A stretch of 64,000 bases of DNA from Alphaproteobacteria bacterium (GTDB lineage: Bacteria; Pseudomonadota; Alphaproteobacteria; Rhodobacterales; Rhodobacteraceae): contig JAUHZO010000009.1 of assembly GCA_030425925.1 (NCBI GenBank), positions 1 through 64,000 on the forward strand, read 5' to 3'. Shown here piece after piece: positions 1 to 64,000 of the stretch. Under the pieces are notes generated by a model. It searched no databases. It saw only the letters and a program-made list of their open reading frames with translations, and was not told where the DNA came from. Position numbers and translations under genes: made by a program. The stretch's first letter is position 1. Every line of letters begins with the position of its first letter.

Positions 1-102
1 CGGCGCGGGCGGCGGAGGCGGCGGAGGCGGCGGCGCGGGCGGAGGCGGCGCGGGCGGCGGAGGCGGCGGCGCGGGCGGCGGCGGCGGAGGCGGCGGAGGC
101 GG
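1..102. repeat. GGC/GGA/GCG triplet low-complexity tract
   Basis: The first 102 bases are built only from GGC, GGA and GCG triplets on the plus strand, in short irregular blocks. On the minus strand they read as Ala/Ser/Arg codons of the partial protein above. Such a tract is prone to replication slippage in multiples of three, which would change protein length without breaking the frame. Confidence 0.85.
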
Positions 103-370
103 CCTTGATATCATCGGTTGGACACACCGCCGCAACCGATGATATCAAAATACTGCGTAGAACGGGCAACGCTGTCAAACCACGTTTCCGTGCGCCCTCA
201 TTCCCCAGCACATAGGACCACCACAGCGGCAGCACCCGCGCCGCCGCGCGCGCCGCCAGCGTCACCGCGATCTCTTGTGCCCGCGCCTTTTCCTCCGGCG
301 TCTCGCGCGGCAGCGCGTTCAGCCAGGCCTCAAAGCTCTCACGATCCCGTATCTCGGATATCTCAACCAT
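1..370 (-). CDS. Ala-rich repeat protein, 3' end outside window
   Basis: An open frame starts at ATG 368-370 and runs off the left edge without a stop, giving 123 visible residues. The N-terminal part (MVEISEIRDRESFEAWLNAL) is an ordinary charged helical sequence, followed by a basic stretch and then, from about residue 90, a nearly pure Ala tract broken by Ser or Arg every third to fourth position (AASAASAAAARAAASAARAA). The tract is encoded by GCC GCC TCC/CGC triplet repeats. From memory, Rhodobacteraceae genomes carry proteins with a similar N-terminus and Ala-rich helical repeats; their function is unknown to me. It follows the dcw genes 55 bp downstream of a small membrane protein gene. 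The frame is convincing because it explains both the non-repetitive part and the repeat; function is not assigned. Confidence 0.65.
   Translation of the reverse strand, partial: MVEISEIRDRESFEAWLNALPRETPEEKARAQEIAVTLAARAAARVLPLWWSYVLGNEGARKRGLTALPVLRSILISSVAAVCPTDDIKAASAASAAAARAAASAARAASARAAASAASAARA
105..148. repeat. Perfect 16-bp inverted repeat inside a coding region
   Basis: Bases 105-120 (TTGATATCATCGGTTG) are exactly reverse-complementary to 133-148, with a 12-base spacer. No T-run follows on either strand, so it is not a typical terminator. It lies within the Ala-rich protein frame, just upstream of the triplet repeat, and encodes ordinary residues there. Confidence 0.85.
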
Positions 371-425
371 CGCGGGCACCCTGCCCTGCGTGTGCCCTCA
401 GATCAAGCGCCTCAGGCCAACCTCC

Positions 426-665
426 TCAGCCCCGCGCCAGACGTCCCGCCAAAGCGCCCAGCCCCAAGGCCGTCATGCCCGGCCCCAGCACAAAGAGCCA
501 CAGGAAGGCATAGACAAACGCGTCCAGCCCCTCCGCCCCCCAAAGCGCCGCCAGCGCGCCTGCCCCGGCAAAGCCAAGGACGATCTCGAACCGCCCGCGG
601 CGCAGGCTCTCGAACCCGGCGCAGAGCGCGGCAATCACAACAAGAACAGAAACGGTGAGCAGCAT
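426..665 (-). CDS. Small membrane protein (79 aa)
   Basis: 79 residues with a first hydrophobic segment at about residues 1-16, a short basic stretch (ESLRRGRFE) and two further hydrophobic segments to the end, so probably three membrane helices. I do not recognise a named family. It lies downstream of two DUF2484 genes and in the same direction as the dcw cluster, so it is probably co-transcribed with it. The ribosome-binding sequence AAGGGGGAC lies in the loop of a 7-bp hairpin that ends directly at the ATG, which supports this start. Confidence 0.6.
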   Translation of the reverse strand: MLLTVSVLVVIAALCAGFESLRRGRFEIVLGFAGAGALAALWGAEGLDAFVYAFLWLFVLGPGMTALGLGALAGRLARG

Positions 666-686
666 CGGTCAAGTCCCCCTTGACCG
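666..686 (-). promoter_or_regulatory. Hairpin presenting the ribosome binding site
   Basis: On the minus strand CGGTCAA and TTGACCG form a perfect 7-bp stem around the loop GGGGGAC. The loop is the Shine-Dalgarno sequence and the stem ends at the base before the ATG at 665. This geometry could modulate translation of the 79-residue membrane protein. It is seen only at sequence level. Confidence 0.4.
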
Positions 687-734
687 TCAGCATGGCCGCC
701 CCCGCGCCCGTGCGACAGTCCGGAATACCCGCCC

Positions 735-980
735 TCAGCCCAGTTGCCGCTTCACCCAGGCCAGCAGGTAGCGCACCGGCCAGCGCAGCACGCTCATCCC
801 CGCCGCCAGCGCCAGCAGGCCCACGATCCAGCCGTTCTCCCACGTCACCCAGACCAGCAGCGGCAGGCCCAGGGCGATCAGCACATAGGCGCGGGTCCAG
901 TGATTGTCCCTGGACGGCAACATGCCCAGCACATTGGCCAGCACCAGCCAGACAAAGGTCAGGATCAGCGACAGGGTCAT
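735..980 (-). CDS. DUF2484 family membrane protein (second copy)
   Basis: 81 residues, start ATG 978-980, beginning MTLSLILTFVWLVLANVLGM. It contains about three hydrophobic segments and ends in a basic tail. The pattern (VLANVLGMLPSRDNHW, then GNG-like WENGWIVGLLALAAGMSVLRWPVRYL) parallels the preceding gene, so the two look like a tandem duplication. DUF2484 proteins are small Rhodobacteraceae membrane proteins commonly found between murC and murB; their function is unknown. The start codon overlaps the stop of the upstream copy (ATGA), so translation is probably coupled. Confidence 0.7.
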   Translation of the reverse strand: MTLSLILTFVWLVLANVLGMLPSRDNHWTRAYVLIALGLPLLVWVTWENGWIVGLLALAAGMSVLRWPVRYLLAWVKRQLG

Positions 981-1246
981 GGCTCGTCTCTCGGGATCGG
1001 TCCGGGGTCCTGGCGCAGGATGTATTTCCGCCACAGATAGCGCAAGGGGTTGCGGAACATCGACAGGAAGGCCGCCAGCGCCAGCCCGGTCCAGACCCAG
1101 CCATGCGTGGCCCCGATCCACACGATCAGACCCGGCGCCAACAGCAGCAGCGCTACCCCCGGCACGTATTGGCGGCGCATGGGCAGCATCGCCACGATGG
1201 CCGAAGCCACCACCCAGAGCGCGCCCGCGATGAGCGCCGCACTCAT
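977..1246 (-). CDS. DUF2484 family membrane protein (first copy)
   Basis: 89 residues, start MSAALIAGALWVVASAIVAM. It has three hydrophobic segments and a charged C-terminal tail (RKYILRQDPGPIPRDEP). The family is DUF2484, known from Rhodobacterales next to murC, with no established function; the position suggests a role in envelope synthesis, which is inference. The gene begins 74 bp after the murC stop and overlaps the second DUF2484 gene by 4 bp. Confidence 0.75.
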   Translation of the reverse strand: MSAALIAGALWVVASAIVAMLPMRRQYVPGVALLLLAPGLIVWIGATHGWVWTGLALAAFLSMFRNPLRYLWRKYILRQDPGPIPRDEP

Positions 1247-1320
1247 GGGGGGAGGCTCCGGCGTGGTCGGGGGGTGGCGTTCGGCATGGGGGCGGCTCCG
1301 GTGTTCTCCAGGGGGGCGGC

Positions 1321-2730
1321 TCAGGCGGCCGGTTGCGCCAGCCGGCCCGGCAGCGCGTTGGCCCAGGCCGAAATCGTGCCCGCACCCAGGCAGACCACCA
1401 TGTCGCCGGGCCGCGCCTGTTCGCGCACCAGCCGCTCCAGGTCGTTCTCGTCGAGGATCGCGCGGGCGTGGCGGTGGCCGTGACGGATCAGCCCGGCAAC
1501 CAGATCGTCGCGGCTGGCCCCTTCGATGGGGGGTTCGCCCGCGGCATAGACCTCGGCAATGGCCACCACGTCGGCCTCGTTGAAACAGGTGCAGAACTCG
1601 TCGAACAGCGAGGAGAGCCGCGTGTAGCGATGCGGCTGGTGCACCGCGATCACCCGGCCTTCGCTGGCCTGCCGCGCGGCCTTGAGCACCGCGGCAATCT
1701 CGACCGGATGATGGCCGTAATCGTCGATCACGGTCACGCCGTTCACCTCGCCCACGCGGGTAAAGCGCCGGTTCACGCCCGCAAAGGCCGCCAGCGCCGC
1801 GCGGATCTCGTCGCGCCTCATGCCCAGATGCCGGGCCACGGCCACCGCCGACAGCGCGTTCGAGACATTGTGATCGCCGGGCATCGGCAAGGTGCAGCCC
1901 TCGATCACCTGATCCTCGGCCTGCAACGCGATGTCGAAATGCGCCACGCCGCGTTCATAGCGCAGGTTGATCGCGCGCACATCGGCCTGCGCGTTGAAAC
2001 CGTAGGTCACCACGCGGCGGTCGGTGATGCGGCCCACCAGCGTCTGCACCTCCGGATGATCGGTGCAGCAGATTGCAAGGCCATAGAACGGGATGTTCGA
2101 CACGAACTGGTAGAACCCGTCGCGCAGCGTGTCGAAATCGCCCCAGTGCTCCATGTGCTCGGGGTCGATATTGGTGACGATGGCGATGGTGGCCGGCAGG
2201 CGGTTGAAGGTGCCGTCGCTTTCGTCCGCCTCCACCACCATCCATTCGCCCAGCCCGACCCGCGCGTTCGAGCCATAGGCGTGGATGATCCCGCCATTGA
2301 CCACCGTCGGGTCGATCCCGCCCGCGTCCAGCAGCGTCGCCACCATGGTGGTGGTCGTCGTCTTGCCATGGGTGCCGGCGACGGCGACGTTGGATTTCAG
2401 CCGCATCAGCTCGGCCAGCATCTCGGCCCGGCGCACCACCGGCAGGCCGCGCGTGCGCGCGCTGTCCAGTTCGGGATTGCCGGGCTTGATCGCGGACGAG
2501 ATCACCACCACCTCGGCGCCGTCGAGGTTTCCGGCCCGCTGGCCTTCGAAGATCGTGGCCCCCAGCCCTTCCAGCCGCTCGGTGATCCTGGAGCGTTTCA
2601 GGTCCGATCCCTGCACGGTATACCCGTGGTTCAAAAGCACTTCGGCAATGCCCGACATGCCGATGCCGCCAATGCCGACAAAATGGATCGGGCCCACATC
2701 GGTGGGCAATTTGGTGGCTGCTGCATTCAT
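1321..2730 (-). CDS. murC: UDP-N-acetylmuramate--L-alanine ligase
   Basis: Adds L-Ala to UDP-N-acetylmuramate with ATP, the first amino acid of the peptidoglycan stem peptide, in the cytoplasm. The 469-residue length is normal. The N-terminal UDP-binding motif GIGGIGMS is at about 19-26, the Mur-ligase ATP loop GTHGKTTT at 119-126, EADESD at 167-172, and the MurC-typical DDYGHHP at 336-342. Start ATG 2728-2730. It lies 95 bp downstream of murG in the dcw cluster, read in the same direction, and is followed by the DUF2484 pair. Confidence 0.97.
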
Positions 2731-2825
2731 CCGCTCGTTCTCCTGTTCTTGTTCTTGTTGTCCGGTCCTTCAGGTCTGGCCCCTCGGTTCCGGCCTGCAA
2801 GGTCCCGCCCGTCGCTTCCGGCCCG

Positions 2826-3932
2826 TCAGTCTGCGGCGCGTTCGATGCCCGCCAGCTGTTCCACCAGCGCCGCCAGGTCCTCGGCCGCGTCGGGCCGCGA
2901 CACCGACAACGCCGCCTGCGCCATCTGTGCCGCGCCCTGCGGATTGGTCAGCACCGCAAGGATCGCGTCTGTCAGGGTCTCGATGGTCAGCTTTGCCTCG
3001 GGGATGCGGATCGCGGCCCCGGCCTCGACCAGCGCGCGGGCATTGGCCATCTGGTGATCGCCGGTGGCGGCGGCATAGGGCACAAGGATCGACGGCCGGC
3101 CGATCACGCTGATATCGGCAACGCTCGACGCGCCAGAGCGCGAGATCACCAGCTGCGCCTCGCTCATCCTGGCGGGCACGTCGTGAAAGAAGGGCTGCAC
3201 ATCGGCATAGACGCCGTTTTCGTCGTAATACTGCGCCACACGCGCGCCATCCTCGTCCCGCGCCTGGTGGCTGACCCGCAGGTTGCGCAGCATGTCCAGC
3301 GGCAGCGCGGCAATTGCCGGGGGCACCACGTCGCTGAGGATGCGCGCGCCCTGCGAGCCGCCGATCACCAGCATCGACATCGGGTAATCGCCCGGCTGGA
3401 TATAGCCCGCGCCCGCGCGCTCCCTGACCGCAAGGCGCACCGGGTTGCCCACATGCACGCCCTCGACACCCTCGGGCAGGTCGGTGGGCCAGGTGCCGCA
3501 GGCCATCACCTGCACGCGCTTGGCAAAGACCTGGTTGACGCGCCCCAGCACGCCGTTCTGTTCGTGGATCATGCGCGGGATGCGCAGCAGCGTCGCCGCC
3601 GACAGCGCCGGTATCGACGGGTAGCCGCCAAAACCCACCACCGCGTCGGGGCGGTCCTTGCGCATCCGCAGCGCCATCGACAGCACGCCGCCTGCGATCC
3701 GGAACGGCACGCCGGCCTTGGCGGCCAGCCCGCCGCGGGCAAAGGTCGACGAGGCCACCTGTTCCACCTCGACGCTGTGCGGAAATCCGCCGACATAGCG
3801 CGCCCCGCGCGCATCCGTCGACAGCTTGACCCGCCAGCCGCGGCGCAACAGCACCTCGGCCAGGGCCTGGGCCGGAAACATATGCCCCCCCGTGCCCCCG
3901 GCAGCCATCACCAGATACGGCCTCTTCAACAT
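2826..3932 (-). CDS. murG: UDP-GlcNAc:lipid I N-acetylglucosaminyltransferase
   Basis: Transfers GlcNAc to lipid I to make lipid II on the cytoplasmic face of the membrane. The glycine loop GTGGH follows the first strand (residues 13-17 from the ATG) and the later [12 protein letters not shown] segment matches the UDP-GlcNAc site of the GT28 family. I chose ATG 3930-3932 rather than the in-frame GTG at 3941 because GAGGGG lies at good spacing upstream of the ATG. That gives 368 residues, usual for MurG. It follows ftsW by about 48 bp, so lipid II synthesis and its transport or polymerisation partner are neighbours. Confidence 0.96.
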
Positions 3933-3980
3933 GCGCAACACCCCTCAAAAGGCGGCTTACCGCCTAAACGCGGGCCGGCT

Positions 3981-5147
3981 TCAACGCAAGCGGCCCCGCA
4001 GAATGTCGCCTATCTCGCCTTGCGGACGGGTTCTTGTAAAGGCCAGCAGCATGCCCACCGCGATCCCGCCCGCGATCAGCGACGACCCGCCATAGCTGAC
4101 AAAGGGCAGCGTCATGCCCTTGGCCGGAAGCAGCCGCACCGCGACGCCCATGTTGATCATCGCCTGCACGCCAAACATGCAGGCCAGCCCTGTGCCCGCC
4201 AGCCGGATGAACGGATCGCGTTCGCGCATCAGCCGGATGAGCGAGCGCACGACGATCATGGCATAAAGCAGGATGATCGCGAGCACCATGATCAGCCCGT
4301 ATTCCTCGGCCGCCACCGCGATGATGAAATCCGTATGCGCATCCGGCAGGGACCATTTCACCTGCCCCTCGCCCACGCCCACACCGAAGAACCCGCCTTC
4401 GCGAATCGCGTTGGTGGCATAGCCCAGCTGCGTGGTGGGATCGACCTCGGGGTTCAGAAAGCCGTCGATGCGGCGGGCAAAGTGTTCGGAGGAGTTGTAG
4501 GCCAGCACACCCCCGGCGATCACCAGCATCGCCAGCCCGATCAGCAGCAGCATCGGCGCGCCGCCGACGAACCACATCACGCCCCAGCCGAACAGCACCA
4601 GCGCTGCCTGCCCGAAATCCGGTTGCATCGCCAGCATCAGCACGATCGCGATGGCCAGCACGAAGGAATAGATCCGCCCGGGCGGGCCGCTGATCTCTTG
4701 CGAGGCGGCCATCAGCCAGGCGGCGGCGATCACGAAGGTGGGTTTCAGGAACTCCGAAGGCTGCAGCGAGGCAAAGCCAAGGCTGTACCAGCGCACCGCC
4801 CCCTTGCCGAAATCCGTGCCGAAAATCGGCAAAAGCGCCAGCGCCACGAATGCGCCGAGGAAGCCCAGCAGCGCAAGCCGCCGCACCACCTGCGGGTTCA
4901 TCATCGAGGTCAGCAGCATCGTGACGATGGCCAGCCCGCCAAAGAACGCCTGCCGCGTGACATAGTGGAACGGGGCCAGCCCGTTGCGTTCGGCCAGCGG
5001 CGGCGACGCCGCAAGGCCCAGCAGAATGCCGATGCCGAACAGCATCAGGATGCAGGACAAGGTCCACTTGTCCACCGTCCGCCACCATTTCGGCAGGATC
5101 GGCTCGCCATCGCGCACGGGGGCCGCGCCATAAACCATTTCCGTCAT
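3981..5147 (-). CDS. ftsW: SEDS peptidoglycan glycosyltransferase FtsW
   Basis: Septal SEDS-family polymerase that works with FtsI at the divisome. The 388 residues carry about ten membrane segments and typical SEDS sequence (LQPSEFLKPTFVIAAAW, QPDFGQAALVLFGWGVMW, GVGVGEGQVKWSLPDAHTDFI, and a C-terminal LPFVSYGGSSL). Start ATG 5145-5147 gives MTEMVYGAAP; longer in-frame extensions upstream are in non-coding-like sequence. It is divergent from the flavoprotein gene at 5314, which breaks the dcw cluster into two transcription blocks, so ftsW-murG-murC probably has its own promoter in 5148-5313. Confidence 0.96.
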   Translation of the reverse strand: MTEMVYGAAPVRDGEPILPKWWRTVDKWTLSCILMLFGIGILLGLAASPPLAERNGLAPFHYVTRQAFFGGLAIVTMLLTSMMNPQVVRRLALLGFLGAFVALALLPIFGTDFGKGAVRWYSLGFASLQPSEFLKPTFVIAAAWLMAASQEISGPPGRIYSFVLAIAIVLMLAMQPDFGQAALVLFGWGVMWFVGGAPMLLLIGLAMLVIAGGVLAYNSSEHFARRIDGFLNPEVDPTTQLGYATNAIREGGFFGVGVGEGQVKWSLPDAHTDFIIAVAAEEYGLIMVLAIILLYAMIVVRSLIRLMRERDPFIRLAGTGLACMFGVQAMINMGVAVRLLPAKGMTLPFVSYGGSSLIAGGIAVGMLLAFTRTRPQGEIGDILRGRLR

Positions 5148-5313
5148 GTGAATACCGCTCGTACTGCCTCGGATCGCCCGTTTGCCGGGTCTGACGATGA
5201 GTCTAGCGGATTTCCGCGCACCGGGCCAGCGTCTTGGTTCCAAGGTCGCGGCACGCCACGCAAGGCCGTGAAACCGCGTGACATTTGCGCCGTTCTTCGC
5301 CACTAGGCGCGCC
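5148..5313. other. Divergent intergenic region (ftsW / flavoprotein)
   Basis: 166 bp between two divergent starts. It should hold promoters for ftsW-murG-murC and for the flavoprotein gene. I could not place a convincing -35/-10 pair on either strand. Confidence 0.4.
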
Positions 5314-6516
5314 ATGTTCACCCGCACGCTGATCCTGGGGGCCGGTGCCGCCGGCATGATGGCCGCCGCCCATTGCGGGGGCGAGTCGCTGGTGCTCGAC
5401 CATGCCAAGGCGCCGGGCGAAAAGATCCGGATCTCGGGCGGCGGGCGGTGCAATTTCACCAACCTCGAAATCGCGCCGGAGCGATTCCTGGGCGCAAACC
5501 CGCATTTCCCCAAATCCGCCCTGGCGCGCTACACGCAATGGGATTTCCTCGACCTGGTCGGGCGGTACGGGATTGCCTGGCATGAAAAGACGCTGGGGCA
5601 GCTCTTTTGCGACGGCAAGGCCACCCAGATCGTCGACATGCTGCGCCACGAGATGGAGGCGGCGGGCGCACGGCTCTGGCTGCAGACCGAGATCGGCGCG
5701 GTGCGCCACGACGGAAAGCGGTTTCGCGTCGGTGTCAAGCGCGAGGGGCAACAGATTGAGATCGAATGCGAAAACCTGATCCTTGCCACAGGCGGCAAGT
5801 CGATCCCCAAGATGGGGGCAACGGGCCTCGCCTATGACATCGCCCGGCACTTTGGCCACGAAATCACCGAAACGCGACCGGCGCTGGTGCCCTTTACCTT
5901 CGAGAAAGGACGCTTCACCAATCTTGCAGGTGTGGCCTGCAACAGCCTGATCTCGAACGCAAAGGCACGGTTCGAAGAGGCACTTCTGTTCACCCATCGC
6001 GGCCTGTCCGGACCCGCCGTGCTGCAGATCTCCAGCTATTGGCGCGAGGGCGAGGCGGTGTCGGTGAACCTCTTGCCCGGCATCCGGCTGGGCGAGACCC
6101 TGCGCGACAAGCGCAACAGCGACGGGCGCAAGGCGCTGAGCACCGAACTGGCCCGCCACCTGCCCAACCGGCTTGTCAGCTTTCTAGAGCAAGAAATTGA
6201 TCTGAAAGGCAACCTTGCCGATCTGTCGGACCGCCGCATCGACGCGCTGGATGCAAAGCTCGGCGACTGGCAGCTCAAACCCACCGGCACCGAAGGCTAC
6301 CGCACCGCCGAGGTCACGCTGGGCGGCGTGGATACGTCAGGGATCAGCTCCAAGACCATGGAATCAAAGCACATCCCCGGCCTTTATATCATCGGCGAAG
6401 CGGTGGACGTGACCGGCTGGCTGGGCGGGTACAATTTCCAGTGGGCCTGGTCCTCGGCCGTGGCCGCGGGCCGCGCCATCAGCGCCCGGCCAACGCCGCC
6501 TGCACAGAGCGGGTGA
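5314..6516 (+). CDS. HI0933/BaiN-family FAD flavoprotein
   Basis: A 400-residue flavoprotein of the HI0933 (YhiN/BaiN) family of unassigned NAD(P)/FAD oxidoreductases. Visible motifs are the N-terminal dinucleotide fold [27 protein letters not shown] near residue 40, [14 protein letters not shown] in the middle, and the C-terminal [19 protein letters not shown] that closes the FAD site. Start ATG 5314 gives the flavin fold directly at the N-terminus. It is the only plus-strand gene inside the dcw cluster and its last 38 bp overlap the 3' end of murD on the other strand. The substrate is unknown; BaiN in gut clostridia acts on bile acids, but that cannot be transferred here. Confidence 0.88.
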
Positions 6517-7885
6517 AATCCTCGCCCCGCTTCTCGAAATTGTCATACTGGTCGAAACTCGCCGCCGCCGGGGCCAGCAGGACAACCTCGCCCGGCTGCG
6601 CCTCGGCCACGGCGCGGTCCACGGCACTTTCCATGGTGGTGCAAGGTTCGGCCTCAACGCCTTGAAGCTGCAAGGCAAACCCCTCGGCCTCGCGCCCGAT
6701 CACATAGGCTTTGACAACGTTGTCAAAGCCGCGCTGCAAGCCCTCCAGCCCGCCCTCTTTCTGCAACCCGCCACAGATCCAGCGGATCCTGGGGAAGGCC
6801 TGCAACGCCTTCAGCGCCGCGTCCACGTTCGTGGCCTTGCTGTCGTTGACATAGAGCACGCCGCCCGCCTCCGCGACGATCTGCGAGCGGTGCGGCAGGC
6901 CTTCGAAACTGTGCAGCGCCGTCTCGATCTGGCGCGGCGCGATGCCAAGGCTGCGCGCTGCCGCGTAGGCTGCACAGGCGTTCTGGTGGTTATGTGCCCC
7001 GGGCAGCCCGCGCACCTCGCGCAGGTCGATCGAGGCCACCTGCCGCCCCTTGCGCCACTCGCTCAGGAAACCCTTGCGGGCAAAGACGTTCCAGCCCGGG
7101 CCCGCCAGCTTCTGTCCCGACGACACGCGCAGCACACGGTCATCCGTCGGCCCCTCGGCCAGCTGGTTGGCCAGGTAGCGGCCTTCGTCCTCGTCCACGC
7201 CGATCACGCAGCGATCCGGCCCGCCTTCGGCGAAAAGCCGCCGCTTGGCCGCGAAATAGCCGCCCAGCCCCGCGTGCCGGTCCAGGTGATCGGGCGACAG
7301 GTTGGTGAACACGCCGATATCCGGCGTCAGCGCGCGGGCCAGATCGGTCTGGTAGCTCGACAGTTCCAGCACCACCACGCCGCCCTCTCCCGGCGGGTCG
7401 ATGTCCAGGACGCCGCGCCCGATATTGCCGGCCAGCTGGCTGTCGCGTCCCGCGGCCTGCACGATGTGGTGGATCAGCGCCGAGGTGGTGGATTTCCCGT
7501 TCGACCCGGTCACCGCCACCACCCGCGGCGGCACGTCAAGACTGTCCCACGCGCCCGAGCCGAACGAGCGGAAGAAGAGCCCGATATCGTTATCCACCGG
7601 CACACCGGCCGCCCAGGCGGCGGCGATCACCGGGTTGGGCGCGGGGTAGAGATGCGGGATGCCGGGGCTGACGACCAGGCAGGCCACCTCGTCCAGGGCA
7701 CCCTGTTTCGACAGATCGACAGGGGCCAGCCCCTCCGCCTCCGCCCGGGTCCGCGCGGCGGGATTGTCATCCCAGACCACCGGCACGGCACCGCCCGCCG
7801 CCAGCGCCTTGGCGGCGGTCAGACCCGACCGGCCCAGCCCCAGAACGGCGACCTTGCGCCCGTCAAACCCCTGCACCGGTATCAT
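6479..7885 (-). CDS. murD: UDP-MurNAc-L-alanine--D-glutamate ligase
   Basis: Adds D-Glu to UDP-MurNAc-L-Ala with ATP. The 468-residue protein has the Rossmann-like N-terminus [10 protein letters not shown] and the ATP loop TGSNGKST at 126-133, with the PHRSQIVAE segment of the C-terminal domain. Start ATG 7883-7885 (MIPVQGFDG). Its 5' end overlaps the P-loop ATPase gene by 23 bp, so it is translated from the same transcript, and its 3' end overlaps the convergent flavoprotein gene. Confidence 0.97.
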
Positions 7886-8405
7886 CTGCGTCCCCCATCG
7901 CCGCCACGCGCGCCTCGATCCAGTCCGCCCGCTCGGGCACGGGCCGTTTCGGCACGATCTCCACGCGGTAGCCCAGATCGGGCAAGCGGTCGCACAGCGC
8001 GTGATATTCCGCAAGAGCCTCCTCCAGCCCGTGTTGGCGGGCGTCGTCGCGGCGGTAGATCTCGGGCCAGGGCGGCACCAGAAAGACCGTCGGGGCATAG
8101 CGCAGCCGCGTGACGACATCGGTAAAGTCCTCCGGCAGCGCCCGCCCCGTGCGCAGGAACCACACCACGGCATCCAGCGCCGAGCGGTCGTAGAAACACA
8201 GCCCCGCCCCCGCGGCGTGATCCACCGCCGCCAGTTCGAGGCAGCGCAGGGCGAAGCGCTCCGGCGTGGCATGGGGTGAAATCCCCTCGGCCACAACCCG
8301 CCGCCCGGGCTCTTCGAAAACGGGATGCCCGCGCGCCTGCAAAGCCCTCAGCAGGGTGGACTTGCCGCCTCCCGAACAGCCCGAGAGCACGTGGCGTCGA
8401 TTCAC
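7863..8405 (-). CDS. AAA_28-type P-loop ATPase (NadR/Ttd14-like)
   Basis: 180 residues with an N-terminal Walker [10 protein letters not shown] at 9-17 and later [14 protein letters not shown] and [17 protein letters not shown] segments, as in small AAA_28 ATPases related to the NadR kinase domain. The family may phosphorylate small molecules or act as a GTP/ATP switch; the substrate is unknown. It is not part of the canonical dcw cluster, yet it overlaps murD by 23 bp and the BciB-like gene by 4 bp, so it is embedded in the operon. Confidence 0.8.
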
Positions 8406-9619
8406 CGCCGCTCACCCTCCCCGGGGGTCAGGCCATACCGCGCGGCCAGTTGCCAGACATGGTCGGGGATCATGTTCTTCATCCGCGCGGGATGCGCGCG
8501 GCGCAGGTGCAGCACCGTCTCCACCGCTTTCATCTCGACCCTGGCGCGCGCGAACTCCACCCCGCGCGGGCCGGTGCGGGGCTGCAGCCAGGCCACGATG
8601 GGCCTGACCCAGTCCGGCATGCGCCGCAGCGGCAGCCCGCCGGCGGCACGCTCTGTATTGGCCACGAAGCCCCGGACCGCGGCCTCCCGCCTGCCCTTGT
8701 CGGTCAGGGGCCGCGTCACCACCCTGGCACCCAGCCGGTCCAGAACCGCCTGCCCGCGCGCGTTGCGCACGATCAACCACTGGTCGCCGTCGCCGCCCAT
8801 GTAGCCCACCGTGATATCCGCCAGCCGGTTGGTGTAGTCGACGCAGGTCTTGCAGGTCATCGGGAAGAAATCCGCCGGCAGGTCCGACAGCGGCAGCTTG
8901 AGGAACGGCACGAAGCGCGGCTTGCGCCCGTCGTCAAAGCGCAGCTCCACCCGGTAATCGGCGCGGAATTCGAGGTAGGAGATCGTCTCGGGCCGCGCAT
9001 CCAGACGCGCCAGGAACGTGTGGAACCGCGCCGTCGTGGTGTTGTCCGAACACGGCGTGCCGATCACGGTGATCTCGTCGAACCCCAGGTCGCGCTCCAG
9101 CGCCCGCAGGGCGTAGACCTGGCAGGGCACCCCGATCACCGCAAGCCTGCGATGCCCGGCAAGACGTGCCGGTTCCAGCAGCGCCAGCAAGGGCCCGAAC
9201 CCCATGCGCATGCCGCGACAGCGCGCCATGTCCGCAGGCTCGGTCACGATCACCGGCCGCGGTTGCCAGCGGTCCTGCGGATCGGCGGCCGTGGCCAGCA
9301 CCGCGTCCACCGCGCCCGCCCGCAACAGCTCCGCCGCCAGCGCCGTGGTGAGCCCCGTCCATTGCGCCCCGTCCGCCGCAGGCTCCAGCCGCGCGCGCAG
9401 CATGGCCCGCGTGACACCAAAGAACGCCTCGTCCCCCGCCCCCGCTTGCCGCCCGTGCACGCGCTGCTCCAGCGCCGGATACTCCGGCGCGATGAACTGG
9501 CAGGCCTGCCCGCAGGCCTTGCCGTCTCCCAGCCGCGACACCCCGCAATCGGTGCACAGGCCCGGGCGCGGCGCACCGCCGATCTCGGGCACCACGAAAC
9601 GCCCTGTACCACCGTCCAT
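8402..9619 (-). CDS. BciB/FrhB-type iron-sulfur flavoprotein reductase
   Basis: 405 residues of the FrhB/FdhB family (coenzyme F420 hydrogenase/dehydrogenase beta subunit). The N-terminal cluster motif has Cys at 22, 25, 36 and 40; a second one, CKTCVDYTNRLADITVGYMG, begins at 256. That motif, the WLIVRNARGQ that follows, and the C-terminal GPRGVEFARARVEMKAVETV resemble the ferredoxin-dependent 8-vinyl reductase BciB and plant HCAR more than true F420 enzymes. It may therefore act on a (bacterio)chlorophyll intermediate, but non-phototrophic homologues exist, so the substrate is open. ATG 9617-9619 has a perfect GAGGAGGTC site 7-8 bases upstream, preferred over GTG 9640. It sits between mraY and the ATPase gene. 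Confidence 0.8.
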   Translation of the reverse strand: MDGGTGRFVVPEIGGAPRPGLCTDCGVSRLGDGKACGQACQFIAPEYPALEQRVHGRQAGAGDEAFFGVTRAMLRARLEPAADGAQWTGLTTALAAELLRAGAVDAVLATAADPQDRWQPRPVIVTEPADMARCRGMRMGFGPLLALLEPARLAGHRRLAVIGVPCQVYALRALERDLGFDEITVIGTPCSDNTTTARFHTFLARLDARPETISYLEFRADYRVELRFDDGRKPRFVPFLKLPLSDLPADFFPMTCKTCVDYTNRLADITVGYMGGDGDQWLIVRNARGQAVLDRLGARVVTRPLTDKGRREAAVRGFVANTERAAGGLPLRRMPDWVRPIVAWLQPRTGPRGVEFARARVEMKAVETVLHLRRAHPARMKNMIPDHVWQLAARYGLTPGEGERR

Positions 9620-9644
9620 GGCCGACCTCCTCGAAAGCACTTTC

Positions 9645-9662
9645 TGTCAACCCTAGTTGACA
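9645..9662. promoter_or_regulatory. PpsR/CrtJ-like palindrome upstream of the BciB-like gene
   Basis: TGTCAACCCTAGTTGACA has 7-bp arms (TGTCAAC/GTTGACA) around CCTA and fits exactly the PpsR/CrtJ consensus TGTC-N10-GACA. It is centred about 35 bp upstream of the chosen ATG, where a repressor would block transcription start or early elongation. GntR, MarR or other dimeric regulators could also use such a palindrome. Confidence 0.5.
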
Positions 9663-9679
9663 GACACCCCGAAATCCAT

Positions 9680-9850
9680 CTCTTTCATCTTTCTGAAAAT
9701 ACCTCCGGGGAGCGCGAGGGGCAGCGCCCCTCGCTCCCGCACGCGCCACGGGCGCGACATCAGGGGCAAGGCGTCGCGCCGCCAGAGGCCAGAGGCCGCA
9801 TCCAGCGGCCGAGAAACCTGCGCGCGGCCCCCCGGGCCGCGCCCGATGTG
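9680..9850 (+). repeat. Intergenic repeat family A, copy 1
   Basis: The stretch begins with CTCTTTCATCTTTCT and AAATACCTCCGGGGAGCGCG, continues as a GC palindrome (GAGGGGC...GCCCCTC) and ends with GCGGCCGAGAAACC, CGCGCGGCC...GGCCGCGC and TGTGAC. The same ordered blocks recur at 19911-20073. It lies between the mraY 3' end and the BciB-like gene, opposite to their direction. Confidence 0.75.
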
Positions 9851-9856
9851 ACTGGA

Positions 9857-10939
9857 TCAGCGGACCTTGAGGGTCGCCAGGCCGATGATCGCCAGGATCA
9901 GCGAGATGATCCAGAACCGGATCACGATCTGCGGTTCGGCCCAGCCCTTCTTCTCGTAATGGTGATGGATCGGCGCCATCAGGAAGACCCGCTTGCCGGT
10001 GCGCTTGAAATAGAGCACCTGGATGATCACCGACAGCGCCTCCACCACGAAGAGCCCGCCCACGATGGCCAGCACGATCTCGTGCTTGGTCGACACCGCG
10101 ATCGCCCCCAGCGCGCCGCCCAGCGCCAGCGATCCGGTATCCCCCATGAACACCGCCGCGGGCGGCGCGTTGTACCACAGGAATCCCAAGCCCCCGCCGA
10201 CGATCCCGGCGGTAAAGATCAGGATCTCGCCGGTGCCCGGCACGTAGTGCACGTCCAGATACTCGGTAAAGTCCACCCGTCCCACCGCATAGGCGATCAC
10301 ACCCAGGGCCGAGGCCGCGATCATCACCGGCATGATCGCCAGCCCGTCCAGCCCGTCGGTCAGGTTCACTGCATTGGCCGCGCCCACGATGACGATGACC
10401 GCAAAGGGCACGAAGAACAGGCCCAGGTTCAGCAGCGCATCCTTGAACACCGGAAAGGCCAGGTGATAGGCCAGCGCGTCGGGGTGATAGGCCGCGGCCC
10501 ACCAGCCGGCAATCCCGGCAATCACGAGACCCAGCAGCAGCCGCACCCGGCCCGAGACACCCGCCGTGGACTGCTTGGTCACCTTGGCGTAATCGTCGGC
10601 AAAGCCGATCGCTGCGTAGGACATGGTCACGAACAGCACGATCCACACAAACGGGTTGTCCAGCCGGGCCCAGAGCAGGGTCGAGGTCACCAGCGCACCG
10701 ATGATCAGCAGCCCGCCCATGGTCGGCGTACCCGCCTTGACGAAATGCGTCTCGGGCCCGTCGCTGCGGATCGGCTGGCCCTTGCCCTGGCGCTTGCGCA
10801 GCACGTTGATCAGCGGCGGACCGAACAGGAAGCCGAACAGCAGCGCGGTCAGAAACGCCCCACCGGCGCGAAAGGTGATGTAGCGGAACAGGTTGAAGAC
10901 GTCGCCGCCGTCGCTCAGTTCGGTCAACCAGTACAGCAT
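9857..10939 (-). CDS. mraY: Phospho-N-acetylmuramoyl-pentapeptide transferase
   Basis: Integral membrane enzyme that moves phospho-MurNAc-pentapeptide onto undecaprenyl phosphate to form lipid I. The 360 residues carry about ten hydrophobic segments and the family's signatures: [10 protein letters not shown], the aspartates in [22 protein letters not shown], GNxx-like [20 protein letters not shown] and [13 protein letters not shown]. Start ATG 10937-10939. The gene follows murF by 6 bp. Confidence 0.97.
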
Positions 10940-10945
10940 CGTCTC

Positions 10946-12382
10946 TTACCCCTCGTCTGCGGCGCGGGAGTGGCCCATTTTCCGGATCGCGTCAACCACG
11001 CTGGCCAGCCCCATCGACAGCGAGCCCTTGGCCAGAACCACGTCGCCGGCGTCCAGATCGCGGGCCACGCGCTCGGCCATCTCGGCGCTGGTGGCGCACC
11101 AGCGTCCGCGCCGGCGATCCGGCAGCGCCTCCCACAGGTGCCGCATCAGCGGGCCCACGCAATGCACCACGTCGATGCCCGCCATGGCAGGCAGGTCGGC
11201 CAGGGCGCGGTGCAGCTCGGCCTCGGTGCGGCCGAGTTCCTTCATGTCGCCCAGATAGGCCACGCGGCGGCCGCGGCTGACCCGGCCCACATCGTGGCGC
11301 GGCCGGGCGGCGGCCAGCACCTCCAGCGCCGCGCCCAGCGAGGCGGGATTGGCATTGTAGCTGTCGTCGATCAATTCCAGCACCGCGCTGTCATCCACCA
11401 TGTCGAGATGGACGCGCTCGCGCGCGCCGCGCCCGGCTCCGGCCTGCCACTGGCCCAGCGCGGTGACCGCCAGCGCCCGGTCCAGATGCAGCGCCGAGAC
11501 CACCCCAAGCACGCCCATGGCGTTCACGGCATAGTGCCGGCCCGGGGCCATCACCTTGAACAGAAGCGGAAAGCGCCAGCAGCGCCCCTGCCCCACGGTG
11601 CAGGCGTCGCGAATGGTGACCTGTGTAAGGCGGTGGTGGTTCGACGGCGTCTCGCCGAACGAGATCACCCGCCGGGCCCGGGCCTGCGCGCGGGCGCGCA
11701 GGATCGGGCTGACCCCGAGATCGCCATTGTAGACGGCGGTGCCGCGCGGCTCCAGCCCGTCGAAGATCGCCGCCTTCTCCTCGGCGATGCCTTCGAGGCT
11801 TTCGAAGGCGGCCAGATGCGCCGGGGCCACGATGGTCACCATGGCCACGTGCGGGCGCGCCATCCGGGCCAGGGGCGCGATCTCGCCGGGATGGTTCATG
11901 CCGATCTCGATCACGGCGAAATCCACGTCGCGCGGCATCCGCGCCAGGGTCAGCGGCACGCCCCAGTGATTGTTGTAGCTTTTCTCTGCCGCATGGACCC
12001 GGCCCTGCGCGCCCAGCACGGTGCGCAGCATTTCCTTGGTCGAGGTCTTGCCCACCGATCCGGTGACGGCGACCACCCGGGCGCGCGTGCGGGCGCGGGC
12101 GGCGCGGCCCAGCGCCTCCAGCCCGGCCAGCACGTCCGGCACGATCAGCAGCGGGGCGTCCTCGGCCACGCCGTCGGGCACGCGGCTGACCAGCGCCGCC
12201 GCCGCCCCCTGTTCCAGCGCCTGGGCCACAAAGTCATGCCCGTCCCGCGCCGCCTTGAGCGCAACGAACAGATCCCCCGGCCGGAGCGTGCGGGTGTCGA
12301 TGGAAACCCCGCCTGCGGCAAAGGCCTGCGTGGCCCGGCCGCCGGTGGCCTCGGCCGCCTCGGTGGATGTCCAGAGCGTCAC
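10946..12382 (-). CDS. murF: UDP-MurNAc-tripeptide--D-Ala-D-Ala ligase
   Basis: Adds the D-Ala-D-Ala dipeptide to the UDP-MurNAc-tripeptide. The 478 residues include the Mur-ligase loop TGSVGKTS at 107-114 and SYNNHWGVPLTLAR, EIGMNHPGEI and DDSYNANPASL, all characteristic of MurF. The start is GTG at 12380-12382, overlapping the murE stop as GTGA, indicating translational coupling. Confidence 0.97.
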   Translation of the reverse strand: MTLWTSTEAAEATGGRATQAFAAGGVSIDTRTLRPGDLFVALKAARDGHDFVAQALEQGAAAALVSRVPDGVAEDAPLLIVPDVLAGLEALGRAARARTRARVVAVTGSVGKTSTKEMLRTVLGAQGRVHAAEKSYNNHWGVPLTLARMPRDVDFAVIEIGMNHPGEIAPLARMARPHVAMVTIVAPAHLAAFESLEGIAEEKAAIFDGLEPRGTAVYNGDLGVSPILRARAQARARRVISFGETPSNHHRLTQVTIRDACTVGQGRCWRFPLLFKVMAPGRHYAVNAMGVLGVVSALHLDRALAVTALGQWQAGAGRGARERVHLDMVDDSAVLELIDDSYNANPASLGAALEVLAAARPRHDVGRVSRGRRVAYLGDMKELGRTEAELHRALADLPAMAGIDVVHCVGPLMRHLWEALPDRRRGRWCATSAEMAERVARDLDAGDVVLAKGSLSMGLASVVDAIRKMGHSRAADEG

Positions 12383-13860
12383 AGCCCCCTCCCGTCCAGC
12401 GCGGCCACGGCCACGCTGGCCTGTTCGGCATCGTCGAAGGGATAGACCGTGTCGCCCACGATCTGTCCGGTCTCGTGCCCCTTGCCGCAGATCAGCAGCG
12501 CATCGCCCGGCCCTAGCGCGTCGACGCCGCGCAGGATCGCCTCGGCCCGGTCACCCACTTCGGTGGCCTCGGGCGCGCCTGCCATCACCGCGGCACGGAT
12601 CGCCGCCGGGTCTTCCGAGCGCGGGTTGTCATCGGTCACGATGACCACATCGGCCGTCCTGGCCGCCGCCTGGCCCATCAGCGGACGCTTGCCGGCATCG
12701 CGGTCACCGCCCGCGCCGACAATGGCCACCAGCCGCCCCATCACATGCGGGCGCAGCGCGGCCAGCGCGGTGGCCACGGCATCTGGCGTGTGGGCATAGT
12801 CGACGAAAACCGCCGCGCCATTGTCGCGGGTGGCGGCCAGCTGCATCCGGCCACGCACGGTGGCCAGCAGCGGCAGCATGTCGAAGACATCCTCAGGATC
12901 GGCCCCGCAGGCGATCACCAGACCGGCGGCGACCAGCACGTTTTCCGCCTGGAACCCGCCGATGAGGTTCAGCCGTTCCTGCCGGATCGTGCCCTGCCAG
13001 GCCAGCCGGATGTCCTGCCCGGTGCTGTCGAAGCGCTGGCCCTCCAGGCACAGATCGGCGGCATCGCGGCCCACCGTGATCACCTCCTGCCCGCGGGCCC
13101 GGGCGATGGCCAGCATGTCCACACCGCGGGCATCGTCGATATTGATCACCGCGGTGCCGTCTTCGGGCAGCACCCGGGCAAAGAGCCCGGCCTTGGCGGC
13201 AAAGTAGTCGTCGAAACTGGCGTGATAATCCAGATGGTCCTGGGTGAAGTTCGTAAAGGCCGCCGCCTTCAGTTGCACGCCGTCCAGCCGCCGCTGTTCC
13301 AGCCCGTGCGACGAGGCCTCCATCGCCGCGTGATCGACGCCCTGGCGCGCGGCCTCGGCCAGCATGCGGTGCAGGGTGATGGGTTCGGGCGTGGTGTGTT
13401 TCAGCGGCGCCTGCCAGTCGCCCTCGACCCCGGTGGTGCCCAGGTTGACCGCCCTCAGCCCCAGTTCCTGCCAGAGCTGGCGGGTGAAGGTGGCGACCGA
13501 GGTCTTGCCATTGGTGCCGGTGACGGCGACCACGGTTTCGGGCTGCCGCCCGAACCACAGCGCCGCCGTAAAGGACAGCGCCTGCCGCGGGTCTTCGGCA
13601 ATCACCAGCGCGGCGTCGCTGGCGGCCAGTTCGGCCGCGGCGATGCGCGCGCCTTCGGCATCCGTCAGCACCGCGGCAGCGCCCATGCGCAGGGCATACT
13701 GGATGAATTCGCCGCCATGCAGACGTGTGCCCGGCATCGCGGCAAACAGATAGCCCGGCTTGACCTCGCGGCTGTCCACCGCCAGCCCGGTCACCCCGGC
13801 CTCGCGCCCGCCGCGCGCCGTCAACCCCAGTTCCGCGAGGCTTTTCACGGTCCCGCCCAT
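12379..13860 (-). CDS. murE: UDP-MurNAc-L-Ala-D-Glu:meso-DAP ligase
   Basis: Adds meso-diaminopimelate to the growing stem peptide. In the 493 residues the ATP loop TGTNGKTS is at 114-121, and DNPR at about 411-414 is the motif that selects meso-DAP over lysine, as expected for a Gram-negative cell. Start ATG 13858-13860. It lies 65 bp downstream of ftsI and overlaps murF by 4 bp. Confidence 0.97.
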   Translation of the reverse strand: MGGTVKSLAELGLTARGGREAGVTGLAVDSREVKPGYLFAAMPGTRLHGGEFIQYALRMGAAAVLTDAEGARIAAAELAASDAALVIAEDPRQALSFTAALWFGRQPETVVAVTGTNGKTSVATFTRQLWQELGLRAVNLGTTGVEGDWQAPLKHTTPEPITLHRMLAEAARQGVDHAAMEASSHGLEQRRLDGVQLKAAAFTNFTQDHLDYHASFDDYFAAKAGLFARVLPEDGTAVINIDDARGVDMLAIARARGQEVITVGRDAADLCLEGQRFDSTGQDIRLAWQGTIRQERLNLIGGFQAENVLVAAGLVIACGADPEDVFDMLPLLATVRGRMQLAATRDNGAAVFVDYAHTPDAVATALAALRPHVMGRLVAIVGAGGDRDAGKRPLMGQAAARTADVVIVTDDNPRSEDPAAIRAAVMAGAPEATEVGDRAEAILRGVDALGPGDALLICGKGHETGQIVGDTVYPFDDAEQASVAVAALDGRGL

Positions 13861-13925
13861 TGTCTGCCCCCTGCCTGACTATGCCCGGTGCATACGCAAA
13901 AGGCCCGCGCTCTGCCAGTGGCAGT

Positions 13926-15716
13926 TCACCGGGACGCCTCGATCAGCGCTTCGGGTGCCGCGCTGCGATGGTCGGGGCGCAGCCCCAGCAGCGGTGCGAT
14001 GCGCGAGATCATCTCGGCTGCCACCGGCACCGCCGTCCAGCCCGCGGTGCGGCGCGGCTTGGTGCCCGAGGTCTCGACCGGTTCGTCCAGCGTCACCACC
14101 AGCACATAGCGCGGATCGTGCGCGGGAAAGAGCGCCGCAAAGGTGGCGATGACCTTGTCGGTGTAATAGCCGCCGCCGCGCTCCTTCGGCTTGTCTGCCG
14201 TGCCCGTCTTGCCGCCCACGTGATAGCCCGGAACCTCACCGAACGAGGCAGTGCCCTCGGTCACCACCTTGCGCAGCATCACCTGCGCCGCCAGGGCGGC
14301 GCGTTCGCTCATCACCCGTTCGCCGGCTTGCGGACCGCGCTGCTTGAGCAGCGTCGGGCGCACCGCGATCCCGTCATTGGCGATGGCCGCATAGCCCGCC
14401 GCCAGATGCAGCGGCGAAGTGCTGATGCCATGGCCATACGAGATGGTGACCGCCGAAAGATCGGTCCAGCGCTCGGGCAGCAGCGGCGCGCCGCCCCGGG
14501 CCTCGACGATCTCCAGCGGGGTCGCCTCGAAAAAGCCCAGCGATTTCAGAAAGGCCTGCTGCCGGGTCGGCCCGATGGCCAGCGCCAGCTTGCCCGTGCC
14601 GCGGTTGGAGCTTTTCACGATCACCGTCTCGACGGGGATTTCGCCGTAATTGTGGTTGTCGAACTCGCCGATGCGGTGCCCGCCCACCTTCATCGGCGGG
14701 CGCGTGTCGATCACCGTTTGAGGGTTCACCAGCCCCAGGTCCATCGCTTGTACGGCGGCAAAGATCTTGAAGGTCGAGCCCAGTTCGTACACGCCCTGCA
14801 CCGCGCGGTTGAACAGCGGGCTGTCCGACGCGTTGCCCTCGACCAGCGGGTTGGGCCGGTCGTTGGGGTCGAAATCGGGCAGGCTGACGATGCTGATCAC
14901 CTCTCCGGTGCGCACATCCATCAAGACGCTGGCGGCCCCCTTGGCATTCAGCAGGGTCATGCCCGCCTCCAGCACCTGCTCGGCGGCGGACTGCACGGTC
15001 AGGTCCAGCGACAGTTCCAGCGGCGCGCCCTCGCGGGCCGGATCGCGCAGTTCCTCGTCAAGAAACTTCTCGATCCCCGCCGTGCCGATCACCTCGGCCG
15101 AGTGCACGCCTTCGCGACCAAAGCTGGCCCCGCCCAGCACATGCGCCGCCAGCGCCCCGTTGGGATACAGCCGCATCTCGCGCGGGCCGAACAGCAGGCC
15201 CGGCTCGCCGATGTCGTGCACCGCCTGCATCTGTTCGGGGCTGAGTTTTTTGCGCACCCACATGAATTTCCGGTCGGGATCGGCAAAGCGGCGGGCAAGG
15301 TCCGCCTCTTTCAGATCGGGAAAGATCGCCGCCAGTTCGCGCGCGGCGCGCGCCGGTTCGATCATCTGACGGGGATGGGCATACAGCGAATGGGTCGACA
15401 TGTTGGTGGCCAGGAGGCGGCCGTGGCGGTCGACGATATCGGCGCGGCTGGCGATGATCGACGCGCCCGAGGCCTGCGCCCGCGGCTCGCTGGGTTCGGA
15501 CGCGGCCAGCATGCCCATGCGCACGCCGATCACCGAAAAGGCGCAGAAGAATGTCAGCCCCAGCACCAGAAGCCGCCCCTCGGCGCGCACGCGGGCGCGG
15601 TCGCGCATCTCTTCGTGCCGCAGGCGGCGGTTTTCGCGTTCGATGGCGTCGGGGTTTTCCCCCTTGGCGCGGGCTTCGAGGATACGGGCCAGCGGGCGCA
15701 GCGGACGGCGGATCAT
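13926..15716 (-). CDS. ftsI: Septal peptidoglycan transpeptidase (PBP3)
   Basis: Class B penicillin-binding protein that cross-links septal peptidoglycan. The 596-residue protein has an N-terminal charged stretch, one membrane anchor near 50-70 (LLVLGLTFFCAFSVIGVRMG), a dimerisation domain and a transpeptidase domain. The catalytic STFK is at 314-317, SSN follows in KSSNRGTGKL, and the KTG motif begins at about 503 (GGKTGTADK). Start ATG 15714-15716 overlaps the ftsL stop by 4 bp. No PASTA domain. Confidence 0.97.
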   Translation of the reverse strand: MIRRPLRPLARILEARAKGENPDAIERENRRLRHEEMRDRARVRAEGRLLVLGLTFFCAFSVIGVRMGMLAASEPSEPRAQASGASIIASRADIVDRHGRLLATNMSTHSLYAHPRQMIEPARAARELAAIFPDLKEADLARRFADPDRKFMWVRKKLSPEQMQAVHDIGEPGLLFGPREMRLYPNGALAAHVLGGASFGREGVHSAEVIGTAGIEKFLDEELRDPAREGAPLELSLDLTVQSAAEQVLEAGMTLLNAKGAASVLMDVRTGEVISIVSLPDFDPNDRPNPLVEGNASDSPLFNRAVQGVYELGSTFKIFAAVQAMDLGLVNPQTVIDTRPPMKVGGHRIGEFDNHNYGEIPVETVIVKSSNRGTGKLALAIGPTRQQAFLKSLGFFEATPLEIVEARGGAPLLPERWTDLSAVTISYGHGISTSPLHLAAGYAAIANDGIAVRPTLLKQRGPQAGERVMSERAALAAQVMLRKVVTEGTASFGEVPGYHVGGKTGTADKPKERGGGYYTDKVIATFAALFPAHDPRYVLVVTLDEPVETSGTKPRRTAGWTAVPVAAEMISRIAPLLGLRPDHRSAAPEALIEASR

Positions 15717-16063
15717 TGGCCCAGCGCTCCGTGGCTGCTGATGTCGACGGGCTGCGAGATCTCCAGCGGATCGGGCAGCGCCGGATAGGCCACCTGGTCG
15801 ACGCGGCCGAACTGGTCGGGGCGCAGCGGCAGAAGACCCAGGCGGGGATAGTTCAGATCGGCCAGGTCGCGCAGCCGGTCGGGGCGGTTCAGATAGGCCC
15901 ATTCGGCGCGCAGGATCGCCAGCCGCTCACGCGCGGCCCCGATGTCGCGGCGCAGGTCGTCGACCCGGTCCAGTTCGGCATGGGTGCGGTAGTTTTCGTG
16001 ATACACCCAGTACCCCGAGGCGATCACGGCGATGGCGGTCAGCAGGAACAGGAAGGTGCGCAT
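15713..16063 (-). CDS. ftsL: Cell division protein FtsL
   Basis: 116 residues with an N-terminal membrane helix (LFLLTAIAVIASGYWVYHEN) followed by a coiled-coil-like stretch (DDLRRDIGAARERLAILRAEW), the layout of the FtsL divisome linker that pairs with FtsB. Sequence conservation in this family is low, so the assignment leans on topology, size and the position between rsmH and ftsI. Confidence 0.9.
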   Translation of the reverse strand: MRTFLFLLTAIAVIASGYWVYHENYRTHAELDRVDDLRRDIGAARERLAILRAEWAYLNRPDRLRDLADLNYPRLGLLPLRPDQFGRVDQVAYPALPDPLEISQPVDISSHGALGQ

Positions 16064-16066
16064 GGG

Positions 16067-17065
16067 TCAGTGTCTCCTTGTCCAGTCAGGCATGGCGAGG
16101 TCACGTGCGTCGATGGGACGGGCCGGGGCATCGGTGCGCCGCGCGATGCGCAGCTTGGCAGAGCGGGCGCGCGGATTGGCGGCCAGTTCCGCCGTATCCG
16201 CAGCAACGGCCTTGCGGGTGAGGATCTCGAAGGGCGCTGTGGCCGGCTCGGGTGGCACCGCGCTGTCGGCGGCGTAGCGGTTCACCCTGGTCCTGGGCGC
16301 GCCATGGGCCTGCAGGAAGCGTTTGACCATCCGGTCCTCGACCGAATGGAAGGTGACGACGGCGAGGTAGCCGCCGGGGGCCAGCACCCGCTCTGCCGCC
16401 ATAAGCCCCTGCCAGAGCGCGCCGTACTCGTCGTTCACCGCGATACGCAGCGCCTGGAAGGTGCGCGTGGCGGGGTGGGACTGGCCCGGCCTGGGGCGCG
16501 GCAGGCAGGATTGCACCGTCTCGGCCAGTTGCAGCGTCGTCTCGTAGCGCGCAACGGCGCGTTGCCGGACAATCGCCTTGGCGATCCGGCGCGACGCCCG
16601 CTCTTCGCCGTAAAGAAAGATCAGGTTGGCGAGGTCGTCCTCCTCCAGCCCATTCACAAGGTCTGCCGCCGACGCGCCGTCCTGCGCCATGCGCATGTCC
16701 AGCGGCCCGTCGCGCAGAAAGGAAAAGCCGCGCTCGGCCAGATCCAGCTGCATGGACGACACGCCAAGGTCCAGGACAACGCCGTCGACCGCGTCTGCCA
16801 CGTTGTCCATCCGCGCGAAATTGCCTTCGTACAGCGTGATCCGGTCAGCATAGGGCGCGATCCAGTCAAACGCCATCTCATGCGCCAGCGGGTCCTGGTC
16901 GATGGCGATCACACGCGACGCCCCGGCATCGAGCAGCCCGCGCGTATAGCCCCCGGCCCCCATGGTGCCATCCACCCAGGTGCCGGCAACCGGTGCCACC
17001 GCGTCGAGGATCGGGCGCAACAGGACCGGGATATGCGCCGCGGGACCTGTGTCCGCCGCCGCCAT
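16067..17065 (-). CDS. rsmH: 16S rRNA (cytosine(1402)-N4)-methyltransferase
   Basis: Methylates N4 of C1402 in 16S rRNA, using AdoMet. In 332 residues the AdoMet site [12 protein letters not shown] appears near residue 35, followed by [14 protein letters not shown] and [12 protein letters not shown] near the C-terminus, all RsmH (MraW) hallmarks. Start ATG 17063-17065 touches the mraZ stop (TAA ATG). It is the second gene of the dcw cluster as usual. Confidence 0.97.
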
Positions 17066-17572
17066 TTATGCGCCCTCGTCGTCGAGGAACATCGCCGGAT
17101 CGAAATCGTCCGGCAGATCGTCCAGTTCCTCTTCCATCTTGGCCAGTTCCTCGGCCTCGTAGGTGGCGGGCTCCCAGATCTGGAAGGTGTCGAGGTTCGA
17201 CGCGAAATAGGCCTCGGACGTGATCCCGATCTTGTCGCGCAGCTTGGCGGGGATCACGATGCGGCCGGTCTCGTCAACGCTGGTGGTGATCGACTGCGTG
17301 GAATACAGCCGCTCCAGCAGCTTGCGCTTCTGCGAGGCGCGCGGCATCCGGGCGATCTTTTCCTCGACCTGCTCCATTTCCAGGATGGTGAAGCATTCCA
17401 GGAACTTGCGCCGGTGATCGCCGTAGACGATCACGAAATTGGGGCTCAGGCCATCGGTCCAGTCCGGGTCGCCTGCCTCAAGGACACGGCGAAACGAGGC
17501 CGGGATGCTCACCCGCCCCTTGCCGTCCACCTTGTGACGGCTTTCACCTCTGAACCTCAGCCTGCGGCTCAC
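17066..17572 (-). CDS. mraZ: Transcriptional regulator MraZ
   Basis: 168 residues with two SpoVT/AbrB-like DNA-binding units: KVDGKGRVSIPASFRRVL near the N-terminus and VDETGRIVIPAKLRDKIG near residue 90, followed by an acidic C-terminal tail. In E. coli MraZ binds TGGGN direct repeats and represses its own operon. The start is GTG 17570-17572. It is the first gene of the dcw cluster and is preceded by a long leader and matching TGGGA boxes. Confidence 0.96.
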   Translation of the reverse strand: MSRRLRFRGESRHKVDGKGRVSIPASFRRVLEAGDPDWTDGLSPNFVIVYGDHRRKFLECFTILEMEQVEEKIARMPRASQKRKLLERLYSTQSITTSVDETGRIVIPAKLRDKIGITSEAYFASNLDTFQIWEPATYEAEELAKMEEELDDLPDDFDPAMFLDDEGA

Positions 17573-17601
17573 TGTCCCGTCGGCCTTTCCCGCCCCCTGA
17601 A

Positions 17602-17645
17602 ACGAAAATCGGCGGGTTGATCAGCTGCCATTGATCAACCCGCCG
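17602..17645 (-). terminator. Rho-independent terminator upstream of mraZ
   Basis: Bases 17610-17623 and 17632-17645 form a perfect 14-bp stem with an 8-base loop. Read on the minus strand the stem is followed by ATTTTCGTTTC, a terminator-like T-rich tail. It lies 38 bp upstream of the mraZ start in the same direction, so it would end or attenuate leader transcription before mraZ. Confidence 0.75.
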
Positions 17646-17815
17646 CGACCCGCTGTGCGGGTGTATCCAGCTGCGCGCGCCACCTGGGGGGATGTCTGCT
17701 CGCCCGCGCGCCGGATTCTTGTTGTCACGATGGAAGCGGGCGCCTGTATGAAACCTGCTCTTGCTTTTGTTTTGGGAGTTCAGATCGGGGTTCTTGGTTG
17801 CCCCTGCCCGTCTCC
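17602..17815 (-). ncRNA. UpsM-like sRNA in the mraZ leader
   Basis: In Rhodobacter sphaeroides the dcw cluster has an extended 5' leader whose front part accumulates as the abundant sRNA UpsM, about 200 nt, ending at a Rho-independent terminator just before mraZ. Here a terminator sits in exactly that place (17602-17645). The 5' end given is only an estimate from the known RNA length; I could not fix a promoter, and transcription could begin further out near the MraZ boxes. Sequence homology to UpsM was not tested. Confidence 0.45.
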
Positions 17816-17884
17816 ATCGTGTGAGATAGGGATGCCATGGGAATTCATGGCGATCAACTGTTTTTTACGGGATTTCGGCACAGC

Positions 17885-17916
17885 ATGTTGTTCCGGAGGG
17901 GTCCGAAAAACAACAT
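17885..17916 (-). promoter_or_regulatory. Second hairpin in the mraZ leader
   Basis: ATGTTGTT at 17885-17892 pairs with 17909-17916, and CGGA at 17894-17897 pairs with TCCG at 17902-17905 across a GGGG loop, with a small asymmetric bulge. If the leader starts upstream of here this would be its 5' structure. It lacks a T-run in either direction. Confidence 0.4.
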
Positions 17917-17998
17917 ATGGACGGAAATTCCGGCGACTTTCCACCATCCATGGGAGAGAATTAGCCATCTCACACCATATGTAGACAGAACCCTCACC

Positions 17999-18023
17999 TC
18001 CCAAAACCTCCCATAAAATCCCG
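17999..18023 (-). promoter_or_regulatory. MraZ box, three repeats
   Basis: On the minus strand CGGGA, TGGGA and TGGGA follow each other at an exact 10-bp period with 5-bp spacers, the arrangement bound by MraZ in E. coli (TGGGN-N5 repeats). The last repeat is contained in a possible -35 (TTGGGA) followed 17 bp later by CATATG, so MraZ could block the promoter. The promoter itself is a weak match. Confidence 0.55.
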
Positions 18024-18165
18024 AAAAACTTGCGCCAGACGTGGACGGATCCCGGAAAATCCTGGCTCCAGGCCCCGATCTACCGCCTTTTCCAGCGCGA
18101 ATCACCCCTCGAACCCGTGAGATCCCCGCTTTTCGCTTCGCTTTCCCGCTCGATCGACCAATCTG

Positions 18166-18202
18166 TCCCATGGTTTCCCATGCCGCGTCCCACGCCATCC
18201 CG
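18166..18202 (-). promoter_or_regulatory. Second MraZ-like box cluster
   Basis: On the minus strand CGGGA (18202), TGGGA (18192), TGGGA (18180) and TGGGA (18170) occur with spacings of 10, 12 and 10 bp. It lies about 100 bp upstream of tatD on the other strand. It may be an auxiliary MraZ site or a site affecting tatD. Confidence 0.4.
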
Positions 18203-18273
18203 TGCCCGCCCCGTCCCGGCCCGGCTTGACCCTGACCGCCTGCGCCGATACCTCCCCGCGCAAAGGACGCGCC

Positions 18274-19077
18274 ATGACCCAGCCCCGCATCACCGACAGC
18301 CATTGCCACCTGGATTTCCCCGATTTCGACGAGACGCGGGCCGACGTGATCACCCGCGCCGTCAACGCGGGCGTGCACCGGATGGTGACGATCTGCACGC
18401 GGCTGCGCCACGAACCGCAGGTCCGCGCCATCGCCGAGGCGCACGCGCCGGTCTTCTACGCCGCCGGCACCCACCCGATGAGCGCGGCCGAAGAGCCGAT
18501 GGCGACCGTCGACCAGCTGGTCGACCTGGCCCGCCACCCGAAATTCGTGGGCATCGGCGAGACCGGGCTCGACTACCATTACACGGCCGACAGCGCCGAA
18601 CTGCAGAAGACCTCGCTGCGCATCCATATCGAGGCGGCACAGGAAACCGGCCTGCCGCTGATCATCCACGCGCGCGATGCCGATGACGACATGGCCGCGA
18701 TCCTGACCGAAGGCTACAAGGCGCAGCCCTATGGCTGCGTGATGCACTGCTTCTCGTCCGGCGAAGGGCTGGCGAAAGCCGCGCTCGATCTCGGCTTTTA
18801 CCTCTCGATGTCCGGCATCGCCGCCTTCCCGAAATCGGGCGCATTGCGCGACATCTTCGCCGCCGCCCCGCTCGACCGGATCCTGGTGGAAACCGACAGC
18901 CCCTATCTCGCGCCCCCGCCCTATCGCGGCAAGCGCAACGAACCGGCCTACTCGATCCACACCGCCAAAGTCGGCGCCGAGCTGTTCGGCCTCGACTATG
19001 CCGGGTTCGCCCAGGCGACCGAGGCGAATTTCGACCGCCTCTTTGCCAAGGCTTGCGCCTGGAAAGCCGCGGCATGA
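18274..19077 (+). CDS. TatD-family metal-dependent hydrolase/DNase
   Basis: 267 residues of the TatD TIM-barrel family, which has 3'-5' exonuclease activity in E. coli. Metal ligands are visible in SHCHLD (H10, H12), the Glu in GIGETGLDYHY, VMHCFSSG and the Asp in LVETDSPYLAPPPYRG. ATG 18274 follows an AAAGGA ribosome binding site. It overlaps the next gene by 4 bp (ATGA), and this tatD-MBL hydrolase pair is common in alphaproteobacteria. Confidence 0.92.
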   Translation: MTQPRITDSHCHLDFPDFDETRADVITRAVNAGVHRMVTICTRLRHEPQVRAIAEAHAPVFYAAGTHPMSAAEEPMATVDQLVDLARHPKFVGIGETGLDYHYTADSAELQKTSLRIHIEAAQETGLPLIIHARDADDDMAAILTEGYKAQPYGCVMHCFSSGEGLAKAALDLGFYLSMSGIAAFPKSGALRDIFAAAPLDRILVETDSPYLAPPPYRGKRNEPAYSIHTAKVGAELFGLDYAGFAQATEANFDRLFAKACAWKAAA

Positions 19078-19874
19078 GCGCGCGCTACCGCTTCACCATC
19101 CTCGGCTGCGGCTCCTCCGGCGGTGTGCCGCGGCTGGGCGGGCATTGGGGCGATTGCGACCCGGCGAACCCCCGGAACACCCGACGCCGCTGCTCGATGC
19201 TGGTGGAACGCCTGACCGGGGCCGGCACCACCCGTGTCCTGATCGACACCTCGCCCGACCTGCGCCAGCAACTTCTCGACGCGGGCATCGGCCAGCTCGA
19301 CGGCGTCGTCTGGACCCATGGCCATGCCGATCACACCCACGGGCTCGACGATCTGCGCATGATCGTCTTCAACACGCGCGAGCGGCTGCGCGTCTGGGCC
19401 GATGGCGACACCCAGAACGACCTCTTCTCGCGCTTCGGCTATGCCTTCGTGCAACCCGAGGGCTCGCCCTATCCGCCGATCCTGCAGATGCACACCATCG
19501 ACGGGCCGTTCGCCGTCGACGGTGCCGGCGGCCCGGTCGCGCTGACGCCGTTCAAGGTCAATCACGGCAGCATCGACGCCCTGGGCTTCCGCATCGGCGG
19601 TCTCGCCTACCTGCCCGACGTGGCGCAGATCCCCGACGCGGCCTGGCCCGCGCTCGACGGGCTCGAGGTCTGGGTGCTCGACGCCCTGCGCCGCACGCCG
19701 CACCCCACCCATGCCCATCTGGAACGCTCGCTGGAATGGATCGCCAGAGCCGCCCCGAAACGCGCGATCCTGACCAACATGCATGTCGATCTCGATTACG
19801 ACACCGTGGCGGCCGAAACCCCCGCGCATGTCACCCCGGCCCATGACGGGCTGGTGATCGACCTGCCGGCCTGA
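19074..19874 (+). CDS. MBL-fold metallo-hydrolase (PhnP-like)
   Basis: 266 residues with the metallo-beta-lactamase motif THGHADHTHG (His 82, 84, Asp 86, His 87) and an N-terminal LGCGSSGGVPR segment as in PhnP-type phosphodiesterases. Later ligands are probably in VNHGSID, LPDVA and the C-terminal TNMHVDLDYD. The specific substrate is unknown: family members include phosphodiesterases for cyclic phosphates, but no phn genes are near. It is translationally coupled to tatD. Confidence 0.88.
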   Translation: MSARYRFTILGCGSSGGVPRLGGHWGDCDPANPRNTRRRCSMLVERLTGAGTTRVLIDTSPDLRQQLLDAGIGQLDGVVWTHGHADHTHGLDDLRMIVFNTRERLRVWADGDTQNDLFSRFGYAFVQPEGSPYPPILQMHTIDGPFAVDGAGGPVALTPFKVNHGSIDALGFRIGGLAYLPDVAQIPDAAWPALDGLEVWVLDALRRTPHPTHAHLERSLEWIARAAPKRAILTNMHVDLDYDTVAAETPAHVTPAHDGLVIDLPA

Positions 19875-19910
19875 CATGGCCCAGCCCCAAAGACCGCCTC
19901 TGCTCTTTCA

Positions 19911-20073
19911 TCTTTCTCCAAATACCTCCGGGGAGCGCGAGGGGCTGGCCCCTCGCTCCTGCCCGCGCCACAAGGCCCGCGGCCTCACTGTGGCGTCGCC
20001 TCGCCACGCGCGCCGAGGCCGCGCCCCGCGGCCGAGAAACCCGCGCGCGGCCGCAGGCCGCGCTCCTTGTGAC
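19911..20073 (+). repeat. Intergenic repeat family A, copy 2
   Basis: The same block order as at 9680-9850: CTCTTTCATCTTTCT, AAATACCTCCGGGGAGCGCG, a GAGGGGC...GCCCCTC palindrome, then GCGGCCGAGAAACC, a CGCGCGGCC...GGCCGCGC palindrome and TGTGAC. The central part differs between copies. It occupies most of the 240-bp gap between the MBL hydrolase and the AEC transporter. Confidence 0.75.
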
Positions 20074-20114
20074 ACCACGATCCGGTCACACTTCGCCGAC
20101 ACGGGCCAGACCCC

Positions 20115-21050
20115 ATGCAGGCGCTGATCGACGTCATCCTGCCGGTCTTCCTCGTGATCGGCGCGGGCTATGCCGCGGCCTGGCGCGGCGGCTTTTCCGA
20201 AAGCGCCGTCGACGGGCTGATGACCTTCACCCAGAGCTTCGCCATCCCCTGCCTGCTCTTCCGCGCGCTCTGGACGCTCGACCTGGGCCCCGGCGTCGAT
20301 CCGGCCCTGCTGGTCAGTTTCTACACCGGGTCGCTGACCTGCTTCACCGCCGGGCTGCTGGGCGCGCGCTACCTGTTCCAGCGCGACTGGGAAGACGCGG
20401 TGGCCATCGGCTTCTGCTGCCTTTTCGCCAATTCCGTCATGCTGGGCCTCGCCATGACCGAACGCGCCTACGGGCCGGACGCGCTGCAGGCCAATTACGT
20501 GATCATCGCGCTGCATTCGCCGTTCTGCTACGGCATCGGCATCACCGCGATGGAGATCGTGCGCGCCTGCGGCTCGGGCACGTCCAGGCGGGCGCTCACC
20601 GGCAAGGTGCTGCGGGCGATGTTCCGCAACACGATGGTGATCGGCATCGCGCTGGGTGCCATGGCCAACCTTGCCGACCTGCGCCTGCCCGGCGCCGTGA
20701 CCGACGCGCTCGACATGATGGTGCGCACGGCCCTGCCGGCGGCGCTCTTCGGCATGGGCGGCGTTCTGTTCCGCTACCGGCCGCAGGGGGATTTCCGCGT
20801 GATCGCCTATATCTGCGCGGTCTCGCTGCTCCTGCATCCGGCCATCACCTGGACCCTGGGCAGCCTGACCGGGCTTGGCCGCGACGCATTCCGTTCGGCG
20901 GTGCTGACGGCGGCGATGGCGCCGGGGATCAACAGCTATGTCTTTGCCAACATGTATGGCCGGGCCAGGCGGGTGGCGGCCTCGGGCGTGCTCATCGCCA
21001 CGACGCTGTCGGTGGGAACCGCCTGGCTGTGGCTGACGGTGCTGCCCTGA
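20115..21050 (+). CDS. AEC-family transporter
   Basis: 311 residues with about ten hydrophobic segments in two halves, matching the auxin efflux carrier (AEC) family (start MQALIDVILPVFLVIGAGYA; family feature SFAIPCLLFRALWTLD, then AALFGMGGVLF). Bacterial members export or import small carboxylates such as malate; the substrate here is not predictable. Start ATG 20115. It stands alone downstream of a repeat element. Confidence 0.85.
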   Translation: MQALIDVILPVFLVIGAGYAAAWRGGFSESAVDGLMTFTQSFAIPCLLFRALWTLDLGPGVDPALLVSFYTGSLTCFTAGLLGARYLFQRDWEDAVAIGFCCLFANSVMLGLAMTERAYGPDALQANYVIIALHSPFCYGIGITAMEIVRACGSGTSRRALTGKVLRAMFRNTMVIGIALGAMANLADLRLPGAVTDALDMMVRTALPAALFGMGGVLFRYRPQGDFRVIAYICAVSLLLHPAITWTLGSLTGLGRDAFRSAVLTAAMAPGINSYVFANMYGRARRVAASGVLIATTLSVGTAWLWLTVLP

Positions 21051-21140
21051 CCGCCGCATCTGTCGGCCAGCCGGACCCCGGAAAGAGGCCGTGTCGCTTT
21101 CGGACCTGACAGGCGGCGCGGGCGGCGCTATGCGGGCGGC

Positions 21141-22079
21141 ATGACTGTTGCAACGCCCCAGGCCGGAACCGACCGGACAACGCTGGGCATCCTCTTCATG
21201 GTTGCCTTTGCCGCGCTGGCCCCCATCATGGACGCCTTTGCCAAGGCCACCCCCACCGAAGTGCCGGTGACGCAGATCCTCGCTGCCCGGTTCGGGCTGC
21301 AGGTGCTGATCCTGCTGCCGCTGGCCTCGGCGCTGGGGCTGGGCGCGCGGCCGGGCTGGCGCGATCTGGGGCTGCACCTGGCGCGCGGGGCCGCGCTGCT
21401 TGCCGCGACAGGGTGTTTCTTTGCCGCCGTCCGCCACATGCCCATCGCCAACGCCATCTCGATCTTCTTTGTCGAGCCGTTCATCCTGACCCTTCTGGGC
21501 GCACTGGTGCTGGGCGAGGCGGTGGGCTGGCGGCGGCTGGCCGCCTGTGCGGTGGGCTTTGCCGGCGCGCTGATCGTGATCCGGCCAAGCTTTTCCGAGC
21601 TGGGCCCGGTGACGCTCCTGCCGCTGGCAACTGCCTTTCTGTTCGCGATCTACATGCTGCTGACGCGGGCGATGTCGCAGCGCATGCACCCGTTGACGCT
21701 GCAGGCGCATACCGCGCTGGCGGCCACGGCGCTGATCCTGCCGCCGCTTGTGCTGCTGGACGGCTCCGGGCTGGCGCTGTGGGATCCGGTCTGGCCCGGC
21801 GCGCGCGCGCTCTGGACCCTGGCGGGGGTGGGGCTGGTGGCGACGGTGTCGCATCTGTTCATCACCTACGCGCTGCGCTTTGCCCCCGCGGCCACCATCG
21901 CCCCGCTGCAATACCTCGAGATCATCGGCGCCACCGCGGTGGGATATCTTGCCTTCGGAGACTTTCCGCAGCCGCTGACCTGGCTGGGCATCGCCGTCAT
22001 CGTCGCCTCGGGCCTTTACGTGTTCACCCGCGAGCGCCAGCTGGGCAAACGCCCCAAGGCCCCGCCGCCGCCGCCCTGA
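21141..22079 (+). CDS. DMT-family (EamA) transporter 1
   Basis: 312 residues, two EamA halves with about ten membrane segments; EamA features are FFVEPFILTLLGALVLGEAVGWRR in the first half and APLQYLEIIGATAVGYLAFGD in the second. Substrate unknown; family members export amino acids or metabolites. It is followed 43 bp later by a paralogue, probably a tandem duplication. Confidence 0.88.
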   Translation: MTVATPQAGTDRTTLGILFMVAFAALAPIMDAFAKATPTEVPVTQILAARFGLQVLILLPLASALGLGARPGWRDLGLHLARGAALLAATGCFFAAVRHMPIANAISIFFVEPFILTLLGALVLGEAVGWRRLAACAVGFAGALIVIRPSFSELGPVTLLPLATAFLFAIYMLLTRAMSQRMHPLTLQAHTALAATALILPPLVLLDGSGLALWDPVWPGARALWTLAGVGLVATVSHLFITYALRFAPAATIAPLQYLEIIGATAVGYLAFGDFPQPLTWLGIAVIVASGLYVFTRERQLGKRPKAPPPPP

Positions 22080-22122
22080 AGGGCCTTCCCCCCGCCCGCG
22101 GTCCGGCATAGGCTCTGGTCCC

Positions 22123-23061
22123 ATGTCGCATGATCGTCCGCTGCTGGGCATTACCCTGATGCTGGGTTTCTGCCTGCTGGCCCCGGTCGCCGATTCGCTG
22201 GCCAAGCTGCTGGGCAGTGAGATGGCGGTGGGCCAGCTGGTGGCGCTGCGCTTCGCGTTCCAGGTACTGATCCTCGTGCCGCTGGTGGCGCTGCTGGGTC
22301 TGCCCTGGCGGATGCCATGGCACATCCTGCACCTGGTGGCGCTGCGCACCGTGCTGCACATCTTCGGCATCGGCTGCATGTTCCTGGCGCTGACCTACCT
22401 GCCGCTGGCCGATGCCATCGCCATCGCCTTTGTCATGCCTTTCATCATGCTGCTGCTGGGCTGGCTGGTGCTGGGCGAAGAGGTGGGCTGGCGGCGGCTG
22501 AGCGCCTGCGCGGTGGGCTTTGTCGGCACGTTGCTGGTGGTACAGCCCGCCTTCGAGGATGTCGGCTGGCCCGCGCTGCTGCCGCTGATGGTGGCGCTGA
22601 CCTTTGCGCTGTTCATGCTGGTCACCCGGCGCATCGCGGCGGTGACCGATCCGGTGGGGATGCAGGCGGTGTCCGGCGTCATGGCGCTGTGCGTGCTGGG
22701 CCCGGCGCTGGCCTTTGCACCGCACAGCCTGCCCGAACTGGGCTGGACCGCGCCGTCGCCCCGCGCCTGGACGCTGATCGCGGCGATGGGCGTGGCGGGC
22801 ACCGCGGCGCATCTGTTGATGACGTGGTCCTTGCGCTATGCCCCGGCTTCGACCCTGGCACCGATGCAGTATCTGGAAATCCCCGTGGCCACGCTTGTGG
22901 GCTGGGTGATCTTTGCCGATCTGCCCGGCCCGCTGGCCAGCCTGGGCATCGCCATCACCGTGGCGGCAGGGCTTTACATCATCCTGCGCGAGCGGGCCAT
23001 CGCGCAGGCGACGCGGCCAGCCCCGCCTGCAGCGCCGCCAGCGCCGCCAGCGGCAGAATGA
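22123..23061 (+). CDS. DMT-family (EamA) transporter 2
   Basis: 312 residues, clearly paralogous to the preceding transporter (VMPFIMLLLGWLVLGEEVGWRRLSACAVGF and APMQYLEIPVATLVGWVIFADLPG). About ten membrane segments. The Pro/Ala-rich tail (RPAPPAAPPAPPAAE) is encoded where the gene overlaps thiamine diphosphokinase on the other strand by 83 bp. Confidence 0.88.
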   Translation: MSHDRPLLGITLMLGFCLLAPVADSLAKLLGSEMAVGQLVALRFAFQVLILVPLVALLGLPWRMPWHILHLVALRTVLHIFGIGCMFLALTYLPLADAIAIAFVMPFIMLLLGWLVLGEEVGWRRLSACAVGFVGTLLVVQPAFEDVGWPALLPLMVALTFALFMLVTRRIAAVTDPVGMQAVSGVMALCVLGPALAFAPHSLPELGWTAPSPRAWTLIAAMGVAGTAAHLLMTWSLRYAPASTLAPMQYLEIPVATLVGWVIFADLPGPLASLGIAITVAAGLYIILRERAIAQATRPAPPAAPPAPPAAE

Positions 23062-23668
23062 GCAGCAGACGCGGCGCGTCGATCCAGAGCCGCACCGGCC
23101 CCGCCACCGCGTTCGAGGTGCCGATGACGCCGTCCGGGGCCAGCGCCAGCCCGTCGATGGGCCAGCGCAGCCCTTCGGACCGACCGGTGACCGGGCCCAG
23201 CGGATAAAGCGACAGGCGATTGCCACGCGGCAGGTCCAGCGCCAGTTCGGGCGGGGCCAGCATCACCACATCCTCGGCCCCCACGAGGATGCAGCGCCTG
23301 TCGGGATGCGCCGCCAGCACCGTCATCGCGGCCAGCTGGTGATCCAGCCGCTTGCCCAGAAAGCCGTAGCCCAGCACCAGCGGGGCCGAGATATGCCGCA
23401 GCGCCTTGTCGAAATCGGTACTGTCCTGTTCGTCGATCCGGTGCAGGCTGCCGGGGGGCAATGCGGCCTGCACCTCGGGCGGCAGCGAATCCATGTCGCC
23501 GATCACGGCGTCGGGTTTCCGCCCCAGCGACAATAGCGGCAGCGCCCCGCCATCGGCGGCCACAACCCTGTCCACCCCGGAAAGTGCTGCTTTCAACACA
23601 TTTTCGGGGCAATCCCCCCCGCCGACCAGCAGAACGGGTCCGTCTGCGAGAACAATGTCCGGATTCAT
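22979..23668 (-). CDS. Thiamine diphosphokinase
   Basis: Converts thiamine to thiamine diphosphate with ATP. The 229 residues show the kinase motifs VVAADGGA, DAVIGDMDSLP and STDFDKALRH, and the C-terminal half (GLRWPIDG, GTSNAV) typical of the thiamine-binding domain. Start ATG 23666-23668. Its last 83 bp overlap the convergent DMT transporter gene. No thi genes are nearby and no TPP riboswitch is visible, consistent with a salvage role. Confidence 0.88.
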   Translation of the reverse strand: MNPDIVLADGPVLLVGGGDCPENVLKAALSGVDRVVAADGGALPLLSLGRKPDAVIGDMDSLPPEVQAALPPGSLHRIDEQDSTDFDKALRHISAPLVLGYGFLGKRLDHQLAAMTVLAAHPDRRCILVGAEDVVMLAPPELALDLPRGNRLSLYPLGPVTGRSEGLRWPIDGLALAPDGVIGTSNAVAGPVRLWIDAPRLLLILPLAALAALQAGLAASPARWPARAG

Positions 23669-23771
23669 GGCAAATTAAGGCCCTTCCCGGAAACAGATCA
23701 CAATCAGGTCACGAAATGATACGCTGCAGGGCACAGATTCGATCAGCTTTCGTCTAGGAAGCCATGGTAAA

Positions 23772-23788
23772 CACTGTGTTGAACAGTG
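23772..23788. promoter_or_regulatory. Palindrome upstream of the acidic protein gene
   Basis: CACTGT-GTTGA-ACAGTG has 6-bp perfect arms and ends 18 bp before ATG 23807. It could be an operator or a small leader hairpin. Confidence 0.3.
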
Positions 23789-23806
23789 AATGAAAGTGAG
23801 CAGCCT

Positions 23807-26272
23807 ATGGTCAGTTCGAGCAAGATCCTCACGGTCTCCTACGGCACCTTTTCCTGCACCGCCGAAGGCTTCGACGATCCGCTTGCCGCCGTCAAGGAGG
23901 CGACGCAGTATTTCCGCGAGGTGGTCCGCGCCGAACCGCATTTCGGAGCCGAACCGCAGCAGCTTGATCCCGAGATGGTCAATGACCTGTTCCGCGACCA
24001 GATCTCCGCGCAGGCCGGTGGCGGCAAGCTGACGCTGAACGCCCCCCTGCCCGCCGCCGCGGTCTCTGCCGGTGCGCTCGGCAGCGCGCTGGCCGCCGGC
24101 GCACACGCCCTGCCCGATGACGACACGATCGAGGCCGCGGCCCGCGCCGCCGACCTTGTCGAAGAGGCCGAGGCCGCCGCGGACGCCAAAGCGTACGAGG
24201 ACGCGCCCGAACCCGAAATCTCTGACGCGCTGTCCGACAGCGTGGCCGATGCCGGGGCGGAGGCTGCGCCTGCTCCGCAGCTGTCCGACCCGGCAGGTGT
24301 CGCCGCCAAGCTGCAGCGCATCCGCGACGTGGTGTCCGGCAACGCCGAAGATCCGGCCGAAGAGCCGCAGGACGAGGCTGCGACTGCCGGGGACGACACG
24401 GATTTCGACGACAGCGCCCTGACCGGGATGCTGGGGGCGCTGGACGCCGGGGACGAGGATGCCGACGACGTCGTGGACGAGGCTCTGGCGGTCGAAATGG
24501 CCGGGGACGAAGATGAAAGCGCCGCGGACGAGGACGATCTGCTTGGCGACACGCTGGCCAGCCTGGTCCAGTCCACCGCCTATGACGACGTGGCGGCACC
24601 GGACGCGCCTGCGATGGCAGAGGCCGAGGATGACACCGAAGAAGCCTCCGGCGACGATGCCCTGGCCGCAACCCTCGCCGCCTTCGAGGATGACGCCGAG
24701 GAAGACGATCTGATCGGCGCGGACACCGCCGCGGCAGAACTGGCCGCCGCCTTCGATCTTGACGAGGACGAGGACGACTTCGAAGACGCCGAAGACAGCA
24801 TCGCAAACATCCTGGCCGAGACGGACGAGGAGGACGAAGGCGACGATTTCGCCTGGGACAACGACGTCGAAGACGACGACGCGGCGGATATCGCCGACAC
24901 GCTGCTCGCCGCCGAAGCCGACGATGAAGAGGACGACGCAGACTGGGCCGGGTTCGGCGAGGCCGACTGGGACGGCCCGGCCGACACCGATGCGCTGGCT
25001 GCCGCGTTTGCCGAAGATGCGGATATCGAAGACACCGAGGACGCCCCGGCCCCCGCGCCCGAACCGGCACCGGCCCCGGCAGCGCCGCTGCGCGCCCGCG
25101 TGGTCAAGGTCAAGCGCGCGGTGTTCGACGAAGCCGTCCGCTCGGGCCAGCTTGAAGAGGTGGACGAAGACGAAGACGACCTCGCCCCCCTGCCGGGCAC
25201 CAGCAGCCTCAGCGATGACGAAGAGGACGAGCTTGCCCGCGAACTGGCCGCCGTCAAGGCCGAGCTTTCGGACGATTTCAATGCCTGGGACGACGAGGAC
25301 GAAGACGAGGAAACAGTCGCGCCCGCCGCCACCGGCTGGGACGAGGACGATCTCGACGATGAGGACGAGGACGACGTTGCCGCAGCCCCCGCGCCGCTGC
25401 GCCTCGACAATCCCGTCGCCCCGCCGACCCGCAACTGGGACACCGATCTTGACGCGCTCGATGCCCGCGCCGCCCGCGCCAGCGCCGCGTTGCATGGCGA
25501 CGAGGACAGCATGGATATCGACCCGGCGGCACTGGAATGCGCGCGCAAGGCGGTCAAGATGGCCAGCCCCGCCCGCGCCATGCTGACCGAGCAGACGATC
25601 GAGGACAACGATGCCTCGCGCATTCTCGATCAGACCAATACCGAGATGGCCGAGCCCGAAGGCAACCGCCGCCGCAGCGCCATCGCCCATCTGCGCGCCG
25701 CCGTGGCCGCCACCAAGGCCGACCGCCTGCTGGGCCGCCGCGCCAGCGCCGATGACGCGCAGGAGCCGTATCGCGAGGATCTGGCCACCGTGGTGCGCCC
25801 GCGTCGCCCGCAACCCACCGGCACCCGCACGGAACGCCCGGTGACCGAGCCCAGCCCGCTCAAGCTGGTGGCCGAACAGCGCATCGGGCAGAAGCCCGCC
25901 GCGTCCACCCCGGTCCGCCCGCGCCGCGTCAGCCGCCCGGCGGCCAGCGCCGCCCCCGCCGACGCGGCGGCCGACCCCCAGGATGGCCCGGGCGGGTTTG
26001 CCGATTACGCCGAACGCGTGGGCGCGCGCGAATTGTCGGAACTGCTCGAAGCGGCGGCAGCCTACATGTCCTTTGTCGAAGGCCGCGAGCAATTCTCGCG
26101 CCCGCAGCTCATGACCACCGTGCGCGAGGCCGAGGTGACCGAGTCGAGCCGCGAGGACCGGCTGCGCAGCTTTGGCGAGCTGCTGCGCGACGGCAAGATC
26201 GAAAAGACCTCGGGTGGCCGCTTCACCGCGTCCGAGCGGATCAGCTTCAAGCCGTCGCGCCGCGCCGGCTGA
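23807..26272 (+). CDS. Very acidic multidomain protein of unknown function
   Basis: 821 residues from ATG 23807; a GTG at 23786 would add seven. Three parts: a conserved-looking N-terminal region (about 1-65: SSSKILTVSYGTFSCTAEGF, then EATQYFREVVRAEPHFG), a long central region (about 100-560) dominated by Asp, Glu and Ala with DEDEDD runs and little hydrophobic content, and a C-terminal region (about 570-821) richer in Arg and Ala, ending in a compact segment (GFADYAERVGARELSELLEA to the end). From memory, homologues in Rhodobacteraceae are called hypothetical or, wrongly I think, CheA. No signal peptide or membrane segment; probably cytoplasmic and partly disordered. It is monocistronic, with a terminator after it. 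Confidence 0.85.
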   Translation: MVSSSKILTVSYGTFSCTAEGFDDPLAAVKEATQYFREVVRAEPHFGAEPQQLDPEMVNDLFRDQISAQAGGGKLTLNAPLPAAAVSAGALGSALAAGAHALPDDDTIEAAARAADLVEEAEAAADAKAYEDAPEPEISDALSDSVADAGAEAAPAPQLSDPAGVAAKLQRIRDVVSGNAEDPAEEPQDEAATAGDDTDFDDSALTGMLGALDAGDEDADDVVDEALAVEMAGDEDESAADEDDLLGDTLASLVQSTAYDDVAAPDAPAMAEAEDDTEEASGDDALAATLAAFEDDAEEDDLIGADTAAAELAAAFDLDEDEDDFEDAEDSIANILAETDEEDEGDDFAWDNDVEDDDAADIADTLLAAEADDEEDDADWAGFGEADWDGPADTDALAAAFAEDADIEDTEDAPAPAPEPAPAPAAPLRARVVKVKRAVFDEAVRSGQLEEVDEDEDDLAPLPGTSSLSDDEEDELARELAAVKAELSDDFNAWDDEDEDEETVAPAATGWDEDDLDDEDEDDVAAAPAPLRLDNPVAPPTRNWDTDLDALDARAARASAALHGDEDSMDIDPAALECARKAVKMASPARAMLTEQTIEDNDASRILDQTNTEMAEPEGNRRRSAIAHLRAAVAATKADRLLGRRASADDAQEPYREDLATVVRPRRPQPTGTRTERPVTEPSPLKLVAEQRIGQKPAASTPVRPRRVSRPAASAAPADAAADPQDGPGGFADYAERVGARELSELLEAAAAYMSFVEGREQFSRPQLMTTVREAEVTESSREDRLRSFGELLRDGKIEKTSGGRFTASERISFKPSRRAG

Positions 26273-26293
26273 CGGCAGTGGTGCAGGATCTGG

Positions 26294-26325
26294 AACGGCG
26301 GCCCCGGGCGGGCCGCCGTTTCGCG
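26294..26325 (+). terminator. Rho-independent terminator after the acidic protein gene
   Basis: AACGGCGGCCC (26294-26304) pairs perfectly with 26310-26320 over a 5-base loop; TTTCGCGTTT follows. The 11-bp GC stem 21 bp past the stop suits termination of the plus-strand gene. Confidence 0.65.
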
Positions 26326-26353
26326 TTTGTCGGGCCCGACGGCTGACCCGGCC

Positions 26354-26959
26354 TCAGGCCAGATAGCCGAAATCCGGCATCACGGCAGCAAACGGCAGCA
26401 CCGGACGCCCGTCCGACCCCCGCGGCATATGGCCAGCAATGGCCAGCGTGGCATAGCCATGCACCATTGACCACAGCATCCATTCGGTGCGCAATTGCCT
26501 GTCCATCGCCACCGGCAGCGCCAGAGCCGGCCAGTCAAGCCCTTCGGCCAGCCCGGTCAGCACCGCCCGGCTTGTCGCGGCGGCAGCGCGCAGGTCCGGA
26601 TCGTCCAGATCGCACATCAGGGGCGAGAACATCAACTGAAACAGCGCCGGGTGATCCAGCGCAAAGCCGACATAGCCTTCGGCGGCCGCGCGCAGCCGCG
26701 TCCGACGATCCGCGCCGTCGGGCAATTGCGCCTGCATCGCCGCGGCATGTCGGCGAAACCCTTCGGCCGCGATGGCCGAGGTCAGCCCGGTCAGCCCGCC
26801 AAAATGGTTCTTGGGCGCTGTATGGCTGACGCCCACGCGCGCGGCGATGGCCCGCAGCGACAGCCCCTCCAGCCCCGCCTCTTCCAGCAGGTCCAGCCCA
26901 GCCGCCACCAGCGCCTGTTTCAGCGCGCCGTGGTGGTATTTTTTCTCATTTTCTGCCAA
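26354..26959 (-). CDS. TetR/AcrR-family transcriptional regulator
   Basis: About 201 residues. The N-terminal helix-turn-helix is GLEGLSLRAIAARVGVSHTA followed by PKNHFGGLTGL, a TetR DNA-binding domain; the C-terminal half resembles the TetR_C_33/WHG type ligand domain (LFQLMFSP). The start is uncertain: no ATG is in frame close to the domain, and TTG 26957-26959 preceded by GAGAGGGG fits best, giving LAENEKKYHHG. It is divergent from the ABA4-like gene, whose promoter it probably controls. Confidence 0.85.
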   Translation of the reverse strand: MAENEKKYHHGALKQALVAAGLDLLEEAGLEGLSLRAIAARVGVSHTAPKNHFGGLTGLTSAIAAEGFRRHAAAMQAQLPDGADRRTRLRAAAEGYVGFALDHPALFQLMFSPLMCDLDDPDLRAAAATSRAVLTGLAEGLDWPALALPVAMDRQLRTEWMLWSMVHGYATLAIAGHMPRGSDGRPVLPFAAVMPDFGYLA

Positions 26960-26998
26960 GCACTTACCCCTCTCATCTTTCCAGCGTAAACATTTCCT

Positions 26999-27012
26999 CT
27001 TGCCTCGGCAAG
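26999..27012. promoter_or_regulatory. Candidate TetR operator
   Basis: CTTGCCTCGGCAAG is a 14-bp palindrome with 6-bp arms in the 97-bp gap between the divergent TetR gene and the ABA4-like gene, where an autoregulatory operator is expected. Confidence 0.4.
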
Positions 27013-27056
27013 CCCGCTTCCCAATTATGTTGACAGTGGAAACTTGGAGCCCCGAC

Positions 27057-27500
27057 ATGACCCCGGAAACCCTGTTCGCCCTGCTTGGCCCGCCCACTCT
27101 GCTGGGCTGGGCGATCCTGATCCTTGGCCCCCGGCGCTATGCCCTGCTGAATGCGCTGCCCGCCTATGTCCTGCCCGGCGCCATGTCCGCCCTTTATGGC
27201 GCGCTGGCCCTGACCTATTTCGCCGGAACCGGCGGGGGCTATGGCAGTCTGGACGCGGTGCGCCAGCTGCTGTCCTCGGACGGGGCGCTGCTGGCGGGCT
27301 GGGTGCATTACCTGGCCTTCGACATGATGATCGGCGCGCTGATGGCGCGGCGGATGGATGCCGCCGGCCTCGCGCGCTGGCTGCAGGCGCCGGTGCTGCT
27401 GCTCACCTTCCTGTTCGGCCCGGTCGGCGCGCTCATCGCCATGCTGCTGACCCTGCGTCTTCCCGTTGATCCAATGGAGCCCGCCCATGACCACAACTGA
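27057..27500 (+). CDS. ABA4-like (DUF4281) membrane protein
   Basis: 147 residues with four hydrophobic segments; start MTPETLFALLGPPTLLGWAI, and the AGWVHYLAFDMMIGALMARR segment is typical of the ABA4-like/DUF4281 family. In plants ABA4 is needed for neoxanthin formation; in bacteria the function is unknown. It overlaps the next gene by 14 bp and is divergent from the TetR regulator. Confidence 0.8.
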   Translation: MTPETLFALLGPPTLLGWAILILGPRRYALLNALPAYVLPGAMSALYGALALTYFAGTGGGYGSLDAVRQLLSSDGALLAGWVHYLAFDMMIGALMARRMDAAGLARWLQAPVLLLTFLFGPVGALIAMLLTLRLPVDPMEPAHDHN

Positions 27501-28284
27501 CCTCTCGCTGCCCGCCACGCCGCGCCTGTTTCGCGACCTGACCGCCTTCGCCGTGGCCCTGACTCTCGTCACGGCGCTTTGGGGCCTGCTGGACCCCCGC
27601 CTGATCGAGGGAGTCCCGGTCTGGCAGAAACCGTTCAAGTTCTCGCTCAGCTTCGTGGTTCTGTTCGCCACGCTGCACTGGCTGGACCTGCGCCTGTCGC
27701 CATTCGTCCGCGACACCCGGCTTTACCGGGGCACAGGGGTGGCGATGGGTGTGGCGATGCTGTCGGAAATGGGCTGGATCCTCTGGCAGGCCGCCCATGG
27801 CCGGGCGTCGCATTTCAACTACGACACCCCGTTCGAGGCGCTGATGTACGGTACCGTCATGCTGATCGGCGCCTTGGCGCTGGTGGCGGGGATCGGCGCG
27901 ATCGGCTGGCAGGCGGGCCGGGATGACGGGGCACGGCTTGGCCCGGCCACCCGGACCGGCGTGGTGCAGGGTTTCCTGATCTCGGCCGGGGTGACGCTGG
28001 TGGTGGCCCTGACCATGAGCGCGACCGGCCGCCATGTGGGTGTGCATCCCGAGGGCGGCGCGGTGGTGCCGTTGTTTGACTGGTCCGGCGTGGTGGGGGA
28101 CTTGAGGCCCGCGCATTTTCTCAGCCTGCACGCCATGCAGGTCCTGCCGCTGCTCGGCCTTGCACTGGACTGGCTGAAGGCACCGGGCCGCTGGGTCAGC
28201 TTGGCCGCCATGGCCTATGTCGCGCTGACGCTGGCGGTCTTTGTCCAGGCGCTCATGGGCCAGCCGCTTCTGCGGCTGGGCTGA
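27487..28284 (+). CDS. Multi-pass membrane protein of unknown function
   Basis: 265 residues with about seven or eight hydrophobic segments and conserved-looking features such as GVPVWQKPFKFSLSF, EMGWILWQAAHGRASHFNYD, SATGRHVGVHPEGG and RPAHFLSLHAMQVLPLLG. His and Asn residues at membrane boundaries suggest a cofactor or catalytic role, but I do not recognise the family. ATG 27487 lies inside the preceding ABA4-like gene, so the two are co-translated and likely share a TetR-controlled function. Confidence 0.75.
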   Translation: MTTTDLSLPATPRLFRDLTAFAVALTLVTALWGLLDPRLIEGVPVWQKPFKFSLSFVVLFATLHWLDLRLSPFVRDTRLYRGTGVAMGVAMLSEMGWILWQAAHGRASHFNYDTPFEALMYGTVMLIGALALVAGIGAIGWQAGRDDGARLGPATRTGVVQGFLISAGVTLVVALTMSATGRHVGVHPEGGAVVPLFDWSGVVGDLRPAHFLSLHAMQVLPLLGLALDWLKAPGRWVSLAAMAYVALTLAVFVQALMGQPLLRLG

Positions 28285-28291
28285 GGCCTGC

Positions 28292-28351
28292 GGGACGGTG
28301 GGCGGGGCGACGTTCCGGCCAGAGGCCGGAACAAGCGCCGTCAGCCGTCCC
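28292..28351. repeat. Intergenic repeat family B, copy 1
   Basis: A 60-bp palindromic element, GGGACGGTGGGCGGGGCGA then GTTCCGG...CCGGAAC and GCGCCGTCAGCCGTCCC. A close copy is at 63203-63263. It lies at the convergent end of two genes and contains the stop codon of the DUF2842 gene at 28341-28343, so it may terminate from both sides. Confidence 0.75.
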
Positions 28352-28577
28352 CGAGGTCGGGATCGGCCTGTCCGATGCCGCGAAAGACCGCCCGGAACGG
28401 CAGCGCCCAGACGATCCCCAGCACCACAAACACGACAAACTCCACCCCCGTGGGGATGCCCGGCCAGGTGCGGCGCAGCCAGTCCGCCGCGGTCACGGCG
28501 GCCACGATATAGGTCGGCAGACCGACCAGAAGGATCACCAGCGACCAGCGCCGCCTTGCTTTGTAACTGAGTGCCAT
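28341..28577 (-). CDS. DUF2842 membrane protein
   Basis: 78 residues with two membrane segments (WSLVILLVGLPTYIVAAVTA and FVVFVVLGIVWALPF) and a basic N-terminus (YKARRRW), matching DUF2842, a small alphaproteobacterial family of unknown function. It begins 9 bp after the purA stop on the same strand, so it is probably co-transcribed with purA. Confidence 0.8.
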   Translation of the reverse strand: MALSYKARRRWSLVILLVGLPTYIVAAVTAADWLRRTWPGIPTGVEFVVFVVLGIVWALPFRAVFRGIGQADPDLGDG

Positions 28578-28586
28578 GGGGCGGAG

Positions 28587-29879
<1,293 letters not shown>

Positions 29880-30018
29880 CTCAAAGCCCTTTCGCCGGTG
29901 ACAAACCCGCACGTGTATAGCCCCGGCCTCGGGGCGGCGAAACCGCGAAATTGTCACGTCGCGCTGGACAAGTGCCCGCTGCCGGTGCAACCAGTCCCCG
30001 CGCATCCCGGAGGGTTTC

Positions 30019-30414
30019 ATGAGTTTCCTGATCCGCTGGCTCTTTGCCTTTCTGCTGCTGGCCGCGACCTACAATCCGACGCCCTACAATTTTGTCCGCT
30101 GGGCCGCGGCGAGTTTTGACAGCCAGCTGCCGCTGACGGTGCTGTTCGGGCTGCTGCTGTTTGTCGGCTACGTGATCTACCTGCGCGCCACGCTGCGCTC
30201 CATCGGGGCGTTCGGCATGTTGCTGGTGCTGGCGCTGGTGGGCGCGATCCTGTGGGTGCTGTGGGATCTTGGCCTGCTGGACCTGTCCGATCCGCAACTG
30301 GCCACCTGGATTGGCCTGCTGGCGCTGTCCATCGTTCTGGGGGTCGGGCTCAGCTGGTCGATCATCCGGCGCCGGCTGTCGGGCCAGGTCGACATGGACG
30401 ACGTGGACGAGTAG
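30019..30414 (+). CDS. DUF6524 family membrane protein
   Basis: 131 residues with four hydrophobic segments, start [23 protein letters not shown]-x-YNF-x-RW is characteristic of DUF6524. Acidic tail (DMDDVDE). Function unknown. ATG 30019 has GGAGGG upstream. It ends 2 bp from the convergent nitrile hydratase accessory gene. Confidence 0.75.
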
Positions 30415-30416
30415 GA

Positions 30417-30743
30417 TCAGTCCTGAGCCAGCCGCACCGGCTGGCCATGCGGCGTGCTCAGATAGGCCCGTTCCCAATCCGCCTGCAGGGCCGTCAGCAC
30501 CTGCGCCTCGGCCAGGCCTTTTACGGCGCAGATCCGTTCCAGCGCCACGATCCAGGCCCGGAAATAGTCGTCGCCGCCATTCAGCACCCCGTCCTGCCCG
30601 CGATCCCGCCCGTGTTCGGCCAGCACGGTGCCGAAGACCTGCGTCCATTCCGGCCAGGTGAATGCGCCCCGCGCTTCCAGATGCACGGCCAGCGCAAAGG
30701 CCTGCGCGTGCCACGGGGCCTCGAACGCAGGCTCGGGTCTCAT
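30417..30743 (-). CDS. Nitrile hydratase accessory protein
   Basis: 108 residues matching the N-terminal beta-subunit-like accessory family that delivers cobalt to, or activates, nitrile hydratase (PEPAFEAPWHAQAFALAVHL, FTWPEWTQVF, YFRAWIVALERI). Start ATG 30741-30743 overlaps the stop of the beta subunit gene by 4 bp, so all three genes form one translationally coupled operon. Confidence 0.85.
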   Translation of the reverse strand: MRPEPAFEAPWHAQAFALAVHLEARGAFTWPEWTQVFGTVLAEHGRDRGQDGVLNGGDDYFRAWIVALERICAVKGLAEAQVLTALQADWERAYLSTPHGQPVRLAQD

Positions 30744-31411
30744 GCCACCGGCTCCAGGTAGCTTTCCCACAGGTCGCAGGTCACCTCGTCGCCCGGCGCC
30801 GCCTCGGGCCAGAGCGTGTCTGCCGCAAAGCGCACGGTATAGAGCGGCTCGGGCCGTTCGCCCAGGTCGTGCGCGTTGGCATCGGGCAGGACATGCGCGC
30901 CATGCGCCAGGATCAACGTGCCCTCGGCCCCCGCGGCGTAGGATGGCAGGCGGGTGTGCCCGCCCGGCACAAAGGCGTTCTGCGCCCGCGGGCGCGTCCG
31001 GACCCTGTCGCCCGGCCGGAACCGCGGCGGCGGCCCCGTGCGCGATGTCGGCCCACCCGAGGCCAGCACGGCAGGCACCTGTTCCGCCGCCAGACGCCGC
31101 GCCGACAGATCGGAGGGCGCGGGCTCTGCCCCGGCCAGTTCCGCGCGCGTCACCACGCCGCGCGACACCAGCAGGTCGGCCAGACCGGCCAGCCATTTCT
31201 CGTAATACGAAAACCGCGCATAATCGCCCGGCGACAGCCGTTCGCGCGCGTGCCGCGAGATGTCGAGGTTCCACTGCCCCAGCGCGCCCGAGGCCAGGGT
31301 CAGCGCCATGGCCCGCCCGTGCCAAGGCTCTGCAATAAGAGGTGCGCTTTCCGGCTCCGGCGCCACCGGCCCGTCGCCATGGCGCCCGCCCATGTCGTGC
31401 ACGCGGCTCAT
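30740..31411 (-). CDS. nthB: Nitrile hydratase subunit beta
   Basis: 223 residues; starts [16 protein letters not shown] as nitrile hydratase beta subunits do, with RYYEKWL-like [14 protein letters not shown] in the middle and a C-terminal SH3-like region ([34 protein letters not shown]). With the alpha subunit it hydrates nitriles to amides. It overlaps both neighbours by 4 bp. Confidence 0.92.
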
Positions 31412-32022
31412 GCCGGACCCCGGGCCAGGCCCGCCCCCACCATCGCGTCGCGCCCGACGAGATCGGCCAGTGCGTCCTCGGACCACCCTTCGGTGCCTTC
31501 CGGGCGCATCGGGATCACGAGATAGCGGATTTCCGCCGTGGAATCCCAGACCCGCACGCTCTGACCTTCGGCCAGTGTCACACCGAACTCCGCCAGCACC
31601 CCGCGCGGGTCGCGCACGGCGCGAGCGCGGTAGGCGTCGGACTTGTACCACGACGGCGGCAGCCCAAGCAGCGGCCACGGGTAGCAGGAGCACAAGGTGC
31701 AGACCACAAGATTGTGCTGACGGGCCGTGTTCTCCACCGCCACCAGATGCTCGCCCTGCCGGCCGTGATACCCCAGCGCGGCGCAGGCCGCGGTGGCATC
31801 CTCCAGCAGCGTCGCGCGAAAGGACGGATCGCTCCACGCCCGCGCCACCACGCGGGCGCCGTTGCGCGGCCCGACCTTCTCGGAATAGGTCTCGATGATG
31901 ACATCCAGCGCGCCGGGGTCGATCAGCCCCTTGCGGGTCAGAAGCGTCTCCAGCGCCCGGACCCGCAATTCGGGCTCGGGCGGCAACAGGCTGTGCGGGT
32001 GGTCGGGATCGTCATGTGCCAT
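31408..32022 (-). CDS. nthA: Nitrile hydratase subunit alpha, cobalt type
   Basis: 204 residues. The metal-binding motif [10 protein letters not shown] has Cys at 108, 111 and 113; Thr at 109 (CTLCSC) marks cobalt-type enzymes, whereas iron types have Ser. [19 protein letters not shown] follows as in the family. Start ATG 32020-32022. Catalyses hydration of nitriles to amides in the cytoplasm. No amidase, aldoxime dehydratase or cobalt transporter is adjacent, so the substrate source is not clear from context. Confidence 0.93.
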
Positions 32023-32124
32023 GGCCGCAGCTTGCCCGCGCGCGCCGCGGCAGACAAGAGCCTGCTTGCGCCGCCCCCGGCCTTCCCCTACATACCCGCC
32101 AAACCGCACGACCCGCAGGCCCCC

Positions 32125-32493
32125 ATGGAAAACGTCCTCCTGATCATCCTTCTCCTTCTCGCGCTCGCCGTTGTCGGCGTCGTGCTGCTGCAGCGCAACG
32201 AAGGCGGCGGTCTGGGCATGGGCGGTGGTGGTGGCGGGGCCATGGGTCAACGTTCGTCCGCCACGGCGCTGACCAAGCTGACCTGGGCCTTTGGCGTGGC
32301 CTTCATGGCCTGCGCGCTGGCGATCACGATCCTGGCGGCCCGCAATGCCGAGGGCACGTCGGTGATGGACCGGATCGGCACGGGCACCGTCAACGAAGCG
32401 CCGGCCGCCCCGGGCGAGATCGACACCGACGCACTGTTGCCGCCGCCGGGCGACCTTGACCCCGACGCGCCGCTGGTGCCGCGCGCCGACTGA
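32125..32493 (+). CDS. secG: Preprotein translocase subunit SecG
   Basis: 122 residues with two membrane segments ([20 protein letters not shown] and [19 protein letters not shown]) separated by the glycine-rich loop [14 protein letters not shown] typical of SecG, plus a Pro/Asp-rich C-terminal extension common in alphaproteobacteria. Part of the SecYEG channel. Start ATG 32125. Located upstream of pyrG, a common arrangement. Confidence 0.93.
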
Positions 32494-32501
32494 CCGGTCG
32501 T

Positions 32502-32786
32502 CTAGAACAGGAAGGCGTCCACGTCGTCCTGGGCCGGCACAAGCGGCCCGACATCCAGCAGCAGAAGGTCCTTTTGCTCTTCCGACCCCGCGGGTTTCGG
32601 GGTGGTTTGATGCATGGTCGAAATCTCGATCCAGCCGTCCCGCTGCTTTGCACTTGCCGGCTGGAACTGGAAGCTGTCCTCGCCCGACATCGCCTGAACC
32701 AGTTCCCCGTCCGAGCGCAGCCCGGCATTGCGCACGACACCTGCGCTGTGATCCTCGTTCTGAAGCACGTCAGTCGTTTTGGGCAT
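32502..32786 (-). CDS. Hypothetical protein (94 aa)
   Basis: 94 residues, start [20 protein letters not shown] from ATG 32784-32786, with GGAG at useful distance upstream. The sequence is polar, without signal peptide or membrane segment; it ends [10 protein letters not shown] recognise no family. It lies between secG (convergent) and pyrG (divergent). A longer frame to 32873 exists but the added part looks non-coding. Confidence 0.6.
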
Positions 32787-33033
32787 ATCGTCGTCTCCAA
32801 TCCTGATCTGCCCCGAAACTGGCACAGTCCGGACCGCGCCGCAGGTCTGGAAAACCAGACGCCCGTCCCCCACAAGCTACAACAGCTTGCCTTCGCGGCA
32901 CACAAGGCCGCAGCATCTAGACGTTGGCTGGACATCCCCGCCCGAATCTTCTATTGCTCAAATCCCGTGACAAGGCGGCTGGAAACAGCGGCGTCGAACA
33001 GTTTTTTCGTTCAAAATCGCGGGGTTCGCCGAC

Positions 33034-34677
<1,644 letters not shown>

Positions 34678-34703
34678 ATGGGCACCCCCCGCTGTGAAAT
34701 GCC

Positions 34704-34769
34704 GTAGGGTGCGTGCTCGCACGCACCGTCCGTGTGCACCCGTAGGGCGGGGTTCACCCCGCCGCCCCT
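34704..34769. repeat. Repeat family C, two units
   Basis: GTAGGGTGCGTGCTCGCACG-type unit at 34704-34727 and GTAGGGCGGGGTTCACCCCG-type unit at 34742-34763; each is GTAGGG followed by a short palindrome. A third unit is at 51236-51257. The element fills the 93-bp gap between the convergent pyrG and the next minus-strand gene. Confidence 0.7.
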
Positions 34770-34770
34770 C

Positions 34771-35256
34771 TCACCCCGTCAGAAGCGTCCACACACATCC
34801 CCACCCGCTCGGCCCGCTGCACAGGCTGGTGCCGACGCGGTCGCCCATCAGGTAGAGGAACCCGCCAAAGCCCAACCCGTGCGTGAACAGCACCATCCGC
34901 GCGCGCCCGTCATGGGCGGTGCGCAGCAGCGCTCCGTTCAGGTCGGGAAAGGAGCGGTTGAGGCGGCGGAACTCGCGGCTCATGGTCACCGCGATGTCGT
35001 AATGCTGGCGCAGCGCCTGACCGTTGACAAAGGTGAAGCCGGCGATGGCCACGCCGAACAGCGCCGCAAAGCCAAGGCCGATCTGACCCTGGTAGAAATG
35101 CAGGAACCCGATGAGCGGTATGTACGAGGTGATGAACAAACCCCAGATGAAATCGATCTTCTGCCAGATCATCACGTAGACCCGCAGGTATTCCAGCAAT
35201 TCCTTTTCCCGCGCCTCGGCATCGGCCAACATCTTCTGCCCTCTCGACAAATCCAT
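34771..35256 (-). CDS. Hypothetical membrane protein (161 aa)
   Basis: 161 residues, start MDLSRGQKMLADAEAREKEL at ATG 35254-35256. An N-terminal charged helix is followed by two membrane segments (FIWGLFITSYIPLIGFLHFY and GLGFAALFGVAIAGFTFVNG) and a third weaker hydrophobic stretch near the C-terminus. I do not recognise the family. The charged N-terminal helix followed by paired helices is compatible with a membrane-associated scaffold, but that is a guess. Confidence 0.6.
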   Translation of the reverse strand: MDLSRGQKMLADAEAREKELLEYLRVYVMIWQKIDFIWGLFITSYIPLIGFLHFYQGQIGLGFAALFGVAIAGFTFVNGQALRQHYDIAVTMSREFRRLNRSFPDLNGALLRTAHDGRARMVLFTHGLGFGGFLYLMGDRVGTSLCSGPSGWGCVWTLLTG

Positions 35257-35424
35257 GCGACCATACCCGCCCCACGCGCCGCGGCAACCCCTGCCGGACA
35301 CAGGTGTGCGGCCAGTGGTCCGGACTGCGCGGGGGGCCGGGACGTCGCGCCGCAGGGCCCGCACCCCGTCCCCCCTTTCCCCCGCCGCCCCGGCTGCTAC
35401 CCTTGTCTTGCAACGGAGCCTGTC

Positions 35425-36087
35425 ATGCGCCTGATCGTCCCGTCCCTGCTGGTTCTTCTGGCATTTGCCTCCGCGCCCTTTGCCTGGCATGCGCTGGACC
35501 GTGCCGCCGGGGCCGCGCTGGGTGAGGCCGAGGCGCTGGGGCGGCTGTTTCATCCCGGTGCCGGGATGGCCAACCTGACGATCTTTCTGCACATGGCGAC
35601 GGGCGCGGTGATCTCGGTCGCCGTGCCGCTGCAACTGATCCCGGCGATTCGGCGGCGCTGGCCGCGCCTGCACCGCACCAGCGGTCATGTGCTGGCGGCA
35701 ACGGCGGCGCTGACCGCGTTGGCCGGGCTGGTCTACATCGCGCTCAGGGGCACGGTGGGCGGGGCGTGGATGTCGGCCTGGTTCGCGCTTTACGGCGGGC
35801 TGATGCTGCTGGCGGCCGTCCAGACGGTGCGCCAGGCCGTGCTGCGGAACATCGAACGCCATCGCCGCTGGGCGCTGCGCCTGATGGTGCTGGCGGTGGG
35901 GTCGTTCCTCTACCGCGTGCATTACGGGCTGTGGTTCCTGCTGGCCGACGGGGTTGGCGTGTCACGCGACTTTACCGGCCCATTCGACCGGGTGCAGGTG
36001 TTTGCCTTCTACCTGCCCTATCTGGCGATCCTGGAACTGGTGCTGGCGGCCGGGCGGAACCGGGCGCGTGCCCCGCGCCCGGCCTGA
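35425..36087 (+). CDS. DUF2306 family membrane protein
   Basis: 220 residues with about six or seven hydrophobic segments. FLHMATGAVISVAVPLQLIPAIRRRW then LHRTSGHV matches DUF2306, four-helix membrane proteins of unknown function with conserved His residues that may bind heme. Start ATG 35425, preceded by GGAG. It stands alone. Confidence 0.78.
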   Translation: MRLIVPSLLVLLAFASAPFAWHALDRAAGAALGEAEALGRLFHPGAGMANLTIFLHMATGAVISVAVPLQLIPAIRRRWPRLHRTSGHVLAATAALTALAGLVYIALRGTVGGAWMSAWFALYGGLMLLAAVQTVRQAVLRNIERHRRWALRLMVLAVGSFLYRVHYGLWFLLADGVGVSRDFTGPFDRVQVFAFYLPYLAILELVLAAGRNRARAPRPA

Positions 36088-36121
36088 CGGAAGGTTCCGG
36101 CGCAGGGCGCGCCGGCGGCTG

Positions 36122-36325
36122 TCAGACAGCCTCCCCCCGCTGTGCGAGATACTGGTCGAGCGGCACGATCTCGCTTTCCTTTGCGAAATCCTGCGTGGAC
36201 TCGTCACTGACCAGATCCTCTGCCGTTTCCAGTTGTTCGTCGAGGAAATCCTCGAAGGTCGACGACACCGCCAGCCCGATCCCGACCAGCAACAACATGC
36301 CGACCGCGCCCAAAGTCATGCCCAT
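36122..36325 (-). CDS. Small membrane-anchored acidic protein (67 aa)
   Basis: 67 residues, start MGMTLGAVGMLLLVGIGLAV: one membrane segment, then an acidic cytoplasmic-like tail (FEDFLDEQLETAEDLVSDES) ending LAQRGEAV. ATG 36323-36325 is preceded by AGGGGGC. No family recognised; coding potential is inferred from the start context and composition. Confidence 0.5.
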   Translation of the reverse strand: MGMTLGAVGMLLLVGIGLAVSSTFEDFLDEQLETAEDLVSDESTQDFAKESEIVPLDQYLAQRGEAV

Positions 36326-36435
36326 ATCAAAGCCCCCTATGATTGCTGCACGGCCAGCAGCATCGCGCACAGGGTTTAAGACGCGGTATATGACGCCCCC
36401 TTGCGCGGCAGCGCGCCGCAGCCTAGGCGATGGGC

Positions 36436-37221
36436 ATGCTGTCCTATCAACACGCCTATCACGCCGGAAACCTGGCCGATGTGCACAAGCACGCGGTTCT
36501 GGCCGCCGCGCTGTCCTATCTGACCCGCAAGGACAAGCCGCTGAGCTATCTCGAAACCCATGCCGGGCGCGGGCTGTACGATCTGTCCGGGGCCGAGGCA
36601 CAGCGCACCGGAGAGGCGGCGCAGGGGATCGCCCGGGCGCTGGCGGCGCTGCCCGGGGACAGCCCCTATCTTGCGGCCCTGCGCTTGGTCCGGGCACGGC
36701 ACGGGCCAACGGCCTATCCCGGCTCGCCGCTGATCGCCCAGGCGCTGCTGCGGCCCTGTGACCGGATGCACTTGGCCGAACTGCACCCCGCCGAACATGC
36801 CGCACTGGGTGCCACCCTGGCCGGGACGACGGCGCGGATCTGGCACCAGAACGGCTTCGACCTGGCGCAAAGCCTCTGCCCGCCCGATCCGCGCCGCGGG
36901 CTGATGCTGGTGGATCCCAGCTGGGAGGTGAAATCCGATTACGCCACCCTGCCCGGCTTTCTGGCCCGGATCGGGCGCAAGTGGAATGTCGGCGTGCTGA
37001 TGCTGTGGTACCCGCTGCTGCGCGACGCCCCGCACGCGTCCATGCTGGCGGCGTTGGAGGCGGCCTTTCCCGAGGCGCTGCGCCACGAGGTCGGCTTCCC
37101 CCCGGCCCGCGAGGGCCATCGCATGATCGGCTCGGGCCTGTTCGTGGTGAACCCGCCCTGGGCGTTGGCCGAGGCGGCAGCCGGGGTGGCGGCGCTGATC
37201 GACCGGATCACGGCGCGCTGA
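36436..37221 (+). CDS. rlmJ: 23S rRNA (adenine(2030)-N6)-methyltransferase
   Basis: 261 residues from ATG 36436 (another ATG lies two codons earlier). MLSYQHAYHAGNLADVHKHA matches the RlmJ N-terminus, THAGRGLYDL is the AdoMet region, and MLVDPSWEVKSDY is the catalytic DPPY-like motif, here DPSW. RlmJ methylates A2030 in 23S rRNA. Single gene. Confidence 0.93.
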   Translation: MLSYQHAYHAGNLADVHKHAVLAAALSYLTRKDKPLSYLETHAGRGLYDLSGAEAQRTGEAAQGIARALAALPGDSPYLAALRLVRARHGPTAYPGSPLIAQALLRPCDRMHLAELHPAEHAALGATLAGTTARIWHQNGFDLAQSLCPPDPRRGLMLVDPSWEVKSDYATLPGFLARIGRKWNVGVLMLWYPLLRDAPHASMLAALEAAFPEALRHEVGFPPAREGHRMIGSGLFVVNPPWALAEAAAGVAALIDRITAR

Positions 37222-37292
37222 GGCGGGTTTTGCGTGGCGGGCGGCGGGCGTTGCATGGTACAGATCCCGCAAGCGAGAATTGGGAACGCAGA

Positions 37293-37736
37293 ATGCTCGA
37301 ACGCCTGACCGCGCTGTTCCAGCGCAAGACCCCCGCCGAAACCCCGCTGCCCGCGCCCGACGCGCGGCTGGCGCTGGGCACCTTGCTGGTGCGCGTGGCC
37401 ATGGCCGACAAGGCCTATCTGTTCGAGGAGATCGAACAGATCGACCGGATCCTGGGCGAAGCCTACGGGCTGAACCCGGTCGAGGCCGCCAAGATGCGGG
37501 CGACCTGCGAAAAGCTGGCCTTTGCCATGGACGACGACCGGGAAATGGCGGAACTGGTGCGCGCCTCGGTGGAGTACGACCACCGGCGCGAGAAGGTGGA
37601 TGCGCTGTGGAAGGTGGTGCTGGCGGATGGCATCACGGATGACCGCGAGGCCGCGCTGGTGGACCTGGTCGAGGACGTGCTGGGCGTGAGCCGCGCGGAT
37701 TCCGAGGCGGCACGGGCCGCCGCGGTCATTCCCTGA
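37293..37736 (+). CDS. TerB-domain protein, first copy
   Basis: 147 residues of the TerB/tellurite resistance fold: an all-helical domain with paired acidic loops (VAMADKAYLFEEIEQIDRIL and VVLADGITDDREAALVDLVED) that resemble metal-binding sites in TerB. The stop is part of a 38-bp tandem repeat that follows. No other ter genes are present, so a general stress or regulatory role is more likely than tellurite resistance. Confidence 0.82.
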   Translation: MLERLTALFQRKTPAETPLPAPDARLALGTLLVRVAMADKAYLFEEIEQIDRILGEAYGLNPVEAAKMRATCEKLAFAMDDDREMAELVRASVEYDHRREKVDALWKVVLADGITDDREAALVDLVEDVLGVSRADSEAARAAAVIP

Positions 37737-37810
37737 ACGCGCCGGTTTTTGGGAAAAACCGGGAGGGGCCCTGACCGCGCCGGTTTTTGGGAAAAACCGG
37801 GAGGGGGCCA
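37735..37810. repeat. Tandem 38-bp hairpin repeat between TerB genes
   Basis: Two copies of a 38-bp unit (period 37738 to 37776), each with the perfect hairpin CCGGTTTTT-GGG-AAAAACCGG followed by GAGGGG. The first unit begins at the CCCTGA that contains the stop codon of the first TerB gene. Possible terminator or attenuator, or mRNA stabiliser. Confidence 0.75.
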
Positions 37811-37900
37811 GCCCCCTCTTGGCCCCCAATTTCATTGTGGGCCAATTCACCCCCGGACCATTTGCCGGAAAGATGAAAGCAGGAAGTGTTTTCTTTTGGG
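37805..37900 (-). repeat. Intergenic repeat family A-related element, copy 3
   Basis: Read on the minus strand it gives CTGCTTTCATCTTTC, then AAATGG, CCGGGGGTGAATTGGCCC and a GGGGGC...GCCCCC palindrome. The TGAATTGGCCC and GGGGGC blocks recur at 55430-55550. It makes up most of the space between the two TerB genes. Confidence 0.55.
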
Positions 37901-37924
37901 GGCTTTCGCGCCTATCTATCTGCC

Positions 37925-38362
37925 ATGTTCGCAGAATTCCTCCGGCGTCTGACCGCCCCCGACCCTGCCCCCCTGCCCGATGACGATGCGCGGCTGGCCC
38001 TGACCGCGCTTCTTGTGCGGGTGGCCCGGTCTGACGGGGTGTTCGATGACAGCGAGCGCGACCGGATCGACCGGATCGCCGCCACGCGGTATGGCCTGTC
38101 ACCGTTTGAAGCGGCCCGGCTGCGCGGCGAGGCCGAAACGCTGGAGGGCGAGGCGCCGGACACCGTGCGCTTTACCCGCGCGATCAAGGATGCGGTGCCC
38201 TACGAGGAGAGGATCGGCGTGATCGAGGCGCTGTGGCAGGTGGTGCTGGCCGATGGCGTGCGCGAGGCGGAAGAAGACGCGCTGGTGCGGCTGGTGGCCT
38301 CGCTCCTGGGCGTGAACGACCGCGATTCGGCGCTGGCGCGGCAGCGGGTGGCGCAGGCGTGA
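37925..38362 (+). CDS. TerB-domain protein, second copy
   Basis: 145 residues, start MFAEFLRRLTAPDPAPLPDD from ATG 37925. The paired acidic loops (VARSDGVFDDSERDRIDRIA and VVLADGVREAEEDALVRLVA) parallel those of the first copy, so it is a diverged tandem duplicate. Its stop overlaps the GTG start of the next gene (GTGA), coupling it to the PhnD-like protein. Confidence 0.82.
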   Translation: MFAEFLRRLTAPDPAPLPDDDARLALTALLVRVARSDGVFDDSERDRIDRIAATRYGLSPFEAARLRGEAETLEGEAPDTVRFTRAIKDAVPYEERIGVIEALWQVVLADGVREAEEDALVRLVASLLGVNDRDSALARQRVAQA

Positions 38363-39102
38363 TCGCGTCGCTGCCGATGTACTGGCGAGCCGGGAACGCA
38401 GCGCTCTGGCGCGCGTTCTGGGGCCAGGTGCAGGGCTGTGCGGCGCGCGAGGGCGTGGCCCTGCCCGACCTGACGCCACCCGAGGACATCCCCGAGCCCT
38501 GGACCGACCACTGGCTGCGGCCGGACCTGGCACTGTCCATGACCTGCGGGCTGCCGTTTCGCAGCGCGTTGCGGGGGAAGGTCACGTATGTGGGCACGCT
38601 GGATTTCGGGCTGGACGTCCCTGCGGGGCAGTACGTATCGCACTTGCTGGCGCGGGCCGGCACGGCGCGCGCCGATCCTGGCGATGCGGTCCTGGCCTAT
38701 AATGCCGCCGACAGCCAGTCTGGCTGGGCCGTCGCGCAGCCCTGGCTGGAACCGGGAACGCGCTTCCTGCGCACCGGCGCGCATGCCGCCTCTGCACGGG
38801 CGGTGCTGACGGGCGCGGCGGATTTCGCTTTCGTCGACGCGGTCACCTGGCGCATCCTGACGCGGTCTGACCAGGAACTCGCCCGTCTCGATATCGTGGC
38901 GACCACTGCCCCTTCGCCCGGCCTGCCCCTGATCACCGCCCTGGGCACCGACCCGGAGCCCTTGCGCCGTGCCCTGCGCGACGCCGTGCAGGCCTTTGCG
39001 CCCGAAGACCCGCTGTCGATGGGCGGGCCGATGACGTTTCACGTTCTGGACGTGGCCGACTACCTCGCTCTGCCCATCCCCGCGCCGCCCCCGGCCGCGT
39101 GA
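38359..39102 (+). CDS. PhnD-like substrate-binding protein, no signal peptide
   Basis: 247 residues from GTG 38359 (MIASLPMYWRAGNAALWRAF). The fold matches the PhnD/phosphate-phosphonate binding family (CGLPFRSALRGKVTYVGTLD, AYNAADSQSGWAVAQPWL, GAADFAFVDAVTWRIL). Unlike normal binding proteins it has no signal peptide, so it probably acts in the cytoplasm, or the start is wrong. It is translationally coupled to the second TerB gene. Confidence 0.75.
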   Translation: MIASLPMYWRAGNAALWRAFWGQVQGCAAREGVALPDLTPPEDIPEPWTDHWLRPDLALSMTCGLPFRSALRGKVTYVGTLDFGLDVPAGQYVSHLLARAGTARADPGDAVLAYNAADSQSGWAVAQPWLEPGTRFLRTGAHAASARAVLTGAADFAFVDAVTWRILTRSDQELARLDIVATTAPSPGLPLITALGTDPEPLRRALRDAVQAFAPEDPLSMGGPMTFHVLDVADYLALPIPAPPPAA

Positions 39103-39195
39103 CCCCGCGGCAGGGCCGCTTTTGCACGGCCCCCTCTTGCAAAGCCGCGCGCTTTGGGCGTTGATACCCGGCAAACCACCACCAGCGAGCCGCGC

Positions 39196-39969
39196 GTGTC
39201 CGATACCCCCGTCATCGCCATCGAGAACCTGCACAAGGCCTATGGCGCGCTGGAGGTGCTCAAGGGCGTCGACATCACCGCACGAAAGGGCGACGTCGTC
39301 TCGCTGATCGGCTCTTCGGGATCGGGCAAGTCCACGCTTCTGCGCTGCTGCAACCTGCTGGAAGACAGCCAGCAGGGCGAGATCGCCTTCAAGGGCGAGC
39401 CGGTCCGGTGGCGCGGCACGGGCCATGGCCGCCGCCCGGCAGACGGCAGGCAGGTGCTGCGCATCCGCACGAACCTGTCGATGGTGTTCCAGCAGTTCAA
39501 CCTCTGGTCGCACATGACCGTCCTGCAGAACGTGATGGAGGCCCCCGTCACCGTTCTGGGCCGCGACCGGGCCGAGGTCGAGGACTGCGCGCGCGGCTAC
39601 CTGGACAAGGTCGGCATCGGCGACAAGGCCGAGGTCTATCCCGCCCAGCTGTCGGGCGGCCAGCAGCAGCGCGCCGCCATCGCGCGCGCGCTGTGCATGG
39701 AGCCCGAGGCGCTTTTGTTCGACGAACCGACCAGCGCGCTTGATCCGGAGCTGGAACAGGAGGTTGTCCGCGTCATCAAGGCGCTGGCCGACGAAGGGCG
39801 CACGATGCTGATCGTGACCCATGACATGAAGATGGCCCATGACGTGAGCGATCACGTGGTGTTCCTGCACCAGGGGCTGATCGAGGAAGAAGGCCCGCCG
39901 GAGCAGCTCTTCGGCGCGCCCGAATCAGAGCGGCTGCAGGGTTTCCTGCGATCGACCGTTCACGCGTAA
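39196..39969 (+). CDS. Polar amino-acid ABC transporter ATPase
   Basis: 257 residues from GTG 39196; a TTG at 39154 would add 14 residues lacking a good ribosome site. Walker A GSSGSGKST at 39-47, signature LSGGQQQR at 152-159, Walker B LLFDEP at 173-178. The insertion between helices (FKGEPVRWRGTGHGRR) is typical of the HisP/OccP branch that energises uptake of histidine, lysine, arginine, ornithine or opines. Followed by the binding protein gene. Confidence 0.93.
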   Translation: MSDTPVIAIENLHKAYGALEVLKGVDITARKGDVVSLIGSSGSGKSTLLRCCNLLEDSQQGEIAFKGEPVRWRGTGHGRRPADGRQVLRIRTNLSMVFQQFNLWSHMTVLQNVMEAPVTVLGRDRAEVEDCARGYLDKVGIGDKAEVYPAQLSGGQQQRAAIARALCMEPEALLFDEPTSALDPELEQEVVRVIKALADEGRTMLIVTHDMKMAHDVSDHVVFLHQGLIEEEGPPEQLFGAPESERLQGFLRSTVHA

Positions 39970-40005
39970 GGCGGGCAGACCGCCGCATATCAGGGAGAAA
40001 AGACC

Positions 40006-40734
40006 ATGAAGACATTGCTGACCACCACCGCCGCCCTTGTCCTGAGCGCCGGGTTCGCGCTGGCCGAAAGCCATTCGGTTGTGCGCATGGGCACCGAGGG
40101 TGCCTATCCTCCGTACAACTTCATCAACGATTCCGGTGAAGTGGACGGGTTCGAGCGCGAGCTGGGCGACGAGCTGTGCGCCCGCGCCGGGCTGACCTGC
40201 GAATGGGTCACGAACGAATGGGATTCGATCATCCCGAACCTCGTCAGCGGCAACTACGACACCATCATCGCCGGCATGAGCATCACAGCCGAGCGTGACG
40301 AGGTGATCGACTTCACCCAGAACTACACCCAGCCCGATCCGTCTTCGTACCTGGTGCTGGCCGGGAACGAGGGCCTGGACGTCAAATCGGCCGTGATCGC
40401 GGCGCAGACCAACACGATCCAGGCGGCCTTTGTGGCCGAGATGGGCGCGACGCTGGTGGAGTTCGCCACGCCGGATGAAACCATCGCCGCCGTGATGAAC
40501 GGCGAAGCCGACGCGGTGCTGGCAGACGCGGCCTATCTTGCGCCGATTGCAGAGGAAAACGCCGACCTCGTGGCGCTGGAACAGCAGGAGCTGATCGGTG
40601 GCGGCGTCGGCATGGGCCTGCGCGAAAGCGATGGCGAACTGCGCGACAAGTTCGACGCGGCGATCCAGTCGATGAAGGATGACGGCACGCTGAACGCGCT
40701 GATCGTGAAGTGGGAAGTGGGCGAGACGTTCTGA
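40006..40734 (+). CDS. Periplasmic amino-acid binding protein
   Basis: 242 residues with a clear signal peptide (MKTLLTTTAALVLSAGFALA, cleavage after ALA). Family 3 solute-binding protein: VVRMGTEGAYPPYNFIND, VDGFERELGDELCARAG, WDSIIPNLVSGNYDTIIAGM and a Cys pair in the first lobe, as in lysine/arginine/ornithine or opine binding proteins. Partner of the ATPase upstream and the permeases at 42107-43791. Confidence 0.92.
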   Translation: MKTLLTTTAALVLSAGFALAESHSVVRMGTEGAYPPYNFINDSGEVDGFERELGDELCARAGLTCEWVTNEWDSIIPNLVSGNYDTIIAGMSITAERDEVIDFTQNYTQPDPSSYLVLAGNEGLDVKSAVIAAQTNTIQAAFVAEMGATLVEFATPDETIAAVMNGEADAVLADAAYLAPIAEENADLVALEQQELIGGGVGMGLRESDGELRDKFDAAIQSMKDDGTLNALIVKWEVGETF

Positions 40735-40774
40735 GCCGCTTCTTGTTTCGCCGTGACGCGGGCGGCGTGACGAC

Positions 40775-40845
40775 CCTGGTCCCGGCCTTGCGCCGGGACC
40801 TCTTGTTTCGGGCCAGAGGTCCCGGGTCAGGCCCGGGACTGCGGG
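40775..40845. repeat. Repeat family D, two hairpins
   Basis: GGTCCCGG...CCGGGACC (40778-40800) followed by TCTTGTTT is a possible terminator for the binding protein gene; GGTCCCGGG...CCCGGGACT (40818-40840) is a second hairpin of the same type. A TCTTGTTTCG block occurs before and between them. A related hairpin is at 51284-51306. Confidence 0.65.
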
Positions 40846-40861
40846 GTGCCGGGCGGCGGGG

Positions 40862-41962
40862 TCAGCGCGATGCGTCCCTGCGCCCAGCAAAGCGCCCGGG
40901 CCGGTAGGGCGCGAGCCAATGCGTGGTTTCGTTGTCCGGCCCGCGCAGCACTTCACGCGCCATCAATTCGCCGACGATGGCCCCCAGCGTGATCCCGGAA
41001 TGCAGGACGGCCACGCTCAGCCCCTCCGCCGCCTGTCCCAGCACCGGCCGGTCATCTGCGGGCACCGGGCGTTCGGCCACATGCAGCCGGCCGATCCGCA
41101 GCCCCGCCCCCGGCAGCAGGGCGCGCATCCGGCCGAGGGCGGAGTCGGCGGCGTCCTCCAGCGCCTCTGGCAGGGTCTCGGAGGTGTCGGACTGGTGGCC
41201 GATGGCGGCGGGCATGATGAGCGCGCCGTCCGGGGTCTGGCGCAGCTCGCCATGGGGCGTGACAAGGATGTGCCGCAAAAGCGGCGGCACGGGCTGCGTG
41301 GCCACCATCAGCGCCGGGCGGTGCGCCATGGGCAAAGGCAGGCCCAGCGTCGCCATCAGCGCCGCGCTTCCGGTGCCCGCGGACAGCACCACATGATCGG
41401 CCCGGATCGGCCCGGCATCGGTCTCGATGCCGGCAACGCGGTGGGCAGCCGTCTGGAAGCCCGTAACGCGCAGGCCCGAGATCCGCCGCGCGCCGCGTGC
41501 AACCGCCGCCCGCAGCAGCGCCTCGGCCAAAGCGCCCGACTCTGCGGCCATCTCGCCCGGGAAATGCAGTGCGGCGTCGGGCGGGTCGGCCAGCGCGGGC
41601 TCCAGTGCGCGCAGCTGTGCGGCGTCCAGCAGCGTGGCGTCATAGCCCAGCCCCTGCAGGCGGTCCGCCTCCTGCATCAGCACGTCGCCGGTGTTTTCCC
41701 AACTCAGCGTGCCGCAGGCCGCGACCGGCAGAGGCACCCGCCCGGCCAGCCGCGCATAGGCCTCCATCCCGGCCACGCGCAGCGCATGGTGGTGCGTGTC
41801 GAGGTAGAAACTCGCGTTGATCCAGCCAAAGGAGGCCTCCGTCGCCCGCCCCGCCGCGGCGTCCACCACGATCACCTCGGCCCCCGCCTCGGCCAGGTGC
41901 CAGGCGATCTGGGCCCCGATCACGCCCGCGCCGATGACGACGATTCTCTGCCGGCTGGACAT
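40862..41962 (-). CDS. FAD-dependent amine/D-amino-acid oxidase family protein
   Basis: 366 residues of the DAO family. The flavin fold is IVVIGAGVIGAQIAWHLAEA at the N-terminus; HLAE is followed by EASFGWINASF, and VVLSAGTGSAAL and AVLHSGITLGAIVGEL complete the FAD site. ATG 41960-41962 has a strong AAGGAGG site. It is antisense to the surrounding ABC transporter genes and divergent from the permeases. The likely substrate is an amino acid or N-substituted amino acid brought in by that transporter (inference). Confidence 0.85.
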   Translation of the reverse strand: MSSRQRIVVIGAGVIGAQIAWHLAEAGAEVIVVDAAAGRATEASFGWINASFYLDTHHHALRVAGMEAYARLAGRVPLPVAACGTLSWENTGDVLMQEADRLQGLGYDATLLDAAQLRALEPALADPPDAALHFPGEMAAESGALAEALLRAAVARGARRISGLRVTGFQTAAHRVAGIETDAGPIRADHVVLSAGTGSAALMATLGLPLPMAHRPALMVATQPVPPLLRHILVTPHGELRQTPDGALIMPAAIGHQSDTSETLPEALEDAADSALGRMRALLPGAGLRIGRLHVAERPVPADDRPVLGQAAEGLSVAVLHSGITLGAIVGELMAREVLRGPDNETTHWLAPYRPGRFAGRRDASR

Positions 41963-42056
41963 CGGCCCCTCCTTGTCATTCTGCCGCGTCACGCTGCGCG
42001 AAGCCGCCGCGAAAGGCAATCCGGCCGCGCGCAGCCCCGCACGACATCGCTTGCCA

Positions 42057-42085
42057 TTGACACGGCCCTCCGGCTGGGGCGTTCT
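42057..42085 (+). promoter_or_regulatory. Candidate promoter for the ABC permeases
   Basis: A perfect TTGACA at 42057-42062 is followed after 17 bp by CGTTCT, a weak -10, about 22 bp before ATG 42107. It fits the fact that the permeases are separated from the other transporter genes and need their own promoter. Confidence 0.3.
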
Positions 42086-42106
42086 GGTGCGAAGCAAAGA
42101 GACCCG

Positions 42107-42988
42107 ATGTTTTCCTTCTGCACCGATCCCGCAACGCTCGACACTGCCGCCTGGCTCGCCTGCTACCTGACGACGGGCAAGCATATGTCGATCTATGTCT
42201 CGGTCGGCACGGTGCTGATGCTGCTGGCGATCACCGCGCCCCTGGCACTGGCCTTCGGCTTTGGCGGCGCGGTGGCGGCGCGGGCGCGGTTCTGGCCGCT
42301 GCGGGCCCTGGGACGGCTTTACATCGCCATCGTGCGCGGCGTGCCGGATATCGCGTTCTTCCTGTTCTTTGTCATCGCGCTCGACCAGTTCTTTGAATGG
42401 CTCCGGCACCAGGTGAAATGCCCCGACTGGGCAGAGCCGATCCGGCAGGGCAACGATTTCGTCGTCTGCGCGGCAGCCAAACTGCCCCTGGGCAACGCGC
42501 CGCAATGGGTGCACGAGACCTATGGTTTCAGCCTTGCGGTGCTGACCTTTGCCATCGTCTTTGGCGCCTTTGCCGCCAACGTGCTGTTCGGCGCCATGCG
42601 CGCGGTGCCGCGCGCGCAGCTGGAAACGGCCGAGGCCTACGGCTTTTCCCGGCGCCAGTGTTTCTGCCGGATCCTCGTGCCGCAAATGTGGGTCTATGCC
42701 CTGCCCGGCCTGTCGAACCTGTGGATGGTCTTGATCAAGGCGACGCCGCTTCTGTTCCTGCTGGGGATCGAGGACATCGTCTACTGGGCGCGCGAACTGG
42801 GCGGGGCCAAGACCGCGCGCTTTACCGACTATCCGCATCCCGACTGGCGCATGTGGTACTTCCTGGCGCTGCTGGTGTTCTACCTGATCTTCACCCGTCT
42901 GTCCGAGATCGTGCTGGCGCGGATCATGGCGCGGCTGACCCATGGACAGGCCACGCTGGCGGGCGAAGCGCAGAGGAAGGCGGCATGA
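42107..42988 (+). CDS. Amino-acid ABC transporter permease 1
   Basis: 293 residues with about five membrane segments and the permease loop LETAEAYGFSRRQCFCRILVPQMW (EAA motif). The long insert between helices (DQFFEWLRHQVKCPDW...WVHETYGF) is unusual in size. HisQ/M family. ATG 42107; its end overlaps the next permease gene by 4 bp. Confidence 0.9.
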   Translation: MFSFCTDPATLDTAAWLACYLTTGKHMSIYVSVGTVLMLLAITAPLALAFGFGGAVAARARFWPLRALGRLYIAIVRGVPDIAFFLFFVIALDQFFEWLRHQVKCPDWAEPIRQGNDFVVCAAAKLPLGNAPQWVHETYGFSLAVLTFAIVFGAFAANVLFGAMRAVPRAQLETAEAYGFSRRQCFCRILVPQMWVYALPGLSNLWMVLIKATPLLFLLGIEDIVYWARELGGAKTARFTDYPHPDWRMWYFLALLVFYLIFTRLSEIVLARIMARLTHGQATLAGEAQRKAA

Positions 42989-43791
42989 GCTGCTGGGAGA
43001 CCATCGCGGATTACGCCCTGCGCTCCATCGGGATCGGCGAGCGGCTGTTGCCGCGCGAAGGCTTCACCCTGTGCCAGCAGGTCACGCTGATCGGGTCGGG
43101 GCTGATCTGGAACATCTATTTCGGCACGCTTGCCTTGCTGTCGGGCTTCGTTCTGGCCACGGCCGTTGCCATGGGCAAGGCCGCGGACAACCCGCTGATC
43201 CGCAAGCCCAGCGAATGGTTCATCTTTGTCTTCCGGGGCAGCCCGCTTTTTATCCAGTTCTTCTTTGCCTATTTCGCCTTTCTGTCGCTGAAACAGGTCT
43301 TTCCCGTCTTCCAGCCCCTGACCTCGGCCTGGGCCGGGGCGCTTCTGGTGCTGTTTCTCAACACCGCCGCCTATTCCGGAGAGATCTTCTATGGCGCGCT
43401 GCAATCCATCCCGCGCGGCGATCTGGAAGCGGCCGATGCCTACGGCTTTTCCGGCTGGACCAAGTTCCGCAAGATCACCTGGCCCACCATGCTGCGGCTG
43501 GCCTGGCCGGCCTATACCAACGAGGCGATCTTTCTGTTCCACGCCACCACGCTGGTCTTCTTCTCGGGCTTTCCGGCCTGGCAGCAGCGCGGCGACGCGC
43601 TTTATTACGCCAGCTATTTCGCCGACAAGACCTTCAATCCGTTTGTGCCCTATCCGATCCTTGCGGGCTATTTCATCCTGCTGACGCTGGGGCTGATCGG
43701 GCTTTTCGGGGTGGCGAACCGCCGGCTGAACCGGCATCTGCCGGCGCAGTCGCGGCAGGGGCTGCGGGTGCGGCCGGTGTTGATGCGCTAG
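42985..43791 (+). CDS. Amino-acid ABC transporter permease 2
   Basis: 268 residues, HisQ/M-type permease with five membrane segments and the EAA loop GDLEAADAYGFSGWTKFRKITWP. FRGSPLFIQFFFAYF is the conserved N-terminal signature. ATG 42985, coupled to permease 1 (ATGA). With 39196-40734 it makes a complete importer. Confidence 0.92.
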   Translation: MSCWETIADYALRSIGIGERLLPREGFTLCQQVTLIGSGLIWNIYFGTLALLSGFVLATAVAMGKAADNPLIRKPSEWFIFVFRGSPLFIQFFFAYFAFLSLKQVFPVFQPLTSAWAGALLVLFLNTAAYSGEIFYGALQSIPRGDLEAADAYGFSGWTKFRKITWPTMLRLAWPAYTNEAIFLFHATTLVFFSGFPAWQQRGDALYYASYFADKTFNPFVPYPILAGYFILLTLGLIGLFGVANRRLNRHLPAQSRQGLRVRPVLMR

Positions 43792-43795
43792 CGCC

Positions 43796-45055
43796 TTAGC
43801 GGTCTGGCGGCGTCCAGTCCGCATCGGGGACGGAGCGGCGCGACAGGCGCAGGGCAAGGCCAAGCGCCACACCGATGCCGATGGCGACGGTCAGGTCGGT
43901 CAGCACCGTCAGCACCAGCGTCAGAAGCAGCAGGCCGATATCGGCGGGACGGTCCTTCAGGTAGCCCGGCCAGCGCCCCGGTTCGGACATGTTCCACGCG
44001 GTCAGGATCAACAGGCCCGCGAGCGCAGGCATGGCCATGTGGCCCGCGAGCGGTGCGGCAAGGGACATGGCGGCGAGGATCACCAGCGCGTGCACCATGC
44101 CCGCGACCGGGGTGCGCCCGCCTGCGCGCACATTCGTCGCGGTGCGCGCGATGGCCCCGGTGGCGGGCAGGCCGCCAAAGAGCGACGAGGCAAGGTTGGC
44201 CCAGCCCTGGGCCAGCACCTCGGCATCCGGGCGGTGGCGGGCGCCTGCCATGCGGTCGGCCACCATGGCCGACAGAAGCGACTCGATCCCCGCGAGGAAA
44301 GCGATGACAAGGGCAGAGGGCAAAAGCTCGACCAGACGCGCGCGGGTGATCTGCGGCAGGTCGGGCAGCGGCAGGTGGCGCGGCAGGTCGCCGAACCGGT
44401 CGGCCAGCGTTTCGACCCCGCCAAGGCCCGCGCCCAGCCACGATCCCAGCGCCACCGCCACGATCAGCCCCGGCAGGCGCGGGAACGCCCGACGCAGCGC
44501 CACGATCAGCGCCATGGTGGCCAGCGTGACGGCGACGCTTTGCCAGGCGAGGCCCGCCCGCGCGGCCCAGAGCGCCGCCAGCAGGTCCACGGCGTCGGCG
44601 GGGGCGTCTTCCAGCCGCAGGCCCAGCGCGTCCTTCAGCTGGCTGGTGGCGATCAGGACGGCGATGCCGATGGTAAAGCCGTTGATCACCGGCTCCGGCA
44701 CCAGCCGGATCAGCCGCCCGGCGCGGCAAAGCCCCGCCGCGATCAGGATCAGACCCGCCATGAAGGTGGCCAGTACCAGACCGTCATAGCCATGCGCCGC
44801 GATCACGCCCGCGACGACGACGATGAACGCGCCCGTGGGCCCGCCGATCTGCACGGTGCTGCCGCCGAGCGCCGAGATGACAAAGCCCGCCACGATGGCC
44901 GTGACCAGCCCCTGCCCCGGCCCCGCGCCCGAGGCGATGGCGATCGCCATGCTGAGCGGCAGAGCCACCATGGCGACGCTGATGCCCGCCAGCACGTCGG
45001 CGCGGAACGTCTCGCGCGTGTAGCCGCGCAGGGTGGTGAGACTCATGGGAACCAT
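43796..45055 (-). CDS. SulP-family anion transporter lacking STAS domain
   Basis: 419 residues from ATG 45053-45055. About ten to eleven membrane segments with SulP signatures (ADVLAGISVAMVALPLSMAIAIASG, STVQIGGPTGAFIVVV, EPVINGFTIGIAVLIATSQLKD, SLFGGLPATGAIARTATNVRAG). It ends just after the last helix, so the regulatory STAS domain of typical 550-residue members is missing. Transports sulfate, bicarbonate or other anions; the substrate is open. Convergent with the permease operon. Confidence 0.88.
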   Translation of the reverse strand: MVPMSLTTLRGYTRETFRADVLAGISVAMVALPLSMAIAIASGAGPGQGLVTAIVAGFVISALGGSTVQIGGPTGAFIVVVAGVIAAHGYDGLVLATFMAGLILIAAGLCRAGRLIRLVPEPVINGFTIGIAVLIATSQLKDALGLRLEDAPADAVDLLAALWAARAGLAWQSVAVTLATMALIVALRRAFPRLPGLIVAVALGSWLGAGLGGVETLADRFGDLPRHLPLPDLPQITRARLVELLPSALVIAFLAGIESLLSAMVADRMAGARHRPDAEVLAQGWANLASSLFGGLPATGAIARTATNVRAGGRTPVAGMVHALVILAAMSLAAPLAGHMAMPALAGLLILTAWNMSEPGRWPGYLKDRPADIGLLLLTLVLTVLTDLTVAIGIGVALGLALRLSRRSVPDADWTPPDR

Positions 45056-45173
45056 GGCGCAACGCTCTGCCTGTGCGCGGCGAAAGGCAAGCGCGGTGAA
45101 TTGCGGCGTTTTTTCCTTCCTTTCCGGCAAGGGCCTCGCTACGCTCGCTTTTGATCAAATTACCAGGTGATCC

Positions 45174-46520
45174 ATGACCTCCCCCGATGCCCATTGGCTG
45201 CACACCCGCCCCGAGGTCCGCACGATCCGCGCCGCCGCCTGCGATCTGAACGGCGTGGCGCGCGGCAAGCGGATGCCCGTCGGCTCTGCCATCAAGCTTC
45301 TGGAGGACGGCACGCGCTTTCCGATGTCGGCGCTGAACCTCGATATCTGGGGCGAGGACATCGACGACAGCCCGCTGGTGTTCGAGACAGGCGACCGCGA
45401 CGGCGTGCTGCGCCCGACCGAGCGCGGCTTTGTCCCGATGCCCTGGCTGGAGGCACCCAGCGCCCTTTTGCCGATCTGGATGTTTCACGAGGATGGCCGC
45501 CCCTTCGACGGCGATCCGCGCCACGCGCTGGCGCGGGTGCAGGACCGGCTGAAGGCGCGCGGGCTGACGCCCGTCGTGGCGGTGGAGCTTGAGTTCTTCC
45601 TGATCGACGACAGCACGCGCAACCTGCAGGTGCCGGTCTCGCCCCGGTCGGGCAAGCGGCGCAAGGCGGCCGAGATCCTGTCGATCCGGGCGCTGGATGC
45701 GTTCGACGCCTTCTTTACCGATCTTTACGACGCCTGCGAGGCGATGGAGATCCCCGCCGACACCGCCATTTCCGAGGCCGGGCTGGGCCAGTTCGAAATC
45801 AACCTGGTGCACCAGCCCGACGCGCTGCGCGCTGCCGACGACGCCTGGCTGTTCAAGATGCTGGTCAAGGGGCTGGCCCGGCGGCACGGCTTTGCGGCGT
45901 CCTTCATGGCCAAGCCCTATGACGATTACGCGGGCTCGGGCATGCACGCGCATTTCTCGATCCTGGACGAGGCCGGGCGCAACATCTTCGACAATGGCGG
46001 GCCCGAAGGCACGCCGGCGCTGCATCACGCCATCGCCGGCTGTCTGGACTGCATGCAGGCCTCCACCCTGATCTACGCGCCGCATCTGAACTCGTATGAA
46101 CGCTTCGTGCCCGGCTCGCACGCGCCCTCGGGGCTATGCTGGGCGTATGAGAATCGTACCGCGGCGATCCGCGTGCCTTCGGGCAACCCCGCGGCGCGGC
46201 GCATCGAACACCGGGTGTCGGGCGGCGACGTGACCCCCTATCTCGCGCTGGCTGCGATCCTGGGCGCGGCGCTGATCGGGATCGAGGACGAACGCACGCC
46301 GCCCGCGCCCATCACCGGCAACGCCTACGCGCTTGACCTGCCGCGCATTCCCGACAGCTGGGAGGGGGCCATCGCCGCGTTCGAGCAAAGCCCGCTCATG
46401 CCGCGCATCTTCTCGGACCAGCTGATCCAGAACCTGCTGATGACCAAGAAACAGGAAGCCCGCTACATGCCCGAACTGACCCAGGCCGAGCAGGTGGAAA
46501 TCTATCTCGACACGGTCTGA
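45174..46520 (+). CDS. Glutamine-synthetase-family ligase 1 (gamma-glutamyl-amine ligase)
   Basis: 448 residues of the GS family. The catalytic fold shows VVAVELEFFLIDD, GLGQFEINLVHQPDAL, FMAKPYDDYAGSGMHAHFSI and AYENRTAAIRVPSG. The N-terminal CDLNGVARGKRMP is typical of PuuA/gamma-glutamylputrescine synthetases rather than GlnA. It probably glutamylates an amine. The ribosome site AGGTGATCC before the ATG is identical to that of the amidotransferase gene downstream. Confidence 0.88.
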   Translation: MTSPDAHWLHTRPEVRTIRAAACDLNGVARGKRMPVGSAIKLLEDGTRFPMSALNLDIWGEDIDDSPLVFETGDRDGVLRPTERGFVPMPWLEAPSALLPIWMFHEDGRPFDGDPRHALARVQDRLKARGLTPVVAVELEFFLIDDSTRNLQVPVSPRSGKRRKAAEILSIRALDAFDAFFTDLYDACEAMEIPADTAISEAGLGQFEINLVHQPDALRAADDAWLFKMLVKGLARRHGFAASFMAKPYDDYAGSGMHAHFSILDEAGRNIFDNGGPEGTPALHHAIAGCLDCMQASTLIYAPHLNSYERFVPGSHAPSGLCWAYENRTAAIRVPSGNPAARRIEHRVSGGDVTPYLALAAILGAALIGIEDERTPPAPITGNAYALDLPRIPDSWEGAIAAFEQSPLMPRIFSDQLIQNLLMTKKQEARYMPELTQAEQVEIYLDTV

Positions 46521-46579
46521 GCCCCCCTTGCCCGAACCCCGCGCCGCGTCTAGGTATCGGGCAGACAAACAGGTGATCC

Positions 46580-47263
46580 ATGAAAATCGGTATCCTGCAG
46601 ACCGGCTATGCCCCCGAGCCGATCGCAGCCGCAACCGGCGAATATCCGCAGATGTTCGCCGATCTTCTGGGGCGCGAGACCTTCGACTACCAGTCCTGGG
46701 CCGTCTGTGACGGCGTGTTTCCCGACGGTCCCGAGGCGGCCGATGGTTGGCTCATCACCGGCTCGAGACACGGGGCCTATGACCCGCTGCCCTGGATCAC
46801 GCCGCTGGAGCAGCTGATCCGCGACATCGTGGCGGCCGGCAGGCCGCTGGTCGGCGTCTGTTTCGGCCACCAGATCATCGCGCAGGCTCTTGGCGGCCGG
46901 GTCGAGAAGTTCCCCGGCGGATGGCTGGTCGGCCCGCAGGCATACGATTTCGGCGGCGAGACGGTGACCCTGCAGGCCTGGCATCAGGACCAGGTGATGG
47001 ACCTGCCCGAAGGTGCCGAGGTGGTGGCCAGCGGCCCGAACTGCCGCTTTGCCGCGCTGCACTATCCGGGCCGGGCCTACACCGTTCAGGCCCATCCCGA
47101 ATATGGCGACGCCTTTGTCAAAGGCCTGATAGAGCATCGCGGCCGCGGCGTCGTGCCCGACGATCAACTGGCCGCGGCGCAGGCCCGCATGGGCGGGCGG
47201 CTGGACCGCGAACGCCTGGCCGCGACCTTCACACGGTTCTTTGAAACGGGGCAGCCGTCATGA
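46580..47263 (+). CDS. Class I glutamine amidotransferase-like hydrolase
   Basis: 227 residues with catalytic Cys 94 in GVCFGHQIIAQALGG and His 172/Glu 174 in AHPEYG, the complete class I triad. Between two gamma-glutamyl ligase genes it most likely hydrolyses a gamma-glutamyl product, as PuuD does, although PuuD itself is of the C26 peptidase type. Its end overlaps the second ligase gene by 4 bp. Confidence 0.88.
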   Translation: MKIGILQTGYAPEPIAAATGEYPQMFADLLGRETFDYQSWAVCDGVFPDGPEAADGWLITGSRHGAYDPLPWITPLEQLIRDIVAAGRPLVGVCFGHQIIAQALGGRVEKFPGGWLVGPQAYDFGGETVTLQAWHQDQVMDLPEGAEVVASGPNCRFAALHYPGRAYTVQAHPEYGDAFVKGLIEHRGRGVVPDDQLAAAQARMGGRLDRERLAATFTRFFETGQPS

Positions 47264-48618
47264 CCGACTGGACCGACCAGCTGCCCGAAGCCGCCCGGGC
47301 CTTTCTGGAAAACCGCCGCCTGGACGAGGTGGAATGCGTGATCGCCGATCTGCCGGGCATCGCCCGCGGCAAGGCGGTGCCGGCTTCGAAATTCGCCCGT
47401 CAGAAGCATTTCCACCTGCCCGATTCGATCTTTTTCCAGACCATCACAGGCGATTGGGGCGAAGCGGCGGGCGAAGACGGGTTCATCGAACGCGACATGA
47501 TCCTGCGCCCGGACATGGAAACCGCCACCGCCGCGCCCTGGACCGGTGACTGGACGCTGCAGGTGATCCACGACGCCTATGACCGCAAGGGCCATCCGGT
47601 GCCCTTTGCGCCGCGCAACGTGCTCAAGCGGGTGGTGGCGCTGTACGAGGCGCAGGGCTGGCAGCCGGTGGTTGCGCCCGAGATGGAATTCTTCCTGATC
47701 GCCCGCAATCTCGATCCGGCCAAGGACATTCAGCCGATGACCGGCCGGTCGGGCCGGCCCGCCGCGGCCCGGCAGGCCTATTCCATGACCGCCGTCGACG
47801 AGTTCGGCCCGGTGATCGACGACATCTACGACTTTGCCGAGGCGCAGGGCTTCGAGATCGACGGCATCACCCAGGAAGGCGGCGCGGGCCAGCTGGAAAT
47901 CAACCTGCGCCACGGCCATCCGGTCAAGCTGGCCGACGAGGTGTTCTATTTCAAACGCCTGATCCGCGAGGCGGCGCTGCGGCATGATTGCTTTGCCACC
48001 TTCATGGCCAAGCCGATCGCCGACGAACCCGGCTCGGCCATGCATATCCACCACTCGATCCTCGACCCCGAGACCGGGCAGAACCTGTTCTCCGGCCCCC
48101 AAGGGGGCGAGACCGACGCGTTCTTCAACTTCATCGGCGGGCTGCAGCATCACCTGCCCTCGGCCATCGCGGTGCTGGCCCCCTATGTGAACAGCTATCG
48201 CCGGTACGTGAAGGACCATGCCGCGCCGATCAACCTGGAATGGGGCCGCGACAACCGCACCACCGGCATCCGCATCCCGCTGTCGGACACGCAGGCCAGG
48301 CGGGTCGAGAACCGGCTGGCGGGGATGGATTGCAACCCCTATCTGGGCATCGCCGCCTCGCTGGCCTGCGGCTATCTGGGCATGATCGAGGATCGCCGCC
48401 CGTCGCGGCAGTTCCGTGGCGATGCCTATGAGGGCGAAGGCGACATTCCCCGCGTGCTGGGCCAGGCGCTGGACCTGTTCGACGAGGCCACCGCGCTGCA
48501 TTCCGTGCTGGGCGAGGATTTCGCGCGGGTCTACTCCATCATCAAGCGTACCGAATACGAAGAGTTCCTGCAGGTCATCTCTCCGTGGGAGCGGGAGCAT
48601 CTGCTGCTGAACGTCTGA
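47260..48618 (+). CDS. Glutamine-synthetase-family ligase 2 (PuuA-like)
   Basis: 452 residues, same family as ligase 1 but clearly diverged: CVIADLPGIARGKAVPASKF, VVAPEMEFFLIARN, QEGGAGQLEINLRHGHPVKL, FMAKPIADEPGSAMHIHHSI and LEWGRDNRTTGIRIPLSD. Probably gamma-glutamylates a polyamine or another amine. Coupled to the amidotransferase gene by ATGA; the FAD oxidase starts 5 bp after its stop. Confidence 0.9.
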   Translation: MTDWTDQLPEAARAFLENRRLDEVECVIADLPGIARGKAVPASKFARQKHFHLPDSIFFQTITGDWGEAAGEDGFIERDMILRPDMETATAAPWTGDWTLQVIHDAYDRKGHPVPFAPRNVLKRVVALYEAQGWQPVVAPEMEFFLIARNLDPAKDIQPMTGRSGRPAAARQAYSMTAVDEFGPVIDDIYDFAEAQGFEIDGITQEGGAGQLEINLRHGHPVKLADEVFYFKRLIREAALRHDCFATFMAKPIADEPGSAMHIHHSILDPETGQNLFSGPQGGETDAFFNFIGGLQHHLPSAIAVLAPYVNSYRRYVKDHAAPINLEWGRDNRTTGIRIPLSDTQARRVENRLAGMDCNPYLGIAASLACGYLGMIEDRRPSRQFRGDAYEGEGDIPRVLGQALDLFDEATALHSVLGEDFARVYSIIKRTEYEEFLQVISPWEREHLLLNV

Positions 48619-48623
48619 ACCCG

Positions 48624-49925
48624 ATGAACCTGCTGTTTACCAACGACACACACGGGGCCTATCCCGACAGCTGGTACGCGGCCACGGCAGACCCGCTGCC
48701 GCCCTTTCCGCCGCTGCGCGGCGCGACGCGCGCCGATGTCTGCATCGTGGGCGGCGGCTATACCGGGCTTTCGGCGGCGCTGCACCTGGCCGAGGCGGGG
48801 CTGGACGTGGTGCTGCTGGAAGCGCATCGCGTGGGTTTTGGCGCTTCGGGGCGCAATGGCGGGCAGCTGGGATCGGGCCAGCGGCTGGACCAGATCACGC
48901 TGGAGGACATGGTGGGGCGCGACGCGGCGTCCCGGCTGTGGGCGCTGGGCGAGGACGCCAAGGCGCTGGTGCGCACGCTGGCCGACCGGCACGGAATCGA
49001 CTGCGCCTTGCGGCCGGGCGTGGCCTGGGCGGCCTCGTCGGTGGCGTCTGCAGACGATCTCTACACCTATGCCGAACACATGGCGCGGCACTATGACTAC
49101 CCCATGGAGGTGCTGGATCGCGACGCGTTCCGCGCGCTCTGCCCCTCGCCGCAGTATCGCGGCGGGATACTCGACCCCGGCGCGGGGCATCTGCACCCGT
49201 TGCGGCTGGCCTTCGGGCTGGCACGTGCGGCATCCCGGGCCGGGGCACGGCTGCACGAAGGCTCCTGGGTGCACGACATCCGGCCCGGACCCAAGGTGAC
49301 CGTCCGGACCGAGTCCGGCCACGTCACCGCCGATCACGTGATCCTGGCCTGCAACGGCTATCTTGGCGGGCTCGACCGCACGGTGGCGGCGCGGGTGATG
49401 CCGATCAACAGCTTCGTGGCGGTGACCGAACCGCTTGGCGCTCGGCTGGACGAGGTGCTGACCCGCGACGTTGCGGTGACGGACGACTGGTTTGTCGTCA
49501 ACTATTTCCGCCTCACCGAAGACGGCCGCCTGCTCTTCGGCGGGGGCGAGAGCTATGGCTACCGCTTCCCGCGCGACATAGCCGCCACCGTGCGCAAGCC
49601 GATGCTGGCGGTCTTTCCGCATCTGGCGGATGTGGCGATCGACCATGCCTGGGGCGGGACACTGGCCATCACGCGCCACCGCGCGCCGCATCTGGCGCGG
49701 GTTGCGCCGAACATGCTGAGCGCTTCGGGCTATTCCGGGCATGGCGTGGGCAATGCGGTGCAGGCCGGCCGGCTTCTGGCCGAGGCGGTGCGCGGCCAGT
49801 CGGACGGCTTCGACACCTTCGCCGCCCTGCCCGTACCACCCTTTCCCGGCGGTCAGGCGCTGCGCAGCCCGCTGCTTGCGCTGGCGATGACCTGGTTTGC
49901 GCTGCGCGACCGCCTGGGCCGCTGA
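48624..49925 (+). CDS. PuuB-like FAD-dependent oxidoreductase
   Basis: 433 residues, start MNLLFTNDTHGAYPDSWYAA; YPDSWYAAT is the usual opening of gamma-glutamylputrescine oxidase-type proteins. The FAD fold follows at about 37 (DVCIVGGGYTGLSAALHLAE), then GASGRNGGQLGSGQR and the C-terminal SGYSGHGVGNAVQAGRLLAE. It would oxidise the glutamylated amine to the aldehyde. Directly follows the ligase gene (5 bp). Confidence 0.9.
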   Translation: MNLLFTNDTHGAYPDSWYAATADPLPPFPPLRGATRADVCIVGGGYTGLSAALHLAEAGLDVVLLEAHRVGFGASGRNGGQLGSGQRLDQITLEDMVGRDAASRLWALGEDAKALVRTLADRHGIDCALRPGVAWAASSVASADDLYTYAEHMARHYDYPMEVLDRDAFRALCPSPQYRGGILDPGAGHLHPLRLAFGLARAASRAGARLHEGSWVHDIRPGPKVTVRTESGHVTADHVILACNGYLGGLDRTVAARVMPINSFVAVTEPLGARLDEVLTRDVAVTDDWFVVNYFRLTEDGRLLFGGGESYGYRFPRDIAATVRKPMLAVFPHLADVAIDHAWGGTLAITRHRAPHLARVAPNMLSASGYSGHGVGNAVQAGRLLAEAVRGQSDGFDTFAALPVPPFPGGQALRSPLLALAMTWFALRDRLGR

Positions 49926-49998
49926 TCCTGTTCCCCTTCCGACACAATTTCCGCCCTGCGGCGGATTGCGCCTTGGCGTGTCCGGCGCGATGTTTTAC

Positions 49999-50010
49999 GT
50001 TTTCGAAAAC
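49999..50010. promoter_or_regulatory. Palindrome upstream of the aminotransferase gene
   Basis: GTTTTCGAAAAC is a perfect 12-bp palindrome about 20 bp before ATG 50031, a position suited to a repressor site. No regulator is identified. Confidence 0.3.
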
Positions 50011-50030
50011 CAGTGTTCAGGATTCTGAAA

Positions 50031-51233
50031 ATGACGCTCCCCAACATGCACGATGCCGAAGCGATCCCCGAAGCCGCCCGGGCCGAGATCGACCGCCTGC
50101 TGCGCTCCGGTGACCTGTTCCGATACACCGCGCCGCAGGACGCGCCGGTGGCCCTGCTGGAGCGGGAATTTGCCGCCCTGATGGGCAGCCGGTACGCGCT
50201 TGCCGTCTCCAGCTGCTCGGCCGCGCTGTTCCTGTCGCTCAAGGCGCTGGACCTGCCGCGCGGGGCGCGGGTGCTGATCCCGGGCTTTACCTTTGCCGCC
50301 GTGCCGTCTTCGGTGGTGCATGCCGATTGCATCCCGGTGCTGTGCGAGGTGGGCGAGAACTACCGCATCGACATGGACGATTTCGCCGCCCGCCTGCCCG
50401 GCTGCCAGGCCGTGATCGTCAGCCACATGCGCGGACACACCTCCGACATGGACGCAATCCTCGCGCTGTGTGACGCGCAGGGCGTGCCGGTGATCGAGGA
50501 CGCGGCACATTCGCTGGGCACCACCTGGCACGGGCAGAAGATCGGCACGCTGGGCCGCGTCGGCTGCTTCAGCTTCCAGAGCTACAAGCTGGTGAACGCG
50601 GGCGAAGGCGGCATCCTGATCACTGACGATGCCGAGCTGGTGGCGCGCGCCGTGATCCTGTCGGGCGCCTACGAACACACCTGGCGCAAGCATGTCGCCG
50701 GCGGCGATGCCGCGCTGGAGGCCGCCTTTGCCAGATGGCAGAACAAGCTGCCGCTGTACAACCTGCGCCTGTCGAACCTGGCCGCCGCGGTGATCCGCCC
50801 CCAGCTGGACGAGGTGGCGCGCCGGGTGCGCGACGGTCGGCGCAACCACGATCACGTGGCCGCGCAGCTGAACCGCAGCCCGTGGATGCACGTCCCCGAA
50901 AAGCTGGCCCCCGAAGACCGCGCCCCGGATTCGCTGCAGTTCAACCTGGATGGCATGAGCGATGCCGACGTGCTGGCCTTTGTCGACGCGGCGGCCGCGC
51001 GCGGCGTCAAGGTGCAGGTCTTCGGGCTCAGCACCGACAACGCGCGCGCCTTCTGGAACTGGCAGTTCCTGCCCGAGACGCAGGATCTGCCGCGCACCCG
51101 TGCGATGCTGATGCGCGCCTGCGACACCCGCCTGCCCGCGCGCCTGACGCCGGCAGAGTGTGACGCGGTGGCTACCGTTCTGCTGGACGCCGCCGAAGAG
51201 GTCATGGGCCCGCTGCGCGCCTACGGAACCTGA
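50031..51233 (+). CDS. DegT/DnrJ/EryC1-family aminotransferase
   Basis: 400 residues of the PLP-dependent DegT family. The Schiff-base Lys is in FSFQSYKLVNAGEGG, preceded by VIEDAAHSLGTTWHGQKIG and GFTFAAVPSS near the N-terminus. Most family members act on keto-sugars, but the lack of sugar genes and the position behind a Puu-like cluster suggest an amine or amino-acid substrate. Start ATG 50031; a GTG at 50013 is possible. Confidence 0.85.
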   Translation: MTLPNMHDAEAIPEAARAEIDRLLRSGDLFRYTAPQDAPVALLEREFAALMGSRYALAVSSCSAALFLSLKALDLPRGARVLIPGFTFAAVPSSVVHADCIPVLCEVGENYRIDMDDFAARLPGCQAVIVSHMRGHTSDMDAILALCDAQGVPVIEDAAHSLGTTWHGQKIGTLGRVGCFSFQSYKLVNAGEGGILITDDAELVARAVILSGAYEHTWRKHVAGGDAALEAAFARWQNKLPLYNLRLSNLAAAVIRPQLDEVARRVRDGRRNHDHVAAQLNRSPWMHVPEKLAPEDRAPDSLQFNLDGMSDADVLAFVDAAAARGVKVQVFGLSTDNARAFWNWQFLPETQDLPRTRAMLMRACDTRLPARLTPAECDAVATVLLDAAEEVMGPLRAYGT

Positions 51234-51235
51234 CA

Positions 51236-51306
51236 GTAGGGCGGGTTTTACCCCGCCGCCCCTTCAAGCGGGTCAGCAAGGAAGGTCCCGGGGCAAGCCC
51301 GGGACA
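51236..51306. repeat. Repeat units of families C and D
   Basis: GTAGGGCGGGTTTTACCCCG-type unit (51236-51257, family C) and GGTCCCGGGGCAAGCCCGGG-type hairpin (51284-51306, family D) lie side by side between convergent genes, and probably act as bidirectional terminators or are mobile REP-like units. Confidence 0.7.
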
Positions 51307-51314
51307 AGGGCGCG

Positions 51315-51854
51315 CTACTTGTCGAGCTTCGACAGCTTTTCCTGCAGTTCCGCCAGTTGCCGCTTGATCGAGTCGAGGTCTTCGCCCTCGGCCTCGGCGC
51401 GCGGCTTGGCCCCCGGCACCATGCCAGCGGTCATCGCCTTCAGGAACGCCTCCTGCTGCGCCTGCATCGCCTCGAATCCCGGCATCTTGGTCATCGGGTT
51501 GATCGTGTTCACGCTTTCCACCCATTTCGACTGGCTGTCGCGGAACATCTCGAAGGACGCCGCCAGGAATTGCGGTACCACCGATGTCGCCTGCGTGGTG
51601 TAGCTGCGCACAAGATCGGTCAGCACGCTGATGGGCAGCACGCTTTCGCCCTTGCTTTCATGCTCGGCCACGATCTGCAGCAGGTATTGCCGGGTCAGGT
51701 CGTCGCCGGATTTCAGGTCGACGATCTGCACCTCGCGGCCGTCGCGGATGAACCCGGCAATGTCTTCCAGCGTCACGTAATCGCTGGTTTCGGTGTTGTA
51801 GAGACGGCGGCTGGCATAGCGCTTGATCAGCAGCGGTTTTTCGGTCTCGGCCAC
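51315..51854 (-). CDS. phaR: Polyhydroxyalkanoate synthesis regulator PhaR
   Basis: 179 residues from GTG 51852-51854, preceded by GGGGAGAG. The N-terminal PHB accumulation domain is unmistakable (PLLIKRYASRRLYNTETSDY, VTLEDIAGFIRDG), followed by the central helical PHA-binding part and a Glu/Lys-rich C-terminal coiled coil (LAELQEKLSKLDK). PhaR senses polyhydroxybutyrate and represses phasin genes. No pha structural gene is in the window. Confidence 0.94.
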   Translation of the reverse strand: MAETEKPLLIKRYASRRLYNTETSDYVTLEDIAGFIRDGREVQIVDLKSGDDLTRQYLLQIVAEHESKGESVLPISVLTDLVRSYTTQATSVVPQFLAASFEMFRDSQSKWVESVNTINPMTKMPGFEAMQAQQEAFLKAMTAGMVPGAKPRAEAEGEDLDSIKRQLAELQEKLSKLDK

Positions 51855-51947
51855 AGCGTCTCTCCCCAAACATGCAGCAATGCAGCGTAGCTTATGCGAG
51901 TGCAGCAGAAATGGAAAGCGTTCGCTGCCCATGCCCGGGACAACGGG

Positions 51948-53489
51948 TCAGAAAAGACTGCCCTGTTCCGGCGGCTTGGCGGGTTTGGCGGGTTTGCGCG
52001 CCCCGCCCCCGCCCAGTTTCAGCCGGCCATCTGCAAATTCGATCTCCAGCCCATGCGCCGCCTCGGCCTGGCCGCGCGTGGTGACCACCTGTCCGTCGCC
52101 GCGCACCACAGCATAGCCGCGGCGCAGCGTCTCGCGGTAGCCCAGCGTCTCGCGCAGCCGGTCCAGTGCTTCCAGCGTGCCGCGCAACCCGGTCACCCGC
52201 GCGCGCTGCGCTTCGTCCAGGCGGCGCGAGAGCGTGGCAAGCCGGTCGCGCCCGGCCTGCATCTCGCGCATCGCGGCCCGCAGGGTCAGCCGCGCCGCCA
52301 GCCGGTCGAACCCTTGCCGCTCGGCCTGAACGCGCCGCGTCAGCGCAGGCGACAGACGGCTGGCGCGGTCCGCCATGCGGGCCTGCTCGGCGGCGATGGC
52401 CCGTCGCAGCACCGAAGGCCGCAGGCTGCCCGCCTGCTCCGACAGGCGCAGCCGCTGCCGGTCGACCATGCGGCGCAAGGCACCGGGCAACCGGTCGCCG
52501 AGCACGTCGAGCCGCTGGCGCGGGCCTTCCACCAGGTCTTCGGGCCGCGGCAGGGCGCGCGACAGATCGCGCAGCCGCTGACCCCGCATCTCCAGCCGCT
52601 GGCCCATGGCGCGCGTCATGCGTGCCCCGGCCTCAGCCACGAAGGACAGAAGCTCCATCCTGACCGGCACCGCCAGTTCCGCCGCGGCCGTGGGCGTCGG
52701 CGCGCGCATGTCCGACACGAAGTCGATCAGCGTGGTGTCGGTTTCATGCCCCACGGCCGAGATCAGCGGGATCGTGCTGTTCGCCGCCGCGCGGGCCACC
52801 ACCTCTTCGTTGAAGCCCCAGAGATCCTCCACCGATCCGCCACCCCGGGCCACGATGATCAGGTCGGGCCGCGGCAGCGCGCCCCCGGGGCCAAGCGCGT
52901 TGAAGCCGGCGATGGCGCGCGCCACCTCGGGCGCGCAGGCCGCGCCCTGCACCGCCACCGGCCAGATCAGGACCTTGCGCGGAAAACGGTCGCGCAATCG
53001 GTGCAGGATGTCGCGGATCACCGCGCCGGACGGCGAAGTCACCACGCCGATGATGTCGGGCAGGTAGGGCAGCTTTTTCTTGCGGGCGGGATCGAACAGC
53101 CCCTCGGCCTGCAACGCCGCCTTGCGCTTTTCCAGCATCGCCATCAGCGCGCCCATGCCCGCCGGGCGGATATCGTCGATCACGATCTGGTATTTGGACT
53201 GGCCCGGAAAGGTGGTCAGGCGGCCGGTGGCCACAACTTCCATGCCCTCTTCGGGCTGGGTCTGCAGGCGCGCGGCCACGCCTTTCCACATCACCCCCGC
53301 GATCACCGCGCGGTCATCCTTGAGATCGAGATAGACATGGCCCGACCGCGGACGGCTGACGCGCCCCACCTCGCCCTTGACCCGGACAAAGCCGAACTCG
53401 CCCTCGATGGTGCGTTTCACCGCGCCGGACAGTTCCGATACGGTGTATTCCGGCGTGTTTGTCGCGCCGTCGTCGTCGATCAGGTCCAT
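51948..53489 (-). CDS. xseA: Exodeoxyribonuclease VII large subunit
   Basis: 513 residues: an N-terminal OB-fold (EYTVSELSGAVKRTIEGEFG), the nuclease core with IIVARGGGSVEDLWGFNEE and SAVGHETDTTLIDFVSDMRA, and a long Arg/Leu-rich helical C-terminal region. Works with XseB to degrade single-stranded DNA. Start ATG 53487-53489, divergent from purD with 95 bp between starts. Confidence 0.96.
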   Translation of the reverse strand: MDLIDDDGATNTPEYTVSELSGAVKRTIEGEFGFVRVKGEVGRVSRPRSGHVYLDLKDDRAVIAGVMWKGVAARLQTQPEEGMEVVATGRLTTFPGQSKYQIVIDDIRPAGMGALMAMLEKRKAALQAEGLFDPARKKKLPYLPDIIGVVTSPSGAVIRDILHRLRDRFPRKVLIWPVAVQGAACAPEVARAIAGFNALGPGGALPRPDLIIVARGGGSVEDLWGFNEEVVARAAANSTIPLISAVGHETDTTLIDFVSDMRAPTPTAAAELAVPVRMELLSFVAEAGARMTRAMGQRLEMRGQRLRDLSRALPRPEDLVEGPRQRLDVLGDRLPGALRRMVDRQRLRLSEQAGSLRPSVLRRAIAAEQARMADRASRLSPALTRRVQAERQGFDRLAARLTLRAAMREMQAGRDRLATLSRRLDEAQRARVTGLRGTLEALDRLRETLGYRETLRRGYAVVRGDGQVVTTRGQAEAAHGLEIEFADGRLKLGGGGARKPAKPAKPPEQGSLF

Positions 53490-53584
53490 GCCGCCCGCCT
53501 GCTTGCCCTTGGGGTTTGCGCAGCTTAAACGAGGGCCATCCCGGACAAAAGCACCGATCCGCAGCCAGCAAGGGAGCTTGTGAC

Positions 53585-54850
53585 GTGAACATCCTGATCC
53601 TGGGCGGCGGCGGGCGCGAACACAGCCTCGCCTGGGCCGCGCTGCAGAACCCCAAATGCGACAAGCTGATCGTGGCGCCGGGCAATGCCGGAATCGCCAC
53701 CATTGCGGAATGTGCCGAGATCGACATCTGCGACGGGCTGGCGGTGGCGGAATTCTGCGGCGAGAACGCCATCGACCTGGTGATCATCGGGCCCGAAGCA
53801 CCTTTGGCCGCCGGGGTGGCCGACGATCTGCGCGGCGCAGGCCTTGCGGTGTTCGGGCCCTCGGCGGCAGCGGCCCGGCTGGAATCCTCCAAGGCCTTCA
53901 CCAAGGAGATCTGCGCCGCCGTCGGTGCCCCGACCGCCGCCCATGCCCATTTCACCGAAGCCGGGGCCGCCAAGGCCCATGTCCGGGCAGAGGGCGCGCC
54001 CATCGTGGTCAAGGCGGACGGGCTGGCGGCCGGCAAGGGCGTCATCCTTGCGTCCACGGTGGACGAGGCCTGCGCCGCCATCGACGAGATGTTCGGCGGC
54101 GGGTTCGGCGCGGCCGGGGCCGAGGTGGTGATCGAGGAATTCATGACCGGCGAAGAGGCGTCGTTCTTCGTGCTGGTGGATGGCGAGACCTGCCTGCCCA
54201 TCGGCACCGCACAGGACCACAAGCGCGTGGGCGAAGGCGATACCGGGCCGAATACCGGCGGCATGGGGGCCTATTCGCCCGCGCCGGTGCTGACCGACGC
54301 GGTGGCCGCGACGGCGCTGTCGCAGATCATCCGTCCCACCATGGCCGAGATGGTGCGGCGCGGCATGCCGTATCGCGGCGTGCTGTATGCCGGGCTGATG
54401 ATCGAGGATGGTGCGCCCCGGCTGGTGGAGTACAACGTCCGCTTTGGCGACCCGGAATGCCAGGTGCTGATGATGCGGCTGGGCGCGCAGGCGCTGGACC
54501 TGATCCATGCCTGCGCCGAGGGCCGGCTGGAGTCCGCGCAGGTGAACTGGGCCGACGATCATGCCATGACGGTGGTGCTGGCGGCACGCGGTTATCCCGG
54601 CGCCCATGGCAAGGGCAGCGTGATCCGCGGGCTGGACGGGCTGACCGAGGACAGCTGCCACCAGATGTTCCATGCCGGGACGGGCCGGGACGGGGCCGAT
54701 GTGGTGGCGACGGGCGGCCGGGTGCTGAACGCCACGGCCCGCGGCACCACGCTGCAGGCGGCGCGGGACCGGGCCTATGCGCTGGCGGACGCGGTGGACT
54801 GGGCGGAGGGTTTTTGCCGCCGCGACATCGGCTGGCGCGCGCTTGGCTGA
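53585..54850 (+). CDS. purD: Phosphoribosylamine--glycine ligase
   Basis: Second step of purine synthesis (GAR synthetase). The 421 residues begin MNILILGGGGREHSLAWA from a GTG start at 53585 (AGGGAG upstream), with the ATP-grasp core (VVKADGLAAGKGVILA, EEFMTGEEASFFVL, QDHKRVGEGDTGPNTGGMGA, YNVRFGDPECQVLM). The end overlaps the next gene by 8 bp. Confidence 0.97.
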   Translation: MNILILGGGGREHSLAWAALQNPKCDKLIVAPGNAGIATIAECAEIDICDGLAVAEFCGENAIDLVIIGPEAPLAAGVADDLRGAGLAVFGPSAAAARLESSKAFTKEICAAVGAPTAAHAHFTEAGAAKAHVRAEGAPIVVKADGLAAGKGVILASTVDEACAAIDEMFGGGFGAAGAEVVIEEFMTGEEASFFVLVDGETCLPIGTAQDHKRVGEGDTGPNTGGMGAYSPAPVLTDAVAATALSQIIRPTMAEMVRRGMPYRGVLYAGLMIEDGAPRLVEYNVRFGDPECQVLMMRLGAQALDLIHACAEGRLESAQVNWADDHAMTVVLAARGYPGAHGKGSVIRGLDGLTEDSCHQMFHAGTGRDGADVVATGGRVLNATARGTTLQAARDRAYALADAVDWAEGFCRRDIGWRALG

Positions 54851-55415
54851 GGTCTTTGCCTTCCGCCCCGCCCCCTTGCGCGGTCCGCAGGAGTGGCAGC
54901 TGGAGGACGGGCGTCTGCACGGCCCGTCCGGCACGCTGGCGCTGGACCGGGTGCGGCGGCTGCGGCTGGTGGACCGGCGCTATGGCGATGCCCGCATGCT
55001 GCGGCTGGACCTGATCCATGATGACGGCACGCTGGACGTGTCGCTGACCATCGGGGCGCTTGCCCCCGAAGAGACGCCGGATCTGGCCGCCTGGTCGGGG
55101 CTGGTGGCCGCGCTGGGCCATGCGTTTTCGGCGCAAGATCCCGGTCTGGAGGTGGAGATCGGCGAAGGCGGGCTGGCCGGCTGGGGGATGTTCGTCGTGG
55201 GCCTGCTGTCGCTGCTTGCCGGGCTCGGGATCGGGCTGGGCGCAGCGATGAGCGGCCTGGCCGGCGACCGGCTGGCGGCGGCGGCGCTGCCAGTTCTGCT
55301 GCTGATCGGGCTGGGCTGGGCGCTGGTTTATGGCAACAGGCCCTGGCGCGCCCGGCCCTGCGTGCCGGTATCGGGGCTGGCCCTGCTCCTGTCCGGGCGC
55401 GCCGGGGGGCGATGA
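54843..55415 (+). CDS. Membrane protein of unknown function downstream of purD
   Basis: 190 residues from a probable TTG start at 54843 (TTGGCTGA overlap with the purD stop); a start further upstream would lie within purD. The N-terminal 100 residues are soluble and beta-like (LEDGRLHGPSGTLALDRVRR), followed by two membrane segments (GWGMFVVGLLSLLAGLGIGL and ALPVLLLIGLGWALVYG). No family recognised; translational coupling to purD seems likely. Confidence 0.6.
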   Translation: MAEVFAFRPAPLRGPQEWQLEDGRLHGPSGTLALDRVRRLRLVDRRYGDARMLRLDLIHDDGTLDVSLTIGALAPEETPDLAAWSGLVAALGHAFSAQDPGLEVEIGEGGLAGWGMFVVGLLSLLAGLGIGLGAAMSGLAGDRLAAAALPVLLLIGLGWALVYGNRPWRARPCVPVSGLALLLSGRAGGR

Positions 55416-55429
55416 AGGCGCGCGGGCGC

Positions 55430-55550
55430 GCCCTCTTGCTGCCGGGGGCAGGCCCCCGGACCCCCGTGTCAGGGGGCGCTCGCGCCCCCTCTTGGCCCTT
55501 TGGGCCAATTCACCCCCTGAGAGGTATTTTCACCAAGAAGAAGAGGCAGG
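55430..55550 (-). repeat. Intergenic repeat family A-related element, copy 4
   Basis: On the minus strand: CTCTTCTTCTTGGTG, AAAATACCTCTCAGGGGGTG, AATTGGCCC...GGGCCAA, GAGGGGGCGC...GCGCCCCCT and GGGGGCC...GGCCCCC palindromes. It shares blocks with copy 3. It separates convergent genes, and the stop codon and last residues of the formyl-THF cyclo-ligase lie inside it. Confidence 0.65.
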
Positions 55551-56102
55551 GGGCGTGATGATGCCGCTTTCGGTCACGATCATGTCGAGCGGCTGGTCGG
55601 TGGGTTCCAGCGGCAGGTCAGCGGCCTCTTGCGCGGCAAAGGCGAAACCGATGGCCAGGGTGGGACGCGCGGCGCGCAGGCGCTCCAGCGTCCGGTCGTA
55701 GAACCCGCCGCCATAGCCAAGCCGTCCGCCATGGCGGGAGAAGGCAACGAGCGGGACGATCAGGAGTTCCGGTTCGAAGAACTCCGGGTGTTCGGGGATC
55801 TGCGCGCCGAACGGGCCCGGGACCAGCGGCATGTCCGGCTCCCATCGGGCGAAGCGCAGGGGTTGGGCCTGGGCCATGATCACCGGGATGCCGACGGGGC
55901 CGTGGGCGGCAGCCTCTGCCATGGCGGGGCGGGGGTCGATCTCGGTCCGGATCGGCATGTAGCCGGCCATGGGCACGCCGCGACGGCCTGCAAGCACTTC
56001 GGAGAGCTTGCCCGCGCCCCCCGGGGCCTGGCTGTCGAACGCCGTCTTGCGGCGGGTGAGGGCGGCCTTGCGGGCGGCGGCCTTGCGGGTCTCGAGCGTC
56101 AT
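55530..56102 (-). CDS. 5-formyltetrahydrofolate cyclo-ligase
   Basis: 190 residues. The family signature GGRLGYGGGFYDRTL is near residue 135, with VPLVAFSRHGGRL before it and the N-terminal basic region RKAAARKAALTRRK. Converts 5-formyl-THF to 5,10-methenyl-THF with ATP. Start ATG 56100-56102 overlaps the mgtE stop by 4 bp. Its C-terminal PPASSSW is encoded by the repeat element, so the original tail was probably replaced by repeat insertion. Confidence 0.9.
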   Translation of the reverse strand: MTLETRKAAARKAALTRRKTAFDSQAPGGAGKLSEVLAGRRGVPMAGYMPIRTEIDPRPAMAEAAAHGPVGIPVIMAQAQPLRFARWEPDMPLVPGPFGAQIPEHPEFFEPELLIVPLVAFSRHGGRLGYGGGFYDRTLERLRAARPTLAIGFAFAAQEAADLPLEPTDQPLDMIVTESGIITPPASSSW

Positions 56103-57493
56103 AGCAGCACCACCACCGCAAGGCCGAGGAAGGCGAAGAAACCCACCACATCGGTCACCGTGGTCACGAAGGCCCCCGAGGCCAGCGCCGGGTCGATGCC
56201 GAACCGGTTCAGCACCACCGGGATGGTGATGCCTGCCAGCCCCGCCACCACGAGGTTGATCACCATGGCCGCCGCGATCACCAGCCCCAGCGCCGGAGAG
56301 CCGAACCACAGGAGCCCGACGATGCCCATGATCACCGCGAAGGCGACACCGTTGACCAGCCCCACCAGCACCTCGCGCCGCACGACGCGCCAGAGGTTCG
56401 ATCCGGTGAGGTCCTTGGTGGCCAGCGCGCGGACGGCCACGGTGAGCGACTGGGTGCCGGCATTGCCGCCCATCGAGGCCACGATGGGCATCAGCACCGC
56501 CAGCGCCACCACCTGGGCAATCGCGGCTTCGAATTGCGCGATCACCAGCGAGGCGAGGATCGAGGTCAGCAGGTTGACCGCGAGCCAGGGAAAGCGGCGT
56601 TTGGTGGTGTCCACCACCCGGTCGGAGAGGCGGCTTTCGCCGTCCACACCGGCAAGGCGCAGGATGTCTTCCTCGTTTTCCTCGTCCAGCACCGCCATCG
56701 CGTCGTCGATGGTGATCACCCCCACAAGCCGTCCGTCCTCGTCCACCACGGGGGCCGAGATCAGGTGATACTGGTTGAACGCATAGGCCACGTCGCCTTC
56801 GGCCTGGGTGGCGGGGATGACATGGAACGTGTCTTCGACCAGCGATTTCAGCAGCACGTCGCGGCGGGACGACATGATCCGGCCCAGGGTGACATTGCCC
56901 ACCGGGTGAAGCTTTGGATCGACAATGATGATATGATAGAACTGTTCCGGCAGGCTGTCGCTGCCCCGCATGTGGTCGATGGCCGCGCCCACGGTCCAGT
57001 GTTCGGGGGCCATCACCACCTCGCGCTGCATCAGGCGGCCGGCGGAATATTCGGGATAGGCCAGCGATTGCTCGACCGCGGCGCGCTCGGGCTCTTCCAG
57101 CGCGCCGAGAATGGCCTCTTTCTGCGGCTCGCCCAGATCCTCCAGCAGGTCGACCACGTCATCGCTGTCCAGCTCGCGCACCGCGTCGACCAGCACCTGC
57201 GGCGCAAGGATGCCGATCACCTCTTCGCGCAGCGTCTCGTCCAGTTCCGACAGGATCTCGCCGTCGAACTCCCGGTCGTAGAGCCGCACCAGCCGCATCC
57301 GGTCGAAGGCGTTGACCTGCTCCAGAAGGTCGGCGATGTCGGCGGCGTGCAGCGGCTCCATCAGCGCGATAAGGCGGTCGCGGTCGTCGGTATCCACCGC
57401 GTAGAGGATCTGCACGACGGCCTTGCGGTCAAGCGTGTAGGGGGCCTCTTCCGGGCTTGTCTCGTCGCTGAGCGCTGTGTCTTCTTCGGTCAT
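56099..57493 (-). CDS. mgtE: Magnesium transporter MgtE
   Basis: 464 residues: N-terminal MgtE_N helical repeat domain (ALMEPLHAADIADLLEQV), a CBS pair (YSAGRLMQREVV; APVVDEDGRLVGVITIDDAM) and five C-terminal membrane segments with PIVASMGGNAGTQSLTVAVRAL, the conserved pore region. Channel-like Mg2+ uptake gated by the cytoplasmic CBS domain. Start ATG 57491-57493. Confidence 0.95.
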   Translation of the reverse strand: MTEEDTALSDETSPEEAPYTLDRKAVVQILYAVDTDDRDRLIALMEPLHAADIADLLEQVNAFDRMRLVRLYDREFDGEILSELDETLREEVIGILAPQVLVDAVRELDSDDVVDLLEDLGEPQKEAILGALEEPERAAVEQSLAYPEYSAGRLMQREVVMAPEHWTVGAAIDHMRGSDSLPEQFYHIIIVDPKLHPVGNVTLGRIMSSRRDVLLKSLVEDTFHVIPATQAEGDVAYAFNQYHLISAPVVDEDGRLVGVITIDDAMAVLDEENEEDILRLAGVDGESRLSDRVVDTTKRRFPWLAVNLLTSILASLVIAQFEAAIAQVVALAVLMPIVASMGGNAGTQSLTVAVRALATKDLTGSNLWRVVRREVLVGLVNGVAFAVIMGIVGLLWFGSPALGLVIAAAMVINLVVAGLAGITIPVVLNRFGIDPALASGAFVTTVTDVVGFFAFLGLAVVVLL

Positions 57494-57615
57494 CGCCTGC
57501 CCTTTCGCCGCTGCCGGTGATTTTAGGCGATCGCGCGTGCGAACAACAGGGGCCGGGGGCAATTTACCTTTGCGTCCAAGGGGCCTAACCTGAACCCGCA
57601 TCATGCGAGGACGCC

Positions 57616-58917
57616 ATGCCCCCCACCCTGCATCTGGGTCAGACCCTGGTTTTTGACACCTCCCCCTTCGCGGCGGGCCCTGCGGCTGCGCGGCACCTGT
57701 CGCGCGGGGCCGTTCTGGTGGAGGACGGGCGGATTGCAGCCCTGGGGACCGCACAGGATCTGAGCGCCGCGCATCCCGGGGCGCGGGTGGTGGATCATGG
57801 GGACGGGCTGATCCTGCCCGGCTTTGTCGACGCGCATGTGCATTACCCGCAGACCGCGATGATCGCGAGCTGGGGCAAGCGGCTGATCGACTGGCTCAAC
57901 ACCTATACCTTTCCCGAAGAGATGCGGTTTGGCGATCCGGCCCATGCGACCAATATCGCGGGGCGTTACCTGGACCTTGTGCTGGCCGAGGGCACGACGA
58001 CGGTCTGTTCCTATTGCACCATCCATCCCGGCTCGGTGGACGCGCTGTTCGAGGCAGCCGAGGCGCGCGGCATGCGGGTGCTGGCGGGCAAGACCTGCAT
58101 GGACCGCAACGCGCCCGAGGGGCTGCGGGACGACGCGCGCACCGCCTATGACGACAGCAAGGCGCTCTTGGCGCGCTGGCACGGGCGGGGACGTGCGTCT
58201 TATGTGATCACGCCGCGGTTTTCGCCCACCTCGACGCCGGAACAGCTGGACGCGCTGGGGGCGCTTTGGGCCGAACATCCGGACTGCCTGATGCAGACCC
58301 ACCTGTCCGAACAGGTGGACGAGGTGGCCTGGGTGCGTTCGCTGTTCCCGGAGGCGCGCGACTATCTCGACACCTACGAGGCCTTTGGCCTTTTGGGGCC
58401 GAACGGCCTTTACGGCCACGCGATCCACCTGGAGCCGCGCGAGCGCGACCGGCTGCGCGAGGTTGGCGCGGCGGTGGTGCATTGCCCGACCTCGAACAGC
58501 TTCATCGGCTCGGGGCTTTTCGACATGGACGGGCTGATGCGTGACGGGCACCGGGTGGGGCTGGCCACGGATACCGGCGGCGGGTCGTCGTTTTCCATGC
58601 TGCATACGATGGCGGCGGCGTATGAGGTTGCGCAACTGCGGGGACGCGCGCTGCACCCGGCCGAGCTGATCTGGCTTGCCACCGAGGGTGCCGCCCGCGC
58701 GCTGCGACTGGAAGACCGGATCGGCACGCTGGCACCGGGGTCGGAGGCGGACCTGGTGGTGCTCGACCTCGCCTCCACCCCCGCCATCGCGCAGCGCGCC
58801 GCGCGGGCCGAGGACATCTGGGAGGCGCTGTTCCCCACGATCATGATGGGCGACGACCGCGCAGTCAGCGCGGTCTACGTGGCGGGGCGGCAAATGGTGC
58901 CCGGCTCAGCAGCCTGA
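57616..58917 (+). CDS. guaD: Guanine deaminase
   Basis: 433 residues of the amidohydrolase superfamily. Zinc ligands HVH at 74-76 in PGFVDAHVHYPQT, SEQVDEV, GHAIHLE and ATDTGGGSSFS; PRFSPTSTPEQLDALGALWA and CYCTIHP-like VCSYCTIHPGS are characteristic of GuaD. Converts guanine to xanthine. Start ATG 57616. Converges with the CAP-domain gene and lies near an 8-oxoguanine deaminase. Confidence 0.94.
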   Translation: MPPTLHLGQTLVFDTSPFAAGPAAARHLSRGAVLVEDGRIAALGTAQDLSAAHPGARVVDHGDGLILPGFVDAHVHYPQTAMIASWGKRLIDWLNTYTFPEEMRFGDPAHATNIAGRYLDLVLAEGTTTVCSYCTIHPGSVDALFEAAEARGMRVLAGKTCMDRNAPEGLRDDARTAYDDSKALLARWHGRGRASYVITPRFSPTSTPEQLDALGALWAEHPDCLMQTHLSEQVDEVAWVRSLFPEARDYLDTYEAFGLLGPNGLYGHAIHLEPRERDRLREVGAAVVHCPTSNSFIGSGLFDMDGLMRDGHRVGLATDTGGGSSFSMLHTMAAAYEVAQLRGRALHPAELIWLATEGAARALRLEDRIGTLAPGSEADLVVLDLASTPAIAQRAARAEDIWEALFPTIMMGDDRAVSAVYVAGRQMVPGSAA

Positions 58918-59325
58918 GCGGCCCAGCACCAGCACCCAGATGTTGCCCGGCGCGCGGACCATGCCGTAATCGGTGATGCCGTCCAGCAGCATGTTGGCGC
59001 GGTGCCCCGGCGAGGCGGCCCAGGCGCCCAGCACCTCGGTCAGGCTGTCCTGGCCCCGGGCGATGTTCTCCGCCACCGCGCACCAGCCATAGCCCGCGCG
59101 GCGCACCCGGTCGCCCACCGCGCTGCCATCGCTGCCGTCATGGCTGAAGAACCCGTTTGCCGCCATGTCCATGGCATGCGCCATCGCGGCCTCTTCCAGC
59201 CGGGGCGACGGCGTGACGGGGCCCAGCCCTGCCTCGGCCCGCAGCCCGTTCAGCAACTGCCGGACCTGCTGCGCCTCGGCCATCGGGGCAAGGCACAGCA
59301 GCGTGAGGGCCAGAACCAGACGCAT
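58906..59325 (-). CDS. Secreted CAP-domain (SCP/PR1) protein
   Basis: 139 residues with a signal peptide (MRLVLALTLLCLAPMAEA) and a CAP domain: LLNGLRAEAGL, AMAHAMDMAANGFFSHDGSD, CAVAENIARGQ and SPGHRANMLLDGITDYGM. It ends with a Cys (LGRSGC) that may pair with the one at WCAV. ATG 59323-59325 has AAGGAG upstream; the in-frame ATG at 59346 does not. Role outside the cytoplasm unknown. The end overlaps guaD by 12 bp. Confidence 0.88.
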   Translation of the reverse strand: MRLVLALTLLCLAPMAEAQQVRQLLNGLRAEAGLGPVTPSPRLEEAAMAHAMDMAANGFFSHDGSDGSAVGDRVRRAGYGWCAVAENIARGQDSLTEVLGAWAASPGHRANMLLDGITDYGMVRAPGNIWVLVLGRSGC

Positions 59326-59342
59326 GAAAGCGGCTCCTTGGG

Positions 59343-60683
59343 TCATGCAACGTCTGCCAGCCGCCGGGCCAGCCTGTTCGCGCGCAGAATGACGGCTTCG
59401 AGGTCGATTGTCACCATCTGCCCGTCGCGCACCACAGGCCGGCCATTCACAAGCAGGTGTGTCACCCGGACCGGCCCCGCAAGCACAAGCGCGGCCGGAT
59501 CCCAGCTGCCCGCGCTCTCGATCCCCGACACATCCCAGAGCGCCAGATCGGCGCGCTTGCCCGGGGCGATCTGGCCGCACTCGTGTCGGCCCAGCACCTC
59601 GGCCCCACCGCGGGTGGCCAGGCGCAGTGCGGCGCGCGCGCTCAGGGCGTCGGCCCCGCGGGCCACGCGTTGCAGCAGCATCGCCTGCCGCGCCTCGACC
59701 ATCAGGTTGCCCGCGTCGTTGGAGGCCGAACCGTCCACCCCAAGCCCCACGGGCACGCCCGCATCCAGCATCGCACGCACAGGTGCGATGCCCGAGCCGA
59801 GACGGCAATTGGAACAGGGGCAATGCGCCACGCCGGTGCGCGTGCCGGCAAACAGCGCGATCTCGGCCGCGTCCAGCTTGACGCAATGGGCGTGCCAGAC
59901 ATCCGCGCCGGTCCAGCCCAGGTCCTCGGCATACTGGCCCGGACGGCAGCCGAACTGCGCCTCGGACCAGGCGATGTCCTCGTCGTTTTCCGCAAGGTGG
60001 GTGTGCAGCATCACCCCCTTGTCGCGGGCCAGAAGGGCCGCGTCGCGCATCAGCTCCCGGCTGACCGAAAAGGGCGAACAGGGCGCGATCGCCACGCGGG
60101 TCATCGCGCCGTCGCGTGCGTCGTGGAACCGGTCGACCACGCGGATGCAGTCATTCAGGATGGCGGCCTCGTCCTCGACCAGCGTGTCGGGGGGCAGACC
60201 GCCCTGCGATTCCCCGATGCTCATAGCGCCGCGGGTGGCGTGAAAGCGCAGCCCGGTCTCGGCGGCGGCGTGGATCGTGTCGTCCAGCCGCGCGCCATTG
60301 GGATAGAGGTACAGGTGATCGGACGACATCGTGCACCCCGAGAGCGCCAGTTCCGCAAGGCCCAGCTGGGTCGAGACGGCCATTTCCTCGGGGCCGAAGC
60401 GTTCCCAGATCGGGTACAGCGTCTTGAGCCAGCCAAAGAGCAGCGCGTCCTGCCCGCCCGGCACCGCCCGGGTCAGCGTCTGGTACAGGTGGTGATGGGT
60501 GTTCACGAGGCCCGGCGTCACGACGCAGCGGCTGGCATCGAGGATCTCGTGCTCTGGCGGCAGGTCCGGTCCGATGGCGGTGATCACACCGTCACGGATG
60601 GCGATGTCGCACGACGTTTCCTCGCGCCCGGCATCGTCCATGGTCAGGACGTGGCGCGCGTTGCGGATCAGCAGGCCGCTCAT
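59343..60683 (-). CDS. 8-oxoguanine deaminase
   Basis: 446 residues of the amidohydrolase superfamily (8-oxoguanine deaminase/AtzB-like subgroup). HHH at 63-65 in NTHHHLYQTLTRAVPG, then LHTHLAENDEDIAWSEA, WHAHCVKLDAAEI, AHCPCSNCRLGSGIAP and VDGSASNDAGNLM. Deaminates 8-oxoguanine to urate, a salvage/detoxification step; other triazine or cytosine substrates cannot be excluded. ATG 60681-60683 overlaps the hisN stop. Confidence 0.88.
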   Translation of the reverse strand: MSGLLIRNARHVLTMDDAGREETSCDIAIRDGVITAIGPDLPPEHEILDASRCVVTPGLVNTHHHLYQTLTRAVPGGQDALLFGWLKTLYPIWERFGPEEMAVSTQLGLAELALSGCTMSSDHLYLYPNGARLDDTIHAAAETGLRFHATRGAMSIGESQGGLPPDTLVEDEAAILNDCIRVVDRFHDARDGAMTRVAIAPCSPFSVSRELMRDAALLARDKGVMLHTHLAENDEDIAWSEAQFGCRPGQYAEDLGWTGADVWHAHCVKLDAAEIALFAGTRTGVAHCPCSNCRLGSGIAPVRAMLDAGVPVGLGVDGSASNDAGNLMVEARQAMLLQRVARGADALSARAALRLATRGGAEVLGRHECGQIAPGKRADLALWDVSGIESAGSWDPAALVLAGPVRVTHLLVNGRPVVRDGQMVTIDLEAVILRANRLARRLADVA

Positions 60684-61495
60684 GACAGGGGCGCCTGCAG
60701 GCGCTCCAGCGCCCGGGCGTGCAGGTCCGGCGTCGCCGCGGCGATCACCTGCCCGCCCTGATGCGCCGGTCCGCCCTGCCAGTTCGTGACGATGCCGCCC
60801 GCCGCCTCGATCACCGCCAGGGGGGCGGCGATGTCGTAGACATGCAGCCCGGCCTCGATCACCAGGTCGATCTGCCCCGCCGCGAGCAGCGCGTAGGCGT
60901 AACAATCCATGCCATAGCGCACCAGCCGCGCCTCTTGGGCGACCCGCTGAAAGGCCGCGCCTTCGGCCGGCGTGCCGACTTCGGGGAAGGTGGAGAACAG
61001 GATGGCCTCGTCGAGATGCGTGGTCTGGCGCACCCGAAGCGGCCCGCCGCCATGCGGACCGGTCCACAACGCCTGGCCCAGCCCGCCGACAAACCGCTCT
61101 TGCGTATAGGGCTGATCGATCACGCCCAGCACCGGACCGGCGGCATCCGCCACGGCGATCAGGACACCCCAGGTGGGGGCGCCGGCCAGAAAGGCGCGGG
61201 TGCCGTCGATGGGATCCAGGATCCAGGTCAGCCCGCTGTCGCCGATCTGCTGGCCGAATTCCTCGCCCAGGATGGCATCTTCCGGGCGGCGTTCGGCCAG
61301 AACGGCGCGCATCGCGCGTTCCGAGGCGCGGTCGGCCTCTGTCACCGGATCGAAACCCGCTCCGGCGGCAGACTTGTCATCCGCGGACAGACCGGACCTG
61401 CGGAAATGCCGCAGGATTTTGGGCCCGGCCGCATCGGCCAAGGCATGGGCCGTCTCGATCAGGGCGGCGGACTGCTGGGGCGTCAGGGATGTCAT
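60680..61495 (-). CDS. hisN: Histidinol-phosphatase, inositol monophosphatase family
   Basis: 271 residues with metal-binding GEEFG at 77-81, DPIDGTRAF at 94-102 and YDIAAPLAVIEAAGG near the C-terminus, matching the HisN branch of the IMPase family (histidinol phosphate to histidinol). Other sugar-phosphate substrates are possible. Coupled to the 8-oxoguanine deaminase gene by a 4-bp overlap. Confidence 0.88.
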   Translation of the reverse strand: MTSLTPQQSAALIETAHALADAAGPKILRHFRRSGLSADDKSAAGAGFDPVTEADRASERAMRAVLAERRPEDAILGEEFGQQIGDSGLTWILDPIDGTRAFLAGAPTWGVLIAVADAAGPVLGVIDQPYTQERFVGGLGQALWTGPHGGGPLRVRQTTHLDEAILFSTFPEVGTPAEGAAFQRVAQEARLVRYGMDCYAYALLAAGQIDLVIEAGLHVYDIAAPLAVIEAAGGIVTNWQGGPAHQGGQVIAAATPDLHARALERLQAPLS

Positions 61496-61547
61496 GCGGG
61501 GCTCCGGCGGCAGGGATGATCCCCGCTACCGCAGCCCGGCCACAGGC

Positions 61548-61919
61548 TCAAGCCACGTCGGACAGGACCCGTGCCAGTTCGAACAGGCGACGGCGCTGGT
61601 TTTCCGGAATCGCGTAGTAGGAGCGCACGAGATCCAGCGCTTCCTTGTCGCCCAGGATGTCGGCCGGCACGTTGTCGGCCTTCTCGGTCTCGCTGCCTTC
61701 GGGCGCGATGCCTTCGAAGAAGAAGCTGACCGGCACGTCCAGCGCATCGGCAATGTCCCAAAGACGCGAGGCACTGACGCGGTTTGCACCGGTTTCGTAT
61801 TTCTGGATCTGCTGGAACTTGATCCCAACATGTTCCGCAAGCTGCTGCTGCGTCATCCCCACCAGCCAGCGGCGGTGACGGATGCGTTTGCCGACGTGAA
61901 CATCTACCGGATGCGCCAT
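61548..61919 (-). CDS. XRE-family transcriptional regulator
   Basis: 123 residues with an N-terminal HTH_XRE domain (RIRHRRWLVGMTQQQLAEHV, then GIKFQQIQKYETGANRVSAS) and a short acidic linker plus C-terminal helix (YYAIPENQRRRLFELARVL). Such single-domain regulators are common in Rhodobacteraceae. Divergent from the MDR oxidoreductase gene across a 290-bp gap, which it may control. Confidence 0.88.
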   Translation of the reverse strand: MAHPVDVHVGKRIRHRRWLVGMTQQQLAEHVGIKFQQIQKYETGANRVSASRLWDIADALDVPVSFFFEGIAPEGSETEKADNVPADILGDKEALDLVRSYYAIPENQRRRLFELARVLSDVA

Positions 61920-62209
61920 ATTCGTTTTCCCGTTCCTTCTGATGCCGTGTCATAGGCGAGTGCGCGCAAGACTGCAATCGCAGCACGCTGCCTTCACCTT
62001 CTACGGCGCGATGTCAGCCTTGCTACATCAATCTGACAGAGAAAATCAAGAAATATGGCCCGAACACGCGAACTCAAAAGTATAGAATTCACCACAAAGT
62101 AGAGAAAACCTCGAAACTGTGCATGTGACGTCGACAACGTTTCATCCTTGGCACAGAGATGCCACATTCCTGCAAATCCGACGACTCACCAGACGCAAAG
62201 GAGCCCCTG
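61920..62209. other. AT-rich divergent region between XRE and MDR genes
   Basis: 290 bp without a gene, with an AT-rich core at about 62039-62100 that is unlike the surrounding GC-rich DNA. It contains a TGTCAG...CTGACA pair 15 bp apart (62012-62038) and a TATAGAAT near 62083. It should hold the promoters of both genes; no clean -35/-10 pair is visible. Confidence 0.5.
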
Positions 62210-63178
62210 ATGCGCGCCTTCCTGCTCACCCGGACCGATTCTCTGCCCGAGCTTGCCGACTTGCCGATTCCCGCGCCGCGTGCGGGTGAAATCCGGGTGC
62301 AGATCGCCGCGTGCGGTCTGAACTTTGCCGACCTGCTGATGCAGAAGGGCACCTATCAGGACATGCCCGCCCTGCCCTTCGTGCTGGGCATGGAGGTGGC
62401 GGGCCGGGTCGATGCCACCGGCGAGGGCGTGACCGGCTTTCAACCCGGCGACCGCGTGGCGGTGTTCGGCGGCGCGGGCGGGTTGGCGGAATACGGCTGC
62501 TTTCCCGCCGAACGGGCGGTCCGGCTGCCCGACGCCATGCCCTGGGCCGAAGCGGCGGCGTTCCAGATCGCCTATGGCACGTCGCATCTTGCGCTGGATC
62601 ACCGCGCCCGCCTTGCCCCGGGCGAGACGCTGCTGGTGCTGGGGGCCGCTGGCGGCGTCGGGCTGACGGCGGTGGAGATCGGCGCGCTCATGGGCGCACG
62701 CGTGGTGGCCTGCGCCCGCGGGGCCGACAAGCTGGCCGTGGCCCGCGCCGCCGGGGCCGACATCGTGATCGATGCCGAAACCCAGGACATCCGCGACGAG
62801 ATGAAGGCCCTGGGCGGTGCCGATGTGGTCTATGACCCGGTGGGCGGGGCGCAGTTCGATGCCGCCTTCCGCGCCTGCCGCCCCGAGGGCCGAATCCTCA
62901 CCATCGGCTTCGCCTCGGGCGAGGTCCCGCAGATCAAGGCCAATCACCTTCTGGTCAAGAACCTGTCCGTTCTGGGCCTCTACTGGGGCGGCTACCTGGC
63001 GTTCCGGCCCGAGGTGCTGACCGGCTCGCTGAGCCGGTTGCTCGACTGGTATGCTGCGGGCCGCCTGCGCCCGCATGTCAGCCACACCCTGCCGCTGGAC
63101 CGCGCCGCCGAGGGGATGGAGCTGCTGCGCAGCCGCAAGTCGACGGGCAAGGTGGTTATCTCGATCGCCGATCTCTGA
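62210..63178 (+). CDS. Quinone-oxidoreductase-type MDR enzyme
   Basis: 322 residues of the zinc-independent quinone reductase (QOR) branch of the medium-chain dehydrogenases: ACGLNFADLLMQKGTY, PFVLGMEVAGRVDATG, the nucleotide-binding LVLGAAGGVGLTAVEIGAL and VYDPVGGAQFDAAFRACRPEG. NADPH is the likely cofactor; the substrate is unknown (quinones, enones or acyl-CoA). ATG 62210 has AAAGGAG upstream. Confidence 0.9.
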   Translation: MRAFLLTRTDSLPELADLPIPAPRAGEIRVQIAACGLNFADLLMQKGTYQDMPALPFVLGMEVAGRVDATGEGVTGFQPGDRVAVFGGAGGLAEYGCFPAERAVRLPDAMPWAEAAAFQIAYGTSHLALDHRARLAPGETLLVLGAAGGVGLTAVEIGALMGARVVACARGADKLAVARAAGADIVIDAETQDIRDEMKALGGADVVYDPVGGAQFDAAFRACRPEGRILTIGFASGEVPQIKANHLLVKNLSVLGLYWGGYLAFRPEVLTGSLSRLLDWYAAGRLRPHVSHTLPLDRAAEGMELLRSRKSTGKVVISIADL

Positions 63179-63202
63179 TCCACACCGGGCCGGGCGGCTG
63201 GC

Positions 63203-63263
63203 GGGACGGCGGGCGGGGCGATGTTCCGGACAGGGTCCGGAACGAGCGCCGTTCGACCGTCCC
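63203..63263. repeat. Intergenic repeat family B, copy 2
   Basis: A 61-bp palindromic element closely matching 28292-28351: GGGACGGCGGGCGGGGCGA, GTTCCGG...CCGGAAC, GCGCCGTT and GACCGTCCC. It again separates convergent genes and ends 3 bp before the stop codon of the downstream minus-strand gene. Confidence 0.75.
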
Positions 63264-63265
63264 TG

Positions 63266-64000
63266 TCAGCCCGCCTCGGCCGCCCAGACCAGGTCGATCA
63301 TCTCCTGCGTGCCGCGGCTGAATTCCAGCGGACAAGGCCAGTCGGCACCATCCAGCACGCTGGCATGAAACGCCTCCACCTGGCGCACATAGTGATTGTC
63401 CGCCGGGAAACGCTCCACCGTCTGCACCAGGTCCTTCGACTGCAGCTCGATCCGCGCCTCGCCATAGACCTGCGGGTTGAACGGCGCGGTCAGGCGCATC
63501 ACCCCGTCCTCGCCGTGAAACACCATCTCCTGCCACGGGCTCATCCGCATCGACACCACCCCGCTGTAGTGGAACGAGGGAAACCGCGCGGTGATGTGGC
63601 TCCAGACATCCACGCCGTTCTCGCGCCGGATCTCGGCCGACAGGATCGCCTCGGGCTCTTCCCCGGTGACGAACCGGGTGGACCCGTAGATATAGACCCC
63701 GATATCCGGCACTGCCCCGCCGCCGGTCTCGGCCCGGTTGCGGATGTTGTCGCCATCGGCGCGGTTGTCATAGGAAAACGCCGCCGAAACCCGCACCAGA
63801 CGCCCCACCGCACCGGCCCGATAAAGCGCCCGGGCACGCTGCCATTGCGGGTGATGCACGATCATGTAGGCCTCGGACGCCAGCCGCCCCGAAGCGTCGC
63901 GGGCGGCAATCACCGGGTCAAAGCCCGCTGCCTGCATCGCCAGCGGCTTTTCCACCAGCACGTGCTTGCCCGCCTCCAGCGCCCGCACCGCCCAGTCCAC
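63266..64000 (-). CDS. Gfo/Idh/MocA-family oxidoreductase, N-terminus outside window
   Basis: The C-terminal 244 residues of a Gfo/Idh/MocA oxidoreductase. GKHVLVEKPLAM near the visible N-terminus is the conserved catalytic EKP region, and GGAVPDIGVYIYGSTRF matches the family's GGG/D...H-like substrate site (here D-x-G-V-Y). The NAD(P)-binding N-terminus lies beyond base 64000. Probably oxidises a sugar or inositol-type alcohol. Confidence 0.88.
   Translation of the reverse strand: MDWAVRALEAGKHVLVEKPLAMQAAGFDPVIAARDASGRLASEAYMIVHHPQWQRARALYRAGAVGRLVRVSAAFSYDNRADGDNIRNRAETGGGAVPDIGVYIYGSTRFVTGEEPEAILSAEIRRENGVDVWSHITARFPSFHYSGVVSMRMSPWQEMVFHGEDGVMRLTAPFNPQVYGEARIELQSKDLVQTVERFPADNHYVRQVEAFHASVLDGADWPCPLEFSRGTQEMIDLVWAAEAG

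Follow-up and report, generated by a model that had tools for sequence, protein, structure and literature searches.

Within the dcw cluster of the 64,000-nucleotide stretch of DNA analysed here (the window), a gene of the FrhB family very probably encodes a BciB-type C8-vinyl reductase that would replace BciA and be expressed under the control of PpsR. This reading draws on comparative sequence data, in which mutual exclusion with BciA, co-occurrence with the reaction centre genes pufLM and a PpsR-like site before the start codon all point the same way. The gene is most likely a displaced photosynthesis gene, and not a cell-wall gene. A preliminary description had suggested a light- or oxygen-regulated pigment reductase inside the cell wall operon, and the pigment-related part of that suggestion is supported by pufLM co-occurrence, the presence of ppsR, a conserved site and the likeness of the protein to 7-hydroxymethyl chlorophyll a reductase (HCAR). 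The features of the locus are collected in the table.

Table. Features of the bciB locus, in window coordinates.
Feature	Position	Strand	Remarks	Basis
bciB-type gene	8402..9619	-	405 aa	FrhB_FdhB_N/C, HCAR match, model, pufLM co-occurrence, BciA exclusion
Ribosome-binding site	9626..9630	-	GGAGG, for the ATG at 9617-9619	Sequence reading
Predicted PpsR/CrtJ-type operator	9645..9662	-	TGTCAACTAGGGTTGACA in gene direction	Sequence, matrix scores, orthologue conservation
AAA_28 ATPase gene	7863..8405	-	Directly downstream of bciB	Pfam, ORF reading
murD	6479..7885	-	dcw cluster, downstream neighbour; start approximate	ORF list, search
mraY	9857..10939	-	Upstream neighbour in the dcw cluster, 237 bp away from the bciB ATG	ORF list, search

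The FrhB-family open reading frame of the preliminary description is real, and its product scores far above the Pfam cut-offs for both domains (FrhB_FdhB_N, 72.9 bits against 22; FrhB_FdhB_C, 91.2 bits against 23.3). Judged from the sequence before it, the start codon is most likely the ATG at 9619 with its GGAGG, rather than the GTG at 9640. The top PDB sequence match of the protein is HCAR (5dqr; query residues 17-402, E 5.1e-64, 220 bits), followed by an F420 enzyme (3.4e-16, 62.5 bits), with other F420 enzymes weaker still. The structure predicted by AlphaFold2 from 11 aligned sequences (mean pLDDT 81.5) likewise has HCAR as its best fold match (E 2.7e-30, query-normalised TM 0.84), and F420 enzymes trail at a query-normalised TM of 0.57 or less. 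Four NCBIfam models for frhB, FpoF or related F420 proteins were listed for the protein at 62-74 bits, under their cut-offs of 269-475. Identity as an F420 enzyme was rejected on these scores and on the lead of HCAR in both the sequence and the fold searches of the PDB.

In a phylogenetic tree the window protein and its orthologues separate from seven FrhB paralogues of their own family. The branches leading to HCAR and the F420 proteins are very long and the placement of the outgroups is unsure, so the tree is used only for this split. The BciB comparison set comprised HCAR and a homologue from Candidatus Thiodictyon syntrophicum, in place of a biochemically proven BciB sequence. In this comparison the window protein is nearest to HCAR and to the homologue of this purple sulfur bacterium, encoded near bchI-bchD, and lies away from the FrhB paralogues of the family. 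The Thiodictyon gene itself is found on plasmid pTs485 (L200:5938-7182), near bchI-bchD-bchO and IS elements.

Eight cysteines (residues 22, 25, 36, 40, 166, 190, 256 and 259) would suffice for binding two [4Fe-4S] clusters. They were followed through an alignment of 88 sequences, comprising the window protein, 80 named orthologues (the best 80 of at least 576 confirmed matches) and seven loci of the class sample; seven of the cysteines occur in all 88 sequences and Cys40 in 87. The plain pattern C-x2-C-x(8-13)-C-x3-C is present in 84 of 87 loci, and C-x2-C-x2-C is absent from all 87. Ser28 of the window protein and its 87 relatives is a cysteine in HCAR, and their Cys36, eight residues further on, is a valine there. 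The Thiodictyon homologue, 39% identical, has the HCAR-type pattern (C-x2-C-x2-C...C). This exchange relative to both proteins indicates a probable relocation of one of the ligands of the N-terminal cluster.

The genome from which the window derives encodes the machinery expected of a phototroph, for which the preliminary description had proposed a check, ppsR included. Its ppsR gene (G000:C18:32231-33547) scores 426 bits against an NCBIfam cut-off of 275.4 and lies with the photosynthesis cluster on contig C18, bciB being on contig C25. Besides pufLM, the genome encodes AcsF, BchE, BchL, BchZ, BchC, BchG, CrtA, a CrtI-family protein and pucBA. The protein beside ppsR, which we take to be PpaA/AerR, has a sub-cut-off match to a B12-binding domain, as expected for such a protein. 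A search for BciA in this genome returned none at E 1e-20.

The distribution of bciB was followed in 149 genomes of the window's own family, the Rhodobacteraceae. Thirty-eight have a match at E 1e-3, 30 of them a strong orthologue and eight a weak match only. Six of these eight were fetched and proved to hold five FrhB-type paralogues and one fragment (G141); with the weak matches of G069 and G115 left out and second weak matches of G021 and G034 added, they supplied the seven paralogues of the tree. In the same sample PF00124 occurs in 60 genomes, PpsR over its cut-off in 59 and a BciA-type protein in 25. NCBIfam gave no 8-vinyl-reductase match for two of the BciA candidates and the PDB none for one, so BciA-type proteins were recognised by their relation to SDR proteins and by motifs that we assume to be characteristic of them. 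One family genome without a PF00124 match carries a 40% identical BciA-type protein (G089:C1:203103-204041).

Among the 30 genomes with a strong orthologue, 29 carry pufLM, and the 60 phototrophs of the family divide into 29 with bciB (30 if the truncated copy of G141 is included), 24 with BciA, seven with neither and none with both; Fisher tests give p values of 4e-13 for the co-occurrence with pufLM and 7.6e-11 for the exclusion of BciA, both treating genomes as independent although relatives share ancestry. The lack of any phototroph with both proteins points to the same reaction as that of BciA, and on this rests the judgement of another reading, that a bacteriochlorophyll-pathway reductase of the BciB/HCAR superfamily acts here on a group other than the 8-vinyl group, as HCAR does on the 7-hydroxymethyl group. 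HCAR is indeed the closest solved relative, and one Fe-S ligand is placed unlike that of HCAR and of the Thiodictyon homologue. However, the exclusion speaks for BciA's own reaction, and these bacteria are not expected to contain chlorophyll b, from which the 7-hydroxymethyl pigment derives, so that a different target group appears improbable.

The seven phototrophs with neither enzyme include G141, whose bciB copy is cut by a contig end, and two genomes that are 79-82% complete. Four others (G024, G028, G081 and G106) are at least 97% complete and have pufLM and BchZ, with neither BciA nor bciB at the thresholds used. According to PMC4214422, chlorophyllide reductase (COR) is itself able to reduce the 8-vinyl group, which may explain phototrophs of this kind; by analogy with the proposal made there for Roseiflexus, COR may be the only 8-vinyl reductase of these four genomes.

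An unrelated role of the family in non-phototrophs, the alternative offered by the preliminary description, found little room in these data and was rejected. The sole family genome with a strong orthologue and without pufLM, G026, also lacks BchZ; its bciB lies on a 3,164-base contig (G026:C24; loci L006 / L109) with the end of murF and mraY, another mraY lies elsewhere in the genome, and the contig is most simply explained as contamination. In a class-wide sample of 387 genomes, bciB occurs in eight at E 1e-30 and puf in 26, with seven shared. The exception is G308 (L191), a class-level genome in a single contig, whose orthologue is 64% identical and which has neither pufLM nor BchZ; here the gene may be a relic or serve another use.

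The palindrome at 9645-9662 has the letters TGTCAACCCTAGTTGACA. They form a perfect 7+4+7 dyad, TGTCAAC-N4-GTTGACA, and a TGT-N12-ACA palindrome near the start codon. The preliminary description was right about the presence of a palindrome upstream of the gene but placed it about 35 bp from the start, whereas the distance to the ATG is 25 bp. The bare motif TGTC-N10-GACA occurs twice in the window against 0.58 expected (11 of 100 shuffles reach two) and 111 times genome-wide against 41 for a reversed control, and by itself is weak evidence for an operator. The stricter TGTMA-N8-TKACA is found in 17 places in the 4.31-Mb genome, its reversed control in none. The photosynthesis contig, 53 kb long, accounts for seven of these, including one at 30286 that falls within a predicted gene. 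Two more precede pucBA, which encodes two PF00556 proteins, another is the bciB site, and for the other seven no tie to photosynthesis genes was made. The PpsR-like sites of this genome precede crtI/crtA, a gene pair presumed to be bchF and ppaA, bchG, bchE, bchC and pucBA.

Two matrices rank the bciB site first in the window. With one built from eight sites near gene starts on the genome's own photosynthesis contig it scores 20.1 bits, the next site 11.3. The other was built from 13 PpsR ChIP-seq sites of R. sphaeroides (rows 1-13 of the 19 in Table 2 of PMC4344238; rows 14-19 were set aside because they lacked differential expression or a gene downstream of the site); here the site scores 21.4 bits, which falls among the scores of the 13 sites behind the matrix (13.1-23.9) and is 9 bits ahead of the next at 12.3. 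The full site thus exceeds chance, as the strict count (17 against 0) and the ChIP matrix indicate, and the resemblance to PpsR/CrtJ operators claimed at the outset is upheld.

The site is also conserved, as judged by scanning 300 bp ahead of the CTDC codon of each orthologue and comparing the scores with those of 3,058 control windows drawn from these loci. Of the named orthologues (the best 80 of at least 576), 52 exceed the 99.9% control quantile and 53 the 99% quantile, and 28 have no site over the 99.9% level; the palindrome, which the preliminary description had wanted compared between orthologous loci, is conserved in many of them but not in all. Family-genome loci give 19 of 28 over the 99.9% quantile, two of the 30 (L033 and L034) having been excluded as fragments. 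In a set of 43 less redundant sites, conservation lies mainly in the two half sites. A chance palindrome was rejected on this conservation, on the strict-site count against its reversed control and on both matrix rankings.

The pufLM search behind the named loci took 50 of the 80, namely all 28 without a site and 22 with one, of which 20 were searched. It found pufLM in 45 of 48 searched genomes, including 19 of 20 with the operator and 26 of 28 without it; the three that lack pufLM are all MAGs. Phototrophs thus often retain bciB without a recognisable site. In three loci (L146, L152 and L170) a spacer of 17 bases separates the downstream half, TTGACA, from GATACT or GATAGT, as would suit the use of TTGACA as a -35 box. 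For comparison, 12 BciA loci were taken from the 25 BciA genomes, and of the 11 with a sufficiently long upstream region one has a PpsR-like site over control level. That locus, L079, carries a strong site, TGTCAGTCTGAGTTGACA. No report of PpsR control of bciB was found among the papers examined, mainly open-access ones.

These data bear on a further reading, in which an F420- or FrhB-type oxidoreductase unconnected with pigments is encoded here and the palindrome is due to chance or belongs to another regulator. Pfam and NCBIfam do place the protein in the FrhB superfamily, the bare TGTC-N10-GACA is common, and in G308 the gene occurs although pufLM and BchZ are absent. Against this stand the co-occurrence with pufLM, the conservation of the full operator and the separate grouping of the seven FrhB paralogues, and the reading is accordingly very improbable indeed.

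The location of the gene was described beforehand as between mraY and murD, which is true of its order, but the AAA_28 ATPase gene separates bciB from murD. The GTG start of that gene (8403-8405) overlaps the bciB stop codon, and the two therefore probably share one transcript. The AAA_28 gene and murD could sit on a PpsR-controlled transcript. Upstream of bciB the window contains murE, murF and mraY. Among the named loci, the best 80 of at least 576 matches, mraY directly precedes bciB in 18, comprising 13 Marivita-type loci (10 of them named Marivita), two of Lutimaribacter and one each of Thalassococcus, Thetidibacter and Puniceibacterium; murD also follows in five, those of Lutimaribacter (two), Thalassococcus, Thetidibacter and Puniceibacterium. 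Two Roseivivax loci have murD and lack mraY in the flank examined, and neither gene was found in the flanks (up to 6 kb) of the remaining 60. Several genera thus have the gene in the dcw cluster, but most of the relatives sampled carry it elsewhere. The AAA_28 gene gave no tblastn match in any of these 80 loci. An opposite-strand ORF between murD and ftsW (window 5314-6516, plus strand), flavoprotein-like by eye, has an equally placed counterpart in Lutimaribacter, Thalassococcus and Thetidibacter.

Such a location raises the prospect that the enzyme is BciB, in overlap with the preferred reading, but that the dcw operon governs its expression and the operator is merely left over from an earlier state. 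The position between mraY and murD would suit this, as would two loci, of Thalassococcus and Puniceibacterium (L117 and L122), in which bciB lies between mraY and murD, the genome carries pufLM and a PpsR-like site is not recognisable. A promoter and terminator scan of 9580-9960 likewise revealed no sigma70- or terminator-like site. Yet sites of at least 19 bits are kept in all 13 Marivita-type loci (L104-L115, L135), in Lutimaribacter (L116, L131) and in Thetidibacter (L121) despite varying flanks, and orthologues outside the dcw cluster also retain an operator-like site. Expression governed by the operon is thus unlikely, if somewhat less so than a different target group. RNA folding of the gap between mraY and bciB gave a z of -2.04, with G+C-rich hairpins without clear meaning; a guessed repeat motif was absent, and 19 pattern matches in viral contigs included no relative.

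For the preferred reading, a PpsR-controlled BciB, the data directly show the gene, the operator sequence, ppsR, the association with phototrophy, the exclusion of BciA and an HCAR-like predicted fold; from these we infer the reaction and its electron donor, the binding of PpsR, the signal to which regulation responds and its direction, and how the gene came to its place. With electrons passed along two [4Fe-4S] clusters and FAD, and supplied in known BciB by reduced ferredoxin, the enzyme would reduce divinyl-chlorophyllide at its 8-vinyl group en route to bacteriochlorophyll a. BciB would in this lineage stand in for the unrelated NADPH enzyme BciA. The gene would have arrived beside mraY in an ancestor of several genera and retained its own PpsR-type site there. 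Weighing against this reading are the 28 named orthologues that have no site over the 99.9% level, the occurrence of the gene in G308, the three MAGs without pufLM, the ability of COR to carry out the 8-vinyl reduction and the failure of Synechocystis BciB to work in R. sphaeroides (both PMC4214422).

Ferredoxin docking has been modelled on residues 9-40 of Synechocystis BciB, as given in a 2026 review (PMC13297055), and the altered N-terminal ligands probably lie in the corresponding segment. The moved ligand may be linked to a different electron donor. It is conceivable, though the balance leans somewhat against it, that a distinct alphaproteobacterial BciB subtype exists, in which the N-terminal ligands were rewired (C-x2-C-x10-C-x3-C in place of C-x2-C-x2-C...C) for another donor of purple bacteria, PpsR control was gained, and about half of the phototrophic genera sampled in the family (29-30 of 60) came to use the enzyme as their standard 8-vinyl reductase. 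If the proposal is true, donor adaptation could explain why Synechocystis BciB did not function in R. sphaeroides (PMC4214422).

All known bacteriochlorophyll a phototrophs except Roseiflexus were stated in 2016 to have bciA (PMC4836224), and a 2020 review placed BciB in some purple bacteria (PMC7242693). The split is now counted within one family, where about half of the sampled phototrophs have bciB and none has both. The protein, a relative of which bears the annotation coenzyme F420 hydrogenase/dehydrogenase subunit, thereby gains a likely function, a conserved candidate member of the PpsR regulon is placed outside the photosynthesis cluster, and the identity of the electron donor becomes a testable question.

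Among known systems, the window protein shares FrhB-family membership with BciB, the ferredoxin-dependent 8-vinyl reductase (Synechocystis Slr1923, Chloroherpeton Ctha_1208), a relation stated in PMC13297055, together with eight conserved cysteines able to hold two [4Fe-4S] clusters and an occurrence in (bacterio)chlorophyll producers that lack BciA. Unlike BciB as described in the literature examined, it is encoded with a PpsR-type operator and within the dcw cluster. HCAR of Arabidopsis resembles the window protein in length and in the fold predicted for the latter, 384 positions aligning at about 35% identity, but is an enzyme of the plant chlorophyll cycle, with a different ligand spacing in its N-terminal cluster. 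BciA of R. sphaeroides, whose gene we take to be RSP_3070, is an NADPH-dependent 8-vinyl reductase for which the same reaction is proposed; it is an unrelated SDR-type protein found in phototrophs without bciB and, unlike bciB, rarely follows a PpsR site (one of the 11 scored loci). The PpsR/CrtJ regulon of R. sphaeroides has an operator like the one predicted here, and the photosynthesis-cluster and puc sites of the window's own genome precede counterparts of targets listed in Table 2 of PMC4344238. None of the entries examined in that table names an 8-vinyl reductase gene, and RSP_3070 does not appear in the text of the paper, whereas here such a gene is probably linked to the regulon.
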